From: a virus | Length of the DNA: 64,000 nucleotides | Strand: one strand, 5' to 3' | Virus record (IMG/VR): IMGVR_UViG_3300000553_000014 | Span: 24,303 to 88,302 of that record | Part shown: piece by piece, positions 1 through 64,000 of the stretch | Numbering within the stretch: position 1 is the first letter of the stretch | How the letters are laid out: every line of letters starts with the position of its first letter | Position numbers and translations under genes: made by a program | Notes under the pieces: model-generated | What the model saw: the letters and a program-made list of their open reading frames with translations, nothing else | Database searches by the model: none | Told to the model about the DNA's origin: nothing

Positions 1-1
1 A

Positions 2-2137
2 GATTTATTAAATATTTCAAAACCAAAGAAAATTCGTGAAGATATTCAAAATGCTTTAATTGATAATAAAATCTTTTTAGAAAAAGCTGAAAAAACTTTG
101 GAAGAAAAAGATATTGAATTAATTAAAACTCTTGAAGAAGAAAATATTGCAAAAACTTTAGTTAAAAAAATTAACACTGAATTACTTTCCATAGGTAATA
201 TTCCAGAATTAATGGAAAATAAACAACAAGAAATTAATTTAATTATTGAAAAAATTGAAAATTTTGGAGATATTGAAGAAAAAAAGAAATTAATCGAATT
301 TGTAGAAATTAAACCAAAATTAAATGAATTATTAATATCTAATTTTGAAGAAAATATTAAATATAATGATAATTCTATTAATGATGAAATTGAAATTAAA
401 ACCGAATTTGAAAGAGAATTAAAAATACTTAATGAAGTTAAAATTCCTGAAATTATTTCAAATGCAAAAGAATTAATTAATTCTGATTTAAAAACATTAA
501 CTGAAGAATTTAATCAATTAATTAAAGATAAAAAAGATAAATATAATGAAATTCTTGTAATAATTGATTCAAAAGTTCAAGCACTTACAGATAAAAAAAT
601 AAAAACCGATGAAGAAATAAATGATTATAATACAAATATTGGAGTTTTAACAACAGAAATTTCAATATTAAAAATAAAATTTGAAGATATTAATAAAGAA
701 ATAATTTCAGGAGTTTGTGATAAATGTAAAAGACCTTTTGGAACAAAAGAATCTTGGGATATTCATTTAAAAGAACTTGAAGAAAATAAAATAAAAATAA
801 CTAAAGAAAAATCTGAAAAAGAAAAAGAAAAAGAAATTATTGATATTGAATACACAGCAAGAAAAACTTTATTATCAAAAATTACATCAGCTCAATTATT
901 ATTGAAATATGTAAGAGATTCAGCTTTACAAGAAAATAATACTTTATTTGAACATCCTTCTTTAGTAAAATCAGAAAATGTTCAATCAATTAAACCATTA
1001 ATTGATGAAATTGAATTAAAAATTAATAAAAATCAAAAAGAACAAAAAGAATTTAACAAAAAATTATCTAATTTATATTATATTGAAAAAATACAATATA
1101 ATAAATATGAAGAATGCAAAGAATTAATTAAAGAAAATAATGATAAAATATTTTGGGAAAGTATTGATTATATTATTATTGACCATAAAGCTTTAAATTT
1201 AAAAATTAAAGAATGTCAAGATAGAATTGATAAATATAATTCAAATATTCAAGATTCTAAAGATTTAATTAAATCACTTAATGATGAACATATAACAGCT
1301 TTAGAAAAATATCAAGAACTTTTTAATGCAAATATCTTAGCAAATAAAGAAATTCAAAAATATAATGATTCAATTGAATCATTTAAAAATGAAAAACTTA
1401 ATTTAGAAAAAGATAAAATTCGTTTAGAAAAAGAATATTTACTTTTAGAAAATCAAACAGAAAATTATAATTCAATTAATTTAAAATTAAAAACAGCTGA
1501 AGAAAATGAAACATTAATAACAAAAAATGTTAATAATATAAAATCTGAACAAACACAACTTAAACTTAATATTGTTGAATTTAAAAATCAAAAAGAAAAA
1601 ATAAATATTGAATATAAAGATTATTTGAAATATATTAAAAATAATTTAATTTGGAAAATTTATTCAAAATTAATTAAAAATAATTTCAAAGAAATTGTAT
1701 TTGAATATTATCGTAATTTTTTAAACAATACATTAAATTATTTATTAGAAGATGTTAATTTCAAATTATTTTGGAATAAAGATTCTGAATTAATTCATCT
1801 TTCTTATAAAGATGGAAAATGTACTTTTCAACCTGTTCAACAATCTTCTGGAATGGAAACATGTTTTCTTGGATTAAGTTTAATTTATACTATGCACTTA
1901 CTTAATGTAAAAAATACTGTTTCACATTTATTTATTGATGAAATTTCAGGTACTTTAAATTCGGGTAAAGAATTAACTTATGAAGCTAAAAATTATAAAG
2001 AATTATTAGTTATTTTATTATCTAAATTTAATGATAAAAGTGTTTTCATAATTGACCATAATATAGATAATTTATTTGAAACAACAACTTATGAAGTTAG
2101 ACCAGAAGAATCTGGTTCTAAATATTTTCAATTATAA
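2..2137 (+). CDS. 46: Recombination nuclease ATPase subunit, gp46/SbcC/Rad50-like (5' partial)
   Basis: The reading frame is open from the window edge, so the N-terminus with the Walker A motif lies upstream. What is visible is a long charged coiled coil interrupted by a zinc-hook CDKC motif (about residues 239-242 of the visible part). The C-terminal ATPase lobe follows: an ABC signature variant SSGMET, a Walker B region LFIDE, and a terminal IIDHN switch. This order is that of T4 gp46 and bacterial SbcC, the SMC-like partner of the gp47/SbcD nuclease in end resection and recombination-dependent replication. A gp47 partner would be expected just upstream, outside the window. No stop or frameshift is seen. 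The family call is firm; the T4-type assignment follows from the rest of the window. Confidence 0.85.
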   Translation, partial: DLLNISKPKKIREDIQNALIDNKIFLEKAEKTLEEKDIELIKTLEEENIAKTLVKKINTELLSIGNIPELMENKQQEINLIIEKIENFGDIEEKKKLIEFVEIKPKLNELLISNFEENIKYNDNSINDEIEIKTEFERELKILNEVKIPEIISNAKELINSDLKTLTEEFNQLIKDKKDKYNEILVIIDSKVQALTDKKIKTDEEINDYNTNIGVLTTEISILKIKFEDINKEIISGVCDKCKRPFGTKESWDIHLKELEENKIKITKEKSEKEKEKEIIDIEYTARKTLLSKITSAQLLLKYVRDSALQENNTLFEHPSLVKSENVQSIKPLIDEIELKINKNQKEQKEFNKKLSNLYYIEKIQYNKYEECKELIKENNDKIFWESIDYIIIDHKALNLKIKECQDRIDKYNSNIQDSKDLIKSLNDEHITALEKYQELFNANILANKEIQKYNDSIESFKNEKLNLEKDKIRLEKEYLLLENQTENYNSINLKLKTAEENETLITKNVNNIKSEQTQLKLNIVEFKNQKEKINIEYKDYLKYIKNNLIWKIYSKLIKNNFKEIVFEYYRNFLNNTLNYLLEDVNFKLFWNKDSELIHLSYKDGKCTFQPVQQSSGMETCFLGLSLIYTMHLLNVKNTVSHLFIDEISGTLNSGKELTYEAKNYKELLVILLSKFNDKSVFIIDHNIDNLFETTTYEVRPEESGSKYFQL

Positions 2138-2156
2138 CAAATAATACAAATTTTAT

Positions 2157-2789
2157 ATGGAACAAGAAAATAATAAAATGAATAATTTTAGAAATGAACT
2201 TGAAATTCTTATTAATAAATATTCATTAGAAAATGGAAGTAATACTCCTGATTTTATTTTGGCACATTTTTTAACTGATTGTTTAAAAGCATTTGATGGA
2301 GCTTCAGAAGCTAAACGTAAATATTATGGGCAAGCACAAGAAGGAACAATTTATCATGAATTACATAAAAAATTTATGGAACATATTCCAGAATCATTAA
2401 AATTAAATGAATGTGGAACAAATGATAATAATTTAGAAAAAATTGTCATAACAACAGGTATTCCTGCAGGTTGTGGATTTACTGGTCAAAGTCATTCAGT
2501 TTTTGTTGAAAAAATGACAACAAATATTGCTCCAATTGAATCAACTGATATTCCTGAAATTACAATGATTAAAAAAATTCCTGATGTAATTTGTCATGAA
2601 TCAACAAATGAAATTTGTCAAACTTGTCCTGAAATAATAAATTGTACTGAATGTTTTCCAAATATTGAAAATTGTCAAGTAAAAAAATTTGAAGAATTAA
2701 ATAAAATTGAAAATTCTTTTGAAAAAGATTCAATTTGTAAATTTTGTAAAAACAATCCATGTATTTGTGAAGATGATTTACCATTTTAG
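2157..2789 (+). CDS. Hypothetical protein, helical N-terminus and Cys-rich C-terminus
   Basis: 210 residues, starting 19 bases after the gp46-like gene, probably in the same operon. The N-terminal 80 residues look helical and include DFILAHFLTDCLKAFDGA, a pattern I associate with small phage early proteins of unknown role. The last 70 residues hold many cysteines in CxxC-type pairs (CQTCPE, CTEC, CKFCKNNPCIC), suggesting zinc binding. No catalytic motif is recognised. It ends in the acidic DDLPF, a tail reminiscent of single-stranded-DNA-binding proteins; that resemblance is only suggestive. Confidence 0.75.
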   Translation: MEQENNKMNNFRNELEILINKYSLENGSNTPDFILAHFLTDCLKAFDGASEAKRKYYGQAQEGTIYHELHKKFMEHIPESLKLNECGTNDNNLEKIVITTGIPAGCGFTGQSHSVFVEKMTTNIAPIESTDIPEITMIKKIPDVICHESTNEICQTCPEIINCTECFPNIENCQVKKFEELNKIENSFEKDSICKFCKNNPCICEDDLPF

Positions 2790-2795
2790 TTTTGA

Positions 2796-2830
2796 ATGCT
2801 CATTTTATTATAAATTAATGGATATAAAAA
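2796..2830 (+). promoter_or_regulatory. Phage-type promoter motif
   Basis: TGCTCATTTT at 2798 and ATGGATATAAAA at 2818, with a box-to-box spacing of about 21-22 bases, lie in the gap before the gene at 2858. Same arrangement as the other motif copies in this window. Confidence 0.7.
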
Positions 2831-2857
2831 TTTAATAAGTAATTTAAAAATATTTTT

Positions 2858-3088
2858 ATGGAAAATTCAGATAAAATTGAATTAACTAAACATAATCAAA
2901 GAAAAATTGAATTTGGTGTTGGTTGTCATACAATTAATAAACCAGGAATGATTGTTGGAGAAGGTTCAAAAATACCTATAGGTATTTATGGACAATGTAT
3001 TGAATGTGGAAAAACTCATACAAATTATTCAAATTATTGTAATACGTGTACAGCAAAAAATTTTAATAATATAATTCTAAATAAATAA
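2858..3088 (+). CDS. Small zinc-ribbon-like hypothetical protein
   Basis: 76 residues, first gene after the promoter motif at 2796. The C-terminal part carries CIECGK and CNTC, two CxxC pairs about 13 residues apart, as in a zinc ribbon. The N-terminal half has no recognisable motif. It is followed after 2 bases by the gene at 3091, so the two are surely co-transcribed. Function unknown. Confidence 0.7.
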   Translation: MENSDKIELTKHNQRKIEFGVGCHTINKPGMIVGEGSKIPIGIYGQCIECGKTHTNYSNYCNTCTAKNFNNIILNK

Positions 3089-3090
3089 TT

Positions 3091-3390
3091 ATGATAACAA
3101 TTGACAAAAAAACTGTTGTAATTGAATTTGGCAAAAATGGAATGGGAGCAGTATCTTTACAAAGTAAAAATACAAGTAATTATGGTGGAGATGATGGAAA
3201 TATTTTAACTATTCGAGATTTAGAAGAAGCAGTTAAAATTGGTGAAAATCCTGAAAAAGATTCTCCTGATTTACCTAAAGTTGTTTTAACTTTTTATGAC
3301 GAAAAATCTATTGATGTTGTAATTGAAAATTTAAAACGTATTAAACAAAATTTAAAATTTCCACAAGGAAGTTTTGCTTTAGCTTGTTAA
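3091..3390 (+). CDS. Hypothetical protein, 99 aa
   Basis: Begins 2 bases after the previous stop and ends 4 bases before the next start, so it lies mid-operon. The sequence looks like a small mixed alpha/beta domain (VVIEFG, VVLTFYDEK and a final amphipathic helix). No known motif is recognised. Confidence 0.7.
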   Translation: MITIDKKTVVIEFGKNGMGAVSLQSKNTSNYGGDDGNILTIRDLEEAVKIGENPEKDSPDLPKVVLTFYDEKSIDVVIENLKRIKQNLKFPQGSFALAC

Positions 3391-3394
3391 AATT

Positions 3395-4189
3395 ATGGAA
3401 GATATATTAACAATAATTCCAATTACAAAAAGACAACTTATTTTAGAAGAAGCTTATGATGTAATTGAAAATAATTTAGAATTAAATTCATTAGATGCAA
3501 TATTTGATAATTCAGTAACTTTAAAAATGTTAGAAAATTATAGAAATAATGGTTTTGTTATTACTGAAAATAAAAATGTTTTTCTTGATTATTTTCCTGA
3601 ATTAAAATGTCATGATTTTTTAGCTAAAGGTAAATCAGCACTTAAAGTTATAAATTATGCAATACAATATAATATAAATACTTTAGATAATAAAGCAACA
3701 TTTGAATATGCTAACATAATGAAAAAATTAAATTTGTCAAATTATGTTACAAAATATTTAGATATATTAATTGTTGAAATTCCATTAAATGCAAGTGAAT
3801 TTGTTGTTAATGTTAATAATGAAACAAAAGAATTTGAATTAGAATTTCGAATTGAAGAAGATTCAATGCCAAGATTTGTTCATTTAAAAACTGATAATGA
3901 ATTACAAATAATTGGCAAATTTTCTGAATTATGGAAAAATAATCAAATTATTTGGGAAGATATTTTACAAAATAAAAATTATTTTTATAATGAATTTGGA
4001 GATTTTGTTAAAAAAGCAAAACTTAATTGTCAAGCATATTATCAAAAACATAAAAGTACTTTTGAAATTTCAGATAAATTTAAAACATTACCAGAAGATT
4101 TTTTATTATTAAAAATTGGAGAAAAATCAAATGTTTTTGATAGATTTATTGAATTTGAAAATGAAGGAATAATTAATGATAATGCCTAA
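3395..4189 (+). CDS. Hypothetical protein, 264 aa
   Basis: A mostly helical, acidic protein with no signal peptide, membrane segment or catalytic motif that I recognise. The 3' end overlaps the start of the DUF4326 gene by 14 bases, the coupling typical of this operon. An alternative ORF at 3912 in another frame is a shadow of this gene. Confidence 0.7.
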   Translation: MEDILTIIPITKRQLILEEAYDVIENNLELNSLDAIFDNSVTLKMLENYRNNGFVITENKNVFLDYFPELKCHDFLAKGKSALKVINYAIQYNINTLDNKATFEYANIMKKLNLSNYVTKYLDILIVEIPLNASEFVVNVNNETKEFELEFRIEEDSMPRFVHLKTDNELQIIGKFSELWKNNQIIWEDILQNKNYFYNEFGDFVKKAKLNCQAYYQKHKSTFEISDKFKTLPEDFLLLKIGEKSNVFDRFIEFENEGIINDNA

Positions 4190-4526
4190 TCAAATTGTTA
4201 ATGCACATTTTAATAAATATGATGTTTATATTGGAAGACCTTCAAAATGGGGTAATCCATATTCACATTTAAAAATTAAAGGAACAATTAAAGTTAAAAC
4301 TCGAAAAGAAGCAATCCTTAAATATATTGAATATATTACAAAAGGTTCAGGAAAACCTTTGTTAAAAGATTTATCTGAACTTGAAGGAAAAATATTAGGA
4401 TGTTGGTGTTATCCACAAAGATGTCATGGAGAAGTTTTAATCAAATTATTGGAATTAAAAAAACAAAATGAATTTAGAACAAATAATCAAACGAATAAAG
4501 ACAATAAAAACAACAATTCAATTTGA
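4176..4526 (+). CDS. DUF4326 family protein
   Basis: 116 residues. The N-terminal VYIGRPSKWGNPYSH and the later GCWCYPQRCHGEVL match the hallmark pattern of DUF4326, a small domain common in phages: 'IGRPSKWGNPF' near the start and 'CWCxPxxCHGdVL' near the end. The biochemical role of DUF4326 is not established as far as I know. A NADAR gene lies 1 kb downstream, and I recall DUF4326 occurring near NAD/ADP-ribose-linked genes, so a related role is possible. Two in-frame starts (4176, 4182) exist; the choice does not affect the domain. Confidence 0.85.
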   Translation: MIMPNQIVNAHFNKYDVYIGRPSKWGNPYSHLKIKGTIKVKTRKEAILKYIEYITKGSGKPLLKDLSELEGKILGCWCYPQRCHGEVLIKLLELKKQNEFRTNNQTNKDNKNNNSI

Positions 4527-4860
4527 TAATGATAAAGAAATTGAAATAATTATTGATAATTATGATATGTTAAATCATCCTGGTTTAAATATTCAAACTA
4601 TTAATACATTATTGGGTAGAATGATTGGAAATCCAATTGAAACTTATTGTGAAGAAAATCCAATTGAAACTGAAATGCAAAAAGCATTAAATTCAAGAGA
4701 ATATAAATTATCAAGTTATACATTTGTTGATACTAAAGAAAATACTATAGGTATTTCATTATATGAAGTTAATTCAATGAAATCAAAATATTTTGAATAT
4801 CAAACTTATGCAGATGCTTATGATGATTTAGAATTTTGTAAAAAGAAATTTAATTATTAA
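4468..4860 (+). CDS. Hypothetical protein, 130 aa
   Basis: The start overlaps the DUF4326 gene by 59 bases in another frame. I keep this start because the first 30 residues read as ordinary protein sequence and the next methionine is at residue 33. It holds a possible helical region (LNIQTINTLLGRMIGN) and a C-terminal beta-rich part (YKLSSYTFVDTKENTIG). No family recognised. Confidence 0.65.
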   Translation: MNLEQIIKRIKTIKTTIQFDNDKEIEIIIDNYDMLNHPGLNIQTINTLLGRMIGNPIETYCEENPIETEMQKALNSREYKLSSYTFVDTKENTIGISLYEVNSMKSKYFEYQTYADAYDDLEFCKKKFNY

Positions 4861-4905
4861 TGAAAATAAAAATATTTTGGAAGTGGATAATTAGGTAAAA
4901 CTGAT

Positions 4906-4940
4906 TGTCCATTTTTATTTTAAATAATGGATATAATAAT
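4906..4940 (+). promoter_or_regulatory. Phage-type promoter motif (TGTCC variant)
   Basis: TGTCCATTTTTATTTTA at 4906 followed by AATGGATATAATAAT at 4926. It precedes the operon that starts at 4966. Confidence 0.65.
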
Positions 4941-4965
4941 TAATAATAATTAATATTTACAAATT

Positions 4966-5151
4966 ATGAGTGTTGATTTAGAAGTTAATGAAAGATTACG
5001 AAAAGCAAGAGCTTGTTTATCTAAAGCATATAATGAATTAAATATCGTTCTTAATGAAAATACTCAAGGACATGAAAATTTAACATCTCAACATCTTGAA
5101 GAAATTCAACAAGTTTCAATTGAATTAATCAAATTAAGAAAAAGAATATGA
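4966..5151 (+). CDS. Small helical hypothetical protein, 61 aa
   Basis: First gene downstream of the motif at 4906. A predicted two-helix protein with no cysteines and no motif. The stop overlaps the next start by 4 bases (ATGA), the usual coupling here. Function unknown. Confidence 0.65.
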   Translation: MSVDLEVNERLRKARACLSKAYNELNIVLNENTQGHENLTSQHLEEIQQVSIELIKLRKRI

Positions 5152-5429
5152 ATGTTTTAGGAACTATTGAAAAATTAAATGAGAAATTAGTATTTTTACC
5201 AAAATTAGATATTGATATATTTTTTGACATTTGTAAACCAAATGAACAACATATAAAAGAAAATTCTTTATATTTTCTTGATTTGGAAAATATTTCTGAT
5301 TTACAAGAAAATCAAATTATTTATTGTAAATTTATTTATCTTCCATTAGAATTTGTTAATGAAAATTGGAAATATGATGTTAAAATACAAATTCTTGATA
5401 AAAATGGACAAAAATATTTGAAAGAATGA
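5148..5429 (+). CDS. Hypothetical protein, 93 aa
   Basis: Sits between two 4-base overlaps, with the 61-residue gene before and the NADAR gene after. Mixed alpha/beta, acidic, no motif recognised. Tight coupling to the NADAR gene suggests co-expression but says nothing firm about function. Confidence 0.65.
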   Translation: MNVLGTIEKLNEKLVFLPKLDIDIFFDICKPNEQHIKENSLYFLDLENISDLQENQIIYCKFIYLPLEFVNENWKYDVKIQILDKNGQKYLKE

Positions 5430-5905
5430 TAACCGAATTTAAAGAAGAATATTGTTGGTTAAGTAATTTTCATCCTTGTAAAATAATTCTTAATAATTTA
5501 GAATATCCTTCAGTTGAACATGCTTATCAATCTGCCAAATCAAATGATATTGAATGGAAAAAATATTGTCAAAATTCAAATAATTATGCTGGCAAAATTA
5601 AAATAAATTCAAAAAATATTATTAAACATAAAGATTGGGAAGACCATAAAATTACAATAATGTATTTATGTTTAATTCAAAAATTTGAACAAGAACCTTT
5701 TAAAACAAAATTAATTCAAACTAAACATGAAAGAATTAAAGAAGGAAATAATTGGGGAGATAAATTTTGGGGAATTGATATTAAAACAAGTAGAGGTGAA
5801 AATGTTTTGGGTAGATTAATAGAAAAAATTCGAACAAAACTAATACAAGAAAAAAATGGAAAATCAAAAAATACAACAAAAGAAAAATTCAGTATTTCTG
5901 AATAA
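5426..5905 (+). CDS. NADAR (YbiA-like) domain protein
   Basis: 159 residues, almost all one NADAR domain. Diagnostic segments are WLSNFHPCKI near the start, the core YPSVEHAYQSAKS, and a C-terminal WGDKFWGIDIKTSRGENVLG followed by a helix. NADAR proteins act on N-glycosidic ADP-ribose-type substrates; some remove ADP-ribose from guanine in DNA and serve as antitoxins to DarT-type enzymes. In a phage, such an enzyme could reverse a host DNA-ADP-ribosylating defence or process NAD-derived compounds; this is inference. Overlaps both neighbours. Confidence 0.88.
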   Translation: MITEFKEEYCWLSNFHPCKIILNNLEYPSVEHAYQSAKSNDIEWKKYCQNSNNYAGKIKINSKNIIKHKDWEDHKITIMYLCLIQKFEQEPFKTKLIQTKHERIKEGNNWGDKFWGIDIKTSRGENVLGRLIEKIRTKLIQEKNGKSKNTTKEKFSISE

Positions 5906-6116
5906 ATCTTTAAATAAATATTATTTAACTGATTTAAAACTTCGTAAATTATGTGAATATAAATTTAATTTATTAAATAAAATTCAAATAATTTATAACC
6001 AAAATGAATTTAAACTTATTTATCCAGATAATTTTGATAAAATGTTAGAATATTTTGATAAATTAATTTCAAATCGTAAACAATTTTTATTAGAAAAATA
6101 TATAAATTTGAATTAA
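5856..6116 (+). CDS. Hypothetical protein, 86 aa
   Basis: Starts inside the 3' end of the NADAR gene (50-base overlap, different frame) and ends 2 bases before the next start. Basic and aromatic-rich (many K, Y and F), which may indicate nucleic-acid binding, but no motif supports this. Confidence 0.6.
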   Translation: MENQKIQQKKNSVFLNKSLNKYYLTDLKLRKLCEYKFNLLNKIQIIYNQNEFKLIYPDNFDKMLEYFDKLISNRKQFLLEKYINLN

Positions 6117-6118
6117 TT

Positions 6119-6331
6119 ATGATTAAAAAATTTATTAAATGGTTTTTAAAACCAGGAAAACAATATTCTTTTACTTTGCCTCATATATTTTATTATGGAT
6201 GTAATGATTATCATTGGATAAGATTTTATAAATATACTGGGCTAAGTTTTCTTTATGGAACAACAGTTAATTTTGAAAGTTTTTTTACAATTACTTTTGA
6301 TAAAAATAAAATTTTAATTGAAAAAAATTAA
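6119..6331 (+). CDS. Hypothetical protein, 70 aa
   Basis: A short protein with many aromatics (FYYGCNDYHWIRFYKY). No transmembrane segment long enough to call. Spaced 2 bases from both neighbouring genes, hence part of the same operon. Function unknown. Confidence 0.6.
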   Translation: MIKKFIKWFLKPGKQYSFTLPHIFYYGCNDYHWIRFYKYTGLSFLYGTTVNFESFFTITFDKNKILIEKN

Positions 6332-6333
6332 TT

Positions 6334-6606
6334 ATGAATTGTATAATAATAACATGTATAAAATGTATTAAAAGTTACGAACTTTATAAACAAGAACAAT
6401 GTGATAATTGTTCAAAATTTGAATGGATAATATTTAAAACTGAAGAACTTTGTAATGAAGAATACAAAAAACAATTTCCTGAGCAATTTAATGAAAAAGG
6501 AATTTATAAAGAAAATTTACCAAAATGTAATAAACCATTAGAAAATTGTCAAAAATTTTCAAATCATGGATTTAGTGCTTGTCCAGTTTGTCAAGAATAT
6601 TATTAA
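6334..6606 (+). CDS. Small Cys-rich (putative zinc-binding) protein
   Basis: 90 residues with about twelve cysteines: CIKC, CDNC, then CNKPLENC and CPVC. The last pairs resemble a zinc ribbon. No other feature is recognised. One of several small cysteine-rich proteins in this early region. Confidence 0.65.
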   Translation: MNCIIITCIKCIKSYELYKQEQCDNCSKFEWIIFKTEELCNEEYKKQFPEQFNEKGIYKENLPKCNKPLENCQKFSNHGFSACPVCQEYY

Positions 6607-6619
6607 TATTAAATAAATT

Positions 6620-7150
6620 ATGGAAAAAACAAAAAATCAATATTTAGCTGAAAAAATAGTTGAATATTATAAATCAATTAGTTTTGAAAAATATAAAGAT
6701 ACTGAAATAGGATTAATTGAAGTTTTAGATTCATATAGTAAACAATATGATGAAAAATCTAAAAATGAAATTAAATTAGTTAAAAATATTTTGGGTCAAA
6801 ATTTAGAAGATGTTAATTTAGTTATAAATAATTCAGAATTAACTCAAGCACAAAGATGTTGTAAAGATTTTTTTGATATTGAAAAACATATTGCATTATT
6901 TAAAGAAAGAGAACATTATCGAGAAATTATTGCAGAACAATCTTATGATGTTGGAAGAAAAATTTGGCTTGAATTAGAAGTTGTTGATAAAGAAATGTCT
7001 CATTTTTTATTTAAATGGATGTATGGAAAATTTGAAGATATTTATAATATTCCTTTTGGTTGTAAATTACATGTAATATCTTGGGTTCCTCCTGGTGGTG
7101 AAGTTTTAAAAAATAAATTAATTGAGTTTTTAAATGAAAATTTCAAATAA
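6620..7150 (+). CDS. Hypothetical protein, 176 aa
   Basis: Helical for the first 130 residues, with a C-terminal beta-containing part (CKLHVISWVPPGGEV). No family recognised. Lies in the 4966-7843 operon with 13 bases before and 3 bases after. Confidence 0.65.
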   Translation: MEKTKNQYLAEKIVEYYKSISFEKYKDTEIGLIEVLDSYSKQYDEKSKNEIKLVKNILGQNLEDVNLVINNSELTQAQRCCKDFFDIEKHIALFKEREHYREIIAEQSYDVGRKIWLELEVVDKEMSHFLFKWMYGKFEDIYNIPFGCKLHVISWVPPGGEVLKNKLIEFLNENFK

Positions 7151-7153
7151 AAT

Positions 7154-7483
7154 ATGGAAGAAAAAATTAAAAAAAATCAAATTATATCTAATAATATTTT
7201 TCGTTATTTTATTAGAATACAATTTCCTGATATTAAAGACCAGTTAACAAATGATGATTTAGATGCTTTAAATGAAGGATTTAATGAATATTTGAATAAA
7301 ATACCTGAAGAAAAAAGAAATAATTTTTTACCAAATAAAGAAACTGATTTAATTGTAAATATAACTAATCCTTTATATTTTAATGGATTTCATCCAGCAT
7401 TTGTATTACATTTTACAGAATTTATTAAAACAGAACAAATGAGAATTGAATTGGAAGAAAATAAATCAGAAAATAAAAATTAA
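7154..7483 (+). CDS. Hypothetical protein, 109 aa
   Basis: An acidic helical protein with no known motif, mid-operon. An overlapping ORF that begins at 7446 in another frame is not used, because a proper ATG for the next gene sits at 7485, two bases after this stop. Confidence 0.6.
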   Translation: MEEKIKKNQIISNNIFRYFIRIQFPDIKDQLTNDDLDALNEGFNEYLNKIPEEKRNNFLPNKETDLIVNITNPLYFNGFHPAFVLHFTEFIKTEQMRIELEENKSENKN

Positions 7484-7484
7484 T

Positions 7485-7843
7485 ATGATAAAATCAGATT
7501 TTAAAAAAGTTAATAAATTTTTGAAACAGTTAAATTCAACAGAATACCTTTATCTTAAACATACTATGGATGTTGTTGATATGATAAATATTCTTATCAA
7601 AAATATAAATATTCTAAAGAATTATTTTTAGAATATTTTAAAATAAATGAATTTGATTATTCTCATTTTATTTCAGGTGATTGGAATTATAAACTTAGTG
7701 ATATTACAACTTGTCAATTTTTATTAAATTATTTTACTCGTCGAACTTTTGAAATTGAAATGGCAACAAAAGAAGAAAATGAAGAAAAAATTAAAAAATG
7801 TACTGAATGTAATAATCCAAATTTAAATTGTTGTCAATGTTAA
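7485..7843 (+). pseudogene. Frameshifted hypothetical gene (about 119 aa if repaired)
   Basis: From the ATG at 7485 the frame runs to a stop at 7631. From about 7580 a second frame, one base back, stays open to the TAA at 7841 with no start codon of its own until 7760. Joining the frames near 7578-7580 gives one coherent protein of about 119 residues: basic at first, then aromatic-rich, ending in a CTEC...CCQC cysteine cluster like those of neighbouring genes. This points to a single-base indel, a sequencing error, or a -1 frameshift. I see no classical slippery heptamer at the join. Confidence 0.55.
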
Positions 7844-7879
7844 TATATAATAATTATTAACATATTAAATAAATATTTT

Positions 7880-8269
7880 ATGGATTTTGGTTTAGATTTT
7901 GATGGTTCATGTGTAACAAATGATTACCCAAAAATTGGGCAAGATATTGGTGCAGTTCCAGTACTTAAAAAATTAATTGAAAATAATCATCGTTTAATTC
8001 TTTTTACTATAAGAAGTAATTTTAATGGGAAAACAGATTTAGATGCTGCTGTTGAATGGTTTAAAAATAATGATATTCCACTTTATGGAATAAATGAAAA
8101 TCCAACTCAAGCTAATTGGAACTCAAGTCCAAAAATCTTTGCAGATTTTTATATAGATGATTTAGCTGTTGGATGCCCTTTAAAACTTGATAGAAAATTA
8201 TCTTTAAATCCGTTTATTGATTGGAAAATAATGGAACAATGGTTAATTAACGCACAACTAATAAAATAA
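7880..8269 (+). CDS. HAD-superfamily hydrolase
   Basis: 129 residues. Motif I is DFDGS at residues 7-11 (two Asp, the first being the nucleophile). Motif II is the Thr/Ser of LFTIRSN. The acidic motif IV is YIDDLAVG near residue 94. No large cap insertion is present, so this is a minimal HAD phosphatase of the kind often found in phages, sometimes with nucleotide or polynucleotide substrates. The substrate cannot be told. About 37 bases upstream without a clear motif copy. Confidence 0.8.
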   Translation: MDFGLDFDGSCVTNDYPKIGQDIGAVPVLKKLIENNHRLILFTIRSNFNGKTDLDAAVEWFKNNDIPLYGINENPTQANWNSSPKIFADFYIDDLAVGCPLKLDRKLSLNPFIDWKIMEQWLINAQLIK

Positions 8270-8273
8270 TTTT

Positions 8274-8483
8274 ATGGAATTAAAAGCATTACCTTTAAAT
8301 ATTGAATATAATAATCTTAATGAAAATGAACCAGAACATCAACAAATTTGTATAGCTTCAAATGGAAAATTTAATTATATTCTTGGTTTATATGATAAAG
8401 ATACAAAACATTTTGTTAATGAAAGAGGTACTGTTCCAAAAGATTTTATATATTGGATAAATATGCCAACAAATAAAAAATAA
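8274..8483 (+). CDS. Hypothetical protein, 69 aa
   Basis: Begins 4 bases after the HAD gene and is followed by the strong hairpin at 8507. No motif. Last gene of its operon. Confidence 0.6.
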   Translation: MELKALPLNIEYNNLNENEPEHQQICIASNGKFNYILGLYDKDTKHFVNERGTVPKDFIYWINMPTNKK

Positions 8484-8506
8484 ATAAATAAATTATTCAG
8501 AACTCT

Positions 8507-8558
8507 AAAGAAAAATGGGTTGAAATTTTTAAGTAAAAATTTCAACCCATTTTTCTTT
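8507..8558. terminator. Perfect 25-bp-arm hairpin terminator
   Basis: Two 25-base arms, perfectly complementary, separated by a 2-base loop (AG); the 3' arm runs into a T-rich stretch. A-rich on one side and T-rich on the other, so it could act in both directions. Its 3' arm overlaps the following promoter motif. Confidence 0.85.
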
Positions 8559-8576
8559 GAGTTTTTGGATATATAA
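8545..8576 (+). promoter_or_regulatory. Phage-type promoter motif fused to a terminator
   Basis: ACCCATTTTTC (the terminator 3' arm) supplies the upstream box; TTGGATATATAA at 8565 is the downstream box. It precedes the small membrane-protein gene at 8600. Confidence 0.6.
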
Positions 8577-8599
8577 CTTTAATTGTAAAATATTTTTAA

Positions 8600-8782
8600 A
8601 TGAAATTAATATCAAGTTTTATATTATTATTATTATTTTGGTGTTCTGTTTTTATTTTTATGATTTTAAATTTTATATTTGTTTTAATATTAAAATTATT
8701 AAAATTATTAGGGGACTATATTATTTTGATTTTAATTATATTGATAATAATAGTATTTTTTAAATATCATTTTAATTTGTAA
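8600..8782 (+). CDS. Small integral membrane protein, 60 aa
   Basis: Almost entirely hydrophobic, with two predicted membrane segments (about residues 4-30 and 37-55) split by a short KLLKLLGDY stretch. The start at 8600 lies 24 bases after the promoter motif. The overlapping ORF from 8557 in another frame is rejected because it would begin within the motif. Could be a holin-like or membrane-targeting early protein; nothing distinguishes these. Confidence 0.6.
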   Translation: MKLISSFILLLLFWCSVFIFMILNFIFVLILKLLKLLGDYIILILIILIIIVFFKYHFNL

Positions 8783-8799
8783 ACAACTAATATTTTTAT

Positions 8800-11445
8800 A
8801 TGTTAATCGAAAATAAATTATTAAAATACTTTAAAGGTGATGAACTTGCATCTTTTGTTTGGGAAAGTAAATATAAGTTTAAAGATGAACAAACACCAAA
8901 TGATATGTTTATTCGTCATGCTACTGAAATTGGACAAACAGAAATAAAAAGAATATCAAAATTATTACCAAAAAAATTAAATAAATTTCAAAAATTATTT
9001 ATAAAACAAAATGAAATAAAATTTGATTTATTATCTGATTATGGTAAAAGAAAATATCATTCATTAGTACAATTACATAAAAATCCTGAATTAATTTTAG
9101 ATGTTTTTGTTAAATTATGTAATTATTCTAATATTGTTTTAGCTGGTTCTTTTTTACAAGGAATTGGAAGACATGAATTTTATTCTTCATTATCAAATTG
9201 TTTTGTTCTTGGACAACCTTATGATTCTTATTCAGGAATAAATGAAAAAGGAAAAGAAATTACTGAAGTAATGAAACGTCGTGGAGGTGCGGGATTAGAT
9301 TTATCAACTATAAGACCTGCAGGGTCAGCAGTTCATAATCAATCAACTCTATCTTCAGGTGTTGTTTTATTTGCTGAAGGATATTCATCAAAAACAAAAG
9401 AAGTTGCACAATATGGCAGAAGAGGAGCTTTAATGCTTACATTAAGTATTAAACATCCTGATTCTGTTGCTTTTGCAAAAGAAAAACAAGATTTATCAAA
9501 AATAACAGGAGCAAATATTTCATTAAAAATGCCTAACGATTTTATGTTAGCTGTTAAAAATGATGAAGATTATTTTCAATGTTTTCCAATTAATAAAGAA
9601 ACATATAAATTAAGATTTGAAGATTTTGAATATAATAAATTAATTGAAATAAAAACTTTAAAATATACTGAAAATATAATTAATTTTTTTAATTTACCAC
9701 AATATGTTAAAAAAGTAAAAGCACGAGATGTTTGGAAAGAAATTACTAAATGTGCCTGGACAACTGCTGAACCTGGACTTGTATTTGAAGATAACTGGAT
9801 TACTTATGGATTAGATGGAATTTACGAACAATATCGACCTATTTCAACTAATCCATGTTCAGAAATACCTATGCAAGCTTATGATGCTTGTCGATTATTA
9901 TCCAAAAATTTATATTCATTAATATCAGAACCATTTACAGAAAATGCTTCAATTGATTATGTTCAAGCATATAATATGTTTTATGAACAATTAGTAATTG
10001 GAGATATTCTTATTGATTTAGAAATGGAATATATTGATAGAATTATTAATAAAATTAAAAATGGTAAAGACCCTCAAGAATTAAAAGATTTTGAAACTGG
10101 AGTTTGGGAAAAAATAAAAACAACTGCTTTAAAAGGAAGACGTTGTGGAGCTGGTTTTATAGGTTTAGGTGATATGCTTGCAGCAATTAATGAAAATTAT
10201 TATTCTCCTGAAATAATAACAAAATTATTTAAAATTAAAATGCAAGCTGAACTTGATGCAACAATTGATTTATCAATTCTTTATGGTAGTTTTGATGGAT
10301 TTGATTCAAAATTAGAAAGTTCATGTCCAACAGAAATGTTGAAAATGATTAAAAAAGAATTTCCTCATCAATTTGAAAAAATGATGAAATATGGTAGACG
10401 AAATGTTTCATGGTCAACCGCAGCTCCAACAGGGTCATTATCAATACAAACTCAAACAACTTCGGGAATTGAACCATTATTTTTAGCATATTATATGCGA
10501 AGAAAAAAATGTATTGACCCTTCTGAACGAATTGATTATGTTGACCCTGCAGATGGTCAAAAGTTTACCGAATATCCCGTTTTACATCCAAAATTTGTGG
10601 AATGGTTTAAAATTGCATTAAAATTTGACCGTCAAAAAGTTGAAAGTTTTACAAAAGCTGACCTTGATTATTTTTTCAAAAAATCTCCTTGGTATGGGAA
10701 TTGCGCTAATGATTTGAATTGGGAGCAAAGAGTTGAAATTCAATCAATTGTTCAAAAATATACAACACATGCAATTTCTTCAACAATAAATTTACCAAAA
10801 GATTGTAGTATTGATTTAATTGGAGATATTTACATGAAAAGTTGGGAAAGTGGTTTAAAAGGAAATACAGTTTATCGTGAAGGTTCTCGTGGTGGAATTT
10901 TAGTAAATAATAATGATAAAATTCCAACAAAATTTGAAGCAAGACATGCTCCAAAACGTCCAAGAACATTACCAGCAATTTATCATACATTAAAATATAG
11001 AAATAAAACTTATTCAGTTGTTATTGGATTTTTTAATGGATTTCCACATGAAGTTTTTGTTATTTCAGGTTTGGATAATTTACCTCAAAATTTTGATGAA
11101 AATGATACAATTAAAGGTTATATTAATAAAGAAGCAAAAGATTGGTATAATTTTGAATCTGAAACATTCTTATTAAAAGATATTTCAGCAATTGAAAAAG
11201 ATGAAAAACTTGTATCATTAATGTTATCAGGATTATTACGTCATGGAGCTCCTTTAAAATATGTGATTAAAACTTTAAATAAAACAAATCCAATTGCTGG
11301 AAGTTTTACACATAAATTGATTAAAATAATTTCAAAATATTTAGTTGATATAAATACAGGTGATTTATGTCCTGAATGTCAAACTGAATTAAAACATGAA
11401 AACGGATGTATTTCGTGTCCAGCTTGTGGTTGGTCTAAATGTTAA
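8800..11445 (+). CDS. nrdJ: Adenosylcobalamin-dependent (class II) ribonucleotide reductase
   Basis: 881 residues, one chain. The active-site cysteines are in SNCF (132-135) and NPCSE (351-355), with the substrate loop AAPTGSLS near residue 545. The C-terminus has a TSCPD-like domain (about 720-840) and a tail with paired cysteines (CPEC, CPACG, WSKC) that re-reduces the active site. This domain set marks NrdJ, which makes deoxyribonucleotides from ribonucleotides with B12 and needs neither oxygen nor a separate radical subunit. No intein or intron interrupts it. The family usually has NPCGE; Ser replaces Gly here. Supplies dNTPs with the deaminase at 13,974. Confidence 0.9.
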   Translation: MLIENKLLKYFKGDELASFVWESKYKFKDEQTPNDMFIRHATEIGQTEIKRISKLLPKKLNKFQKLFIKQNEIKFDLLSDYGKRKYHSLVQLHKNPELILDVFVKLCNYSNIVLAGSFLQGIGRHEFYSSLSNCFVLGQPYDSYSGINEKGKEITEVMKRRGGAGLDLSTIRPAGSAVHNQSTLSSGVVLFAEGYSSKTKEVAQYGRRGALMLTLSIKHPDSVAFAKEKQDLSKITGANISLKMPNDFMLAVKNDEDYFQCFPINKETYKLRFEDFEYNKLIEIKTLKYTENIINFFNLPQYVKKVKARDVWKEITKCAWTTAEPGLVFEDNWITYGLDGIYEQYRPISTNPCSEIPMQAYDACRLLSKNLYSLISEPFTENASIDYVQAYNMFYEQLVIGDILIDLEMEYIDRIINKIKNGKDPQELKDFETGVWEKIKTTALKGRRCGAGFIGLGDMLAAINENYYSPEIITKLFKIKMQAELDATIDLSILYGSFDGFDSKLESSCPTEMLKMIKKEFPHQFEKMMKYGRRNVSWSTAAPTGSLSIQTQTTSGIEPLFLAYYMRRKKCIDPSERIDYVDPADGQKFTEYPVLHPKFVEWFKIALKFDRQKVESFTKADLDYFFKKSPWYGNCANDLNWEQRVEIQSIVQKYTTHAISSTINLPKDCSIDLIGDIYMKSWESGLKGNTVYREGSRGGILVNNNDKIPTKFEARHAPKRPRTLPAIYHTLKYRNKTYSVVIGFFNGFPHEVFVISGLDNLPQNFDENDTIKGYINKEAKDWYNFESETFLLKDISAIEKDEKLVSLMLSGLLRHGAPLKYVIKTLNKTNPIAGSFTHKLIKIISKYLVDINTGDLCPECQTELKHENGCISCPACGWSKC

Positions 11446-11462
11446 AATAATTAAAATCAAAT

Positions 11463-11504
11463 AAAATGAGCAATTAAATCATAAAACATTTGATTGCTCA
11501 TTTT
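11463..11504. terminator. Hairpin terminator after the nrdJ gene
   Basis: AAAATGAGCAAT pairs with ATTGCTCATTTT across an 18-base loop that itself can partly pair, followed by a T run. The 3' arm doubles as the upstream box of the next promoter. Confidence 0.75.
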
Positions 11505-11526
11505 TATTTTATTTTATGGATATAAA
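11496..11526 (+). promoter_or_regulatory. Phage-type promoter motif fused to a terminator
   Basis: GCTCATTTTTATTTTATTTT at 11496, then ATGGATATAAAT at 11516. It drives the 11,552-13,883 operon. Confidence 0.7.
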
Positions 11527-11551
11527 TAATATTAATAAATAATTATCAATA

Positions 11552-12007
11552 ATGGAACAAAATAAAGAAAATTACGAAGATAAATTGTTTGAACAAAGAA
11601 AAAATGAACAATTAAGTTTAAAATTTGATAAATCAATATTAGCACGAATGTATAATAATGATATTGATTTATTTAGGGAAATGTGTATTGAAAGAAAAGA
11701 AAAAAATTTAGGATTTAAAGATACTTCAGAAACAAATCTTAAAAAAGCATTATTTGCTATTTATGAAAATACGGGAGGTGGTGGTTTATCTAATAAAGAT
11801 TCTAAATACCCAGAAGAACGTATTATGTATTATATTGAACAAGCTTTAGAAGAATTTAAACCAATAAAAATTTGGAAAATTCCTATTATTGCAAGTAATG
11901 AAAGCGTATCAGGAAAAGTTTTTGAATTAAAAGAAAATTCTGAAATATATAATATAATATTTGAACTCAATAATGGAATAATTCCAAACAAAATTAAATT
12001 TTTATAA
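11552..12007 (+). CDS. Hypothetical protein, 151 aa
   Basis: First gene of the operon that contains the lysozyme-like gene. A charged helical N-terminus is followed by a Gly-rich turn (NTGGGGLSNKDSKYP). No known family. Confidence 0.65.
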   Translation: MEQNKENYEDKLFEQRKNEQLSLKFDKSILARMYNNDIDLFREMCIERKEKNLGFKDTSETNLKKALFAIYENTGGGGLSNKDSKYPEERIMYYIEQALEEFKPIKIWKIPIIASNESVSGKVFELKENSEIYNIIFELNNGIIPNKIKFL

Positions 12008-12008
12008 T

Positions 12009-12791
12009 ATGGGACTAAGAAAAATACTTCAAAATTTTATATTTGGTAAAAATTTGACAAAAAATTTAGAACAAAAATTAAATCAAATAAATAATACAAT
12101 TCCAACAATTTCTGGTTTAGATGTTGAACAAATATTTTTATTTGATTTTAAAAATTATGCTTCACAGTATAATACTGGATTTGGTAATCAAGTTGTTATT
12201 GGTAATGGAATAAATCCAGGACATGGAAATGAAGATTCTGATAATTCTCCAGATACTGATAATAAAAAATATGTTAAATTAAAAGTAAAACCTATTGATG
12301 TTTTAAATCAATTAGAGACTATTCCAACACCTTTTGATTTAATGTTATTAGATGAAAAAATTGAAATTCTTAAAGAAAAAGAAAAATTAATTATTCAACA
12401 TTATTCTAAACGTGAAATTAACGCATTAATAATTCGTTTAGAAAATCGTAAAAAATATTCGGAATATAAAGAATTTTTTGAAAAATTTCAAAATACAACT
12501 GATGAAAAAATTGATATTTTATTAGATAAATATGAATTAGTTATGAAAACTTCAGATATTTTTATTCCTGAATTTCCAACTGAAGCAATAAAAATAATGA
12601 CCGAATATACTGAAAAAACTATTGCAATAACAACAAAAAAACCAGTTTTTTATGTTATAGCTGAAAATTCAAAATTTCAAAAAGCTTATAAACAAAGAGA
12701 CCCAATATTATTAGCTCAAAGTCCATTTGGATTTTATTGGCAAATACTTGGAGCTTGGGATAAAGAAATGTTAATATTATCTGAACTTTAA
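12009..12791 (+). CDS. Hypothetical protein, 260 aa
   Basis: Starts 1 base after the previous stop. N-terminal amphipathic region, a Gly/Asn/Asp-rich linker (about residues 60-85), a helical middle, and a C-terminal part (VFYVIAENSKF...SPFGFYWQILGAWDKEM) that looks like a compact alpha/beta domain. The family is not recognised. Its place in the operon with two membrane-associated genes may imply an envelope or lysis role, but this is only context. Confidence 0.65.
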   Translation: MGLRKILQNFIFGKNLTKNLEQKLNQINNTIPTISGLDVEQIFLFDFKNYASQYNTGFGNQVVIGNGINPGHGNEDSDNSPDTDNKKYVKLKVKPIDVLNQLETIPTPFDLMLLDEKIEILKEKEKLIIQHYSKREINALIIRLENRKKYSEYKEFFEKFQNTTDEKIDILLDKYELVMKTSDIFIPEFPTEAIKIMTEYTEKTIAITTKKPVFYVIAENSKFQKAYKQRDPILLAQSPFGFYWQILGAWDKEMLILSEL

Positions 12792-12795
12792 AATT

Positions 12796-13341
12796 ATGGA
12801 AAATTTATTACAAATATTAAAAATTTGGTTTACACAACCAATAGTTTTAATAATAATGATTACATTTTTATTTTGGATATTAATAATAACATTATTATTT
12901 TGGTTTTTAAAAAATTATGTTACAACACATATAAATTATCTTAATTCTTTGTCAAATGCGACTACAAAGCAATTAAGTTCAGAAATTTCAAAGTCGCAAA
13001 GATATGGTTTAATTAATAATATTAAATTTATGAAAAAATTTTTTCAAAAAATTCTTTTAATTATAACAATTGGAGTTCTTTTTGGTGGAATAACTATCCT
13101 TTGTTTAAGATACCAAGATAACGGTAAAAAAATAACAATCCAAACTCAACAAAAAACTTTGGATTCGCTTGCAAATGTTATTCGATTTAAAGACAATCAA
13201 CCAAAAACATTTACAAATGACAGTTTGCTTATAAGTATTAAACAAAATAATATTGATTGTCAAGAGTTAATTAAAACTCAATTATTAATAATGAAAAATT
13301 TAGATAGAAGAATTAGAATATTGGAGGATTATGAATATTAA
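12796..13341 (+). CDS. Two-TM membrane protein with periplasmic helical tail
   Basis: 181 residues. A first membrane segment (about residues 14-42) and a second (about 86-106) flank a cytoplasmic or loop region of about 45 residues. A C-terminal coiled-coil-like tail of 75 residues follows. It directly precedes the membrane-anchored lysozyme-like gene, so holin- or spanin-like roles are possible but unproven. Confidence 0.6.
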   Translation: MENLLQILKIWFTQPIVLIIMITFLFWILIITLLFWFLKNYVTTHINYLNSLSNATTKQLSSEISKSQRYGLINNIKFMKKFFQKILLIITIGVLFGGITILCLRYQDNGKKITIQTQQKTLDSLANVIRFKDNQPKTFTNDSLLISIKQNNIDCQELIKTQLLIMKNLDRRIRILEDYEY

Positions 13342-13355
13342 CTAAAAATTAAATT

Positions 13356-13883
13356 ATGTCAAATTATAAATTACTTGTATTTTTTATAATAGTTGTTATA
13401 TTATTATTTGTTAATTTTGAACTTAACAAATCAGCAAAAAATACTGAATTAAAAAAGTCTGAAATTATTAAAGAAAAAACTGATTGGGATTATTTGCAAG
13501 ATGCAATAATTTATACTGAAAGTCATGGAATTGATACAATAAAAGGGGAATGTCATAGTTTGGGGTGTTTGCAAATAACTCCAATTTATGTAAAACAAGT
13601 AAATATTATTTCAGGAGCTCATTATACTTTAGATGATAGAAAAAGTAGAAAAAAATCTATTGAAATGTTTGAGATTTTACAAAATCATTATAATCCTGAA
13701 AAAAATTTATTAAAAGCACTTTATTATCATAATCCTAATTATCCTAAAAAATATGAACAAAAAATATTTAGGAAAATAAATGAATTAAAATTTCAGGATA
13801 AATGTATTAAATGGGAAAAATATAAAGATTATTATTTTCCGAAATTTAAACCAAAAGATACATGTTTTATATTTCATATTTAA
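13356..13883 (+). CDS. Membrane-anchored lytic transglycosylase/lysozyme-like endolysin
   Basis: 175 residues. An N-terminal membrane anchor or uncleaved signal (residues 5-20) precedes an SLT/lysozyme-like fold: AIIYTESHG with the likely catalytic Glu55, CHSLGCLQITPIYVKQVN, then DDRKSRKKSIEMFEILQNHY and ALYYHNP. The order Glu...G-LQITP...helix...YN/H-P is that of goose-type and Slt-type peptidoglycan-cleaving enzymes. Likely role: cutting host peptidoglycan during lysis from the outer face of the inner membrane. Last gene of its operon, followed by a strong terminator. Confidence 0.75.
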   Translation: MSNYKLLVFFIIVVILLFVNFELNKSAKNTELKKSEIIKEKTDWDYLQDAIIYTESHGIDTIKGECHSLGCLQITPIYVKQVNIISGAHYTLDDRKSRKKSIEMFEILQNHYNPEKNLLKALYYHNPNYPKKYEQKIFRKINELKFQDKCIKWEKYKDYYFPKFKPKDTCFIFHI

Positions 13884-13924
13884 AAAATGGGCAATCAAAA
13901 TTAAATTGATTGCCCATTTTTTTT
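13882..13924. terminator. Strong hairpin terminator
   Basis: Perfect 17-bp arms with core ATGGGCAATCAA / TTGATTGCCCAT, a 7-base loop and a run of eight T. The 5' arm overlaps the stop codon of the lysozyme-like gene; the 3' arm is the upstream box of the next promoter. Confidence 0.85.
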
Positions 13925-13942
13925 CATTTTTATGGATATAAA
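13911..13942 (+). promoter_or_regulatory. Phage-type promoter motif fused to a terminator
   Basis: TGCCCATTTTTTTTC at 13911 and TATGGATATAAAA at 13931, upstream of the deaminase-DHH gene at 13,974. Confidence 0.7.
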
Positions 13943-13973
13943 AATTAATATTAATAACTAATTCACAATAAAT

Positions 13974-15416
13974 ATGCACATTAATAAAGATTTAATTGAA
14001 AGAATAAAAATAACAGCTAAAAAATCATTAGCAAATAAAAGAAAAGTTGGAGCAGTTTTGATTGATGAAAATAAAGAAAATCCAGAAATTTTCGTTATTT
14101 ATTCTGATGGATATAATAGAATTAATGAAAAATTATTACCTTATCCAATTGAAAATTCTAAAAATATAACATTTGATTATGTTCTTCATGCTGAAGAAGA
14201 TGCAATAATGAATTATGTAAGAACATTAAAAAATAATAATGTTGGAATACGAAATTTAGTTATGTATAATACATATTCTCCTTGTTATCAATGTTCAAAA
14301 ATGATTGTTGAATTAGGAATTAAAAAAGTTGTTTATCTTGAAGAACATAAATCAAATTTTATAACTCCTTCAGTTGAAGAAGGTTATTCTCCAAAAGAAT
14401 TTTTAGAAAAATCTGGAGTTGAAGTAATTCATTATAAAGAAGAAGAAATTGAAACAAAAGAAGTTGAAACAAAAGAAATTGCAATAATTTATCATTCAAA
14501 AGATGCTGATGGGTTTATGTCTGCATTTTTATTACGAAATTATTATAATTTTGATGCTTGCAATATTACATTATTTCCATATTGTTATGAAAAAGAAGCT
14601 GAATGGATGTATGGAAATTTTGATATTTATTTGTTTGGAGATATAACACCAACTATAGAATGGTTAGAAAATAATGTTGAATTATTTAATTCACATAAAA
14701 AAATTATAAAAATTTATGACCATCATGAAACAAAATTTAATGAAATATTTAAAATAATTGATAAATATTCATTAGTTATTGATTATCATTTTTATCCTGA
14801 TAAATCAGGAGCAAAAATTGTTTATAATTTTTTACATCCAAATCAAAAATTTAATGAAATAATTGATTTAATATCATTATATGATACATGGCAATTTGAT
14901 GCTAAAGATTTTGACCCTGAATTAAAAGAAAATGTAATTGCATTTGATTTACAATTAAAACAATTAAATAAATCAAATACTTATTGGGAATTTGCAAGTT
15001 TAATGAATCAATTAATTGATGAAGATGAAAAAAGAATAAATCAATTTGTTATTGATTCAATTAAAAAAGGTAAAAAATTATTATCTGAAATGCAAATTGA
15101 AATTCAAAAAATAATAAATTCCGGAATTTATAATGAAACAGGATTATTTATTTATTTTGGCAAACCTGAATATTTTATAACTGAAAAAATATATCAACAA
15201 TATCCTGAAACTAAATTTATTATAGCTATGAATAATAAATTAAATGAAGATAAAATATCATTTAGTGTACGTTCTAAAAAATATAATTGTGTAGATTTTG
15301 TAAGGCGATATTCAAAAGATGGAGGAGGTCATTTAGGAGCTGCTGGATTCAATGTAGAAATGTCAGAAGGTTATCGAATAATAGAAAGTTTAAAAATTTT
15401 AACATTAAATAATTAA
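13974..15416 (+). CDS. dCMP/cytidine deaminase fused to DHH-family phosphoesterase
   Basis: 480 residues in two domains. Residues 1-155 are a zinc-dependent deaminase: HAE at 72-74 and PCYQC at 103-107. Residues 168-480 are a DHH/DHHA1 phosphoesterase: HSKDADG (174-180), FGDITP (221-226), DHH (249-251) and a C-terminal DGGGHLGAAGF near residue 450. Deaminases of this type convert dCMP to dUMP for dTTP synthesis; DHH/DHHA1 enzymes of the NrnA/GdpP type hydrolyse nano-RNA, pAp or cyclic dinucleotides. A linker (EEEIETKEVETKE) joins them. The fusion is unusual and is discussed as a finding. First gene of a replication/repair operon. Confidence 0.85.
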   Translation: MHINKDLIERIKITAKKSLANKRKVGAVLIDENKENPEIFVIYSDGYNRINEKLLPYPIENSKNITFDYVLHAEEDAIMNYVRTLKNNNVGIRNLVMYNTYSPCYQCSKMIVELGIKKVVYLEEHKSNFITPSVEEGYSPKEFLEKSGVEVIHYKEEEIETKEVETKEIAIIYHSKDADGFMSAFLLRNYYNFDACNITLFPYCYEKEAEWMYGNFDIYLFGDITPTIEWLENNVELFNSHKKIIKIYDHHETKFNEIFKIIDKYSLVIDYHFYPDKSGAKIVYNFLHPNQKFNEIIDLISLYDTWQFDAKDFDPELKENVIAFDLQLKQLNKSNTYWEFASLMNQLIDEDEKRINQFVIDSIKKGKKLLSEMQIEIQKIINSGIYNETGLFIYFGKPEYFITEKIYQQYPETKFIIAMNNKLNEDKISFSVRSKKYNCVDFVRRYSKDGGGHLGAAGFNVEMSEGYRIIESLKILTLNN

Positions 15417-15433
15417 CATATAATAAAAAAATA

Positions 15434-16249
15434 ATGACACAAAACAATCAAGACAATCAAAAAGAATTTAAAAAATTTGACAGAATAGTTAAATTAGATT
15501 TTTCAAAAATTTTAAAAGAAAAAAAATCGATTTTTGAACCAAATGTAAAAATGACACAAAAAGCTTATGATAAAATTTGTGAAATTTGGAACAAAGATGA
15601 AAAATCTCGTAAATTTTTAAAACATATTATTTCAGCATTTTTTCCAATTAATAATTGGAATAAAGTAATGTTTAAAAAAGATACAGATATTATTAAATGT
15701 GCAATTCTTAATCATGATTTGACAGGAATTTCAAATATATCTGAATCATTAGCTGGATATTCAATGAAAAAAATGTTTATAGATGCAAATTGTATTCTTG
15801 AAGGTGATGTAATAAATAATGAAAAGAAATCCAGACTTTATAAAAAAGAAGAACTTGATGAATTAAATTCATTAAGAAATTCATTACCAATTTCAATTCG
15901 TGAAGGGGATTTTGCATATATGTGTGAAAAATCCGATAAATTTATTTCAGGAGAAACTGCAATTGCATTACAACAATTTATTGAACTTCTAATTTTAAAT
16001 GGAGATAAAGAAATGACCAATATGATTAGAAAAATGCGAAATGAATCTATGAAAGATGAATGGAATAATGATTTAGATACAGAATTAAAAATAACTGCTC
16101 ATGATTTTGAACAAAAACGTCAAAAAGAACAAAAACAAATTGCAAAAGAAATTTTAGAATCTAAAGCCCCGAAATTAAGTGATAATTTAAATACTTCAAC
16201 ATTAAGTAAATTAGAAGAATTAAAATTAAAAATGCAAGAAAATGAATAA
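15434..16249 (+). CDS. Hypothetical protein, 271 aa
   Basis: A charged, mainly helical protein ending in a coiled-coil-like tail (KLEELKLKMQ). It contains a clearly folded middle (KFLKHIISAFFPINNWNKVM; SLAGYSMKKMFID). It overlaps the ligase gene by 8 bases, so it belongs to the replication/repair operon. No family recognised. Confidence 0.65.
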   Translation: MTQNNQDNQKEFKKFDRIVKLDFSKILKEKKSIFEPNVKMTQKAYDKICEIWNKDEKSRKFLKHIISAFFPINNWNKVMFKKDTDIIKCAILNHDLTGISNISESLAGYSMKKMFIDANCILEGDVINNEKKSRLYKKEELDELNSLRNSLPISIREGDFAYMCEKSDKFISGETAIALQQFIELLILNGDKEMTNMIRKMRNESMKDEWNNDLDTELKITAHDFEQKRQKEQKQIAKEILESKAPKLSDNLNTSTLSKLEELKLKMQENE

Positions 16250-18065
16250 TGATGAAAGAATGCAAAATATAATTGGTACACAAATGCTTGCTGATTATGT
16301 TATTAAAGATTTAAATAAATGGGTTGAAGCTTCAAAAGAATATTATACTGGAGAAGCTATTATGTCTGACCCTGAATTTGATGAACTTCAAGAAAAATTA
16401 CTTAATTATAAAATTCCTGTAATAACAGAATTTATTCAATCAGGTATATATCGTAATGGAACAATTGAAGAAGTTACAGAATATACTCAGGAAATGATTA
16501 GTCTTTTTAAAATTAAATATGCTGATAAATCATCGATTACAGATATTAAAAAATATTTAATTTTTGCTATTCAATCAAAAATTCCTTTATATTATGGACC
16601 AAAATTTGATGGTGCTGCGTTAAAAATTGTATGGGAATTTTCTGAAAATATTGAAAGAATTATTCAAATTCAAAGTAGAGGTGGTTTAGATGTTACAAGA
16701 TTATTTATTAATCATCCTCAAATTTTAGCAACAAAAAAATATCGTAAAAATATAATTTGTGGAGAACTTGTAATTAATAAAAGAATTTTTATTGAAGAAT
16801 ATTCAGATGAATGGGAAAATCCAAGAAATTTTGTTGGTAAATTATTAAAACAAAAAACAATTGAACAATCTATTATTAATAATTTAAGTTTTATTCCTTG
16901 TACAGATGGAATAAATAAAATTAATGATAATGTTTGGAATATTTTAGAACTTCAAAATCTTTATAATCTTGAAAATATAATAAAAAATTATAAATCTGAT
17001 AATTTTCCTTTTTTATGTGATGGAATTGTTATAGCTTATGATACTGAAACTCGAATAATTAAAGATAATTATCCATTAAATATGGTTGCAATTAAATTTA
17101 AAGGTGCTCGAGTAAAAACAAAAGTTACTGGATTTGATTGGACTCAAAAGAAATCTGGAAAATTAACTCCAATGATTTTAGTTGAACATGTTCCTTTAGA
17201 AGGCATAACAATTACAAAAGCAAATGGTTATAATTATCAAAATGTTTTAGATAATCATATTGGTATTGGTTCAGAAATTGAAGTTGAAAAATCTGGAGAT
17301 ATTATTCCTGTTGTTGCTAAAGTTTTATCTTATTCAAAAGAAATAAATTTACCAACTTGTGAATATATTAGAAGTGGTAAACATTTAATTGCAGTAAATC
17401 TTGAAGAATCACGAAGATATAAATTTATTCTTGGATTAAAATTATTAAATATTGATGGTATTGGTGATACTCTTGCAGAAAAAATTGGAGAAATTGTTAA
17501 TTTTGATATTATTAATTTATTTGATAATAAACATAAACCAGCAATTTTCCAAACTTTGGGTGGTGGAGCAAATTGGTTAAAATTTTGCGAATTTTATAAT
17601 ATTAAATCTTTATATCTTGACCAACTTATTGCAATACTTCAATTTAATGGAGTTGGACCTATTTTAGCTAAAAAAATAGCATTATTAATTACAAAAAAAT
17701 CTAACGATACTTCAAATATGTCTTCAGATATAATATCAAATGTTTGTCGAGGTGAAGGGTTTAAAAAAATTACTGATTCAATTGAAAAATTAAAATCTGT
17801 TAATATTAAGGTTTTAACTCCAATTGAAATTAATGAAGATACTATTACTTTTGAAATGACAGGAAATCCTCCAAATATGACAAAAGAAGATTTTGTTAAA
17901 AAATTAAAAGAAAGATTTCCAAATTCAATTTATGAAGCTCTCAAAAAAGATACAAAATATTTATTTTGTGATAATTTAACATCAAATACATCAAAATGTA
18001 ATAAGGCTCGAAAATATAATATTAAAACTATATTATATTCAGATGCTTTAAATGGAAAATTTTAA
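16242..18065 (+). CDS. ligA: NAD-dependent DNA ligase
   Basis: 607 residues. Ia-like N-terminal helices (YYTGEAIMSDPEFDELQEKL), the adenylated lysine in GPKFDG (K121), CGELVINK, ENPRNFVGKLL, DGIVIAYD and VAIKFKG form the nucleotidyltransferase. An OB fold follows (IGIGSEIEVEKSGDIIPVV), then helix-hairpin-helix repeats (about 395-500) and a short BRCT-like end (TKYLFCDNLTSNTSKCNKAR). The usual Cys4 zinc finger after the OB fold is missing: only LPTCEYI remains. It seals nicks using NAD+. Length is a little under the 670 of bacterial LigA, as expected without the zinc finger and with a short BRCT. Confidence 0.9.
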   Translation: MNNDERMQNIIGTQMLADYVIKDLNKWVEASKEYYTGEAIMSDPEFDELQEKLLNYKIPVITEFIQSGIYRNGTIEEVTEYTQEMISLFKIKYADKSSITDIKKYLIFAIQSKIPLYYGPKFDGAALKIVWEFSENIERIIQIQSRGGLDVTRLFINHPQILATKKYRKNIICGELVINKRIFIEEYSDEWENPRNFVGKLLKQKTIEQSIINNLSFIPCTDGINKINDNVWNILELQNLYNLENIIKNYKSDNFPFLCDGIVIAYDTETRIIKDNYPLNMVAIKFKGARVKTKVTGFDWTQKKSGKLTPMILVEHVPLEGITITKANGYNYQNVLDNHIGIGSEIEVEKSGDIIPVVAKVLSYSKEINLPTCEYIRSGKHLIAVNLEESRRYKFILGLKLLNIDGIGDTLAEKIGEIVNFDIINLFDNKHKPAIFQTLGGGANWLKFCEFYNIKSLYLDQLIAILQFNGVGPILAKKIALLITKKSNDTSNMSSDIISNVCRGEGFKKITDSIEKLKSVNIKVLTPIEINEDTITFEMTGNPPNMTKEDFVKKLKERFPNSIYEALKKDTKYLFCDNLTSNTSKCNKARKYNIKTILYSDALNGKF

Positions 18066-18402
18066 TATTATGTTAAAACAAAAATTTAAATTTGAATTAA
18101 ATGTTTGGGTTACTTTTGAATTAAACAATATTACATGTATAGGTAGAACATTAATTCTTAACCTAAATGGAATTGATACAGAAATGATTGGAGCAGTTGA
18201 TTCAGCTGGAATGGTTGGACACATGAAATTTACAGATGTAACAAATATTAAAAAATTAACAATTTTAAAAGAAACTGATGGAGATAGAAAATATAGAGAA
18301 GTTCAAAAAGAAGCACAAAAACTTGATGAAAATTATGATGAACATAGTGCAAAAGTATTAGATTTATTTTTAATTTTTAATAAAGATAAATTAGAAGCGT
18401 AA
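18052..18402 (+). CDS. Hypothetical protein, 116 aa
   Basis: The start overlaps the ligase end by 14 bases; an alternative ATG at 18070 would remove the overlap. Beta-rich first half (KFELNVWVTFELNNITCIGRTLILN) and helical C-terminus. No family recognised. Last gene before the promoter at 18,421. Confidence 0.6.
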   Translation: MENFNIMLKQKFKFELNVWVTFELNNITCIGRTLILNLNGIDTEMIGAVDSAGMVGHMKFTDVTNIKKLTILKETDGDRKYREVQKEAQKLDENYDEHSAKVLDLFLIFNKDKLEA

Positions 18403-18420
18403 TTCAAATTTTATTTGATT

Positions 18421-18452
18421 GCTCATTTTTTCCATAAAATATGGATATAAAA
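18421..18452 (+). promoter_or_regulatory. Phage-type promoter motif
   Basis: GCTCATTTTTTCCATAAAAT at 18421 and ATGGATATAAAA at 18441; one of the cleanest copies. It drives the 18,501-22,146 operon. Confidence 0.75.
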
Positions 18453-18500
18453 TATATAATGTATAAATAAATCAAAATAACTAAAAAATCTTATCAAATT

Positions 18501-19448
18501 ATGTTTATAGCAAATTTTACACCACTCGAAAATCAAGTTTTATCATTATTTAATGAAGGAAATAAAACTTTTGATAAATTATTGGAAACAGTTTCATTTA
18601 GTGAAAAAACATTAGTTAATACTTTGGAATTATTGTTATCAAAAAATGTTTTAAAATTTAATGTTGAAAAAAATATTTATGAGTATGATAGTCCAATTAA
18701 TGAAGAAATGATTGTTCTTGATGGAAATATTTTATTACCTACAACTATAATTCGAATGCCAGATAAAAATATAATGTATGTAACAAGAGGTTCATGGTAT
18801 AAATTTCCATTAGATTTTGATATTAGACGAATTATTTGGAATGTAAAAGTTCAATCAAAAACTAATTCAACATTAGTTGATTTAATTAAAACTTCAATTT
18901 TGAAAGAAAGAAAATCAAAAATCATTCAAATGACTGAATATGATTCTTTACGAAATAAAGTTGTACCTTATTCAAATAAAATTGGATTATTGCTAAATAC
19001 TATTGGTGAAGATGTTACAGATGTTACAATAATTTTTAAAATAAAATTATCTGAAGATGATGTTTCACCAGAACATAGAGGTTTTACTATTAGAACAGAA
19101 ATTGCTACACAAGAATTACTTGAACAATTAAAAACTCCTGTTGCACAAAGAGATTATACAAAAATTAAATTAAATCATATTTTTAATTTTAGTGATTTTA
19201 TTTTTTCCAAAAATGAAATACCATTAAATTTATCAAATAATGAATTAACTTATTTAAAAATAACTGGAGTTAAAAAACAATTTGAATTTACTTATTATAA
19301 ATTAAATTTTGCAGGAAATGTTCAAAAACTTGATGTTGAAACATTTGATGATTCAACTGAAGCAATTGAAAAATTAAGAGATTTATTCAATACTCTTCCA
19401 ACCTTAATCTTAACCGAAAACAATTTTATGTGTGAATTAAGTGAATAA
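18501..19448 (+). CDS. Winged-helix protein, putative DNA-binding
   Basis: 315 residues. Residues 5-65 read as a winged helix: LENQVLSLFNEGNKTFDKLL, then FSEKTLVNTLELLLSKNVL as recognition helix, then NVEKNIYEY as wing. The remaining 250 residues are mixed alpha/beta with no recognised domain. It is the first gene of the operon that ends with a DinG-like helicase, so a role in helicase loading, replication or transcription control is possible. Confidence 0.55.
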   Translation: MFIANFTPLENQVLSLFNEGNKTFDKLLETVSFSEKTLVNTLELLLSKNVLKFNVEKNIYEYDSPINEEMIVLDGNILLPTTIIRMPDKNIMYVTRGSWYKFPLDFDIRRIIWNVKVQSKTNSTLVDLIKTSILKERKSKIIQMTEYDSLRNKVVPYSNKIGLLLNTIGEDVTDVTIIFKIKLSEDDVSPEHRGFTIRTEIATQELLEQLKTPVAQRDYTKIKLNHIFNFSDFIFSKNEIPLNLSNNELTYLKITGVKKQFEFTYYKLNFAGNVQKLDVETFDDSTEAIEKLRDLFNTLPTLILTENNFMCELSE

Positions 19449-19480
19449 AATTTAAATCAATTAACTAATAAAGCCATAAT

Positions 19481-20185
19481 ATGTCTGCAATAAAAACTCT
19501 TTTAGGTGAAAAAATAGATTCACCATTATCAGCATTTAATAATTTCATGATTGATATTTCTGATGAATTTAATAATATTTTTTATCCAAATTCTAAAAAA
19601 ATAAGTCAATTATTAATAAAAAATCAAATTCTTTTTGAAGATAATACCATAACATTATTTAATTTTATTAAAATAATTTATGCAAATGAAAAATTTGTAT
19701 ATCAGTTTTGTGGATTAATTGATGCACATAGATGTGATTTAATTAAAATTTCACTTGAAAACAAATCAAAAATATTTCAAATATTCCAAAAATATTTATT
19801 TATATATAACGATATTCGTAGTAATTATGATGAAACAATTTCTCAAAAATATGTTGAAAATATATATAATAAAATAATTAAAAATAAATCTGTTGAAACT
19901 GAAATGTTTTTAATTCCATTTAAAAATAAAATAAATCATTTATATGATGTTAAAGATAAAACATTAGATAAATTATATTCGAAATATAGTTATGTAATAA
20001 CTTTTACTCATAATAAATCAATTATTGAATATAATATTATTAGGGTTTTATCTTCTGATTTAGATGAATCAAAATCAATAGAAAATACAAGATTTTTAGA
20101 AAAAGATTACATTAAAACTGATACAGTGCATTTACGAAATTTAAATCAATTTTTACTTAAACTATTTTATTACGGGGAAATATGA
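19481..20185 (+). CDS. Hypothetical protein, 234 aa
   Basis: Mostly helical, rich in N, K and I, with no motif. The stop overlaps the helicase start by 4 bases, which implies translational coupling and possibly a functional link. Confidence 0.65.
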   Translation: MSAIKTLLGEKIDSPLSAFNNFMIDISDEFNNIFYPNSKKISQLLIKNQILFEDNTITLFNFIKIIYANEKFVYQFCGLIDAHRCDLIKISLENKSKIFQIFQKYLFIYNDIRSNYDETISQKYVENIYNKIIKNKSVETEMFLIPFKNKINHLYDVKDKTLDKLYSKYSYVITFTHNKSIIEYNIIRVLSSDLDESKSIENTRFLEKDYIKTDTVHLRNLNQFLLKLFYYGEI

Positions 20186-22146
20186 TAGAAGAAAATTACA
20201 TAGATGAAGAATTACTTTTAGAAGACCAACAAGAAAAAGATTCATTTAAATCTTTTTATGATTTGAGTTTTGTAACAAAAGATGATATAATTGAAGCAAT
20301 TAAAGTATGTTTAAAAGTATCACCATTAATAAATGCTTCAAATACTTTAGTTAATAGTGTTTATTCAATATTGACATCTCTTTATATTGATAATAAAAAA
20401 TATGTTATAATTGAAGCTCCAACAGGTAGTGGTAAAACCATTATTGGATTTATTGTTTACTTTTGTACATTATATTTACATCAAAAATTTGATAGAAATA
20501 TAATTCCTGGAGAAGCTAAACAAGAACCTTTTGAAGCTTTAACATATTTTTTAACATCATCAAAAATGTTACAAGAACAAATTGATAAAGATTTAGATAG
20601 ATTTGAATTCCGTAATCATATTTCAATGTTGAAAGGTACAGTAAATTATAATTGTATTGATGCAACAACTCAAGAAATAAAAAATCAAAAAAAATTAGCT
20701 ATAGGTGGAAAATTTGTTGATTTAACAAATGTTTCTATTAAATATTCGGATAGAAGTTGTATTGGATTAAATATGGCTGAAAGAGAAATGTTTTTTTCTC
20801 ATTGTAATTCAATTTGTCCTTATCAATTAGCAAGAAGTGAAGCATCTGAAAAATCATGTTCAGTTTTAAATTATGCTTATTTTTTAAATGTATTAAGAAG
20901 TGAATTTAATCCATTTTTTGGAATAAGATATTTAACAATTGCTGATGAAGCTCATTTAATTCCTGATATTGTTTGTAATATATTTAATTATGAATTTACA
21001 CAATATTTATGTAATAGAATTTTAAAAGTTTTACAAGAACTTAATTATACTTATGGAGCTCAATATATTGATGAAATTAGAGAAAAATTAACTCCATGTT
21101 TTAAATTTTTTCAAACAGAATTTGAAAATGATTCAAAACAAAATGCTTTAAAAGTTTTAATACATTTTACAACTTTAGTAGATTTTGAAAAAGAATTTTC
21201 AAAATTAAAATTACTTAAACCAGAAATATTAAATACACATAAAGTTCAATTAAGTAAAATTGATGAAGATTTAAAATCAATTATTTTATGGTTTGATAAT
21301 ATTGATAAATTAATAAAAGAAAGACCAGAAGATGTTTATTATGAATCTGAACTTATTGCACATGATAAAGTTTCAGGACAAAAAGTTTATAAACATATTG
21401 TTAAAGATTTATCTGAAGCTGAAATGGTAAAAAAATATTTTTTATCAAAATTGAATAAAGGAATTTTTATGTCTGCAACTCTTGGCAATATTGATGAATT
21501 TGCTGAATTAATGGGAATGAAAAAAGAAGAATATTCTGGATTCAGATTAAAATCAACTTTTGATTTTGAAAAATCACCAATATCAATTACAAAATCAGGT
21601 TGGTTAAATTATGCAAATTTTGATAAAAATATTGATAAGGTTTTAATGGATGCAATAAAAATTTGTGAAAATACACATCCAAAAGAAAAAGGAATTATTC
21701 ATACATCAACATTTAAAATCTGTGATTTATTAAAACAAAAAATTCAATTAGGTATTGTTAAAGATACTGAAAGATATTTGTTTTATAAAACTTCAGAAGA
21801 AAAAGAAAATTGTGTTAAAAAATTAATGAATAGTCAAACACCTTATATTATAATTGGACCTTCTTTGTATGAAGGTCTTGATTTAAAAGATGATAAGGGT
21901 CGTTTTAATATTCTGATAAAAGCTCCGTATGCACAATTATCACCATATATTAAAAAGAAAATTGAAAGATTTCCATTTTGGTATAATAGAAATGTACTTG
22001 AAAAAATTGTTCAAGCAATTGGGAGAACAAATCGTTCAGTAAAAGATTATTCAAAAGTGTATTTATTAGATTCTTGTTTTGATAAAATAATTTACGATTG
22101 TAATGAGGATATAACAAACCGTATAATTTATAAATCTATTTATTAG
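20182..22146 (+). CDS. DinG/XPD-like superfamily 2 DNA helicase
   Basis: 654 residues. Walker A APTGSGKT (about 79-86), a cysteine set (NYNCID, RSCIG, SHCNSICPY) between motifs I and II as in the 4Fe-4S domain of XPD/DinG, the DEAH box in IADEAHLIP (about 254), motif III/IV region FMSATLGN, GPSLYEGLDL, and motif VI QAIGRTNRS. This layout marks a 5'-to-3' DNA helicase of the Rad3/XPD/DinG branch, probably acting in recombination or in removing R-loops or secondary structure. An open 3' end with no further gene before the promoter at 22,232. Confidence 0.85.
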   Translation: MIEENYIDEELLLEDQQEKDSFKSFYDLSFVTKDDIIEAIKVCLKVSPLINASNTLVNSVYSILTSLYIDNKKYVIIEAPTGSGKTIIGFIVYFCTLYLHQKFDRNIIPGEAKQEPFEALTYFLTSSKMLQEQIDKDLDRFEFRNHISMLKGTVNYNCIDATTQEIKNQKKLAIGGKFVDLTNVSIKYSDRSCIGLNMAEREMFFSHCNSICPYQLARSEASEKSCSVLNYAYFLNVLRSEFNPFFGIRYLTIADEAHLIPDIVCNIFNYEFTQYLCNRILKVLQELNYTYGAQYIDEIREKLTPCFKFFQTEFENDSKQNALKVLIHFTTLVDFEKEFSKLKLLKPEILNTHKVQLSKIDEDLKSIILWFDNIDKLIKERPEDVYYESELIAHDKVSGQKVYKHIVKDLSEAEMVKKYFLSKLNKGIFMSATLGNIDEFAELMGMKKEEYSGFRLKSTFDFEKSPISITKSGWLNYANFDKNIDKVLMDAIKICENTHPKEKGIIHTSTFKICDLLKQKIQLGIVKDTERYLFYKTSEEKENCVKKLMNSQTPYIIIGPSLYEGLDLKDDKGRFNILIKAPYAQLSPYIKKKIERFPFWYNRNVLEKIVQAIGRTNRSVKDYSKVYLLDSCFDKIIYDCNEDITNRIIYKSIY

Positions 22147-22231
22147 AGTATAAATTGTTTTAAATAAATTAATTTGATTGGGAAAGAGGTTTCAATATTA
22201 TTTTGATTACCTTTTTTTTATTTAATATGAA

Positions 22232-22263
22232 TGCTTATTTTTTATTAAAATAATGGATATATA
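22232..22263 (+). promoter_or_regulatory. Phage-type promoter motif (GCTTA variant)
   Basis: TGCTTATTTTTTATTAAAAT at 22232, then AATGGATATATAAATT. A weak G+C-poor hairpin with a T run (about 22,190-22,220) precedes it. Confidence 0.65.
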
Positions 22264-22292
22264 AATTATTACAAATTTTAAAAAAATATATT

Positions 22293-22718
22293 ATGTTGGA
22301 TATATCAAGTAAAGGAAAACGTGTTATACAAGAAATAAGTACACATATTGCAATAGTAAGTGATAATGAAGAATTTATTGAAATTTATGAAAAAGAAATT
22401 TCTCCATTTCCTGAAAAACATTTATTATCATTATCAATTGATAATGTTCAAGGAAGATTAAATATATTTAAAGAATTTGAAGAAACTAATCGTCAAAATA
22501 AAGAAGAATTTTATGAGGCTGTTATTGATATGGAAGAAAATCTTAGAGAACCTTCAAAAGAAAATGGAAATAAAATGGAAATGTTTACAAAAATAACAAA
22601 TAAAATTTATACAAGAGCTGATATAATTCATGCTTATACTTCTGGACATCATGATGGAAAATTTGGAATAACTCATGCAAATGGATTAAGTGCTTATCGT
22701 GAACAACAAAAATTATAA
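22293..22718 (+). CDS. Hypothetical protein, 141 aa
   Basis: An acidic protein whose C-terminal segment (ADIIHAYTSGHHDGKFGITH) has several histidines. No family recognised. An antisense ORF at 22,585-22,782 is a shadow. The next gene follows after 3 bases. Confidence 0.6.
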   Translation: MLDISSKGKRVIQEISTHIAIVSDNEEFIEIYEKEISPFPEKHLLSLSIDNVQGRLNIFKEFEETNRQNKEEFYEAVIDMEENLREPSKENGNKMEMFTKITNKIYTRADIIHAYTSGHHDGKFGITHANGLSAYREQQKL

Positions 22719-22721
22719 CAA

Positions 22722-23132
22722 ATGAAAAATAGTCAAATACATAATGGATTTTCACAAAAGGAAGTTCGAAATTTTTTAGCAATATCTTTAATTAAATGTT
22801 TTGAAAAATTAAATAATGAAGCAAATAATAAAACAAATATTGCACAACCAAAAACAAATGATATAAATCCATTTAAATGGCAAGTTTATCTAATTAAAAA
22901 AGAAATTGAAACTTTACAAATAAAACTCGAAATTGCTGAAGAACAAAAAGCAATTTTTTCTTTAATTATTAATAATGGATGGGAAGAATTTGATGTTAGT
23001 GATGAAACTTATAATGATTCAAAATATAAACTTATGTTGAATTTTATTGGTACAAAAAAAGAATATGAAGAATTATTAAATCATATTAATTTAGAAAGTA
23101 ATAGTAATAAAGTAATAATGGGGAATGAATAA
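22722..23132 (+). CDS. Hypothetical coiled-coil protein, 136 aa
   Basis: Contains a central coiled-coil stretch (LIKKEIETLQIKLEIAEEQK) and an acidic C-terminus. No known domain. It lies between the 141-residue gene and the exported MORN-type protein. Confidence 0.6.
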   Translation: MKNSQIHNGFSQKEVRNFLAISLIKCFEKLNNEANNKTNIAQPKTNDINPFKWQVYLIKKEIETLQIKLEIAEEQKAIFSLIINNGWEEFDVSDETYNDSKYKLMLNFIGTKKEYEELLNHINLESNSNKVIMGNE

Positions 23133-23159
23133 TTTTTAATAATTTAAATAAATAATCAA

Positions 23160-24014
23160 ATGAAAAAAGTAATTTTTATCTTAGTGTTAATGTTAACACT
23201 ACAAATTAGTTATGGTCAAACTTTAAAAACCGAAAAAGAAAAATATAAAGATGGTATAATGACTTATCAAGGTTATGATAAGTCTGAAACAGGAGAATTT
23301 ATTAAACATGGAACTTTTAAATTTGTTGAAAATTTAAAAGGAAAATATGGTAGTTATAATGTTTTAGTAACAGGAACATTTAAAAATGGCTTTCGAAATG
23401 GTTTATGGACATATTCTATAAAACAAATAGATGCTGAAAATAATAATGGTTCATTTACAACAGGAAATTTATTATATACTCAAATGTTTAAAGATGGAAT
23501 ACCTAATGGATTATGTAATTATAATAATACTTATAAAACTCGAGAAATAATTTGTGATTATTATGGTCATTGTAAATGGGGAATTTATAGTAAAATTGAA
23601 AATGAATCAGCAAATTTTAATTTTAAAAATGGTAAAGCTATTGGAATAGTGAAATTTAAAATTAATGGAATTGCAAAAGTTTTGAATTTAAATCAAAATG
23701 GAATAATAATGGATAAAACATTAAAAGTTTTAAATGGTGCAACTTGGACAATTGAAACATTTAATAATGGAAAATTAACCAGAACAATTGAAAAAATTGA
23801 TGGTGGAAGTGTTTTAAGTAATTATATTCCAGATTCAATTAATGTCCGATTAGATACTGTTGGAATTAATTATTTATATACTGATGGTTTAGGTGAATTA
23901 TTTATAAATGATTATTTTAATCATTGGGGAGGTGATAAAACAATAACTGAAAGTGGATATTTGAATAGATTTTATGGTATATGTATTCGACCAAATAAAA
24001 TTAAAATTGAATAA
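23160..24014 (+). CDS. Exported MORN-repeat-like protein
   Basis: 284 residues with a clear Sec signal peptide: KK, then a hydrophobic stretch, then QISYGQ, with cleavage likely before Gln (about residue 20). The mature part has repeated GTFKNGFRNGLWTY- and KDGIPNGLCNY-type units, as in MORN/YwqK-like repeat proteins common in Bacteroidota. It is rare for such a protein to sit in a phage early operon. Likely role: a secreted or surface protein acting on the host envelope, perhaps picked up from a host. That is inference. Confidence 0.7.
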   Translation: MKKVIFILVLMLTLQISYGQTLKTEKEKYKDGIMTYQGYDKSETGEFIKHGTFKFVENLKGKYGSYNVLVTGTFKNGFRNGLWTYSIKQIDAENNNGSFTTGNLLYTQMFKDGIPNGLCNYNNTYKTREIICDYYGHCKWGIYSKIENESANFNFKNGKAIGIVKFKINGIAKVLNLNQNGIIMDKTLKVLNGATWTIETFNNGKLTRTIEKIDGGSVLSNYIPDSINVRLDTVGINYLYTDGLGELFINDYFNHWGGDKTITESGYLNRFYGICIRPNKIKIE

Positions 24015-24030
24015 TCATGATTAAATTATT

Positions 24031-24062
24031 TGTCCATTTTATTTAAAAATGATGGATATATA
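24031..24062 (+). promoter_or_regulatory. Phage-type promoter motif (TGTCC variant)
   Basis: TGTCCATTTTATTTAAAAAT at 24031 and GATGGATATATAAATT at 24051; it starts the 24,088-25,313 operon. Confidence 0.65.
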
Positions 24063-24087
24063 AATTAATATAAATAATCAAAATTTT

Positions 24088-24318
24088 ATGGTAGAAAAAT
24101 CTGATGAAATAATTTCAAAAGGTCCTAATTTTTCAAAAGTTGAAAATGAGGATTTAATCTTTATATTAAAAGCAAATTTTGATAGAATAAAACGTGATGC
24201 AAATGATTTAGATAATAAATATATTCATCAAATGTTAAAAGAATATTTAATTCGAAATCTTACTCAAAATAATGAAGTTAAAAAAATCATTGAACGTTTA
24301 GAACAATTAATAAGTTAA
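24088..24318 (+). CDS. Hypothetical protein, 76 aa
   Basis: A small charged helical protein with no motif, first in its operon, 2 bases before the next gene. Confidence 0.6.
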   Translation: MVEKSDEIISKGPNFSKVENEDLIFILKANFDRIKRDANDLDNKYIHQMLKEYLIRNLTQNNEVKKIIERLEQLIS

Positions 24319-24320
24319 TT

Positions 24321-24881
24321 ATGGAAGAAAAAATTATATCTTTAAATGATTTAGATTTTGAAAATTCAATAGCTACATTTGCTGTTAAGAAACGTTATTT
24401 AATTAATGTAAAAAGAGAAATTTATGAATTTGGTAAGAAAAATTTATATTCAATTTATTTAACAGATAAATATTCTTTATCTTCAAACCAAGATTGTAAA
24501 TTAAATGAATTTGTTGGATGGGATATTGAAGATAATGTAAATTTTGATTCAGAAGGAATTAATTTTGTATTAGAACAATTACAAACTAAACCAATTATAT
24601 TAAAAACTCCTGATTGTCTTGAAGATGAAGATGAATATATTAAATTATCTGGTAAAAAAACATTTGCTGAAGATGTTTATTTTTCCAAAAAAGATAAAAT
24701 TAATTTAATAGCAAAAATAGCTCCAATAGCATATAAAATTGTTGCTCATGACCAATCTTCTCATAATAAAGAATTATTAAATCTTTCTGAAGATGAATAT
24801 TATAATATTCATAGAGATTTACCAAAAGCAATTGTTTTAAAATCACTTCAAATAGTTAATGAAATTTTAAATATTGTATAA
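24321..24881 (+). CDS. Hypothetical protein, 186 aa
   Basis: Mixed alpha/beta. It contains IAYKIVAHDQSSHNKELLNL followed by EYYNIHRDLPKA; no catalytic family is recognised. The next gene starts one base after its stop. Confidence 0.65.
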   Translation: MEEKIISLNDLDFENSIATFAVKKRYLINVKREIYEFGKKNLYSIYLTDKYSLSSNQDCKLNEFVGWDIEDNVNFDSEGINFVLEQLQTKPIILKTPDCLEDEDEYIKLSGKKTFAEDVYFSKKDKINLIAKIAPIAYKIVAHDQSSHNKELLNLSEDEYYNIHRDLPKAIVLKSLQIVNEILNIV

Positions 24882-24882
24882 C

Positions 24883-25131
24883 ATGGCAATAATTACAAAA
24901 GTAATAAAATTAGTATTAACTCCAATTTTTAATATTGAAAATGGAAAAATTATTGATGATTTAAAAGTTCAAAAACGTCAATATAATGAACATTCAAAAT
25001 TAGAATTTGAAAATATAAAAACAAAAGAATCTCGTGAAGATACTTTAATAAATGTATCTATTTATGATGATTTGATAATTGAAGATGAAGAAAAATTAAA
25101 AATTCTATCTATGTTTACTAAACCAATTTAA
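24883..25131 (+). CDS. Hypothetical protein, 82 aa
   Basis: Starts at the ATG one base after the previous stop; an upstream in-frame TTG at 24,874 is less likely. Begins with a beta strand pair (IITKVIKLVLTPIFN) and ends acidic. No family recognised. Confidence 0.6.
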   Translation: MAIITKVIKLVLTPIFNIENGKIIDDLKVQKRQYNEHSKLEFENIKTKESREDTLINVSIYDDLIIEDEEKLKILSMFTKPI

Positions 25132-25142
25132 AATTAATTTTT

Positions 25143-25313
25143 ATGATATTACTAATATGGTTTTTTACAGTTATTGGTTATATTATATTTATTTTTTGGA
25201 AAATTAGTTTATTTAAACAATATTCGGTATTAAAAATACTGAATAATATTCATTCACATTATAATTTTATCAAATCTCTGAGGGGTGGGAATGTGCTCAG
25301 AGATTATGGATAG
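25143..25313 (+). CDS. Small membrane protein, 56 aa
   Basis: An ORF with a good ATG 11 bases after the previous stop. Residues 2-19 (ILLIWFFTVIGYIIFIFW) are a membrane segment; the rest is a basic cytoplasmic-type tail. The 3' end contains an 8-bp inverted repeat (TCTCTGAG...CTCAGAGA, about 25,274-25,304). No family recognised. Confidence 0.55.
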   Translation: MILLIWFFTVIGYIIFIFWKISLFKQYSVLKILNNIHSHYNFIKSLRGGNVLRDYG

Positions 25314-25378
25314 ATAGACTGAGTTAACTTAGAAATATATTTTAACTGAACATTTATTAACATTAAAAATTGTAGAAT

Positions 25379-25555
25379 ATGTGTAGTATTTTAGATTTAG
25401 TGAATGAATTAACTTTGGTATTAGAAAATCAAATTAAACAACTTTTATGTAATGTCATTGAAATTGTGATTTTATCAACCAACATTATTTCCAAAAAATT
25501 ATATTTTATATTCTTTGAGCACAATTACACTTATTGCTCATTCGAATATGGTTAG
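25379..25555 (+). CDS. Possible small protein, 58 aa
   Basis: An ATG-initiated open frame of 58 codons, longer than expected by chance in DNA this AT-rich. The product would be mostly hydrophobic and helical (LDLVNELTLVLENQI...NVIEIVILSTNII). No promoter motif or family support, so the call is tentative. Confidence 0.35.
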   Translation: MCSILDLVNELTLVLENQIKQLLCNVIEIVILSTNIISKKLYFIFFEHNYTYCSFEYG

Positions 25556-25618
25556 TAGCTTATAATTTAATAGAATAAATAATTTTAAATATATAAAGAA
25601 TAAAAATTTTTTAAAAAT

Positions 25619-25660
25619 AAAATCCTCTGAATTTTGAAATTAAAAAATTCAGAGGATTTT
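25619..25660. terminator. Perfect 17-bp-arm hairpin, terminator-like
   Basis: Arms with core TCCTCTGAATTTT / AAAATTCAGAGGA are perfectly complementary over 17 bp with an 8-base loop, then TTTTCTT. It directly abuts, and its 3' end overlaps, the tRNA-like element at 25,656. Confidence 0.7.
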
Positions 25661-25711
25661 CTTAAAAGAAATTCAGTTGGTGAATATAATGGTTCGAATC
25701 CATTTTTCTTA
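25656..25711 (+). tRNA. tRNA-like element, 3' half of a Leu(UAA)-type tRNA
   Basis: The T arm is convincing: stem AATGG/CCATT around loop TTCGAAT (25,688-25,704). Upstream, ATTTT-CTTAAAA-GAAAT (25,656-25,672) can form a 5-bp anticodon arm with U33 and anticodon TAA (Leu). TTCAGTTGGTGAA (25,673-25,685) forms a hairpin like a class II variable arm. TTTCTTA would be the 3' acceptor strand. No matching 5' acceptor strand or D arm is found: the perfect hairpin at 25,619 occupies that place. An alternative fold pairs AAGAAA (25,666) with TTTCTT, giving a 47-base element with no anticodon arm. It may be a degraded tRNA or a tRNA mimic. Confidence 0.35.
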
Positions 25712-25733
25712 CAAATTAAATATCGAAAATAAA

Positions 25734-26336
25734 ATGAAACACCCAAACTCAACATATAGTGATTTTATTAATTCATTAATGAAATTAAGAAGAGATTCAT
25801 TAATATTAAAACAATCATCAAATAAAGCTATCTTAGTTTTAAATATTGATAATACTCAAATAACTTTTAATACAACACAAATGTGTTGGAAAGTTATTTC
25901 AATTAATGAAAAATTAAATTTTGAAAATTGGAATCCTGAAATTAATAAAGTAATAGAATTTCTTGATAATTTTGAAGAATACCAAATATTAATTGCTATA
26001 CAAGATTTTGAAGACCAATCAAATGAAAATTTATCAAAACTTGATGGAACAATACTTATTACAAAATGTTTACAAATATTAGATTTGTTAAAAAATCCTG
26101 AAAATGATATTATTCCAGCTCCTGAAATTAATCTCAAAACAACTGAAAATAACAATTATTCAATATTTTATGATTTTAAAACAGAAATGTATAATGTAAC
26201 AAGTGATAATGATATTGCTAATTATAGCACTCCAAATGATTTTATTCCAAATTTATTAAAACTTTGTACTTATACAGAAGTTTCAAAAGCATTAAATAAT
26301 TGTTATATTAATCAAAAAATACATATTAAACATTAA
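25734..26336 (+). CDS. Hypothetical protein, 200 aa
   Basis: Start chosen at the ATG at 25,734, preceded by an A-rich leader (cgaaaataaa). In-frame upstream starts (TTG 25,677; ATG 25,689) would place the N-terminus inside the tRNA-like element. Beta-rich segments (KAILVLNIDNTQITFN, CWKVISIN) alternate with helices. No family recognised. Followed after 1 base by the radical-SAM-like gene. Confidence 0.65.
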   Translation: MKHPNSTYSDFINSLMKLRRDSLILKQSSNKAILVLNIDNTQITFNTTQMCWKVISINEKLNFENWNPEINKVIEFLDNFEEYQILIAIQDFEDQSNENLSKLDGTILITKCLQILDLLKNPENDIIPAPEINLKTTENNNYSIFYDFKTEMYNVTSDNDIANYSTPNDFIPNLLKLCTYTEVSKALNNCYINQKIHIKH

Positions 26337-26337
26337 T

Positions 26338-27138
26338 ATGATAATTGAAAATGATTCTAAAGAAGGTGAAACCAAGATATTAAGATTAAAACCTTTAGTA
26401 TCTTGGTGGAAATCTGCTGACCCATGTTTATACATTAATAATTGGATTAATAAACTTTCAGATATTAATATAATACAAACAAAAAGACTTTCAGATGAAT
26501 TTATTCAAATTTGTATAAAAGAAAAAAATCGAATTTTTTTACATATTAATATTACAGGAATGGGACAAACACAATTTGAACCTGCAATTCCAACAGTTAA
26601 AGAAACTTTTTTTCAAATAAAAAAATTAATAAATTTAGGATTTCCACAAAAACAAATTTTAGTTATTGTTGACCCAATTTTACCTAATGAAAATGGTTTA
26701 AGAGCTTTAAAATTATTATTACGTATTTTTACTGAACATAAAGATTTAAAATTACGATTTGTTAGATTTCGAGTATTAAATTATACTAAATTAGATGGAG
26801 ATAAATTTACTATTGGAAATATTAATATTGCAAAAAGACAAGCTGTTAAAAGTGTTTTACCATATTTAACAAGTTCACAAGAATTTTGGAAAGATTATTA
26901 TAAATTAATTAATGATTATCAAACAATTATTTCTGTTGATAAAGGTGAAGAACCTTTAATTGGAATAAGAGAATTATTACCATTTGGATATAAAAATGAA
27001 TGGTTTGAAAATGGTGTTAGGGAAAAAATTATTGAATATACAAATGGAAATAAATTCAAACCAATTGTAGAAATAATATCTTCAACAAAACCTGTAAGAT
27101 GTAAAAATCATTGTTTACTTTGTTATCATTTATATTAA
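26338..27138 (+). CDS. Putative DUF1848-like radical SAM protein with C-terminal CxxxCxxC
   Basis: 266 residues. The core IFLHINITGMGQTQFEPAIP followed by ILVIVDPILPNENGL and LRFVRFRVLNY resembles the TIM-barrel strands of radical SAM proteins of the DUF1848/spore-photoproduct-lyase type. The cluster motif CKNHCLLCY (C255, C259, C262) lies at the extreme C-terminus rather than near the N-terminus; DUF1848 proteins carry such a terminal motif. Likely a [4Fe-4S] enzyme using S-adenosylmethionine; the substrate is unknown. I am moderately sure of the family. It starts 1 base after the preceding gene. Confidence 0.5.
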   Translation: MIIENDSKEGETKILRLKPLVSWWKSADPCLYINNWINKLSDINIIQTKRLSDEFIQICIKEKNRIFLHINITGMGQTQFEPAIPTVKETFFQIKKLINLGFPQKQILVIVDPILPNENGLRALKLLLRIFTEHKDLKLRFVRFRVLNYTKLDGDKFTIGNINIAKRQAVKSVLPYLTSSQEFWKDYYKLINDYQTIISVDKGEEPLIGIRELLPFGYKNEWFENGVREKIIEYTNGNKFKPIVEIISSTKPVRCKNHCLLCYHLY

Positions 27139-27142
27139 AAAT

Positions 27143-27430
27143 ATGGATATTAAAAAACCTGAAATAAAAACAGTTGAAGTTAGGGAAAATCAAGAAATTA
27201 AAAAAATTGAAGTTCCAATAAAAGAACTTAATTTATCAAATGATTTTAAATTTGAATTTACTAAACCTGTATATTCTTTTAAATGTTCTATATGTGGTGA
27301 ATCAGAAGAAGTACAAAGTTTTTCTTATGTTGGAATTTTGATTTGTAAACAATGTTTAAAAGATTTGAAAGAAATAATTTTAGAAAAACGAATAAAATTT
27401 ATCATTAATAATATGAATTCAATTCATTAA
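27143..27430 (+). CDS. Zinc-ribbon-like hypothetical protein, 95 aa
   Basis: A charged N-terminus is followed by CSICGE...ILICKQCLKDL, two CxxC pairs about 22 residues apart, as in a zinc ribbon. It follows the radical-SAM-like gene after 4 bases. Function unknown. Confidence 0.65.
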   Translation: MDIKKPEIKTVEVRENQEIKKIEVPIKELNLSNDFKFEFTKPVYSFKCSICGESEEVQSFSYVGILICKQCLKDLKEIILEKRIKFIINNMNSIH

Positions 27431-27470
27431 TGATTTAAATTAAAAATAAATTAATTTTTTTTTCAAAATC

Positions 27471-27502
27471 TCCCATATTATAGAAAAATAATGGATATAA
27501 TA
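27471..27502 (+). promoter_or_regulatory. Phage-type promoter motif (TCCCAT variant)
   Basis: TCCCATATTATAGAAAAAT at 27471 and AATGGATATAATAATT at 27490, upstream of the paralog pair at 27,554 and 27,880. Confidence 0.6.
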
Positions 27503-27553
27503 ATTAATACAAATTATATATTAATTATTTTATGTGAACTAATAATTTTTTAA

Positions 27554-27832
27554 ATGTCTAAAGAAATAAATCTATCGGAAATAGACTGGAACAAATTATC
27601 AATTGAAGAATTTCATGCTTTAGAACAAGAATTATTAACTAAACAAAAAATTCTTAAATCATCACAAATTAAAGATAGAGTTTCAGGATTTACAAATGTA
27701 AGTATTCACGGAAATATGTACAAAATAAAAACTATAACCTATCAACGTTTAAAATTGATGAAAAGTGGAAAATCGAAAGAAAAATTAATTCAAGAAATTA
27801 TAAACACCCATGAAATAATTCCTAATATATAA
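27554..27832 (+). CDS. Small member of a three-gene paralogous family, 92 aa
   Basis: The C-terminal 50 residues (VSIHGNMYKIKTITYQRLK...KEKLIQEI) share the pattern VxIxGxxYxV...I...KexLixAi with the C-terminal domains of the genes at 27,880 and 36,439. Here it is joined to a short helical N-terminus only. It lies 47 bases before the larger paralog, suggesting tandem duplication. Function unknown. Confidence 0.65.
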   Translation: MSKEINLSEIDWNKLSIEEFHALEQELLTKQKILKSSQIKDRVSGFTNVSIHGNMYKIKTITYQRLKLMKSGKSKEKLIQEIINTHEIIPNI

Positions 27833-27879
27833 AAAATAACATTTAGTAAATAATTTTAATAATTAAAAATTTTTTGGTC

Positions 27880-28467
27880 ATGTCAAAAACAAACGACGCA
27901 AATGAAAGCGAAAACGCTTTAACTGATGGTTTAGAAGCAGCTACAACAACCACAGAAACAACAACTGATGCAACAACAACTGATGCAACAACAAAAGTAA
28001 AAAAAGAACAAACTCCTGAAGAACTTGCTGTAATTACAGCCGGTATTGCAAAAATTAAAGAATTTGGAGTATCTGAAAAATTCGCAAAAGTTATGGACAC
28101 TCTTTGTCCTGCTTGGAATGATACTGATAAAGATACTTTAACAGCAAGAAAAGAAGAAGTTATTAAGGAATTTGGTGGTTCAGAAGCTTTAAAAGATTAT
28201 GTTGACACAGATTTCCAAAAAGAATTACAAGCAATTCAAGGAACTGCAAAAGTTGCATCAATCTTAAATAACATTAAGAGTTTTTATGCAAGAAGAACTT
28301 CTACTGGTAAGACAAAAACTGTTCAGGTTAATATTAGTGGAACATTATATAATGTTGATGCTGCATATTATGCTGAAATTTCTTCACAACCAAAAGATGT
28401 TAAAAAGGAATTGTTACTTGCTCATGCTGGTACAGTTGAAGCAACAAACATTTGCGAAATTCTTTAA
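27880..28467 (+). CDS. Paralogous family protein with Thr-rich linker, 195 aa
   Basis: Start at the ATG (an in-frame TTG lies 6 bases upstream). An acidic N-terminus and a Thr-rich linker (TTTTETTTDATTTDATT) lead to a helical domain, then a C-terminal domain VQVNISGTLYNVDAAYYAEI. It aligns by eye with the gene at 36,439: both start MSK, have a Thr-rich linker with (E/D)GLE, and end in the same domain. Codons use more C-ending forms than neighbouring genes, which may mean high expression. Role unknown; it is followed by a 600-base structured non-coding region. Confidence 0.7.
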   Translation: MSKTNDANESENALTDGLEAATTTTETTTDATTTDATTKVKKEQTPEELAVITAGIAKIKEFGVSEKFAKVMDTLCPAWNDTDKDTLTARKEEVIKEFGGSEALKDYVDTDFQKELQAIQGTAKVASILNNIKSFYARRTSTGKTKTVQVNISGTLYNVDAAYYAEISSQPKDVKKELLLAHAGTVEATNICEIL

Positions 28468-28938
28468 TTCCGGGTTATTTATAATCTGCTAAATTTGAAA
28501 AAGTGATTTAATGATTGAGATAATTAATCACAAAAAATTTTTCAAAACTTGATTGGTAGTAATTTTTATTAAGCCATAATTTATATTTTATATAATCAAT
28601 CAATTTATAACTTCAAATTTCTCAATTAGTTCAATCAATTTGCCTCTGGTTATTCGATTTGCATTTATCGATTTTTTGCTTGGCGTGTCATATATGTGTT
28701 ATTTTAATAAACTAATTATTTGAAGTTATTTGTTTTTAATATTTGTTTAGAATTTACCTATTGTGTATTATTCATATTGCTGCTATATTGCTGCTTGAAA
28801 TTTTAAATTTATTTTGAATTTCTGAATTTTACTGGTTTATTCACTACTTATATTGGGTGAGAGTTAACTTAAAAAAATGTAGGACTGTGTCCTGAGTCTC
28901 TCAATAGAAATACCCGCAATCAAAAAGTTTTCTGGTTA

Positions 28939-28992
28939 GGGGGAAAATGGATATGGAAAATATTTTGTATGGTTCGAATCCATACTCCCTCA
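28939..28992 (+). tRNA. tRNA-like domain without anticodon arm
   Basis: TATGG-TTCGAAT-CCATA (28,968-28,984) is a canonical T arm. GGGGGA (28,939) pairs with TCCCTC (28,986), giving a 6-bp acceptor-like stem. The 23 bases between hold TGGATATGGA, reminiscent of the TGGATTCGAC loop of tmRNA, and a small AAAAT/ATTTT helix, but no anticodon arm. An alternative 5' strand is GGGTGAG at 28,855 (6 of 7 pairs with CTCCCTC). It lies within the 3' part of the structured RNA. A functional tRNA is unlikely; a tRNA-like end or remnant is more probable. Confidence 0.35.
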
Positions 28993-29042
28993 CGAAATTT
29001 GTATTATAATTTCTCTATCACATCCTGGTATCTGTGTAAGTT

Positions 29043-29075
29043 AAAGGAAATCAATTAATTTTGGTTTCCTTTTTT
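29043..29075 (+). terminator. Hairpin terminator after the structured RNA
   Basis: AAAGGAAATCAATT pairs with AATTTTGGTTTCCTTT (with G-T pairs), followed by T6. Confidence 0.7.
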
Positions 29076-29088
29076 ATTTTCATTTGAA

Positions 29089-29121
29089 TGCTCATTTTTT
29101 CATAAAATAATGGATATAAAT
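29089..29121 (+). promoter_or_regulatory. Phage-type promoter motif
   Basis: TGCTCATTTTTTCATAAAAT at 29089, then AATGGATATAAATAATATT; it matches the consensus almost perfectly. Confidence 0.75.
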
Positions 29122-29255
29122 AATATTATAAATAATAAATAAATTTAATATTCAAAATGAAAAGATATAAATAATTTTCAGAAATTGAACAAGAAATTTC
29201 TGAAGAAGAAATCAAAATACAAGAAGCTTTAAAAATTCCTGAAATAATTAAATTT

Positions 29256-29510
29256 TTGGAAAATCTTAATATTGAAAACTTTTATTCTGACCTTGAAGGA
29301 ATTTTTATTCCAGAAGTTAGAGTATTATCTGCTGATGATACTTCATTTTATTTTAATGTTGGAAAATATATTTCAAAAGATGAAACAAATTTCATCAAAT
29401 GGTATGATTCTTTAGATGAAGATTATAAATTAAATATTATCAATGAAGCTTTGACTGAAGGTATTGTAGACAAAATTAAAAAAGATTTAAATATTATTAT
29501 TGAATGGTAA
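29256..29510 (+). CDS. Hypothetical protein, 84 aa from TTG; likely 3' part of an interrupted gene
   Basis: The natural start appears to be the ATG at 29,157, 36 bases after the promoter motif, but its sixth codon is TAA (29,172). The same frame then stays open from 29,175 to 29,510 and reads as ordinary protein (SEIEQEISEEEIKIQEALK...). Only a TTG at 29,256 could restart it. A CAA-to-TAA change would explain this. So it may be a decayed gene, a sequencing error, a readthrough site, or a gene restarted internally. No family recognised. Confidence 0.5.
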   Translation: MENLNIENFYSDLEGIFIPEVRVLSADDTSFYFNVGKYISKDETNFIKWYDSLDEDYKLNIINEALTEGIVDKIKKDLNIIIEW

Positions 29511-29538
29511 ACAAATTAATAATTTAAAAATAAATAAC

Positions 29539-30189
29539 ATGGATTTCGTAGGTTATGCAAAAATTAAACAAAATGCAACAACAATTATTACTCCTGTAAA
29601 TATAAATACTTTTGCAGGACATAATGTAAGAGTTATGGAATTTGCTGATGATGGTGGAATATTATGTATGAATTATGAAGCAACTGGTCTTGCCACTATT
29701 GATAAAGAAGATATTTTAACAAGTTTTAAATGTTTTATGTTTGGAGAAATACCTGTTCCACCAAATTTAACAAATATGGTTGAACAAGGAATGTATGTTA
29801 TGTATTGTAATAATCGAAAAGGTGGATATAATGATTTAGTTAGAAATATGGTTATTGAAGCAAGTTTGATGAAAGGAAAATTTTGTGATTCAATGCTTTG
29901 GCAATTACAAGATGAACAACATACTTGGAAACATCATTTTATTCCAAAATATAAAATTCAATTTTCAAACAATTATAATAAAGAATGGACTTCAGATTTA
30001 CAAAAATTACAAGATTACGTAAAATCATTAAAAGCAGATTGTTTAAATATTTTTAATGCTGCTGAAATTTTAGTTGATTTTCAAGATGGAAGTCATATTC
30101 AAAAATATGATTTAGGTAGATATATTGAAGATAATTGGGAAGAAAATTGGGATAAACCAGAAATAAAAAATCAAGAAACTAATGAATAA
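29539..30189 (+). CDS. Hypothetical protein, 216 aa
   Basis: Start at the ATG at 29,539 (ataacATG), preferred to an in-frame TTG at 29,500. Residues 5-80 look beta-rich (YAKIKQNATTIITPVNI...GHNVRVMEFADDGGILCMNY), the rest helical. No family recognised. It overlaps the next gene by 8 bases. Confidence 0.65.
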   Translation: MDFVGYAKIKQNATTIITPVNINTFAGHNVRVMEFADDGGILCMNYEATGLATIDKEDILTSFKCFMFGEIPVPPNLTNMVEQGMYVMYCNNRKGGYNDLVRNMVIEASLMKGKFCDSMLWQLQDEQHTWKHHFIPKYKIQFSNNYNKEWTSDLQKLQDYVKSLKADCLNIFNAAEILVDFQDGSHIQKYDLGRYIEDNWEENWDKPEIKNQETNE

Positions 30190-30730
30190 TATTTATTATA
30201 ATATGATGATAAATAATGCTAAACCTTATTTAGAATCATGTAGAGAAAAAGATGAAGAACCAGAAATATCTATTTTTAATTTCAGTGAAATTTTAGCTAT
30301 TTGTACAGGAAAATTAAAAGAAGATATTATTTATGATATATCTGGATTTAATTTTAAAACTATTGATGATGTTTCAAAACAAGAAGGTAAAATGCTGGTT
30401 ATTGCTTCTTCTGATAATTTAGAAATTCCACGAGAAATTCAAATAATTGAATCAATTGAAAAATGTGAATATCAAGTAAAAAATAATAAACAAGTTTTAA
30501 TTGTTGGAAATAAATCAGAATTTTTAAATAAACAAAATGTTGGAATAATGGCAAATGTTATTTTAGCTAATTGTCCTTCACCATTAAATACATTAAAAAT
30601 TGAAGACCATTCATTAATTGAACAATCTCAAATAAATATAAATTCATCTGAATGGAAAGATGGTAAAACAATACGAAGAGAGAATAGAGCAAATAAACGT
30701 AAAAAATTGAAAAATAAAAAAATTAAATAA
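30182..30730 (+). CDS. Hypothetical protein, 182 aa, basic C-terminus
   Basis: The body has alternating helices and strands; the last 25 residues are strongly basic (RRENRANKRKKLKNKKIK), suggesting nucleic-acid binding. No family recognised. It lies between two closely spaced genes (8-base overlap and 1-base gap). Confidence 0.65.
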   Translation: MNNIYYNMMINNAKPYLESCREKDEEPEISIFNFSEILAICTGKLKEDIIYDISGFNFKTIDDVSKQEGKMLVIASSDNLEIPREIQIIESIEKCEYQVKNNKQVLIVGNKSEFLNKQNVGIMANVILANCPSPLNTLKIEDHSLIEQSQININSSEWKDGKTIRRENRANKRKKLKNKKIK

Positions 30731-30731
30731 T

Positions 30732-31364
30732 ATGGAAACCGAAGAATTAAAAAAAGCTTTAAATTGGTGGGATAATCAAATTACTCCTAAATTAAAGAAA
30801 CACTTAACAATTGAAAGTATTCCAAGTAAAAAATTAAATTCATTAACAAATGAAATGATTTTAAAAATTTACAAAAAATTTATGGTTGAAGATTTAAAAT
30901 ATGAAGATGAAATAGGTGTTTGTAATAAATGTGGAGCAACACAATTATTAAGTTATAATAAATGCAATTATAATGGAATTTGTAATGGAATTGTAATTCC
31001 AATAGTTTATCGAATTTGTGATTATTGTACTTCATTTAAAACTGATGAAAAATGTGATAATTGTTTGAATTATTCTAATTGGAAAGCTTGGAAAAATATT
31101 AATGAATTAGTTATTTCAGATGCAAAAAAAATATTAAAAAATAAAGATTTTCGATTAAGAAAACTTACATATAATAAAGGAAAATCAATTATTCCTGAAT
31201 GGTATATTGAAAAGAAACAAAAAAATCAAGCAATAATTCTTATTGAAGGTCCAATTTATGATGAAATATTAGCTCATGATAAATTTGAAGAAATTATAAA
31301 TAAAGCTCCTCAACAAAAATTTATTGAAATTTTAGAAAATCAAAATAAACATGTTAATAATTAA
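30732..31364 (+). CDS. Putative zinc-binding protein, 210 aa
   Basis: The middle third holds CNKCGA, then CNYNGIC, then CDYC and CDNC, enough for two zinc sites. The flanks are helical. No catalytic motif. It overlaps the next gene by 14 bases. Confidence 0.65.
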   Translation: METEELKKALNWWDNQITPKLKKHLTIESIPSKKLNSLTNEMILKIYKKFMVEDLKYEDEIGVCNKCGATQLLSYNKCNYNGICNGIVIPIVYRICDYCTSFKTDEKCDNCLNYSNWKAWKNINELVISDAKKILKNKDFRLRKLTYNKGKSIIPEWYIEKKQKNQAIILIEGPIYDEILAHDKFEEIINKAPQQKFIEILENQNKHVNN

Positions 31365-31713
31365 ACGTGAATTATATGATAAAACTTTTCAAGAAATTGA
31401 TTTATCAAATGAATTAATTCAGATAATAAAATTAAATAAATCAAATCTTAATAAAATAATTTCTTGGTCAAGTTCAAGATATGAAACTCAAAGAAAATTT
31501 GAAGTTATTAATCAAATTTATAATAATATGATTAATAATCAAATATTAAATGATTATTTTCATTCAGGAAGTTATTGTGAAAGTGGAAGTTGTTCACAAA
31601 AAGGCACTTATTATATTGATTATGGAAAGAAACTTATTCTTGATATAATTGATAATGATAATTATAAAATTACAAAAATATTAAATATTTATCAGATAAA
31701 GTTTGAAAAGTAA
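31351..31713 (+). CDS. Hypothetical protein, 120 aa
   Basis: Contains a Ser/Gly/Cys-rich stretch (HSGSYCESGSCSQKGTYYID) in its C-terminal half. A weak hairpin (TTTGAAAA/TTTTCAAG, about 31,700-31,721) overlaps its end and may terminate transcription. No family recognised. Confidence 0.6.
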   Translation: MLIIKRELYDKTFQEIDLSNELIQIIKLNKSNLNKIISWSSSRYETQRKFEVINQIYNNMINNQILNDYFHSGSYCESGSCSQKGTYYIDYGKKLILDIIDNDNYKITKILNIYQIKFEK

Positions 31714-31733
31714 TTTTCAAGCTTTATCCGTTT

Positions 31734-31766
31734 ATTCATTTTTTCATAAATTTATGGATATAATAA
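31734..31766 (+). promoter_or_regulatory. Phage-type promoter motif (weak upstream box)
   Basis: TTCATTTTTTCATAAATTT at 31735 and ATGGATATAATAATT at 31754; the upstream box lacks the GC of the consensus. Confidence 0.55.
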
Positions 31767-31794
31767 TTAATACAAATTATAAATAATTAATATT

Positions 31795-32184
31795 ATGTTA
31801 ACAGATGAAGGTTTTGACAGATTTCGTTTAGAATATAACGAAGCTTTAAAAGATTTGGCTGAAAGATTTCAAGTCAATATTAAAATGGAAAAAATAATTT
31901 ATGATACAATTGAATTTCATTTTAGAACAATTGTAACTCCGAAATCAATTGGAGGCAAATCGTATGACCAAGTAAATTTTGAAAAAAATTGTTGGATGTA
32001 TAATTTAGAAAAAACAGATTTTGGAAAACCATTTAATCATCAAATAGGTAGTTTTAGAATTTGTGGAATAGATTCAAAAAAATCCAAATATCCAATTTTA
32101 GCAAAGAATATTCAAACAGGAAAAATTGCAAGATTTCAATCAACTTTTGTTGCAAGAGAAATTAAAAATATTGAAGAACTTTAA
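31795..32184 (+). CDS. Conserved phage protein of unknown function, 129 aa
   Basis: The C-terminal half, IGSFRICGIDSKKSKYPILAKNIQTGKIARFQ, follows a pattern I know from many phage proteins ('F.i.GI...rKyPI.a....TGk...f'), but no function is attached to it. First gene after the motif at 31,734. Confidence 0.65.
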   Translation: MLTDEGFDRFRLEYNEALKDLAERFQVNIKMEKIIYDTIEFHFRTIVTPKSIGGKSYDQVNFEKNCWMYNLEKTDFGKPFNHQIGSFRICGIDSKKSKYPILAKNIQTGKIARFQSTFVAREIKNIEEL

Positions 32185-32195
32185 ATAATAATATT

Positions 32196-32903
32196 ATGTT
32201 AATAGAAAATATCGAAATAATTGAGGAAATTGATATTTCCATAGAAGAAGAAGTTATTGAAAACATGGCAAATGTTTTAACTTCAACTGGACTTGAAATA
32301 AGTTTATTTGGAGATGGAAGAAATGGAAGACAAATGAAAATTTGTTCAAAATCTGAAACTATTTCAGGTTTATTTCAACTTGGTAAATTAGTTGCAACAT
32401 TGGAAAATGTTCCATTAAAAATTTGTGAAGCAAAAAATAAAGAAAGACAAAAAGAAATTTTGAATAAATCGAAAATAATTCCAGAATCAATGAAATTAAA
32501 TGAAATTTATGAATATATTAAAATTTCAAAATGGATTCGTTTAATATCTGAAGGATTTTCTTATGTTGAAGTAAGTTGGGACAAAGGATTAACATGGGTT
32601 CCTGAATATATGGAAACTGATATAAATAAACGTCTTATTCCAAAAGGTATTATAAAACTAAAAACTCCTGAAATAAAAACTTTTAAATCTCCTGAACAAC
32701 AAGAAATTGATAATGAAAATTTTCTTTTTGTTTTTCCTTATCGAATTGAATTTAATGAAAAAGAATATAAACGAATATTTATTGAAGAAAATAAAAAAGG
32801 AATTGTTGGAATTTATGAAAGTTCAGAAGTTGTAAGTAAATTTAATGTTAAAGACTTTAAATATTATATTTCTGAAAATAAAATAAAAATTATTGAACAA
32901 TGA
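32196..32903 (+). CDS. Hypothetical protein, 235 aa
   Basis: Two regions: a helical N-terminal domain (about 1-110) and a beta-containing C-terminal domain with FVFPYRIEFNEKEYKRIFIE. No family recognised. The overlapping ORF at 32,900 is not used because the promoter motif at 32,978 lies within it. Confidence 0.6.
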   Translation: MLIENIEIIEEIDISIEEEVIENMANVLTSTGLEISLFGDGRNGRQMKICSKSETISGLFQLGKLVATLENVPLKICEAKNKERQKEILNKSKIIPESMKLNEIYEYIKISKWIRLISEGFSYVEVSWDKGLTWVPEYMETDINKRLIPKGIIKLKTPEIKTFKSPEQQEIDNENFLFVFPYRIEFNEKEYKRIFIEENKKGIVGIYESSEVVSKFNVKDFKYYISENKIKIIEQ

Positions 32904-32977
32904 GAAATAAAATTCAATGGAATTGTGATATAAATATCATGTTTTTTGAAAATAAATATTTTCAATTTAATTCTGAA

Positions 32978-33010
32978 TGCTCATTTTTTCATAAATTAAT
33001 GGATATATAT
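32978..33010 (+). promoter_or_regulatory. Phage-type promoter motif
   Basis: TGCTCATTTTTTCATAAATT at 32978 and AATGGATATATATATT at 32998, upstream of the DUF3846 gene. Confidence 0.7.
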
Positions 33011-33039
33011 ATTATACAAATTAATAATGTTATACAAAA

Positions 33040-33318
33040 ATGGAAGCAAAAATTTATTACACTGATGGAACAACAAAAGATGTTCAACCTAAAAATGGTA
33101 AAGATTTCAAATCAGAAGAATTACATGAAATCGTTGATGGGTACTTTGAAATCGTTCAAGTTAATAACTATAAGAAATTTATGGTTTTGAATGAAGAAGG
33201 TAAATTAAATAATTTACCAATTAATAGAAATGCAACAATAATATATCAAGAACTTCATGGTCCTATTGATATTATTGTTGGAAATGTTTTAGTATGTGAT
33301 TCAAATTTAATTAAATAA
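33040..33318 (+). CDS. DUF3846 domain protein
   Basis: 92 residues, all one domain: TDGTTKDVQPKNGKDFKSEE, IVDGYFEIV, FMVLNEEGKLNNLPINRNAT and DIIVGNVLVCD follow the DUF3846 pattern ('P.nG..F.leElq..VgGyie......mvvNEegkl..lp.N..At......d.ivGn'). It is a small conserved domain, frequent in phages and plasmids, of unknown function. First gene of its operon. Confidence 0.8.
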   Translation: MEAKIYYTDGTTKDVQPKNGKDFKSEELHEIVDGYFEIVQVNNYKKFMVLNEEGKLNNLPINRNATIIYQELHGPIDIIVGNVLVCDSNLIK

Positions 33319-33332
33319 TAATAAACACAGAT

Positions 33333-33551
33333 ATGTTAAAAGTTAAGCGAATTTTACCAAAAAATATTCCATTACTTGGAATTAATGATATACTTAATCA
33401 ATTAAATAGTATTGATGGTATTCATTGTACTTTAAATAATACAAATCCTGAACAATTGGAACTTAATATTGAAATTGAAAGTTCAGATATTAATCAAATT
33501 TTACAATTGGGGATTATATTAGGAATGCTTGAATATAGAAATCAAAAATAA
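33333..33551 (+). CDS. Hypothetical protein, 72 aa
   Basis: A small alpha/beta protein (LNQLNSIDGIHCTLNNTN...LELNIEIE) with no known motif, 14 bases after the DUF3846 gene. Confidence 0.6.
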   Translation: MLKVKRILPKNIPLLGINDILNQLNSIDGIHCTLNNTNPEQLELNIEIESSDINQILQLGIILGMLEYRNQK

Positions 33552-33559
33552 TTTGAATT

Positions 33560-33736
33560 ATGAATAAAAATTTAATTAAATTTAATGATTTTCAACCAAA
33601 CCGTAAAATTAATAATCGTCAAAATGCTTTAAATGTGCTTGCAAAAGCAAAAGCACAAGAAGCTCAACAACAAACAACTCAAGTATATGACTCAAATACA
33701 AGAACAACCCGATTTATTAAGGTACAAAATAGTTAG
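33560..33736 (+). CDS. Hypothetical protein, 58 aa
   Basis: ATG 8 bases after the previous stop; basic and Gln-rich (KAKAQEAQQQTT). It overlaps the following frame by 50 bases. No family recognised; its position in a tight operon supports it. Confidence 0.5.
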   Translation: MNKNLIKFNDFQPNRKINNRQNALNVLAKAKAQEAQQQTTQVYDSNTRTTRFIKVQNS

Positions 33737-33866
33737 GGTTTACAATAAATATGGAAGGAAAAAAACCTTAAGGAAAAATATTCGTTTTTTAAATGATGCA
33801 AAATCAATAGTTAAACAATATAAAACAACTAATAAAAGTATGGTTGTTTATTGTATTCAAAAATAA
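33687..33866 (+). CDS. Small basic protein, 59 aa
   Basis: Start chosen at 33,687 to reduce overlap with the 58-residue gene; an earlier in-frame ATG at 33,633 exists. Strongly basic (RYKIVRVYNKYGRKKTLRKN), consistent with nucleic-acid binding. No family recognised. Confidence 0.5.
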   Translation: MTQIQEQPDLLRYKIVRVYNKYGRKKTLRKNIRFLNDAKSIVKQYKTTNKSMVVYCIQK

Positions 33867-33905
33867 ATATTATTGAAAAAAATATTAATTCAAATTAATT
33901 TTGAA

Positions 33906-33938
33906 TGCTCATTTTATCGTAAAATAATGGATATAATT
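33906..33938 (+). promoter_or_regulatory. Phage-type promoter motif
   Basis: TGCTCATTTTATCGTAAAAT at 33906 and AATGGATATAATTATT at 33926; consensus-like. Confidence 0.75.
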
Positions 33939-33976
33939 ATTAATTCAAATAATTAATAAATATAATACAAATTAAA

Positions 33977-34504
33977 ATGGAAGAATTAAGATTCACGGTA
34001 ACTGATTTAAGAAACGCATTTCTTGCAGGCAGTTTACACGAAATTACAATGGGATTAATTGCGTTAGAAGGTCATAAAGACCATACCCCAATAAATTTTA
34101 CTGATTATATTAAATCAGAACATAATATTGATGTTGACCAATATTATAAAGATTTAGAAGATTCTGAAAATTATAAACAACTTTGTGTTGTTCAAGGCAC
34201 TATTGTTGGTAAAGAAAATGCAAAAGAATTTGAAATGCACGTTTTAAATGAATTTGGATTTCGAATTAAGTATGAAACTGAAGTCAAAACATTACCAGAT
34301 ATTGACCCAGGAACTTGTGAAACAATTCCAGGAACTGGTGGTAGAAATGATGTTTTTTGTTATATGCACAAAGATGATACAACTCCATTTGCTGTTACAA
34401 GATTAAAAGCTGATTTTAGATGGTGGGAAGATGTTGTAAAATATAATAACGGAGCACGTTTGTATGGAAAAGAATTTGTTGCAAAATATCCATTTACTTG
34501 GTAA
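33977..34504 (+). CDS. Hypothetical protein, 175 aa
   Basis: First gene after the motif at 33,906. A folded protein with a Gly-rich turn (PGTGGRNDVFCYMHKDD) and aromatic C-terminus (FRWWEDVVKYNNGAR). Codons include more C-ending forms than the genes around it. No family recognised. Confidence 0.65.
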   Translation: MEELRFTVTDLRNAFLAGSLHEITMGLIALEGHKDHTPINFTDYIKSEHNIDVDQYYKDLEDSENYKQLCVVQGTIVGKENAKEFEMHVLNEFGFRIKYETEVKTLPDIDPGTCETIPGTGGRNDVFCYMHKDDTTPFAVTRLKADFRWWEDVVKYNNGARLYGKEFVAKYPFTW

Positions 34505-34521
34505 TTTAAAACTTAATTAAA

Positions 34522-34944
34522 ATGGAAAAAATTGGATTGATTAAAATCGAAGTAATTGTGGAAGGTTCTTCAGAATTTGATATAAAATCAACTTTTGAAT
34601 TTCAAGAAATTTATTTTTTAAATCATATTTATCAAAATATTCAAAATACAAGATTTACTAATGGAATAAGAAAACTTATTTCAATTGTAAAAAAACTTCA
34701 AAGGCTTGAACGAATTACTATTGCAGTTTCATATAAAACTGAAATTGAAACAAATGTTGTTGAATATTTAAGACAATCAAGATATGTTATTCGCGAAATT
34801 CCAAAAATTGGTATTTGGCATAAAAATGATAATAGTTTTGATTTTGAACCAACTGCCCAAACTCCCGAAATATATTTGAAAAAAATGTCTGAAATAGCTA
34901 ATATAAAAGCATTTGAAGAATATTTGAAAAGATTTTTTGAATAA
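34522..34944 (+). CDS. Hypothetical protein, 140 aa
   Basis: Alpha/beta protein: two beta strands at the start (LIKIEVIVEGSS) and a basic helical middle (RKLISIVKKLQRLERITI). No family recognised. It is the last rightward gene before the switch region and is followed by a strong terminator. Confidence 0.65.
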   Translation: MEKIGLIKIEVIVEGSSEFDIKSTFEFQEIYFLNHIYQNIQNTRFTNGIRKLISIVKKLQRLERITIAVSYKTEIETNVVEYLRQSRYVIREIPKIGIWHKNDNSFDFEPTAQTPEIYLKKMSEIANIKAFEEYLKRFFE

Positions 34945-34978
34945 TTTGAATTTGTATAACTTTAATAAATTTGTGTGT

Positions 34979-35010
34979 AACTCCGGACTTAGTTCGGAGT
35001 TTTTTTTTAT
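34979..35010 (+). terminator. Rho-independent terminator
   Basis: AACTCCGGAC pairs with GTTCGGAGTT (one G-T pair) around a 3-base loop, followed by a run of nine T. The most G+C-rich stem in the region. Confidence 0.9.
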
Positions 35011-35020
35011 TTGGTCAAAC

Positions 35021-35117
35021 TTACGTACCAGGAATTTTTAACATTTTTTATATTATCTTAATAGTTATCCACTTAAATTTTTCTGTTCATTTTTTGAGTA
35101 AAAATTCTGGTACGTAA
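35021..35117. repeat. CGTACCAG/CTGGTACG inverted-repeat element, copy 1 (divergent)
   Basis: TTACGTACCAGGAATTTTTA and TAAAAATTCTGGTACGTAA bracket 58 AT-rich bases. Same ends as the other copies but a different interior. Confidence 0.7.
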
Positions 35118-35128
35118 ATTTGAAAAGC

Positions 35129-35172
35129 TAAAAAATAAGCCCGAAATTTTACAATTCCGAACTTATTTTTAG
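35129..35172 (-). terminator. Terminator of the leftward DUF6011 operon
   Basis: Imperfect inverted repeat (AAAAATAAGCCCGAAATT with AATTCCGAACTTATTTTT) directly after the minus-strand stop at 35,185, ending in a T run when read leftward. Confidence 0.7.
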
Positions 35173-35184
35173 GCTCATAATTGA

Positions 35185-35604
35185 TTATAAATCAGCACAA
35201 AAAGGACCAATACCTCTCTTAATTGACTCAGGTGTTGTTAATGTTCTTCCGCACCTGCAACAATGTCCATGATGATAAAAAACAAGTTTACTATGAGGTT
35301 TATTATTGTTTAAATAATGTTCAATAATAAATTTAATAACTTCAACAGAAGTTGGAGTTTTTGTTAATTTTTTTGATTGAACAAACTTAAATTCTGTTTT
35401 TGCTTCGTTTGTATATAAATTCCCTATAAAATTATAACTTTCATAAGCATAACAAACAGAAACAAAAAACATATTTTTATTAGTTTTGCATAAATTTATT
35501 TTATATGTGAAACGATTTTTTGTCTCTTCACTTTCAACAGTGAAATATGCACGACCTCCCAAAATAAACTCTTTTTGGTTTTCAATAACAATATTATCTT
35601 GCAT
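35185..35604 (-). CDS. DUF6011-type zinc-motif protein, 139 aa
   Basis: The C-terminus CCRCGRTLTTPESIKRGIGP followed by FC is the DUF6011 signature, a short cysteine motif seen in many phage and bacterial proteins. The N-terminal 95 residues form a mostly beta domain (AYFTVESEE, YKINLCKTNKNMFFVSVCY). DUF6011 has no assigned function; zinc binding is likely. It is in a two-gene leftward operon with its own promoter motif, isolated among rightward genes. Confidence 0.75.
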   Translation of the reverse strand: MQDNIVIENQKEFILGGRAYFTVESEETKNRFTYKINLCKTNKNMFFVSVCYAYESYNFIGNLYTNEAKTEFKFVQSKKLTKTPTSVEVIKFIIEHYLNNNKPHSKLVFYHHGHCCRCGRTLTTPESIKRGIGPFCADL

Positions 35605-35615
35605 AAATAAATTTT

Positions 35616-35738
35616 TTAATATTTGTAAATATTTCCACGAAATGCTTGACGTATGGAAGCAAAAAAATCTTGAATTATTTGTTCTTCTGTTTTTGCTTTT
35701 TTAATTTCTTTTGAATTTTTTATTGCTTTTGTTTTCAT
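35616..35738 (-). CDS. Small basic protein, 40 aa
   Basis: A clean 40-codon frame with ATG at 35,738, 29 bases after the leftward promoter motif, and stop 11 bases before the DUF6011 start. Very basic first half (KTKAIKNSKEIKKAKTEE), then an amphipathic segment. No family recognised. Supported by position rather than similarity. Confidence 0.5.
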   Translation of the reverse strand: MKTKAIKNSKEIKKAKTEEQIIQDFFASIRQAFRGNIYKY

Positions 35739-35766
35739 ATACAAAAATTATTTGATTATTCATATT

Positions 35767-35800
35767 ATATATATCCATAATTTTTGCGAAATATGAGATA
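35767..35800 (-). promoter_or_regulatory. Phage-type promoter motif, leftward
   Basis: Read leftward: ATTTCGCAAAAATTATGGAT followed by ATATATAA. The downstream box is canonical, the upstream box degenerate. The only leftward copy found. Confidence 0.6.
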
Positions 35801-35810
35801 TTTGGAAAAT

Positions 35811-35908
35811 AACGCACCAGTAAATATAACATATATAATGTATATAAAAATTTTGTAGGTTATTACTCTTATATATTAAAAATATATTATATGTATTTAC
35901 TGGTGCGT
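35811..35908. repeat. CGYACCAG/CTGGTRCG inverted-repeat element, copy 2
   Basis: ACGCACCAGTAAATATA ... TATTTACTGGTGCGT; the whole unit can fold into one long hairpin. Nearly identical to copy 3. Confidence 0.8.
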
Positions 35909-35915
35909 TTATATT

Positions 35916-36012
35916 ACGTACCAGTAAATATAGCATATATAATGTGTATATAAATTTTGTAGGTTATTACTCTTATATATTAAAAATATACTATATGTAT
36001 TTACTGGTACGT
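35916..36012. repeat. CGYACCAG/CTGGTRCG inverted-repeat element, copy 3
   Basis: ACGTACCAGTAAATATA ... TATTTACTGGTACGT, 7 bases after copy 2 and differing from it at a handful of positions. Compensating C/T and G/A differences at the two ends keep the pairing. Confidence 0.8.
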
Positions 36013-36069
36013 ATTAGTTAATTTTATCCTGAAATTGTATAAATATTGGTATTTTGGTATTATAAGTAA

Positions 36070-36225
36070 ACGTACCAGCATATATAGATATTTAATATTA
36101 ACGTACCAGTAAAATATCTCCAAAATTATTATATATGGTATTTATCAAGGTATTTACCTTATTATAATAATATATTATATAATTTACTGGTACGTTTATT
36201 ATTATACTATTGATTACTGGTACGT
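36070..36225. repeat. Nested inverted-repeat elements (copy 4 within copy 5)
   Basis: Outer ends ACGTACCAG (36,070) and CTGGTACGT (36,217) enclose a complete inner unit, ACGTACCAGTAAA (36,101) to TTTACTGGTACGT (36,195). The outer unit's two remaining pieces are about 30 bases each. Confidence 0.75.
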
Positions 36226-36249
36226 TTGGTTTGAACTTATTTTTCGATT

Positions 36250-36282
36250 TGCCCATTTTTTAGAAAAATTATGGATATATAT
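36250..36282 (+). promoter_or_regulatory. Phage-type promoter motif (GCCCAT variant)
   Basis: TGCCCATTTTTTAGAAAAATT at 36250 (first 20 bases shown in part) then ATGGATATATATATT at 36271. One of two tandem motifs before the gene at 36,439. Confidence 0.65.
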
Positions 36283-36340
36283 ATTATGAGACACAACAAA
36301 ATTATATAATAATAAAAATAAATAAAAATAATTTCGATTT

Positions 36341-36373
36341 TGCTCATTATTTAAGAATTTCGTGGATATATAT
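36341..36373 (+). promoter_or_regulatory. Second, tandem phage-type promoter motif
   Basis: TGCTCATTATTTAAGAATTT at 36341 then CGTGGATATATATAAT at 36361. Two promoters in tandem suggest strong expression of the gene at 36,439. Confidence 0.65.
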
Positions 36374-36438
36374 AATATAATGTATCACACATTAAAAATA
36401 ATCAAATAAATTTTATAACAAATCAAATTTTAATTCAA

Positions 36439-37131
36439 ATGTCAAAAGCAAAAAATCAAAATGCTCAAGGAGCTGTTGAAAACGACAACACAAACGTTAA
36501 TGAAGTTGAAGGAACAACTACAACAACCGAAACTATGGTTGAAGGTTTAGAAGATGCAAACACAGATGAACTTGCTCCTCTACCAACAAATGCAAATGCT
36601 CCAAAATATTCTTACAGAAAATGGTTGGAAGAAAATGAACCTACTTTTATTGAAGGTCAAGTATCAAAAAAATTCGACAAAGCTCGTGAGCCAAAAGTTC
36701 AAGCTGGTTTGAAAGTTATTTCTGAGCTAATGGGTGGCTCAATTGCTCCTTTAATCCTTTTATTAGGGAAATGGTGGGAAGTTAAACCTGCACGTGCTGA
36801 AATAAAGAAAATGATTGACGCCGAAGCAGAAAAAAATGGCAGACCTACTGACCACTACTTACAAGTTGATTTACGTGAAAATGTTGACAAGTTAGCAACA
36901 ATCCAAAATGCTACTGACAGACTTCGTTACGCAATCACTTATTTCAAACCAAGAGGTGGTTTATCTTCAAAAGAAATCTTCAAATCTGTTATGATTCGTG
37001 GCCAAGTTTACAGTGTAAGTATTACAAAATTGACCGAAATTAAAGCAGAATTTCCAAATGTTGAAGACAAAGAAAAATTATTCGATGCAGTTATTGCATG
37101 TTCAACATTAGTAGGTGTTGACGAATTATAA
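36439..37131 (+). CDS. Large member of the three-gene paralogous family, 230 aa
   Basis: An acidic, Thr-rich N-terminus (GTTTTTETMVEGLEDANTDE), a central domain (YSYRKWLEENEPTFIEGQVS...LLGKWWEVKPARAEIKKMID), and a C-terminal domain FKSVMIRGQVYSVSITKLTEI that matches the genes at 27,880 and 27,554 by pattern. Two tandem promoter motifs, its own strong terminator, and more C-ending codons than most early genes point to an abundant protein. A structural, DNA-binding or host-takeover role is possible; I do not recognise the family. Confidence 0.75.
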   Translation: MSKAKNQNAQGAVENDNTNVNEVEGTTTTTETMVEGLEDANTDELAPLPTNANAPKYSYRKWLEENEPTFIEGQVSKKFDKAREPKVQAGLKVISELMGGSIAPLILLLGKWWEVKPARAEIKKMIDAEAEKNGRPTDHYLQVDLRENVDKLATIQNATDRLRYAITYFKPRGGLSSKEIFKSVMIRGQVYSVSITKLTEIKAEFPNVEDKEKLFDAVIACSTLVGVDEL

Positions 37132-37164
37132 AAAGAAATCTTCCTTTAAAATTTTGTCTATCTG

Positions 37165-37199
37165 AAAGTTCCAATGCGAAAGTGTTGGAACTTTTTTTT
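37165..37199 (+). terminator. Rho-independent terminator
   Basis: AAAGTTCCAA pairs with TTGGAACTTT around a 10-base loop, followed by T8. Confidence 0.88.
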
Positions 37200-37212
37200 G
37201 TATATATAACTT

Positions 37213-37306
37213 TACGTACCAGTAAATAATGATATTTTCAAGATATATAAAATTGAGTGGACAATACTCAAGATACTAAAGAAAATTCAATAATTTACTG
37301 GTGCGT
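37213..37306. repeat. CGYACCAG/CTGGTRCG inverted-repeat element, copy 6
   Basis: TACGTACCAGTAAATAATG ... AATAATTTACTGGTGCG. The interior contains a small hairpin TTGAG/CTCAA. Nearly identical to copy 8 at 37,858. Confidence 0.8.
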
Positions 37307-37388
37307 TTTGTTATATAGATATTTAATATAATTTGTAATAATAATATATAAAACTAATCGTACCTGTAATATATTGATATAGAAGTAA

Positions 37389-37484
37389 TCGCACCAGAAA
37401 ATATTATGAAAAAATGACTCATATAATAAAAGTAAGCATATATTCAAGATAAAAGAATAAAAAGAGATAATTTGCTGGTGCGTT
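37389..37484. repeat. CGYACCAG/CTGGTRCG inverted-repeat element, copy 7
   Basis: TCGCACCAGAAAATAT ... ATAATTTGCTGGTGCGT. A partial sequence TCGTACCTGTAATAT lies just before it (37,359), like the left end of another decayed unit. Confidence 0.7.
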
Positions 37485-37495
37485 AATTATGCTTT

Positions 37496-37528
37496 TGCTC
37501 ACATTTCCCAAAAATTATGGATATATAT
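37496..37528 (+). promoter_or_regulatory. Phage-type promoter motif
   Basis: TGCTCACATTTCCCAAAAAT at 37496 and TATGGATATATATATT at 37517, before the gene at 37,571. Confidence 0.65.
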
Positions 37529-37570
37529 ATTATGAGACAACAAATTTATAAATAAATTAATACAAATCAA

Positions 37571-37828
37571 ATGTTAACAAAATTAAGTGCTGGTGTTACT
37601 TTTAAAAGTAAACATCTTAAAAATACAAGAATTGAAGTTCTTAATATTGATATTTTGAACAATATTTTGAAGGTCAAAATTAATAAAAAGCTTGAATCTC
37701 ATTTATCAGATTGGAATGAAGAATGGAATTTGCAACATACTTTATGGGTATTTGAAGATGGTACCTATGAGCTTGAAAATAATTTCGAAGGCTTTCCACC
37801 AACTTATTATAGTAAAATTGCACATTAA
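37571..37828 (+). CDS. Hypothetical protein, 85 aa, within a repeat-flanked cassette
   Basis: A beta-rich small protein (HLKNTRIEVLNIDILNNILK, TLWVFEDGTYELE) with no family recognised. It has its own promoter motif and terminator and is flanked on both sides by duplicated blocks carrying inverted-repeat elements. The 81-codon ORF at 37,692 in another frame is a shadow. Confidence 0.65.
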   Translation: MLTKLSAGVTFKSKHLKNTRIEVLNIDILNNILKVKINKKLESHLSDWNEEWNLQHTLWVFEDGTYELENNFEGFPPTYYSKIAH

Positions 37829-37843
37829 TTGTGCAATTTTTTT
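37814..37843 (+). terminator. Rho-independent terminator
   Basis: AAAATTGCACA pairs with TGTGCAATTTT around a short loop, followed by a T run; it overlaps the stop of the preceding gene. Confidence 0.8.
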
Positions 37844-37857
37844 ATATATTAAACATT

Positions 37858-37950
37858 ACGCACCAGCAAATAATGATATTTTCAAGATATATAAAATTGA
37901 GTGGACAATACTCAAGATACTAAAGAAAATTCAATAATTTACTGGTGCGT
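37858..37950. repeat. CGYACCAG/CTGGTRCG inverted-repeat element, copy 8
   Basis: ACGCACCAGCAAATAATG ... AATAATTTACTGGTGCGT. With the 92 bases after it, it repeats 37,213-37,397 with about three differences. Confidence 0.8.
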
Positions 37951-38032
37951 TTTGTTATATAGATATTTAATATAATTTGTAATAATAATACATAAAACTA
38001 ATCGTACCTGTAATATATTGATATAGAAGTAA

Positions 38033-38126
38033 TCGCACCAGGTATAAAGTGTATATTTTGAGTTATATGATAAAAACAAGCATATACTCAAGGAAAAAAA
38101 ATAAAAAGATATAATTTTCTGGTACG
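38033..38126. repeat. CGYACCAG/CTGGTRCG inverted-repeat element, copy 9
   Basis: TCGCACCAGGTATAAAG ... ATATAATTTTCTGGTACG. The counterpart of copy 7, but more diverged on its right side. Confidence 0.7.
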
Positions 38127-38148
38127 TTATTTTCGAATTAACTCAGTT

Positions 38149-38180
38149 TACTCAATTTTTTAATAAAAAACGGATATAAC
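38149..38180 (+). promoter_or_regulatory. Phage-type promoter motif (weak)
   Basis: TACTCAATTTTTTAATAAAA at 38149 then ACGGATATAACTAAT at 38170. Confidence 0.5.
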
Positions 38181-38205
38181 TAATATAATTAATAAATTTA
38201 AAAAA

Positions 38206-38643
38206 ATGAATACAAATTTAATTCAGCAATTAAAACAAACTAAGTCAAGCTTAATAACTATTGAATATTTATTAATAAATTCATATATTGAAAATTTCAA
38301 TATTGATGAATTTGTTGAAAATGAAGCAGATATGTTTGAATCTAATGAAAGAAATAAAATTAATACAACAAAATTAGCATTACTGAGCAATTTCAGTTAT
38401 TATGTTTGTTGTGAAATTTTTGATATTTTTGAAGATGAAAATTTTTGGAATGAAATGTGTGAAATATTTCCAATAATAATTGGAAAATGTGACAATTCTG
38501 GAGCTACTGATACACCTATTGATATAATTCAAATTATTTTTGAAGAAGATAAAATTGAAAAAATTGAAACAATTTTATTTGAAAAAATTTTTAGTTTATA
38601 TTCAAGTTGTCTTAATAAATTAACAGAACATTTAATAAATTAA
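38206..38643 (+). CDS. Hypothetical acidic helical protein, 145 aa
   Basis: Low pI, predicted all-helical, with no recognised motif. First gene of a two-gene unit; the next gene starts 5 bases after its stop. Confidence 0.65.
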   Translation: MNTNLIQQLKQTKSSLITIEYLLINSYIENFNIDEFVENEADMFESNERNKINTTKLALLSNFSYYVCCEIFDIFEDENFWNEMCEIFPIIIGKCDNSGATDTPIDIIQIIFEEDKIEKIETILFEKIFSLYSSCLNKLTEHLIN

Positions 38644-38648
38644 ATCAA

Positions 38649-38879
38649 ATGGAATTTGCAATAAATGTTCAGAAAAAATCTGAAATTATTGAATTTTTTT
38701 CAGATAAAGATATTCTTTTGAATATCGATAATAAAAAACAAAAGGCTAAATTAAGTGGCTCAAAATTAGATTTTCCAATTGTTAGTACTTTAACAGTAAA
38801 TTGTGAAATTAGTTGGGCTCTGGCTTTAAGATTAATGTTAAAAGTTCAAAATAATGAACAAGCGATTGTGCATTATTAA
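38649..38879 (+). CDS. Hypothetical protein, 76 aa
   Basis: A small alpha/beta protein (LLNIDNKKQKAKLSGSKLDF; ALALRLMLKVQNNEQAIVHY). No family recognised. Confidence 0.6.
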   Translation: MEFAINVQKKSEIIEFFSDKDILLNIDNKKQKAKLSGSKLDFPIVSTLTVNCEISWALALRLMLKVQNNEQAIVHY

Positions 38880-38909
38880 AAAATAAATTATTTACGAAAA
38901 TATTTTGAC

Positions 38910-38942
38910 ACCCCATTTATTTATAATATAATGGATATAAAT
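38910..38942 (+). promoter_or_regulatory. Phage-type promoter motif (CCCCAT variant)
   Basis: ACCCCATTTATTTATAATAT at 38909 and AATGGATATAAATATT at 38929. Confidence 0.6.
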
Positions 38943-38979
38943 ATTATATAAAAATAGTATTAATCAATAAAAAAATAAT

Positions 38980-39216
38980 ATGTCTGAAAAAAATAAATGT
39001 ACTGGTTGCATTTCAATAAATGATTGCGATAGTTTATGCAAAAATTGTTCAAAAAGTGATGATTGTTACCATTTTGGAGATAATGATTTTGCAGAAAGTT
39101 GTGAATTTTCTTCAAAAAATCAAAATAATGTTGAAAATGATACATTTGAGACAATTGAAAATGAAAATGAAACAAAAGAAATTTCAAATATGGATAAATT
39201 ATTAGAATCGATTTAA
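38980..39216 (+). CDS. Small Cys-rich acidic protein, 78 aa
   Basis: Seven cysteines in the first 45 residues (CTGC, CDSLCKNC, DDCYHF, ESCEF) suggest a zinc-binding knob; the acidic C-terminal half looks disordered. It is the last rightward gene. An antisense ORF over the same bases is a shadow. Function unknown. Confidence 0.6.
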   Translation: MSEKNKCTGCISINDCDSLCKNCSKSDDCYHFGDNDFAESCEFSSKNQNNVENDTFETIENENETKEISNMDKLLESI

Positions 39217-39310
39217 TGTTGATTTGAATTTTAATTTAATCTTAATTTGTTATAAAAAGCTCAGAACTTAATTGTTTTGGGCTTTATTTGTTTAATTTTT
39301 AATTTATCAT

Positions 39311-39356
39311 AAAATAAAAAAGCTCAGAACAATTAAGTTCTGAGCTTTTTTATTTT
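39311..39356. terminator. Bidirectional terminator between convergent units
   Basis: Perfect 20-bp arms with core AAGCTCAGAAC / GTTCTGAGCTT and a 6-base loop, A-rich on the left and T-rich on the right, so it can stop both rightward early and leftward late transcription. A related imperfect copy with G-T pairs lies at 39,255-39,285. Confidence 0.9.
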
Positions 39357-39369
39357 AACTAATTTGATT

Positions 39370-39858
39370 TTAAATAAAAAATAATTTTGTATCAATGTTA
39401 ATTGGTGAATCAAAAACAATTGTTATTTTATTATTTAATGTTGTTATGTTTGGATACATAATTTGACCATTTGCATTTTTAATCTGAATTATTAAATTAT
39501 CAACATTCCAACCAGAATTTGTACTATTTGTTATTTCAAATGTATATTGGTCAACACATTTAATTAAATAAGTTGTTGTTCCAATTATTTGAGAAACTGT
39601 ATTTCCAATTCCAATCGTATAACTTAATAATATTGAATTTTTTTGCGTTTTGTAATTTTCTAAAACATTTGCGAATATTGTATCAATATTTGTTAAACCT
39701 TGCAAATAAGTTAAATATGTTTGTAATTCAGTAAGCCAAGTTGATAAATTTTCAAAATTTCTTTCAGTTGTAAAAAAATTTGAATTTATGGTATTTTCTG
39801 AAGTTATTTCAGAAAATACCAAAATATTCATTAAAAAATCTTGTGGTGATGTTGGCAT
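39370..39858 (-). CDS. Hypothetical late (virion-region) protein, 162 aa
   Basis: The C-terminal half is beta-rich and Thr/Asn-rich (IIGTTTYLIKCVDQYTFEIT; ITTLNNKITIVFDSPINIDT), like phage tail-fibre or decoration domains; the N-terminal half is helical. Last gene of the leftward late block in this window. A virion role is inferred from position only. Confidence 0.65.
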   Translation of the reverse strand: MPTSPQDFLMNILVFSEITSENTINSNFFTTERNFENLSTWLTELQTYLTYLQGLTNIDTIFANVLENYKTQKNSILLSYTIGIGNTVSQIIGTTTYLIKCVDQYTFEITNSTNSGWNVDNLIIQIKNANGQIMYPNITTLNNKITIVFDSPINIDTKLFFI

Positions 39859-39862
39859 AATA

Positions 39863-40201
39863 TTATTTTTTATTATATTGAACAGCTAAACGAGTTTTAT
39901 CTGAATCTGTTAATTTTGCATCAATTGTATTTAAATAGCTTTGAATACTATCTAAAAAGGCTTCGAAACTGTTTGTATTTTCTTTATGCCATTTCAATCC
40001 AAACATATTACCGGTATCAATATTCATTCCACCTATAGCAACTCCGCAATCAAATTTGAATTGTTTTGATTTAACCGTAAAAACAGTTTCAATATTCTGT
40101 TGATTTTCAATTTTCGGAGCATTTTTGGCATTTTCTTGTAATTTTTTTGGAGTTATTTTTGCTTCTTCGTTTAAAGATACAAATTGAGTTTTTATATTCA
40201 T
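39863..40201 (-). CDS. Hypothetical late protein, 112 aa
   Basis: A central segment (FKFDCGVAIGGMNIDTGNMFG) suggests a small beta domain; the ends are charged helices. Its start follows the sigma-like gene by about 20 bases. No family recognised. Confidence 0.6.
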   Translation of the reverse strand: MNIKTQFVSLNEEAKITPKKLQENAKNAPKIENQQNIETVFTVKSKQFKFDCGVAIGGMNIDTGNMFGLKWHKENTNSFEAFLDSIQSYLNTIDAKLTDSDKTRLAVQYNKK

Positions 40202-40222
40202 ATAGATTTTGAATTTTAATTT

Positions 40223-42247
40223 TTAATAAGTTCTGAAATATTCTGCAATTTCTTCATCTAATGGATTTGTGTCAGATGTTTGATATATATCTGAAAGTTT
40301 TTTTCCATCAGATAACATACGATTCAATTCTTTGTCATTATCTGCAAAAGCTTCTCTTAGTTCATCTCTTTCAAGTTTTATTCCCAATTCTTCACGACTA
40401 TTTGAAAGTATATTTATATTTTCTTGATTTGCTTTACAATACATCAAAAGATATTCAAATCCTGCTTTAATTGATGGATTATCCATCATAATAACATTTA
40501 TTTTTTCTCCTAAAACTTTTAATCTTGTTGAAATTGCTGAAGCATCAAAAGTTTTTGTTTCACCATCATTTGCATAATATTGTGATAAAATTATTCCCAT
40601 TTCTTTTTGAGTATAATCTTCTCTTCCATTGTTTGCTGTACGTTTAAATTCAAGTCCAGTTGACATTAGAAATAATTTATAATCATATTTATTAAATATT
40701 TTTTTATTCGTTATTTCTTTGATTCCTGTTTCTTTATTAACTTCAGTTTTAAACAATCCAAATAAATCTTTTATACCTTTAATTAAACGTTCATATTCAC
40801 CTTTTGATTCAAGAAAAGTATCTTCTTTAACATCTGATACAACAGCATTTGCCCAAACATCACCAGAATCATTTTGTTGTCCACCACTTACCATATCAGT
40901 ATATTCACTTTCAGTCATAGTTTTTCCTGGTAAATCTTCCAATAAACCTTCAACCATATTTTCAAGTAAATCTTTTGGAATATCTTTAAATTCAGGATTA
41001 TTTTTTAAGAAATAATCAAATTGTTTTTTACGTCTAAAAACAATATTTGCCATACTATCTTTATTTATTCTTCCACCTGAACTTAATTCATATAAACCTT
41101 TTTGAATTGAATTAGTTATATAAGTATGTGCAAATCCTTCAAATGAAACTGCTGAATTTTCAAGTTTTTGAATATTATACCATTTATTAATAGCTACTGT
41201 TAAACCTAAAAGTCCATAAGCTACACAATCATCAAAATAATGTAACATATTTAAACTTGAACATCTATTATAAGCTATTGCTGATACATATTTAATATTT
41301 GCTGCGGCGAGTAATTCTTTTGGTTGTTTTTCTTCTGTTGAAAAATCAAAAATTTCAAACATTACATCAGTAATATCATTTTTACCTTTTAATTTTTTTA
41401 ATTCATTAGAAGCTTGTATTTTTATTTGGTCAATTTGTGTTTTTAATTCTGTTGTATCTTCACAATTTTCTTTCAATTCTTCTTTTAATTTACCCAAACT
41501 CATTTCTTTAACTTCTGGAACTGTAATATCTAAAATATCTGCAATATGTCCACAAAAATTATTATATTCTTGAAGTAATGTTTTATCATCAACATTTTCA
41601 GATTCAAGATTTGAATCTAATAAACTTTCAATATCAACAATTTCTTCATTATCATAATCTTCTTCTAATGAGGATTTTATCAAATTATGACTTTCTAATA
41701 ATTCTCGAAATTGACTCATTTTTGAAAGTAATGATAATGGATTTTTACTTTTATAAAGAGCTTCAAGTTCTTCACGTTGTTTTTTTAATTTCTTTAAATA
41801 ATCTGAATTTTTTATTCTTACTTCAACTTCAGTTCTTTCTTTTTTGTAATCTTTTTGTTTAAATAATTTTATGAACTCAGTTTTTTTAGCACCAAGGTCT
41901 AACATCAATTTTTTTGTTTTTTCAATTAAATCAGTATTCCCAGATTTTACATAAATAGCATATTCTTCTTTTAAAAGAGCTAATTGTTGTCCAATTGTTT
42001 TATACTGTGGTGATTTTGTAATGTAATTGATAATTTTTGAATTAGCATTTCTTGTTAAAGCTACATTGGTTGTTCCAATATCATCAACTTCTGCTTTTTT
42101 GTCATAATCTAAAGGAAATGAATTAGTTGAAGCATTTTCATCATTTTCCAAAAATTGTGGTTTTTTAGATGTTTTAATTTCTTTTGATTTAGATTCTTTT
42201 CCATAAACTAAATCTTCTAATTGTACTGGAGTCTGTGTTTTTGCCAT
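40223..42247 (-). CDS. Sigma-70-like factor with long N-terminal extension, 674 aa
   Basis: Residues about 325-415 read as sigma region 2: ANIKYVSAIAYNRC, then FDDCVAYGLLGLTVAINKWY, then SFEGFAHTYITNSIQKGLYE, matching 'NLrlV..iA....... DliqeG..GL..Av.kf....F..yA..wI...I'. Near residues 560-610, EDYTQKEMGIILSQ...SAISTRLKVLGEKI could be a region-4 helix-turn-helix. The first 300 residues are acidic coiled coil. Probably a phage sigma-type factor that redirects host RNA polymerase. It is longer than usual and lies at the far end of the late block. Confidence 0.55.
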   Translation of the reverse strand: MAKTQTPVQLEDLVYGKESKSKEIKTSKKPQFLENDENASTNSFPLDYDKKAEVDDIGTTNVALTRNANSKIINYITKSPQYKTIGQQLALLKEEYAIYVKSGNTDLIEKTKKLMLDLGAKKTEFIKLFKQKDYKKERTEVEVRIKNSDYLKKLKKQREELEALYKSKNPLSLLSKMSQFRELLESHNLIKSSLEEDYDNEEIVDIESLLDSNLESENVDDKTLLQEYNNFCGHIADILDITVPEVKEMSLGKLKEELKENCEDTTELKTQIDQIKIQASNELKKLKGKNDITDVMFEIFDFSTEEKQPKELLAAANIKYVSAIAYNRCSSLNMLHYFDDCVAYGLLGLTVAINKWYNIQKLENSAVSFEGFAHTYITNSIQKGLYELSSGGRINKDSMANIVFRRKKQFDYFLKNNPEFKDIPKDLLENMVEGLLEDLPGKTMTESEYTDMVSGGQQNDSGDVWANAVVSDVKEDTFLESKGEYERLIKGIKDLFGLFKTEVNKETGIKEITNKKIFNKYDYKLFLMSTGLEFKRTANNGREDYTQKEMGIILSQYYANDGETKTFDASAISTRLKVLGEKINVIMMDNPSIKAGFEYLLMYCKANQENINILSNSREELGIKLERDELREAFADNDKELNRMLSDGKKLSDIYQTSDTNPLDEEIAEYFRTY

Positions 42248-42389
42248 TTTGATTAAAATTTGAAATTATTACTTATTTGTTTCGTTTTATAGTTATTAAC
42301 AGAAACTATATTTTTTACAAAAATACAAATTATATTTAATATAAAAAAATTTATTTTTAATTATTTTTAATTATTTTCTTACCAAAATA

Positions 42390-44000
42390 TTATTGAACAG
42401 CATTTTGCATAAGTGCTGTACTATTTTTCGATGTTGGTTGTGTTGTTGAACCAGTACTATCATTTGGAACATTAACACTTGCAGTTGTTTTTGTTACGGA
42501 TTTAACTCCATTAGCAACAAAATCATAAGTTTCACCAAGAGCCGTATCTATTGCTTCTTTATTAAAACCAAAAAAATTACGAGTAGTTTTTGCAATATCT
42601 GTTGAATTTGATACTTCAACACTTTTTGGAGCATAATAAATTCTATGTTTACCCATATTAAACATCATTTCAATACCAGCTCTATCTTTTGATTGTCCAG
42701 GTTTTAATTTAACTTTAACTTGGAGTTTTGTTGGAAAATCTCCATAAGATAATGAATCTGTTGGAAAATTCCAATCAACATCAGTACAAATTAAATTTCC
42801 AACACATAAAATTGGATTAATAGGATTACCAATTGTTAAATGCCAAAATCCAGTTGGTTCACCTGATAATAAACTATTCATAGTTAAAATTCCTGGTCTA
42901 CCAACTTTATCTAATATTTTACCAAAAGCAACTTGAAATCCATTTGTAACAGCTTGTTTTAATGTATTTACAGCATTTCCTTTTTTACCAAATCCTGCAA
43001 TCATTGATTTTAAACTGGATGAAGCACCAAATAATTGTTCATCCATATCATCAGTATCCATATATTGATATTGTTGATAGAATTTTGAAGGTCTTTCTCC
43101 AATCCAATATCTTGAACCTGGCCAAAATTTACCATTATTGAATGTAGTTGCTAAAATATTTCCCATAATATCTTTCATAGCATATTCAGGAGTTCTTCCA
43201 TTTATTGAACGAAGGTCATATTCAAATGTTATTTCAAATTCTTTGTCAAAATCTAAACCAACATCACGAATATTTGTATTTGTTATAGAATCAACTGGTC
43301 CATAAACTTTATTTTGGTCATGTTTTGGGTCATAAGAATTAGCATTTTCTCCACGTAAATTATTTTTAGCTAATTCAGGGTCAAAAAGTGTCATTGCTTT
43401 TTTCATGAAACCAGAATATCCTGATTGGTCTCCTTGCATTGTTGCTTGTTCCATTTCAGAAGTCAATTCTTTCCATTTCATTTTATAACTAAATGATAAC
43501 AAATCATCAAGTTTATTAATATCTTGACTAAAATAAGTTACCATTCGAGCAATATCTGGTTGTTCTTGTGGAGCTGCGTTCTTAAAAGTTCCTTGAATAT
43601 CCCAAAGATTATCAGTACATGGATAAGGAAATCGTCTTAAAGTTATTAAATGATTAATTGGAAACCCAAGATTTTTACAATATAAAAAATCATCAACATC
43701 ATATTGTTGAGCTCCCATTCCTGTTGTCATTTTACATAAATCAGTAAAAGATATTGGTTTAAATTCAGGTCTTGAACGTAAATTTGTATCATTAAAAGGT
43801 AATCCATTAGCTAATTTTATCAAATGCAATTTATTAATAACAGAATTTGTTATTTGCCCTGATAATAATTTTGCTTGAAGTTCAGCATTTTGTTCTACAC
43901 CTTTAGTATCTTTAAATTTATCGACACCTTTAGTTATAGCAATATTCTGTGTTACTGAATAATTTGCTGGAGCTTCTTTAAGATTATCTAATTCACTCAT
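42390..44000 (-). CDS. Virion structural protein, probably tail/baseplate, 536 aa
   Basis: A large protein in the late block. The segment GFWHLTIGNPINPILCVGNL, then FPTKLQVKVKLKPGQ and IEMMFNMGKHRIYY, is of a kind I associate with myovirus tail or baseplate proteins, but I cannot name the family with certainty. Its C-terminus is Ser/Thr-rich and flexible. A 140-base AT-rich gap separates it from the sigma-like gene downstream. Confidence 0.55.
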   Translation of the reverse strand: MSELDNLKEAPANYSVTQNIAITKGVDKFKDTKGVEQNAELQAKLLSGQITNSVINKLHLIKLANGLPFNDTNLRSRPEFKPISFTDLCKMTTGMGAQQYDVDDFLYCKNLGFPINHLITLRRFPYPCTDNLWDIQGTFKNAAPQEQPDIARMVTYFSQDINKLDDLLSFSYKMKWKELTSEMEQATMQGDQSGYSGFMKKAMTLFDPELAKNNLRGENANSYDPKHDQNKVYGPVDSITNTNIRDVGLDFDKEFEITFEYDLRSINGRTPEYAMKDIMGNILATTFNNGKFWPGSRYWIGERPSKFYQQYQYMDTDDMDEQLFGASSSLKSMIAGFGKKGNAVNTLKQAVTNGFQVAFGKILDKVGRPGILTMNSLLSGEPTGFWHLTIGNPINPILCVGNLICTDVDWNFPTDSLSYGDFPTKLQVKVKLKPGQSKDRAGIEMMFNMGKHRIYYAPKSVEVSNSTDIAKTTRNFFGFNKEAIDTALGETYDFVANGVKSVTKTTASVNVPNDSTGSTTQPTSKNSTALMQNAVQ

Positions 44001-44004
44001 TTTA

Positions 44005-44496
44005 TTAAATTAAAATTGAATTAATATCTGATAATTGTTTTTCAATATCATTTTTTATTACTGATATATATTCTTTACGTAAATTTCGTATTTTTTCTTC
44101 ACTATCTCTCATAAAAAAAGCATCAACTCTAAAATAATTTGCTGTAAAATCAAAATTTGGTCCAAGCATTGTGGATTTTTTATTCGATAAATCATTATTA
44201 ATACCATTAATAGTACTATAAGTAAAAAAGTTTTTACCTTTTATGAATTCATCAAAAATTTGTTGGGATTCAAGAATTTCATCAAATTTTACATAATATA
44301 TTTTATGTAAATTATCTAAAAACTTATCATAAACAATTGTACATTTTGCAATTAAAGGTCTATGAAAATCAACAACATTTGTAAATAAACAATATCCTAT
44401 ATCATCTTTAACAAGAAGAGGATTTTCTTTTGAATATAAATTTATAAATTCATTATATACAATTCCAAAAGTTTTGATATTAGATACTTGTGTCAT
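44005..44496 (-). CDS. Hypothetical late protein, 163 aa
   Basis: A mixed alpha/beta protein (ANYFRVDAFFMRDSEEKIRN near the C-terminus). It overlaps the next upstream gene by 4 bases and ends 4 bases before the structural gene at 44,000. Such size and position would suit a neck or tail-completion protein, but no motif confirms this. Confidence 0.6.
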   Translation of the reverse strand: MTQVSNIKTFGIVYNEFINLYSKENPLLVKDDIGYCLFTNVVDFHRPLIAKCTIVYDKFLDNLHKIYYVKFDEILESQQIFDEFIKGKNFFTYSTINGINNDLSNKKSTMLGPNFDFTANYFRVDAFFMRDSEEKIRNLRKEYISVIKNDIEKQLSDINSILI

Positions 44497-45308
44497 TTGT
44501 TTTTTTTATTTAAATAATTATTAATAGTTTTTATTTCAGAATAAACAAAATCCAAAGAATTTTTTTCATTTTTTTCATTTGTTTCAGAAATAATAATAGG
44601 TATATCTTTTTTATTTATATCCATTATTTGTTCTTCAATATGGGCTGAAGTTAAATTTTTATCAATTGATTTTTTTTCATTAATATTAAGTAATTCATAT
44701 TTTAATGCTTGTTTTAATAAAGGTAAAATATTTAATGAAGTACTATTAACAATAAAATCAATAACTTCATTAATATCTAAATCCATTAAATCAATAGTTG
44801 CACGTAATTTATCAATTTCATAATTTAATGTTATTGGAATTTCAATATTAATAATAGGTTTTTTTATTTCATCTTTTGAAAAATTTGCTTTTTTATTTAA
44901 AATATCTATATTAATTTTTTTAAGTATAATTGATATATGACTTTCAGGTAATATTGTAATATTTTTAATTTCATTTTCATTTGAAAATTCCTCTTTAATT
45001 ATTTCAAATTTAGTTTTTGTATTTTCAGGAGTTTGTTTTGTTTGTAATGGAGTTTGAATTTCATTTAATTCAATTGCTTCAAAATCACCAAATATATCAG
45101 GAGTTTCTTTTTTAGCATATTCTAAATTAGGTATCATATCTAATCTTACATAATCATTTTCAATTACATAAGAAGGAATTGATTTTTTATCCAAAGTTAA
45201 CCAATTATCGGGATGCTTAACATCAGCTCCCATTATTCTTATTATTTCAGGTTTTTCTGTACCAATTGTTGATTTTAATTGATATTGTCCTGGTATTATT
45301 ATTATCAT
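44493..45308 (-). CDS. Hypothetical late protein, 271 aa
   Basis: I place the start at the ATG at 45,308 (MIIIIPGQYQLKSTIG), 8 bases after the previous stop, rather than at 45,392, which would overlap the upstream gene by 76 bases. It opens with a short beta domain (about 1-75), then an acidic linker, then helical and beta parts. No family recognised. Confidence 0.6.
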   Translation of the reverse strand: MIIIIPGQYQLKSTIGTEKPEIIRIMGADVKHPDNWLTLDKKSIPSYVIENDYVRLDMIPNLEYAKKETPDIFGDFEAIELNEIQTPLQTKQTPENTKTKFEIIKEEFSNENEIKNITILPESHISIILKKINIDILNKKANFSKDEIKKPIINIEIPITLNYEIDKLRATIDLMDLDINEVIDFIVNSTSLNILPLLKQALKYELLNINEKKSIDKNLTSAHIEEQIMDINKKDIPIIISETNEKNEKNSLDFVYSEIKTINNYLNKKNK

Positions 45309-45316
45309 ATTATTAA

Positions 45317-45727
45317 TTATTTTATTTCCTTTATTAACTTGTTTATTTTTATCAAACCGTTTTTTAAGGAATCTTTTGATATTATTGAACATAATTCTAT
45401 GTTATTATTTTGAATTTCTTCATAATTATTTATTGAATTTGTAATTATAAAACGTAATAAATGCAAATCCGTTAATTTAATTGATTTAAAAATATCATTT
45501 ATTGTTGGTGTTAAAATATTTGTTTTTAATTGATTATACATTTGACAAATATCTTTGATAACTCTTTTATTAAAATCATTAACAAAAAAATTATTTTTTT
45601 TCAAAAAACAATAATTCAAAAAAATAATAATATTATTAATATCTTCTGGATTAGTATTATCATTTAATTTTTGTTTTATTTTATCAATATAATTTTTATT
45701 GAAATTTGAGATTTCTATGGTTTCCAT
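45317..45727 (-). CDS. Hypothetical helical late protein, 136 aa
   Basis: All-helical, rich in N, I and K, no motif. It lies between the zinc-motif gene and the 271-residue gene with gaps of 3 and 8 bases. Confidence 0.6.
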   Translation of the reverse strand: METIEISNFNKNYIDKIKQKLNDNTNPEDINNIIIFLNYCFLKKNNFFVNDFNKRVIKDICQMYNQLKTNILTPTINDIFKSIKLTDLHLLRFIITNSINNYEEIQNNNIELCSIISKDSLKNGLIKINKLIKEIK

Positions 45728-45730
45728 TAT

Positions 45731-46033
45731 TTAAATATTATTAATATTATTATTATTTTTTGATTTTATTAATGAATTTATTAATATTGTTTGTCTTTCT
45801 TTTAAAACTCGCATATATTGATATTGAACAATAGTTTTTTCCATTTTTGAATTTGTACAATCTTCACAAAAAATTTGATTTATACTATATTCATGAAATG
45901 AAATATATAGTGGTTTTAAACAATGTAAACAATACCATTTATATTTTGTTGTAAATTTATATTTTTCATTAAATCCTGTTTCTTTTGCGGAATTATATTT
46001 AATTTTGAAAGATTGTTCTTTAGTTAATTCCAT
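45731..46033 (-). CDS. Zinc-finger-like late protein, 100 aa
   Basis: CLHCLK and CEDC, two CxxC pairs about 25 residues apart, in a basic protein with a helical C-terminus (EKTIVQYQYMRVLKERQTIL). Zinc-ribbon-like; nucleic-acid binding is possible. First gene after the capsid gene's terminator. Confidence 0.65.
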   Translation of the reverse strand: MELTKEQSFKIKYNSAKETGFNEKYKFTTKYKWYCLHCLKPLYISFHEYSINQIFCEDCTNSKMEKTIVQYQYMRVLKERQTILINSLIKSKNNNNINNI

Positions 46034-46057
46034 TTTTATTATTATTAATTATTTAAA

Positions 46058-46093
46058 AAATATTTGGAGCCAAAATTTTGGCTCCAAATATTT
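46058..46093 (-). terminator. Terminator after the major capsid gene
   Basis: A perfect 36-base palindrome with core TTTGGAGCCAAAA / TTTTGGCTCCAAA, 22 bases past the capsid stop, ending in T-rich sequence when read leftward. Confidence 0.85.
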
Positions 46094-46114
46094 AAATTAT
46101 TGATTATTTAATTA

Positions 46115-47968
46115 TTATGCCCAATTGTAATCATTTACGAATACAGCTGTATAATAATTTAATTCAGGATAAAAACCAATATCAGCTATTGCAAATCTTG
46201 ACCATACTCTGATTTTTTCAGCCATTGTACCTTCTACAACCATTTGACGTGATGCAGCTAAGTCATAAGCTAAGAATTTAGAACCTGGGTCAGTATCATT
46301 TCCACGTCTTCCGAATAAAATTCTTGGGTCGTTAAAACGAATTTTAGGATTTTTGTAAACTGAAATAGTTTCAAAAATTGTACCAGTATAATGTAATTCA
46401 GGATTATTACTGAATGTAGTTGTAACAGGACAAGTAGCAAAAGTTGCTTGTTTTTTCAAACATGAACATAAAGTTCCAGAAGCAACGATAAAATCAACAG
46501 GAGCTATACGGTTTTGTTGTCCAACAAATTCAGAAATTAATAAAATTCTTGAATAAAGTCTTTCACCATGAGTCATTTGATTTTCATAAGCAGCGGAAAC
46601 CAAAGCATTTGAAATATCATCCATATCAGTTTTTCTGTCATTATCAAGCATATCGCTAAATTCGCAATCAACATTATTCATGTCAAGTGCTGTATTTGCA
46701 GGAGCTCCGATATATAATGAATAATTTAAACTTTGTGATTGATAAGCATTTACAGCATGAGTTACACCCATTTTATAAAGATGCTTTGTGATAACTTCAT
46801 CCAATGATTGGACTAATTGATTTTGAACTCCAGTATAAAGATGCGCAATAACATTAACACCCATTGCAGCCATATCTTTAATTTGGATATTTGAAGTATC
46901 AGCTTCAATTTCTAAACCAAGCATTTCAAGTTGTTTATCCATAGCAATAACATTTAATTTATGGATAGGACCTTTTTCGTGTTGAGCACGTGTCATACCA
47001 CCTAAACTATTGTTATTTGAAGCAGCTTCAGCAATATTTGTTCTTATTGCTGATGCGTAGTTTATACCAATTGTAGTTAAAGCTTCACCAGTTGTATCAG
47101 TTCCAACTAAAACTTTTGCTCCTGAAGCAGCATTAATAGCATCAATAACAGTTTTTACTGTAATTGAATTATTCCAAGCATAAGATTCAGGAACAGAATT
47201 TTGACCAGTAGTTGCAGGAGTATAAATACCAGTAGCTAAAACTTCAACAGTTAATGCAGCTTTTACAGTTGAACCAACAACAAAACGAACTTGCATTGCT
47301 TTGTTATCATTTGACCTTACAATAATTGTAGTTGTTGCACGAACTAAAGATTTTGCTTTAATCCAAGTATATGTGAAATTAGGTGCACTTAATTCTACAT
47401 AAGATGGAAGTGTAGTTAAATCATCAAAAGTACCACCACCATAAACAGTATCAATAAAAGTTACAAGAACTTTAGGAGTATCAACTGCAACAGTTGGCAT
47501 TAAATCGAAACCAATGCAATGTAATGCAATATGAGATTGTAAACCAAAAACATAAGATGGAACATCACCAGAACCACCTTTATAAGCTGGATTCCAAATT
47601 CCACCAGATACTTGATTTGAAGACATTGGGTTTAAAACTTCACCCATACCAATAATATTACCAGGAACTGAAACACTTTCAAATAAGTTTTTTAATTGAG
47701 GCATTGTTTCTCCGAATATTTTTGAATCTTCATATAAAGGACTCATATTCATATTACGAGAAATTCTCATTCTATTTGCAAATTGTTCAGAAGCAAATTG
47801 AATTCTTTCTTTTTTGATTGCTTCTCTTGTAGGGTTACTACCAGGACCGGAATATTGTTTAAATTCTTCTGCAAATGCAGATTCCATTAATGGTTTTAAA
47901 CGTTCAGCTTCTTTCACATCTAAGTGAGTATGCTTGTAAATACGTTCGTTTTGAATATTATTAAACAT
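46115..47968 (-). CDS. 23: Major capsid protein, gp23-like
   Basis: 617 residues. It occupies the gp23 slot of the T4 order (portal, protease, scaffold, capsid). The N-terminal 97 residues are charged and helical, ending in QLKNLFE-S; cleavage after LFE (E97) would match the T4 gp21 rule and leave SVSVPGNIIGMGEV as mature N-terminus. The rest alternates beta strands with a Thr/Ala/Val-rich insertion (about 200-310). The C-terminus (EKIRVWSRFAIADIGFYPEL) is typical of large capsid subunits. Codons are richer in C and G than neighbouring genes, as expected for the most abundant virion protein; a terminator follows directly. Confidence 0.85.
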   Translation of the reverse strand: MFNNIQNERIYKHTHLDVKEAERLKPLMESAFAEEFKQYSGPGSNPTREAIKKERIQFASEQFANRMRISRNMNMSPLYEDSKIFGETMPQLKNLFESVSVPGNIIGMGEVLNPMSSNQVSGGIWNPAYKGGSGDVPSYVFGLQSHIALHCIGFDLMPTVAVDTPKVLVTFIDTVYGGGTFDDLTTLPSYVELSAPNFTYTWIKAKSLVRATTTIIVRSNDNKAMQVRFVVGSTVKAALTVEVLATGIYTPATTGQNSVPESYAWNNSITVKTVIDAINAASGAKVLVGTDTTGEALTTIGINYASAIRTNIAEAASNNNSLGGMTRAQHEKGPIHKLNVIAMDKQLEMLGLEIEADTSNIQIKDMAAMGVNVIAHLYTGVQNQLVQSLDEVITKHLYKMGVTHAVNAYQSQSLNYSLYIGAPANTALDMNNVDCEFSDMLDNDRKTDMDDISNALVSAAYENQMTHGERLYSRILLISEFVGQQNRIAPVDFIVASGTLCSCLKKQATFATCPVTTTFSNNPELHYTGTIFETISVYKNPKIRFNDPRILFGRRGNDTDPGSKFLAYDLAASRQMVVEGTMAEKIRVWSRFAIADIGFYPELNYYTAVFVNDYNWA

Positions 47969-48033
47969 AGTTTGTATTTTTAAAATTTAAAATTTAATTT
48001 ATTTTAATTAATAGATTTATTATCTTATTTAGT

Positions 48034-49368
48034 TTATTCAGGATTATTATAAATTCCTAAATAGAAATTCCTTACGGATTCGTTGAGATTTTTGTTCTGT
48101 TTTTCAGCTTTTTCTTGTTGTTCTTTCAACTGTTGCTGTTTCTTTTGTTTCTGTTGCTGTTGTTCTTTCAACTGTTTCTGCTGTTTTTCTTGTTGTTCTT
48201 TCAACTGTTGTTGTTCTTTTTCTTGTTGTTCCTTCAACTGTTTCTGTTGTTTCTGTTGATGGGCTTTCAATTTAGGAGCTTCTTCTTGTTGTTGTGCAAC
48301 CGGCTTTTGTTTCTGTTGTTCTTGTTGTTTCAATTGTTTATTTTGCAACTGTTTTCTTTCTTGTTGCTGTTTTTGATTCAACTCTTGCTGTTTCTTTTCC
48401 TGTTGTTGTTTAAGTTGTTGTTGCTGTTTTTTATCCTGTTCAGTTTCTTTAAGTTCTTTTGGATTTTCAGCTTCTTGTTCTTTTTGTTGTTTTTCCTTCA
48501 GCTGCTGTTGTTCTTTTTGTTGTTTTTCCTTCAGCTGCTGTTGTTCTTTTTGTTGTTTTTCCTTCAACGATTGAGGACCTTTTTGTTTTTCTTGTTGTTC
48601 CTTTAATTGTTGTTGTTCTTTTTGTTGTTTTTCCTTCAACTGTTTTTGTTCTTTTTCTTGTTTTTCATTTAACTGTTGTTGGTCTTTCAACTGTTGTTGT
48701 TCTTGTTGTTGTTGGGTTTTCAATTGTTGTTGTTCCTTCAATTGTTTTTGTTTCAATTGTTGTTGTTTCTTTTCAGATTCGATCAAATTTGCAGTTTCTT
48801 CATCTGTATCATCATTCAAATCTTCAAAACATTGTTGTTCCTTCAACTGTTTGTTTTTTAACTGTTGTTGTTCCTTTAAATGTTTTTCTTTCAACTTTTG
48901 TTGTTCCTTCAACTGTTTTTGTTTTTTCTGTTCAGGTGTTTGTTCAGATTCAAATAAATTTTCATTATCTTGGTCTGTTTCATCATCTAAATCTTGAAAG
49001 AGGTCATCGTCAGTTGTTTCGTCATTTACGAAATCACTTTCCAAATCTTGAAAAAGATCGTTATCTTCATCATCAATAATTACTTGTTCAATATTATCTT
49101 GATTTAAATCTTGGTCGAAATCTTCATCATCAGTATCTAAATCTTGTGATAAATCATCAGTAATGTCTTGATATTGTTCAATATCGTCATTTTGTTCTTG
49201 GAAAAGGTCATCATCAACATCATTATCTAAATCTGAATCCAAATTTGATTCATCTTCATATAAATCATTTTGACTGATAAATTGGTCCGATTCATTTAAA
49301 TCATCTAAAACCATTTCGGTTTCAGCATCATTAATGTCGCTAATTAAATGTTCAATTAATCCGTTCAT
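48034..49368 (-). CDS. 22: Low-complexity coiled-coil protein in the prohead scaffold position (gp22-like slot)
   Basis: 444 residues in three parts. Residues 1-150 are very acidic (Asp/Glu/Gln), with DLFQDL-type repeats. Residues 150-425 are built of LKEQQQ/LKEKQQKEQQ units, a near-continuous Gln/Lys/Glu coiled coil. The end is NLNESVRNFYLGIYNNPE. It lies between protease and capsid genes, where T4 has the scaffold core protein gp22. LNES at residues 24-27 and at the end fit the protease rule. Scaffold identity rests on position and architecture, not on sequence similarity. ORFs on the plus strand over this region are shadows of the repeats. Confidence 0.7.
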   Translation of the reverse strand: MNGLIEHLISDINDAETEMVLDDLNESDQFISQNDLYEDESNLDSDLDNDVDDDLFQEQNDDIEQYQDITDDLSQDLDTDDEDFDQDLNQDNIEQVIIDDEDNDLFQDLESDFVNDETTDDDLFQDLDDETDQDNENLFESEQTPEQKKQKQLKEQQKLKEKHLKEQQQLKNKQLKEQQCFEDLNDDTDEETANLIESEKKQQQLKQKQLKEQQQLKTQQQQEQQQLKDQQQLNEKQEKEQKQLKEKQQKEQQQLKEQQEKQKGPQSLKEKQQKEQQQLKEKQQKEQQQLKEKQQKEQEAENPKELKETEQDKKQQQQLKQQQEKKQQELNQKQQQERKQLQNKQLKQQEQQKQKPVAQQQEEAPKLKAHQQKQQKQLKEQQEKEQQQLKEQQEKQQKQLKEQQQQKQKKQQQLKEQQEKAEKQNKNLNESVRNFYLGIYNNPE

Positions 49369-49447
49369 ACAAAAAATTTTAAAATTATTAATTATTTATT
49401 TTTAATTGAAATATCGAGTAGTTTTATATATTATTTACTCAATTTGT

Positions 49448-50443
49448 TTAAATTGTTGTTGCGTTATTTGTAATTGTTTGGGATTTTATAAATCCAGCAC
49501 TATTATCATAAACGCTTTTGCCTTGTTTTTTCTTTAATTGCTGTTGAGCAATTGTTACTTCTTCAAAAAATGCTTTTTGTTTTATATTTTCAGATAAATC
49601 TTGTTCAGTTGCATCTTCTAATTCATTTTCTAATTTTACTTTATCATTTGATTCATTTTTTTCCAAAACTTCTATATCAGATTTTTCTTTTGTTTTATCA
49701 TTGGTTTTATCATTTTCATTTAATTCTGTATACCATTCAAGAAAACATTTAGATGATTCATTTAAATTTATATATTTATCATAATAATTATCCAATTTAC
49801 CTAAATCTTTTTCATAAATTAATGTTGAAAATCCAGTTTTTTGTGTTGAAGATTCTTGCCAAATTTTTTGTGATTCATTTAAACATTTAAAATTAAGAAC
49901 AGCTTGTGCAAATCCTGGATGATAAACTAAATCAAAAGTTGTTAAAAGTTTTGTTACTGCTGTAAATGTTCCATTAGGATTTGTATTTTCTTCTCCAGCA
50001 GCTCTTGCTGAAATAGCTAATTGTCCACCAGAACGTATTATTTCTTGAGCAATTTTACCTTTTTCAGTATCTAATAAAATAACTCTTCCATAAACAGTTT
50101 GTTCTTCTTCATTATACCAAACATCTAATATTTTATGAGAAGCATTATTATAATTAACAGCATAACTTTTTGGATGTTCTAATTCACCATAAACTCCTTT
50201 TGAACTAAATATTTGTTTTTTAAGGATTTGTAATAAAAATAAATATTCTGGAATCGAATATAAACGTTTATTATTATTTGGGTCTTGTTTTAAAACAGCA
50301 AAAATTCCTTCCAAAACAATTCCTTTATATGGAGTTCCAGTAGTTGGGTCAATTATTGTTTGTTTTAGCTGTTCAAATGGAATTTCAGTTAATGGAATTT
50401 GAGCAGATTCTAAATATAAAAATTTGTTAATTAAGTCAGGCAT
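49448..50443 (-). CDS. 21: Prohead core protease, gp21-like
   Basis: 331 residues. The catalytic His is in GELEHP (H90) and the nucleophile Ser in AISARA (S145), the pair that defines the T4 gp21/herpesvirus-assemblin fold. GIVLEGIFAVL and VYGRVILL are core strands. Residues 190-331 are an acidic extension with several LNES/LNEN tetrapeptides (CLNES, NLNESSKC, ELNEN), plausible self-cleavage sites. It processes scaffold and capsid proteins during head maturation. It lies between portal and scaffold genes as in T4. Confidence 0.88.
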   Translation of the reverse strand: MPDLINKFLYLESAQIPLTEIPFEQLKQTIIDPTTGTPYKGIVLEGIFAVLKQDPNNNKRLYSIPEYLFLLQILKKQIFSSKGVYGELEHPKSYAVNYNNASHKILDVWYNEEEQTVYGRVILLDTEKGKIAQEIIRSGGQLAISARAAGEENTNPNGTFTAVTKLLTTFDLVYHPGFAQAVLNFKCLNESQKIWQESSTQKTGFSTLIYEKDLGKLDNYYDKYINLNESSKCFLEWYTELNENDKTNDKTKEKSDIEVLEKNESNDKVKLENELEDATEQDLSENIKQKAFFEEVTIAQQQLKKKQGKSVYDNSAGFIKSQTITNNATTI

Positions 50444-50494
50444 ATTTCAAAATATTAATTAATTTATTTAGTTTATTAGTAATTATTGAAAATT

Positions 50495-52174
50495 TTAATA
50501 ATTATCATCATCAGTATGTATAATATCTTCTGGAGTTTCTTCTGGAATATCAGTTTCATTATCTAAAGAAGAATTATCATCATCTGAAGAATTATCATCA
50601 TCTGAAGTATCATCATCTTTTTCAGTTGTATCAGGAGGAAATCCTAATCTAATATTTTCTGCTCTTCTTTCAACTTCCATAGAAGCTAATTGTTCAGCTG
50701 TATAACTTAAATGATTTTTTATAATCCATGAAAGTGGAATTGCTTTTCTTGCAACACCATTAACATCTTCTAATTCACCAAATGCTGCGATATTTGTTGC
50801 AATTTCAACTTCTTTGTTAACAATTTCTAATTCAGCTAATTTATCATATTGATTAAATGCAACCCATTCCATTTTTATTGAATCCAATAAAGATAAATCA
50901 ACACCAATTTCTACTTGTTTTAATGTTAATTGAATAATTATTGGTTTAATAAATAATGGATTCATCATTTTACGAATTGCATTAATAAATTTACCAAAAT
51001 TTACTTCAATTTTTCTTAATGAATTTACATCTGTAAATCCCCAACTATCTGAAGAATTAGGGTCAATTCTATCATAAGGAATTTCTGTATCTTTCCAAAA
51101 ATATTTTTCCCAAAATCCTAAAGAATCAACTTCAGTTAAATCAGGTCCATTTGAATTTATTTCTTCAATTTCTGGAGCTCCTGAATTTTGAGTTTCAGCT
51201 GTAAAAAATTCTCTATAACCACTATTATTTGGTAAATTATTAAATTTTACAACTCCATCATCATCAAATGTATATTTATTAATATACATATTTTTTGCTT
51301 CAGTTAATTTTTGAATTGCTTCTGAACGTCCAACATCACCCATAGCAAGTTTTATGTGCATTCTTACTTGTGATTTCGCAGCAAACCAAAGAACTTTTGA
51401 TGTTTGCATTGAACGCATAATATTAAAACTTCTTCGTAATTTATCAACATAACTTATAAACCCATAATCATATTGATTCCATTCAAGTAAAACAATTTGA
51501 TTTTCATGTAAAATACGTTCTTTATTATTATCCATTAATGGACGTTGAACATAATAAACATAATCATCTTCTTTAAATTTTTGCAAAGTTGCAGGGTCTA
51601 TTGGAACAATTCCAACAATATCTTTTGGATTTTTTAAATTATCATAAATAATTTCAAAAGAAATTTTACCTGTTTTAACAAAATCTTTAACACATTCAAT
51701 AAGTCCTTCATCAACAAAATCATAAAAGTGCATTAATCTTGGATAAAAAACTTTATCAATATATTCTTGAATTGCTCTTGCAACATCTTGTTTACTTTCT
51801 TCTATTTGTGTTACATTTATTTTTGGGAAAACACAATATTTATGAGATTCTGTATCAATAATTACAGTTTCATGTGCAATAATATCAACAGCTTTTTTTA
51901 TTTCATTATTTTCAGCAAATACAAATAAATCATTACGATAATTTATACCAGTTATTGGTGAATATGCAAAATTATTACGATAACGAATATCTGGATTAAA
52001 AGTAAAATTATCAGTATTTGTAAAAAATATTGGGTCTGATGGAGAACCAACCATTTTTTTCAAAGCTTTTTTATCTGATAATTTTTCGGTTGTATTAGCT
52101 AATAAAATTTTCTTTGATAATGTTTTTTCAACATTACGAGCTGTGATTGTTTTTATACCAGTAGATAATTTCAT
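50495..52174 (-). CDS. 20: Portal vertex protein, gp20-like
   Basis: 559 residues, the usual portal length. Recognisable segments: NEIKKAVDIIAHETVIID at the start of the body, FVKTGKISFEIIYDN, VGIVPIDPATLQKF, YGFISYVDKLRRSFNIMRSM, and the C-terminal-third helix region around FWEKYFWKDTEIPYDRIDP. The last 40 residues are Asp/Ser-rich and probably disordered. It forms the dodecameric ring for DNA packaging and tail attachment. It overlaps the next upstream gene's stop by one base. Confidence 0.88.
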   Translation of the reverse strand: MKLSTGIKTITARNVEKTLSKKILLANTTEKLSDKKALKKMVGSPSDPIFFTNTDNFTFNPDIRYRNNFAYSPITGINYRNDLFVFAENNEIKKAVDIIAHETVIIDTESHKYCVFPKINVTQIEESKQDVARAIQEYIDKVFYPRLMHFYDFVDEGLIECVKDFVKTGKISFEIIYDNLKNPKDIVGIVPIDPATLQKFKEDDYVYYVQRPLMDNNKERILHENQIVLLEWNQYDYGFISYVDKLRRSFNIMRSMQTSKVLWFAAKSQVRMHIKLAMGDVGRSEAIQKLTEAKNMYINKYTFDDDGVVKFNNLPNNSGYREFFTAETQNSGAPEIEEINSNGPDLTEVDSLGFWEKYFWKDTEIPYDRIDPNSSDSWGFTDVNSLRKIEVNFGKFINAIRKMMNPLFIKPIIIQLTLKQVEIGVDLSLLDSIKMEWVAFNQYDKLAELEIVNKEVEIATNIAAFGELEDVNGVARKAIPLSWIIKNHLSYTAEQLASMEVERRAENIRLGFPPDTTEKDDDTSDDDNSSDDDNSSLDNETDIPEETPEDIIHTDDDNY

Positions 52175-53097
52175 TATTTTACAATTTTATTAGAATTTTG
52201 TTTAGCTTGCATTTCTTTTAATTGCTGAGTATATCTATTATCATAATATAAATTATCATTATATGATAAATTCAATGTTTCAATTTTAATATAAATTTCA
52301 AAAATATTATTATTATCTAATAATTCTTTTAATTTAATTAAATGTTTTGGTGGTTCTAATTTTATATTTGTTTGTATTTGAGCACTTTTATTAACAATAT
52401 TATAAAAATCCAAAATATCTTGTTTTAAATCATAACAAACAAGTTTATTTGTATTAGATGTTAAAAACAATAATTGTTTATTTGATTTATCAAAACATAT
52501 TGAAATTATATCTTTTTGATTAATTCCAAATTTTTCTTGTAATTCAGCATTTAATGCTAAATTATTGCAAATATCATAACCATATATTAATATAGGCATT
52601 TTTGCAAATGTTTTGATTTTTAAAATATTTTTTGGTAAATTTTCTAAATCATTTGATAACAATAACTTTTCAATTATTTTTTTCAAATCATTTTTAAAAC
52701 TATAAATATCTAATTGAATTGAATTTTCAGGTTTAAATTCAATATTTAAACTTTCATTTAAATTTTTTTGTAAACCTGTTTCATAACCTATTAAAAAATC
52801 ATGAACTTTAGAAAAATATGAAAAATAATTATTTCGATTATTTTTTAAATAAATATTGGTAGCAATAAATTTATCATAATTTTCATTTAATTCCATAAAT
52901 GGTATATCGCTTATTTCGGAATATAAATTCATCATATTAAAATGATATGTTGAAAATTTTTCATTTTCCATCAAATTTTGAACAGATTTACCAATATTAG
53001 AAATATTTCCAAATTTATTAATAAATGATTTTATTTCATTATTACATGAAATAATTGTTCCAATTATTAATTGTTCTTTATTTTGTATACTTTGCAT
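52174..53097 (-). CDS. Hypothetical late protein, 307 aa
   Basis: Lies just upstream of the portal. Helical N-terminus, then a beta-containing middle (QKDIISICFDKSNKQLLFLT). It carries LNEN and LNES tetrapeptides (FMELNENYDK, NLNESLNIEF), so it could be a head protein processed by the prohead protease. No family recognised. Confidence 0.6.
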   Translation of the reverse strand: MQSIQNKEQLIIGTIISCNNEIKSFINKFGNISNIGKSVQNLMENEKFSTYHFNMMNLYSEISDIPFMELNENYDKFIATNIYLKNNRNNYFSYFSKVHDFLIGYETGLQKNLNESLNIEFKPENSIQLDIYSFKNDLKKIIEKLLLSNDLENLPKNILKIKTFAKMPILIYGYDICNNLALNAELQEKFGINQKDIISICFDKSNKQLLFLTSNTNKLVCYDLKQDILDFYNIVNKSAQIQTNIKLEPPKHLIKLKELLDNNNIFEIYIKIETLNLSYNDNLYYDNRYTQQLKEMQAKQNSNKIVK

Positions 53098-53243
53098 TAT
53101 ATATCATTATTTAATTGAATATCCAATTTATTTTTAAATACAACAAGTTGATTAGAAATATTATATAAAACCGTAGCTACGATTTTATTTTGTAAAATAA
53201 CATTGGAAAACATTTTCGAAAAAAATATTACAATTTTGTCCAT
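53097..53243 (-). CDS. Small late protein, 48 aa
   Basis: A frame of 48 codons from ATG 53,243. Its TAA overlaps the next start as TAATG, and it starts 1 base before the upstream stop, so it fills the gap exactly between two genes. Hydrophobic and basic (DKIVIFFSKMFSNVILQNK). No family recognised; support is from spacing. Confidence 0.5.
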   Translation of the reverse strand: MDKIVIFFSKMFSNVILQNKIVATVLYNISNQLVVFKNKLDIQLNNDI

Positions 53244-53244
53244 T

Positions 53245-53595
53245 TTATTTTGTTGTATTATTATTATTTTGTCCACTATTTGCTCCAGAAGCAGTTGTAT
53301 TTGCTGCTGTAGTTGCAGATATTAATGTAGTTATTTCTGTATTTATTAATTGTTGAAATATGGTAAATTTTGCATTTATTTTATCATCAAGCATTGTATT
53401 CAAAACAGGTAATAATTTAAAAGCAAATTGTTCAGCTAAATTTAAAGAAATATCATCAAAAACATTATTAGATATTGGAAAAATTTCTAACATTGAATTT
53501 CGTATACTTTCAAAATAACTTTGGTCAGTAACAGATAATTTTGTAAAATCACCTGTATTTATTATTTTTATTTTTAAATTATCAGTAATTCCCAT
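53245..53595 (-). CDS. Hypothetical late protein, 116 aa
   Basis: Helical, with an Ala/Thr/Gly/Asn-rich C-terminus (TAANTTASGANSGQNNNNTT). It contains an amphipathic segment (LNLAEQFAFKLLPVLNTML). Spaced tightly between neighbours; possibly a head or neck protein. No family recognised. Confidence 0.6.
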   Translation of the reverse strand: MGITDNLKIKIINTGDFTKLSVTDQSYFESIRNSMLEIFPISNNVFDDISLNLAEQFAFKLLPVLNTMLDDKINAKFTIFQQLINTEITTLISATTAANTTASGANSGQNNNNTTK

Positions 53596-54104
53596 TATAA
53601 ATAAATTATATTATTTTTCTTTAATAATTGGATTAATTCTTTTGTTGGTTTATCTTCTTTAAATTTAACACCTAAAATAATTCCTGGTTTAAAAATAAGT
53701 TTTTTCATAACTAATTCAGATTCAGTTGAAAAATCATCTAAATATGTTTCCCAATTTAATGTATTACAATCTAATTCTATTAAATTTTTTTCATTAAAAT
53801 CTTCTTCATTCAAATAATCATTTTGCTGATAATATTCATCTTTTGTACTAAATCCTGTAACATATTCACAAATTTCTGGATTATCTTCAAAAAATTCTTC
53901 ATCATAAATTATTTCAATAATATTTTGTTCTAATAATAAATCATGATTAAATACTATACAAGTTTCTCCAAAATTATCAGCTCCTCCCGAATTTTTTTTA
54001 TAACTAAATGATATAAATTTTTTAGGAATTATTATTTTATTGTTTAATAATTCATATAACCAATTTTTATCAGTATTTCTAAATATTAAATTATTGCTTT
54101 CCAA
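53595..54104 (-). CDS. Hypothetical late protein, 169 aa
   Basis: Acidic (EFFEDNPEICEYV, EEDFNEK) with alternating strands and helices. It overlaps the upstream gene by 19 bases. No family recognised. Confidence 0.6.
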   Translation of the reverse strand: MESNNLIFRNTDKNWLYELLNNKIIIPKKFISFSYKKNSGGADNFGETCIVFNHDLLLEQNIIEIIYDEEFFEDNPEICEYVTGFSTKDEYYQQNDYLNEEDFNEKNLIELDCNTLNWETYLDDFSTESELVMKKLIFKPGIILGVKFKEDKPTKELIQLLKKNNIIYL

Positions 54105-54874
54105 TTTATATTAGGATTAATTGTTGTACCATTTTTACGACAAAATAATTGCCATTCTTTGATTAATTGATTTGCTCTAATTGTATCATATCCACGACTT
54201 GGAATAAAAATTGCTTTATGCCATTCGTTATAAGGAAAACATACAATTTGTTTCATTCTTTGTGGAATATACATTCTAACACAAAATTTAACTCCAAATC
54301 TTTCTAATGTTTTTACAATTAATCTATAATCAATTTGTACAGGTTTATTTGTTTTAAAAAATATTTGATACCTATAAAGTTTTTTAAATAATTCAAAAAT
54401 TGAACACATTACTATTATCCTTATTTTTGGTGGTAACAAATGTAAATTAAATCCAATATTTCTTATACCTAATTTAGTTACAATAGGTCCAAGTGAAATT
54501 ATTAATGGATATTTATCAAACCAAGGCAAAACTGAAGTTCCTTTATATTTGGGATTTTTATATTCAAATATAAACATTCCACCTTGATACATTAATAATT
54601 TATTATATCTATAATTAGTTGGATTTTTAAAAACTGTTTTAAAAAGCCAACTTGTTGCTTGTGAAGCAGGTCTATTATTAACCCAAGAATTTTTTAAAAC
54701 TCTTGTTCTCATAGAATAATAACCACTTTTAATATTTAATTTTTCAATTGTTTCCTTATCAGTTTTACTTCCACGGGCTTCAGTAAGTATTCGAGAATAT
54801 TTTGCTTTATAAATATCTTTTGATGATATTTCTTTCAGTAAATCTTCTATTGGAATTACTTTCTTTTTTGGCAT
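54086..54874 (-). CDS. Conserved T4-type phage protein, 262 aa
   Basis: Basic protein. The segment FIFEYKNPKYKGTSVLPWFD, then PLIISLGPIVTKLGIRNIGF and NLHLLPPKIR, is a pattern I know from T4-type phages ('F.Y.np......l..yd..Plii......GfnlHylpp..R'), though I cannot attach a proven function. Its place between head genes suggests a head, neck or packaging accessory role. Confidence 0.65.
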   Translation of the reverse strand: MPKKKVIPIEDLLKEISSKDIYKAKYSRILTEARGSKTDKETIEKLNIKSGYYSMRTRVLKNSWVNNRPASQATSWLFKTVFKNPTNYRYNKLLMYQGGMFIFEYKNPKYKGTSVLPWFDKYPLIISLGPIVTKLGIRNIGFNLHLLPPKIRIIVMCSIFELFKKLYRYQIFFKTNKPVQIDYRLIVKTLERFGVKFCVRMYIPQRMKQIVCFPYNEWHKAIFIPSRGYDTIRANQLIKEWQLFCRKNGTTINPNINWKAII

Positions 54875-54910
54875 TATTATTAATTATTGATACTTATTAT
54901 TTAAATATTA

Positions 54911-55447
54911 TTAACATAAAACATCTTCAACAGATGTAAATTTTGTTTCAAAAATTAATCTTGGTCCATTTTGTCCAAAAATTAAAATACTGTCATTTGA
55001 TTCAAAATAATAAAGTTTATCAGAAATTCCTCCTGTTAATTGTTTATTAATTAATGAAAAAACTCCATCATTATAATCTAAATATACACAAGATTCAACA
55101 ATTGGTAATTTTATTGTATCAAGTATTGTTATTAATGGTTCTTTTTTCTTAAATATTTTTTGGTCTATTTCAATTGTTAAAACACCCAAAGCATATTTTT
55201 CTTTAATTAAATCAATTAATTTTGAATATGAAATTACATAACTTTCTGGATTTGTAATATCACTAATTTCGATAACTTGAGAATTTGCTTTTGATTGTCT
55301 TAAATGTAAACCAATAAAATCATGATAATCATTATTATCAAATCTTAAAGTACATTCTATTTGTGATTTTAAAAATGCAAATATTTCATTTTGTGTCAAT
55401 TTTGAAATAATAACAAAATTATCTTGTTTTTTATAGTCCATAATCAA
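54911..55447 (-). CDS. Hypothetical late protein, 178 aa
   Basis: Mixed alpha/beta, with the start 4 bases inside the gp4-like gene's stop. No known motif. Position between the gp4-like and 262-residue genes suggests a virion or assembly role. Confidence 0.6.
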   Translation of the reverse strand: MIMDYKKQDNFVIISKLTQNEIFAFLKSQIECTLRFDNNDYHDFIGLHLRQSKANSQVIEISDITNPESYVISYSKLIDLIKEKYALGVLTIEIDQKIFKKKEPLITILDTIKLPIVESCVYLDYNDGVFSLINKQLTGGISDKLYYFESNDSILIFGQNGPRLIFETKFTSVEDVLC

Positions 55448-55899
55448 AAAATTTTTCCGTTTAAATGTTGTTCAGTAATTATTTTAAATATATATCCATT
55501 TTGTTTACACCATGTAATTGCAGATTTCCATTTACAGGCATTTTTATAATTTACTTTTGTTCTTCTTATTTCTGATTCTTTTAAAGGTACTAATTCTGAT
55601 GGTTTTATTTCTACGATAATTTTCTTCCCATCTTTCATAATAACAGTAAAATCCGTATTATAATTATGTCGGACTTGTGTAACTTTACCTTTAACTTTTT
55701 CTAACATTAAATATGGAATAACAATTTGCTCCGAACTCCATTTTTCAACATTAGAATTTAATTCTAAATTTATCATAAATTTATATTCTAAAGATGACCT
55801 ATAAATTATTGGTTCAGGACCAAAATATTTTTTAGCATTTTTAAAATATCCTTGTTTATATTTTGAATTTTTATTCGGAGCAAGTTGTTTTATTCCCAT
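55444..55899 (-). CDS. 4: Head completion nuclease, gp4-like
   Basis: 151 residues. KYKQGYFKNAKKYFGPEPII, YRSSLEYKFMINLELNSNVE, WSSEQIVIPY, DFTVIMKDGKKIIVEIKP follows T4 gp4 closely, including the TnsA/restriction-nuclease-like E...D...ExK core (E58-region, D in TDFTV, EIK). In T4, gp4 (with gp50 and gp2) completes the packaged head before tail joining. Overlaps both neighbours by 1-4 bases. Confidence 0.85.
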   Translation of the reverse strand: MGIKQLAPNKNSKYKQGYFKNAKKYFGPEPIIYRSSLEYKFMINLELNSNVEKWSSEQIVIPYLMLEKVKGKVTQVRHNYNTDFTVIMKDGKKIIVEIKPSELVPLKESEIRRTKVNYKNACKWKSAITWCKQNGYIFKIITEQHLNGKIF

Positions 55900-57029
55900 T
55901 ATAATTCACAATTTATCATAATTGTGTTTGTACGTTTTAACATATTATAAGTATCTGTTGATAAATCTTTTCCAGCATTATAAATATCGGTTTCTGGTTC
56001 TAAAATTAATTTTAATCCACAAGGTATACATAATTTAAGATTTGTCATAAATTCTATATTTGGACCTTGACAAGATTTAAATTTTAATATAATAAAAAAT
56101 TTATCTTTTTGTGATTCAATATTAACATCATTAATATTAATTCCAAAATAATCACAATTTTCTTTAAGTGTATCAGATGTTGTTATATATTGTTGTAAAA
56201 TATTATCATTTTTTAATAAATTACCTATCCAATTTTTCGCAGCTTTTTCATTAATAAATTGCATTACATAATATTGTTCATCAGTTACAGAAAATTTAAA
56301 ATTTTTCAATAATTGATTAACATTATCCATATATTTAAAATCAAAATTATTTAAATTACCTGTTAATAATTTATTATTAATAACTTTAATTCTATTTATG
56401 AAAAAATCAGCCATAAATTTTCTTTCATCATCTGTTATTGTTGTAATACTGTGCATCAAATTAACAACTTTTACTGAAGTTAATTCAGGATTTTCAATAT
56501 TTGTTTGTAATGGTGAATATGTTAATTCATTTTCAGCAAAATCAGTTATAATATGTTTATCAATTGGAGAACGTAAGGTTTTTTCCCATGTTTGAAAATC
56601 CCAAATATTTTTACCTAAAAAATAATTTCCAAATTGTCCACAAGTTATATCAATTACAAAATTAATTTCACTATCTTTTACCAATATAGCAGTATGCCAT
56701 TTATTTTGTGAACCATTATAACATTCACCATAATATTGTTCTTTAATATCTATGGAAATCAATTTTGCATTAGCTTGTCTTGATTGTAATAACATTTGAA
56801 ATGTTTTATCAAAAAGTAATGCTTGTGATGCTGACACACAAAAACCTGTTGTTGTTAAGCCTTCAGCAATATTTTTTGGTTTATCTTCGAGTTTAAAATT
56901 TCCATCAAGTGATTGTCCTTCACGATATGCTAATGCTGAACCATTTTGAACATCAAAACGACGTTTAAAATTATTAATAACTTTTATGTAATTATCAGCT
57001 ATTGTTGTTAAACTATTCCTATTTTCCAT
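55899..57029 (-). CDS. Late protein with candidate papain/transglutaminase-like C-H-D triad, 376 aa
   Basis: TTGFCVSASQALLF (C64), NKWHTAILVKD (H112) and NFVIDITCGQFGNYF (D127) appear in the order and spacing of transglutaminase-like or papain-like enzymes (Cys at a helix start, His on a strand, Asp on the next strand before a T-x-QF motif). The C-terminal 230 residues are helical/beta without a known domain. It could be a virion-carried protease, deamidase or peptidoglycan amidase, or just a structural protein. The triad is read by eye and needs a structure model. Confidence 0.5.
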   Translation of the reverse strand: MENRNSLTTIADNYIKVINNFKRRFDVQNGSALAYREGQSLDGNFKLEDKPKNIAEGLTTTGFCVSASQALLFDKTFQMLLQSRQANAKLISIDIKEQYYGECYNGSQNKWHTAILVKDSEINFVIDITCGQFGNYFLGKNIWDFQTWEKTLRSPIDKHIITDFAENELTYSPLQTNIENPELTSVKVVNLMHSITTITDDERKFMADFFINRIKVINNKLLTGNLNNFDFKYMDNVNQLLKNFKFSVTDEQYYVMQFINEKAAKNWIGNLLKNDNILQQYITTSDTLKENCDYFGININDVNIESQKDKFFIILKFKSCQGPNIEFMTNLKLCIPCGLKLILEPETDIYNAGKDLSTDTYNMLKRTNTIMINCEL

Positions 57030-57047
57030 ATCTTTTTGATTAATCGT

Positions 57048-58229
57048 TTATATCATTATTATTGTTTGTATCATTGAATTTAATTCTTGTTCATCAGGTT
57101 TAGTATATTCAATTGAATATCCAATTACTATTTTTTTGCCTGAATGTTCAGTATCTAATCTAAATTGTTTATCTCCAGTTTCAGGTAAATAACAATCAAA
57201 TCCAACAATCGAAAACGGAGTTACTTCGAACATTAAATTTTTTAATGTTATTGTAATTATATTTCCACCTAATGATTTATTTACTATATTACTATAAAAA
57301 GGAAATTTATGCTTTTCAAAACCAGAAAATGTATTAGAACCTATTTCTCCAAATCCAACATTTGGGTCAGATTTTAAAATTTTTTCAATTTTTGATTGAA
57401 TACTAACATTATAAATTGAAGCATTTTCTAAAAACATTTTAGAAAAATTTGTATTTAATGTATAAAATTCAATTGGAATTTTAAATTCATCTTCAGGTAA
57501 ATATTGTCTTGTTTTTGAACTAAATATTATATCTTGTGGGTCAATTGTTTCTCCTGTTTGTTTTAGAGTATATTTATCATAAGGTTGATTACGCATAGTT
57601 TCAATATTACCTATATGTAAAAATCCAAAAGTATCAAAAGCAAAAACATTTGTTGTATATTTTTTAATTACATCATCAACTAAAAAATTTATTTGTGGAG
57701 TTTCCGTATTTAAAACATAATCAATATCTTTATTTAAATCTTCATTATCAAAAGTATATAATCCCATATCTGTTGTTTGACAAATAGTTGTCAAAATATC
57801 AATAATTTTTTGGTCTTTATAACTTTTTTGTTCAGTATAATACATTTTAGGATTAAACCAAATACCATCTAAATGTATTATTGCATCACCAGCATCAGAA
57901 TCAATTTGTGTAATTAATCCATTAAATTTAATATACCATGATTTATAACCTATAAAAATTACGCATTTATCAATTGCTTGTTTTAAAGCCGCTCTAATTT
58001 GGAGATTAGTATCATCTAATGATAATGAAAATCGCGGAAAACTATTAATGGCGAGTTTTAATTCAAAATGAATTAACTCGCCGACATTGACCACATAATC
58101 ACCGATTTTTATTAATGGAATACTTCTACCAAATTCATTAATTACATCTGTAACTTTCTTTTCGGAAAGAATATCCATATCAATTTTTATGTCATCAACC
58201 TTTATATTTGGTTTGACAATTATTCCCAT
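57048..58229 (-). CDS. Baseplate hub protein, gp27/gpD/VgrG-like
   Basis: 393 residues. VNVGELIHFELKLAINSFPR, then FSLSLDDT, WYIKFNGLITQID, LDGIWFNPKMYYTEQKSYKD, KIIDILTTICQTTDMGLYTF and TNVFAFDTFGFLHI follow the two-barrel hub fold shared by T4 gp27, Mu gp44 and P2 gpD. The following LysM-like gene and tail-tube-like gene support a baseplate cluster. It would form the trimeric tail hub through which the spike and DNA pass. Confidence 0.6.
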   Translation of the reverse strand: MGIIVKPNIKVDDIKIDMDILSEKKVTDVINEFGRSIPLIKIGDYVVNVGELIHFELKLAINSFPRFSLSLDDTNLQIRAALKQAIDKCVIFIGYKSWYIKFNGLITQIDSDAGDAIIHLDGIWFNPKMYYTEQKSYKDQKIIDILTTICQTTDMGLYTFDNEDLNKDIDYVLNTETPQINFLVDDVIKKYTTNVFAFDTFGFLHIGNIETMRNQPYDKYTLKQTGETIDPQDIIFSSKTRQYLPEDEFKIPIEFYTLNTNFSKMFLENASIYNVSIQSKIEKILKSDPNVGFGEIGSNTFSGFEKHKFPFYSNIVNKSLGGNIITITLKNLMFEVTPFSIVGFDCYLPETGDKQFRLDTEHSGKKIVIGYSIEYTKPDEQELNSMIQTIIMI

Positions 58230-58231
58230 TT

Positions 58232-58675
58232 TTAAAATGTTACGGTTCCTGATTTATCATTATATGAAACTTTTGGTAATGTTATATTAAGTTTTGGTAA
58301 TGCTGTTGTTTTTAATGATGAATTAATTTTTAATAAATTCGCTTTATTTATAATTGTATTATTTGTATCTTTTAAAATTCCTGGAATATTATCATCATCA
58401 AGTATTGTATTAATTGATAAAATAGATTCTAAACTATCAATATCTGGAATTTTAAACATCATTCCAATATTAATTTCAACTGGGTCAGTTATTTTATTAA
58501 AATTCATTATTAATGGAATTAAATCCATTCTCCCCCTATAATATCGATTAATTATAATATCAATTCTACCATAAAGATTATTATCAATTTTTATTACATC
58601 AATTAAATCAACCTGTTCAGGATTATCTAACATAAATGTATCAATACTATTTGCTAAATAAACATCTTGTAACAT
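58232..58675 (-). CDS. LysM-like baseplate protein (gp53-like)
   Basis: 147 residues. DIIINRYYRGRMDLIPLIMN, then FNKITDPVEINIGMMFKIPD, is a LysM-like module ('yrYyg..dl...Il.fN.i.dP..i..G..l.iP') as found in baseplate wedge/hub proteins such as T4 gp53 and Mu/P2 gpX-like proteins. It lies between hub and tube-like genes, 2 bases from each. Confidence 0.6.
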   Translation of the reverse strand: MLQDVYLANSIDTFMLDNPEQVDLIDVIKIDNNLYGRIDIIINRYYRGRMDLIPLIMNFNKITDPVEINIGMMFKIPDIDSLESILSINTILDDDNIPGILKDTNNTIINKANLLKINSSLKTTALPKLNITLPKVSYNDKSGTVTF

Positions 58676-58677
58676 AA

Positions 58678-59286
58678 TTAAAAATTTACTTTATTTAAAT
58701 CAAAACTTGGAATTATGAAATCAACATCCATTTCATTAAAAGTAAAGGTTGCATCAAATGTTTTAGATTCACTAAAACTTTGATTATAAGCAAATTCTAA
58801 TGCAGGTAATTCAGATGTAAAACATTTAGAAAATTTCCATCTAATCATTGGAATTTCAGCACTATCAGATAATGTTAAAGTTATTTGAAAATCTTTAATA
58901 TTTCTTGTTCGTTTATAATATGAATATAATACTTCATAACAATACATCCAATTTATTATACTATTTCTAAAAGTTATACTAACTGATGTTCCGGAAATAA
59001 TTTCATTTAATGGGGCAGTTCCTGGAAAAATTTTATTTACCGTAGTTTGTGGAAAATTTGTTAAATCTGGATTTTTACCTAAATTCATTAAAGAATTAAC
59101 AGTCATTAATGATAAATTAATCCCAGGAATATTGAGTTGTTGTATTGATTCATAAAAATGTGTTTTTATAGATTTAAATGGAGATTTTTTATAAAATAAA
59201 AAATCATCATACTTTTGAGTAAGTTCAATTGGGAAAAAATTATCATCAAAATCTATTCTAAAATTTGATAAAATTGGATTTAACAT
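58678..59286 (-). CDS. Tail-tube-like protein (gp19/gp54 family)
   Basis: 202 residues. The C-terminal half, FQITLTLSDSAEIPMIRWKF then ALEFAYNQSFSESKTFDATF, ending in a beta strand, resembles the tail-tube fold of myoviruses ('v.l.d..g.p...w.f.....p..l.....s......e..tf.yd'). The N-terminal 90 residues are specific. It could be the tube itself or a tube-initiator in the baseplate. Confidence 0.5.
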   Translation of the reverse strand: MLNPILSNFRIDFDDNFFPIELTQKYDDFLFYKKSPFKSIKTHFYESIQQLNIPGINLSLMTVNSLMNLGKNPDLTNFPQTTVNKIFPGTAPLNEIISGTSVSITFRNSIINWMYCYEVLYSYYKRTRNIKDFQITLTLSDSAEIPMIRWKFSKCFTSELPALEFAYNQSFSESKTFDATFTFNEMDVDFIIPSFDLNKVNF

Positions 59287-59289
59287 TTC

Positions 59290-59682
59290 TTATGAATTAT
59301 TTTCATTTGATAAAAGAGTTTCAATATAAATTGTTCTTCCTTTACCGCGTGTTATTTGTTTAAAATGTAACTTTAAATCATTAGCAATCATTGTTGTATA
59401 AAAAGAAAAAATATTTGTACTTTTTTCTGAATCATATTTATCCCATTTTTGCCATGCTTCACTAACAGCATAGTTAATACAAGCTTCTGCATCACATTTA
59501 TTTTTATAATCATAAACAGTTGCAAAATGTTTCGCAATTTTCGTGAAAATTTTTAACATTTTATTAGTTACTTTTCCAGCATCAATACAAGCAGAATATT
59601 CTGTTTGTAATTCTTCAGGTGTAACATAATAATTTTTATCAATATAAACTAAATCTTTTTGTGATACAGAAGCTTTTGACAT
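59290..59682 (-). CDS. 55: gp55-like late sigma factor, 130 aa
   Basis: 130 residues comprising a sigma region 2-type helical domain: MLKIFTKIAKHFATVYDYK, then CDAEACINYAVSEAWQKWDK, then YDSEKSTNIFSFYTTMIAND. This follows T4 gp55 ('i..ia..l...f.f......d.v.d.i.a....l..fd..k..N..aY.t.....'). No region 4 is present, as in gp55. In T4, gp55 directs late transcription with gp33 and the sliding clamp. It lies in the late block itself, with a separate 674-residue sigma-like gene at 40,223. Confidence 0.65.
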   Translation of the reverse strand: MSKASVSQKDLVYIDKNYYVTPEELQTEYSACIDAGKVTNKMLKIFTKIAKHFATVYDYKNKCDAEACINYAVSEAWQKWDKYDSEKSTNIFSFYTTMIANDLKLHFKQITRGKGRTIYIETLLSNENNS

Positions 59683-59684
59683 AT

Positions 59685-61070
59685 TTAAAATTCGTTAATA
59701 TAAAAGTCCAAATTTTTAATATTTTCATTAAGAAGATTATTTAAAATATTTTCTTGTTCATTAAGTTTAACCATTGCTGGTGAATTTTCTTCAGCAATTG
59801 TTTTTAATTTTTGAACTTTTAAAATATTTAAATTTATTTCTTTTTGTTCTTCATTTAATGATACAATTTTTGAATTTCTTTCAGCAAAAACTTCCGATTC
59901 AGTTATTAATTGAGATTCAAATAAATTAGAAATATCTTGATTTAAAATTTCTTTACAAGATTCCATCATATTTGCATAAGTTTTAAAACTTTTTGAACCA
60001 TTAGTTGATGCCAATATTTCAGGAGTTGATTGATTTTGAACTAAATCCAAATTTAATAAAACATAATTACTTTCATTTAAATTTTTTATAACTTGAAGAT
60101 TATCAAATTGTATTAATTTAGAATGATTTTCCATTAATGCTAAGAAATTGTCAGCATCTTGTAAAAAATTATATTTATTAAAATTATTTACTTTACCAGG
60201 AGCTGAAATATAAAGATTTACAGATTCATATAATAAATCTCTAACTTTTTCATTAGGTATTTCATTCCATGTTTCAGAATCTAATCTTTTTATTTTAGTT
60301 TTTCCATCTTTATTAAGAATCAAATTAAAATCCCAATTTTCATTTAATGAAAAAATTTCTGTTTCCGGATTATATCCACAAGAATTTATTGCAATCATTA
60401 ATTTATTATAATTATCTGGAATTGCAATACTTTCATTTAATTTTGATAATTTTTTTGATACTCTATCATAAGATAAAATATCATTTTCAAGTAATAAAAG
60501 TTTACGATTATTTTGAACATCTTCAAAAGTTATTCCAATAGGGGTATATTTTATTAATGAACCATTAAATGTTGTATTATTTTCATTCAAAGGTTTAATA
60601 ACACCTAAATCAACTTTAACTTTATTTAAAAGTTTTGATTTTAAACCATCAAATAAACCATTTCTAATACCTTGTTCAATAACTGAAGCAGGTTCATCAA
60701 AACTTGATTTAATATCTTTTATTGTTTGTTCTGGACTTGGATGAGACATTCTTTTCATTTCTTTGAAATGTTCTTCCTTACATAAATTTATTATGAAATT
60801 AAGGTCAACATTTTCCATTGATTTTTTGGTAAAATCAATAATTTCTTTCAATGTAACATCATCACCAGCAACTTTTTCTCCTTTTGTTACGAATTCTTTT
60901 AAATCCAATGCTGGAGTTATAGATTCATTTAAATTTTTATAAATGTCCTTTAAAAATTCAGTTCCGGTTAATGTTTGACATTGAGCATTTTGAATTTTTT
61001 CAAAAATTTCTCCAATTATTGCAGGATATGAATTTGGTCCAAGTAACATTTGTTTAGCATTTTGTACCAT
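59685..61070 (-). CDS. Late protein with repeated LNES/LNEN motifs, probable prohead core component, 461 aa
   Basis: Helical, acidic/basic patterned protein. It carries many LxE(S/N) tetrapeptides spread over its length: KNLNESITPA, PLNENNTT, KLNESIAIP, SLNENWDF, LLYESVN, NLNESNYV, NLFESQLI, LLNENIK. These fit the (L/I)xE cleavage rule of T4-type prohead proteases, so the protein may be an internal scaffold or core protein cut into peptides. Alternatively the repeats are structural. No sequence family recognised. Next to the sigma gene and the polymerase fragment. Confidence 0.6.
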   Translation of the reverse strand: MVQNAKQMLLGPNSYPAIIGEIFEKIQNAQCQTLTGTEFLKDIYKNLNESITPALDLKEFVTKGEKVAGDDVTLKEIIDFTKKSMENVDLNFIINLCKEEHFKEMKRMSHPSPEQTIKDIKSSFDEPASVIEQGIRNGLFDGLKSKLLNKVKVDLGVIKPLNENNTTFNGSLIKYTPIGITFEDVQNNRKLLLLENDILSYDRVSKKLSKLNESIAIPDNYNKLMIAINSCGYNPETEIFSLNENWDFNLILNKDGKTKIKRLDSETWNEIPNEKVRDLLYESVNLYISAPGKVNNFNKYNFLQDADNFLALMENHSKLIQFDNLQVIKNLNESNYVLLNLDLVQNQSTPEILASTNGSKSFKTYANMMESCKEILNQDISNLFESQLITESEVFAERNSKIVSLNEEQKEINLNILKVQKLKTIAEENSPAMVKLNEQENILNNLLNENIKNLDFYINEF

Positions 61071-61135
61071 AAACTTATGTTTTTAAAATATTTTTAATTT
61101 ATTAAATAAAACTTATATATTATGTTTTAATTTAA

Positions 61136-62392
61136 TTAGAAATTTAATTGTTTAACACCAAGTAAAAAATATTCAGCATCTTTATCATCAATTTTTTCTT
61201 TTGATGTTATATATCGCATTAATGGTTTTAATAAAACATTAATTAACATTCTATTCCAATCAGGTTCAGGTAAATTAGGTACTGAATTTATATTAATATC
61301 ATCAGGTACTCCAATTATTTTATAACCAGAATCTGGATTACAATAATAATAATTCATCTTTTGTCCTTCAAATGGCGGTTTATATTCTTTTGTAAAATTA
61401 TTTTTTTCAATAAAATTTAACCATGAAACTGCAATTTGCATTTGTATATGATTTTTATTTGATGAATAAATATTATCTTTTTTTATAATATCTGATAATC
61501 CACTAACTGTAGATATTTGATATATAAAATCTTTTTCTTTTCGTTGTTTTATGTAAAAAAATAATTTTAAACATTCTTGTCTAAGTTGTTCAATATTATA
61601 ATTTTCAAGTAAAAACTTTTCAACTAATTTTGTTAATATTTTTTTAGCTCTTCCAGACATTGAACCTTTTTTCAATTCAACTCCTTGAAATTTAAATTTT
61701 GGTTTATTTAAAAATTTACCATCTTTCCAAATTTGAGTTAAAATATATTTTTTCTTTTTTATGAAAATACATTTACGAGTTGTAACTTCATGATTCATTT
61801 TTAAATACCCTTTTCGAGCATTTCTATAATCACAATCATCATCAATTGTTGTTTTTATAATATTATTAAGAAATTCTTTCATTAAAAATATTACAAATTT
61901 TGATAACTCTTCATCAGATTCAGGTAATTGCATTGGACCATCTTTTGTTATCATTAAATTATAAACAACTTCTGTATCACAATATCTTGAATCAGTATCT
62001 CCATATACACAAATATCATTTATAGTATCAGGAATATATTCAGTAAATTTTCGTAATTCTATAACTTTTGGATAAAATTTTTGAATTATTTTTAATTCAT
62101 TTTCTCCCCAATTTACAAAAAAATTATTTATTGCTTTATCAACAATAACTGCAAAATGTTTACCTGTTGTTGTTATATCTTCAGCAATGTCTACATCATG
62201 TAAACTATAATATTCTGAAGCAGAAACACCATATAATGAATTTGCATCACACTTAACAACTAAATTTAAATTTTTATATTCTGCTTGTATATCTTTTGCA
62301 TCATGAAGTAAATTTTCAAGTTCTTTTAATGTATAATTTGTTAAATCTTTTGTTTTTTCAATTAAATCATCATATCTGGTTGAAAATTCCAT
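61136..62392 (-). CDS. 43: Family B DNA polymerase, C-terminal part only (motifs B and C)
   Basis: 418 residues. Motif B is KCDANSLYG (47-55), motif C is VYGDTDSRY (129-137). ITTTGKHF (73-80) and a basic thumb region (RKCIFIKKKKYIL, VELKKGSMSGRAKKI) follow as in gp43-type enzymes. The 3'-5' exonuclease domain and motif A (the first catalytic Asp, DxxSLYPS) are absent: the gene begins in the fingers just before motif B. A good ATG, an upstream terminator and clean flanks suggest a complete separate gene, so the polymerase is probably made as two chains. Split gene 43 is known in some Aeromonas T4-like phages. The N-terminal partner is not in this window. Confidence 0.85.
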   Translation of the reverse strand: MEFSTRYDDLIEKTKDLTNYTLKELENLLHDAKDIQAEYKNLNLVVKCDANSLYGVSASEYYSLHDVDIAEDITTTGKHFAVIVDKAINNFFVNWGENELKIIQKFYPKVIELRKFTEYIPDTINDICVYGDTDSRYCDTEVVYNLMITKDGPMQLPESDEELSKFVIFLMKEFLNNIIKTTIDDDCDYRNARKGYLKMNHEVTTRKCIFIKKKKYILTQIWKDGKFLNKPKFKFQGVELKKGSMSGRAKKILTKLVEKFLLENYNIEQLRQECLKLFFYIKQRKEKDFIYQISTVSGLSDIIKKDNIYSSNKNHIQMQIAVSWLNFIEKNNFTKEYKPPFEGQKMNYYYCNPDSGYKIIGVPDDININSVPNLPEPDWNRMLINVLLKPLMRYITSKEKIDDKDAEYFLLGVKQLNF

Positions 62393-62411
62393 ATTATAAA
62401 TTATTATTTAG

Positions 62412-62450
62412 GATTTTGGGTAAAATTAAATATTAATTTTACCCAAAATC
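62412..62450 (-). terminator. Terminator between clamp-like and polymerase-fragment genes
   Basis: Perfect 18-bp arms with core TTTTGGGTAAAATTAA / TTAATTTTACCCAAAA and a 3-base loop, 8 bases after the minus-strand stop at 62,458. Confidence 0.82.
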
Positions 62451-62457
62451 ACATTAT

Positions 62458-63414
62458 TTAAAAATATTCTGAAACATCCAAATTATCTAAAGTTGAATCT
62501 AAATCATCAATTTTTGAATCAAGATTTAAGGAAGATTCATTTACTTTAGTTGCTAAACACCAAATTATTGCATCTGAATATTTAGCTCCTAATAAAACTT
62601 TTTCACTTAATTTATCAGTATAAAATGAAAAAGTATGATTTCCAGTTACAATAAAATCAGATTTTAACATTTTAAATTCAAAACCTTCTTTTGGAAATTT
62701 AATTTCTTTTTGTATTTCAGTACTAATTAAAAATTCAATACTAAAAACTTTATCATTAACTATGATTTTTTTATTATCAGAATCAATTTTAAAAGTTAAA
62801 AAAGATGTATTTTCTGGAGAAGATTTATGCAAATTTTTAATTAAACGTTTAACTTCTTGTATTTGATTATCTAATAAAATAAATTCAAACATTCCTTTTG
62901 TAGGTGTACATTCTTTTATTATTTGAGAATAATCTTCAATTTTGTTTGTTAATAATTCTTCAGTTGTTAAAATAAAAGATGTTATTAATGGTGAATTATT
63001 TTCAGATTTACCTGTTATAATCAAATTTGACCCATAATATTTATCATTAATTTTTCTTAAAGAAAATTCAATATCAACCATATCAGTATTATGGACACTC
63101 AAAAACTTTTTAAATAAATCTCCTCTTAAAATGTAAAAATTAAATTCAGGAAAATCATAAATATCATTTTCTGGTGTTTCATCATTTAAGTCTAATGTTA
63201 AATCATCATTTATATTATCTGGTAAAACAATCAAACTTTTCAATGGAATTGTCCATAATTTTATTAAGCTTTTTGTATTACTAAATGAACATGATTTAAT
63301 CATTTCAGTATTAAATTCAAGCATTAATTGATTATCAACAATCAAAGATTGTTCTAATAAATTTCTAAAAATATTTAATTTAAAATTAGAAATTTTAAAA
63401 CTTGTTTGTTCCAT
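62458..63414 (-). CDS. Possible sliding clamp-like protein, 318 aa
   Basis: A beta-rich, acidic protein that appears to have two similar-sized halves. FYILRGDLFKKFLSVHN, then VDIEFSLRKIND and NLIITGKSE are like a DNA-clamp domain; HTFSFYTDKLSEKVLLGAKY, then AIIWCLATKVNE is like the last strands of a clamp. The tail (LDSTLDNLDVSEYF) is acidic with a final aromatic. It sits next to the polymerase fragment, as clamps often do. The match is by pattern only; it is longer than T4 gp45 (228 aa). Confidence 0.35.
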   Translation of the reverse strand: MEQTSFKISNFKLNIFRNLLEQSLIVDNQLMLEFNTEMIKSCSFSNTKSLIKLWTIPLKSLIVLPDNINDDLTLDLNDETPENDIYDFPEFNFYILRGDLFKKFLSVHNTDMVDIEFSLRKINDKYYGSNLIITGKSENNSPLITSFILTTEELLTNKIEDYSQIIKECTPTKGMFEFILLDNQIQEVKRLIKNLHKSSPENTSFLTFKIDSDNKKIIVNDKVFSIEFLISTEIQKEIKFPKEGFEFKMLKSDFIVTGNHTFSFYTDKLSEKVLLGAKYSDAIIWCLATKVNESSLNLDSKIDDLDSTLDNLDVSEYF

Positions 63415-63462
63415 GGTTTATTTATAAATTATTATTTATTATTTAAAATTATTTAAATTTTA

Positions 63463-64000
63463 TTATTTATTCGATTCTTTAATACCAAATTCTTTTTTAC
63501 AAAGGTCAATAAATTTATGGTCAGTTTCTGATGAAATACCATAAGTAATAAAATCATTATAAAATAATTCAACTGTTTCACGTGTTATTTTTTGAAGTAA
63601 ATGTGAACCACAAGCTAAATGACGATAATGATTAACTGTTTCTAAAAGTTTTTTAATTTCTGTTAAAAATTCTGTAGTTTCTTTGGAAATTTCTTCTTCC
63701 AAATCTTCTTTGAAATCTTTTAAACCTTCTTTAATTTCTCCAAAATCTTCTTTAATTTTATCTTTAAATGATTCTTTTTGCTCAACTGATGGAATTTCTG
63801 CATCAACTGGTGGAATTTCTGCATCAACTGGAGCTGTTGTTGTTTCTTCAACTGGAGCTGTTGTTGTTTCTTCAACTGGAGCTGTTGTTGTTTCTTCAAC
63901 TGGAGCTGTTGTTGTTTCTTCAACTGGAGCTGTTGTTGTTTCTTCAACTGGAGCTGTTGTTGTTTCTTCAACTGGAGCTGTTGTTGTTTCTTCAACTGGA
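63463..64000 (-). CDS. VEETTTAP-repeat protein (5' partial, runs off window)
   Basis: The true frame continues upstream past the TTG at 63,702 to the window edge with no stop. It encodes seven exact VEETTTAP octapeptides from a 24-base tandem repeat, then two diverged PVDAEIP units, a coiled-coil-like stretch (EDFGEIKEGLKDFKEDLEEE), and a helical C-terminal domain (HYRHLACGSHLLQKITRETV). The Lys/Gln/Leu ORF listed in another frame of the repeat is an artefact. The Thr/Pro/Glu linker suggests a flexible spacer. Function unknown. Confidence 0.6.
   Translation of the reverse strand, partial: PVEETTTAPVEETTTAPVEETTTAPVEETTTAPVEETTTAPVEETTTAPVEETTTAPVDAEIPPVDAEIPSVEQKESFKDKIKEDFGEIKEGLKDFKEDLEEEISKETTEFLTEIKKLLETVNHYRHLACGSHLLQKITRETVELFYNDFITYGISSETDHKFIDLCKKEFGIKESNK
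63833..64000. repeat. Seven perfect 24-bp tandem repeats
   Basis: Unit GCTGTTGTTGTTTCTTCAAC plus TGGA, seven exact copies reaching the window end, inside the minus-strand repeat protein gene. It probably continues beyond the window. Confidence 0.95.

Follow-up and report, generated by a model that had tools for sequence, protein, structure and literature searches.

A candidate RNA island in a large phage and its relatives, with a conserved core placed before a tRNA slot

Introduction

ROOL and GOLLD are phage RNAs that lie near tRNA islands and whose functions are poorly understood, and in GOLLD the 3' part is conserved and the 5' part less so (PMC12286853). The locus analyzed here is a gap between genes in a 64,000-nucleotide stretch of viral DNA (hereafter the window). 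In size and phage origin it resembles ROOL (RF03087), an RNA of about 600 nt from phages and prophages that is often found near tRNA islands, and it resembles GOLLD (RF02032) as a candidate phage RNA near tRNAs with a conserved 3' part and a less conserved 5' part. However, the ROOL covariance model matches neither the window record nor its relatives, the GOLLD model gives no match here, and the conserved part is only about 85 nt, far smaller than that of GOLLD.

The transfer-messenger RNA (tmRNA; RF00023, RF04321) shares with this locus the upper half of a tRNA, and a genuine tmRNA stands in the corresponding island of one relative (G002), with a permuted one elsewhere in another (G003); in the window, in contrast, neither the tmRNA model nor ARAGORN finds a tmRNA gene, and in a third relative (G001) the core and the tRNA are separate units. 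The mascRNA of MALAT1 is a tRNA-like processing signal of a long RNA. The likeness here is a tRNA-like shape 3' of a putative long non-coding RNA, but the setting is that of a phage and its bacterial host, a minihelix alone is left, and the processing is something we infer.

Results

A syntenic candidate RNA island behind a shared gene

The window comes from a virus record of 88,302 bases, and the G+C content around the gap is roughly 18-31%. The record encodes a portal protein, NAD-dependent ligase, helicase, ribonucleotide reductase and DNA polymerase, of which the portal and helicase suggest large phages like PAU, PTm1, pT24, MA9V and Lak, a number of these coming from Bacteroidota. The features of the locus are as follows.

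27880..28467, + strand: upstream gene, 195 aa, unknown function; syntenic anchor of the putative RNA island
28494..28546, + strand: 5' hairpin with a 9-bp closing stem and inner stems (fold z -2.4; not found conserved)
28607..28729, + strand: long-range helix of 12+8 pairs with a 5-nt bulge (minimum-energy fold; not found conserved)
28856..28940, + strand: conserved core, about 85 nt, with helices P1 (28858-28863/28898-28903), P2 (hairpin, 28882-28885/28889-28892) and P3 (28918-28922/28933-28937)
28939..28992, + strand: tRNA-like remnant with acceptor (28939-28944/28986-28991, one G-U), T arm (28968-28984) and discriminator A28992, without D or anticodon arm
29043..29072, + strand: intrinsic terminator, 12 pairs and a T run (hairpin z -5.7)
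29112..29122, + strand: T4-type late-promoter-like GGATATAAATA, directly 3' of the terminator, for the next gene

The gap (28468-29077) had been described as nearly 600 bases free of genes, and indeed from the stop at 28467 to the terminator no open reading frame exceeds 31 aa, except for the tail of an out-of-frame one that lies within the upstream gene.

Four related records were found, of which G001 and G002 (68 kb each) are colinear with the window, with proteins mostly 30-72% identical, and G003 (178 kb) and G004 (208 kb) are more distant. The upstream gene is 50-53% identical in G001 and G002 (53% at the protein level in G001) and more distant in G003 and G004; a search of genome contigs returned no relative of it. 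Behind this gene lie about 940 nt of non-coding sequence in G001, in the order RNA1 (L002:5550-6100), core, tRNA-Gln and terminator, and about 2.4 kb in G002, in the order tmRNA, RNA1 (L003:6078-6625), core, tRNA-Glu, a 29-bit tRNA-like element, tRNA-Asn and tRNA-Gln. The three loci make up a single candidate RNA island in synteny behind the shared gene, of which only the core and a tRNA-like remnant are still recognizable in the window; no tRNA was found in the window record, and the island tRNAs are present in the relatives only. An RNA locus of the kind found near tRNA genes had been proposed for the gap, and membership of such an island is supported by the relatives' synteny, their core and the tRNA downstream of it; membership of the ROOL/GOLLD class is not supported.

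The tmRNA of G002 (L003:5632-6077) is of the standard form with the tag AMSKWNEVDETPVYSINRSQLAMAV, and that of G003 (L042:9908-10239) is permuted, with the tag GNNYEMRAAA. The 29-bit tRNA-like element of G002 (L003:7141-7231) has a long AT-rich hairpin in place of the anticodon arm.

Folding of the gap and of RNA1

Locally, the helices of the initial annotation were recovered with some corrections: its 20-bp long-range helix (28607-28631 with 28710-28729) appears in the minimum-energy fold as the 12+8 pairs listed above, and its 15-bp hairpin at 28494-28546 is present as 9+3+7 pairs interrupted by internal loops rather than as a 15-bp stem. A perfect 12-bp helix was produced by 1 of 60 shuffles. 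Compared with dinucleotide shuffles, the whole region has a fold z-score of -1.95 with the terminator and -1.39 without it, and 573-nt coding windows of the same stretch, used as controls, span z +0.64 to -3.76. The region without its terminator folds no better than shuffles and is unremarkable as one RNA; the case for a functional RNA therefore rests on other evidence than folding energy. The idea of a single large, ornate RNA in this gap is weak (z -1.4 without terminator, within the range of the coding controls), and that description fits RNA1 of G001 and G002 instead.

RNA1 is homologous between G001 and G002 (z 6.0), with colinear copies of about 548 nt each, and the G001 copy folds with z -9.5. 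Their alignment contains several pairs changed on both sides, and 2 of 40 column shuffles fold equally well. RNA1 had no match in Rfam, and a pattern search for it gave chance sites only outside G001 and G002; neither pairwise alignment nor an RNA1 profile run against the window detected a counterpart there. The case for a new large ornate phage RNA is stronger for RNA1 than for the window region.

Known RNA families and database searches

A diverged ROOL, GOLLD, tmRNA or other known class might be suspected from the size, phage origin and tRNA linkage, which are like those of ROOL and GOLLD (PMC12286853), and from the true tmRNA in the G002 island. This is highly improbable, as the models for ROOL, GOLLD and tmRNA find nothing in the window record and the window, G001 and G002 have no Rfam match beyond tRNA and tmRNA, relaxed thresholds included. 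In the window itself, Rfam gave chance matches only at both gathering and relaxed thresholds, and no family was assigned; the suggested membership of ROOL or GOLLD likewise finds no support from the single-family models RF03087 (run without a positive control) and RF02032. The known-class reading is thus largely refuted at the sensitivity of covariance models, that for ROOL being the one without a positive control.

At the nucleotide level, a search of 50,697 phages returned weak AT-rich pieces and tRNA T arms only, and the G001 RNA had no match. Core patterns were found in viral contigs at G001 and at chance sites only, and not at all in 84,980 bacterial and archaeal genomes. The core model gave best E-values of 0.15 to 1 in six jumbo phages (PAU, PTm1, LR756500, MA9V-1, pT24 and Lak-B5), and these matches were taken as chance because the two that were checked overlap annotated genes.

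A conserved core before the tRNA slot

The core is far better conserved than its surroundings. Against G001 (L002:6212-6300) it aligns with a score of 56 (200 shuffles: mean 20.4, sd 2.8, maximum 30), and an independent test with composition-weighted scoring gives z 7.5; 67 of 105 alignment columns are identical. The proteins neighboring the core are about 50-60% identical between the two phages, and the gap flanks outside it do not align significantly with G001. The G001 core occupies the same place as in the window, about 25 nt before tRNA-Gln, and across five phage records the core model (R1) has only these two strong sites. Single-base indels between the two cores rule out a shared reading frame, and the core is not protein coding.

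The initial annotation had placed a multibranch region near 28861-28902; pairing is predicted there, but as a single stem (P1) enclosing a hairpin (28882-28892). In a structure-blind global alignment, the window has UGA-GAG/CUC-UCA for P1 and G001 has UGAgGAG/CUCgUCA, with facing insertions on both strands; the P2 hairpin GGA/UCC and P3 AAUCA/UGRUU come next. A MAFFT alignment (A7) of the P1 region gives two compensatory changes in place of the matched insertion, and the putative P1 helix is kept under either alignment. The consensus fold of window and G001 (z -2.05) is mildly better than that of column-shuffled alignments (8 of 300).

A third core member is probable, from sequence comparison, in G002 (L003:6725-6760), directly 5' of tRNA-Glu, where GUGA, AAAA and CUGGU are retained and two of the three P2 pairs are altered on both sides, i.e., two compensatory changes. 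Its pairwise score is weak (z 3.8 in one test, not significant in the shuffle-score test), and the core comparison comprises three sequences at most, this being the weak one. A hand-written motif grammar, composed after all three core sequences had been seen, finds these three sites and one chance site in 492 kb on both strands. Another R1 match (L010:9990, E 0.6) was set aside, the site before tRNA-Glu being preferred.

Strong primary-sequence conservation with modest pairing evidence would also be expected of a conserved DNA element, such as a replication, recombination or packaging site. We consider this quite improbable, given the matched insertion in P1 and the double changes in P2, and given that the core keeps the same strand and a fixed place between the upstream gene and the tRNA slot in three phages.

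A tRNA slot possibly reduced to a minihelix

The T arm assigned earlier to 28968-28984 holds up well: there are two copies of GGTTCGANNCC in 64 kb where shuffles predict 0.00, the T stem UAUGG/CCAUA is paired at 5 of 5 positions and the loop UUCGAAU fits TTCRANN. A 7-nt acceptor strand and the discriminator A come next, and with the 5' strand GGGGGAA the acceptor strand forms 6 of 7 pairs; of the tRNA-like 3' domain originally envisaged, T arm and acceptor thus stand and the D and anticodon arms are absent. Between acceptor and T stem there are only 22 nt, so that D and anticodon arms have no room, and neither ARAGORN nor Rfam calls a tRNA at the remnant, where a cloverleaf with these two arms is lacking. 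The tRNA-like fold (acceptor plus T arm, -9.6 kcal/mol) competes with a long irregular hairpin that these bases can also form (-20.5 kcal/mol). Despite this hairpin, more stable by 11 kcal/mol, the sequence is too tRNA-like for chance. A tmRNA-type pairing of 28855-28861 with 28985-28991 (6 of 7) was dropped because the tRNA-Gln of G001 has its own acceptor and the conserved P1 uses that strand.

The main rival to a functional locus is decay, in which an eroding tRNA/RNA island has lost RNA1 and its tRNA to deletion, leaving the core as a residue and the T arm as a tRNA pseudogene. The window record does lack an RNA1 homolog and a tRNA, the tRNA-like element has neither D nor anticodon arm, and the whole-region fold is unremarkable. 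Against decay stand a core that is well conserved while its neighbors have diverged, an intact terminator, a second anticodon-less tRNA-like element elsewhere in the window and the odd anticodon arm of the 29-bit element of G002; on balance we find it rather unlikely.

The terminator and the neighboring genes

The terminator reported at the end of the region was confirmed (29043-29072). With the gap beginning directly after the same gene's stop codon, on the same strand, in three phages and with a terminator at its end, the region could be a cis-regulatory RNA, acting either on the upstream gene as its 3' UTR or an attenuation element, or on the tRNA operon as a leader that controls it. Such a role is improbable: the distance from the gene to the core ranges from about 390 nt in the window to 1.2 kb in G002, with other RNAs between, and in G003 and G004 the gene is retained and immediately followed by a hairpin terminator, the core being absent. 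Moreover, the late-promoter-like site beyond the terminator makes a separate start for the next gene probable. Sites like GGATATAAATA with at most one mismatch number 20 in the window against 5.8 expected (e.g., 29112, 11518 and 38933).

In the next gene (29157-29510) the apparent start MKRYK runs into an in-frame TAA, after which the frame is open (FSEIEQEIS...); this may be a broken gene, a case of read-through or an assembly error.

Elsewhere in the window, a second non-coding gap (25313-25733) holds a strong hairpin (25619-25660) and, near its end and just before the gene starting at 25734, a second tRNA-like element (about 25666-25713) that has an acceptor, a T arm and a D arm of canonical look (TTCAGTTGGTGAA) and lacks an anticodon arm. 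Folded alone, this element is no better than shuffles (z -0.1), the larger gap of 25132-25733, including a 56-aa open reading frame, folds with z -4.4, and at the equivalent place in G001 and G002 the element is absent. Long imperfect palindromes lie between genes at 35790-36230, 37215-37490 and 37850-38130, bounded by (A)CGTACCAGTAAATA / TTTACTGGTACGT, and some are nearly repeated as a unit.

Discussion

Our preferred explanation starts from what is observed directly, namely the synteny, the core conservation, the position of the core before the tRNA slot, the minihelix sequence and the terminator. We propose, at a probability of roughly 45%, that the window locus is this phage's version of an RNA island belonging to a rare clade of large phages, in which the core would be the selected RNA and the tRNA slot a processing signal. 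Transcription continuing beyond the upstream gene would yield an RNA with the core (28856-28940), then the tRNA slot, then the terminator, and cleavage at the slot by tRNA-maturation enzymes (presumably RNase P at its 5' side, and at its 3' side RNase Z or exonucleases) would define where the core RNA ends 3'. The slot, a normal tRNA in G001 and G002, would have shrunk in the window to an acceptor/T-arm minihelix that retains the part read by maturation enzymes and can no longer decode. Transcription, processing and the core RNA as the selected product are all steps that we infer, and the stability of the minihelix, 11 kcal/mol below that of the plain hairpin, counts against this explanation.

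The core P1-P2 directly before a tRNA slot and behind the same upstream gene is found in the window, in G001 and, as a weaker member, in G002, and these likely form a new family of phage RNAs of the tRNA-island type, as judged from sequence. Among known RNAs, ROOL and GOLLD come nearest to it in kind, and the family is proposed as separate from both. It is tempting to go further and suppose a new class of phage RNA operon, consisting of the core RNA and, in the relatives, a 550-nt ornate RNA and a tmRNA, with a 3' end set by anticodon-less minihelices that survive as processing signals only; this we regard as somewhat doubtful. As for a role of the core, its association with tRNAs and tmRNA is where we would look first, that is, at translation during infection.

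ROOL and GOLLD lack a known function, and a second, unrelated RNA set in a fixed syntenic place, here proposed to comprise the short conserved core together with a homologous RNA of 550 nt as its partner, would offer an independent test of what such islands do. If the explanation is true, the minihelix in the tRNA slot would mean that a tRNA slot can persist for RNA processing alone.
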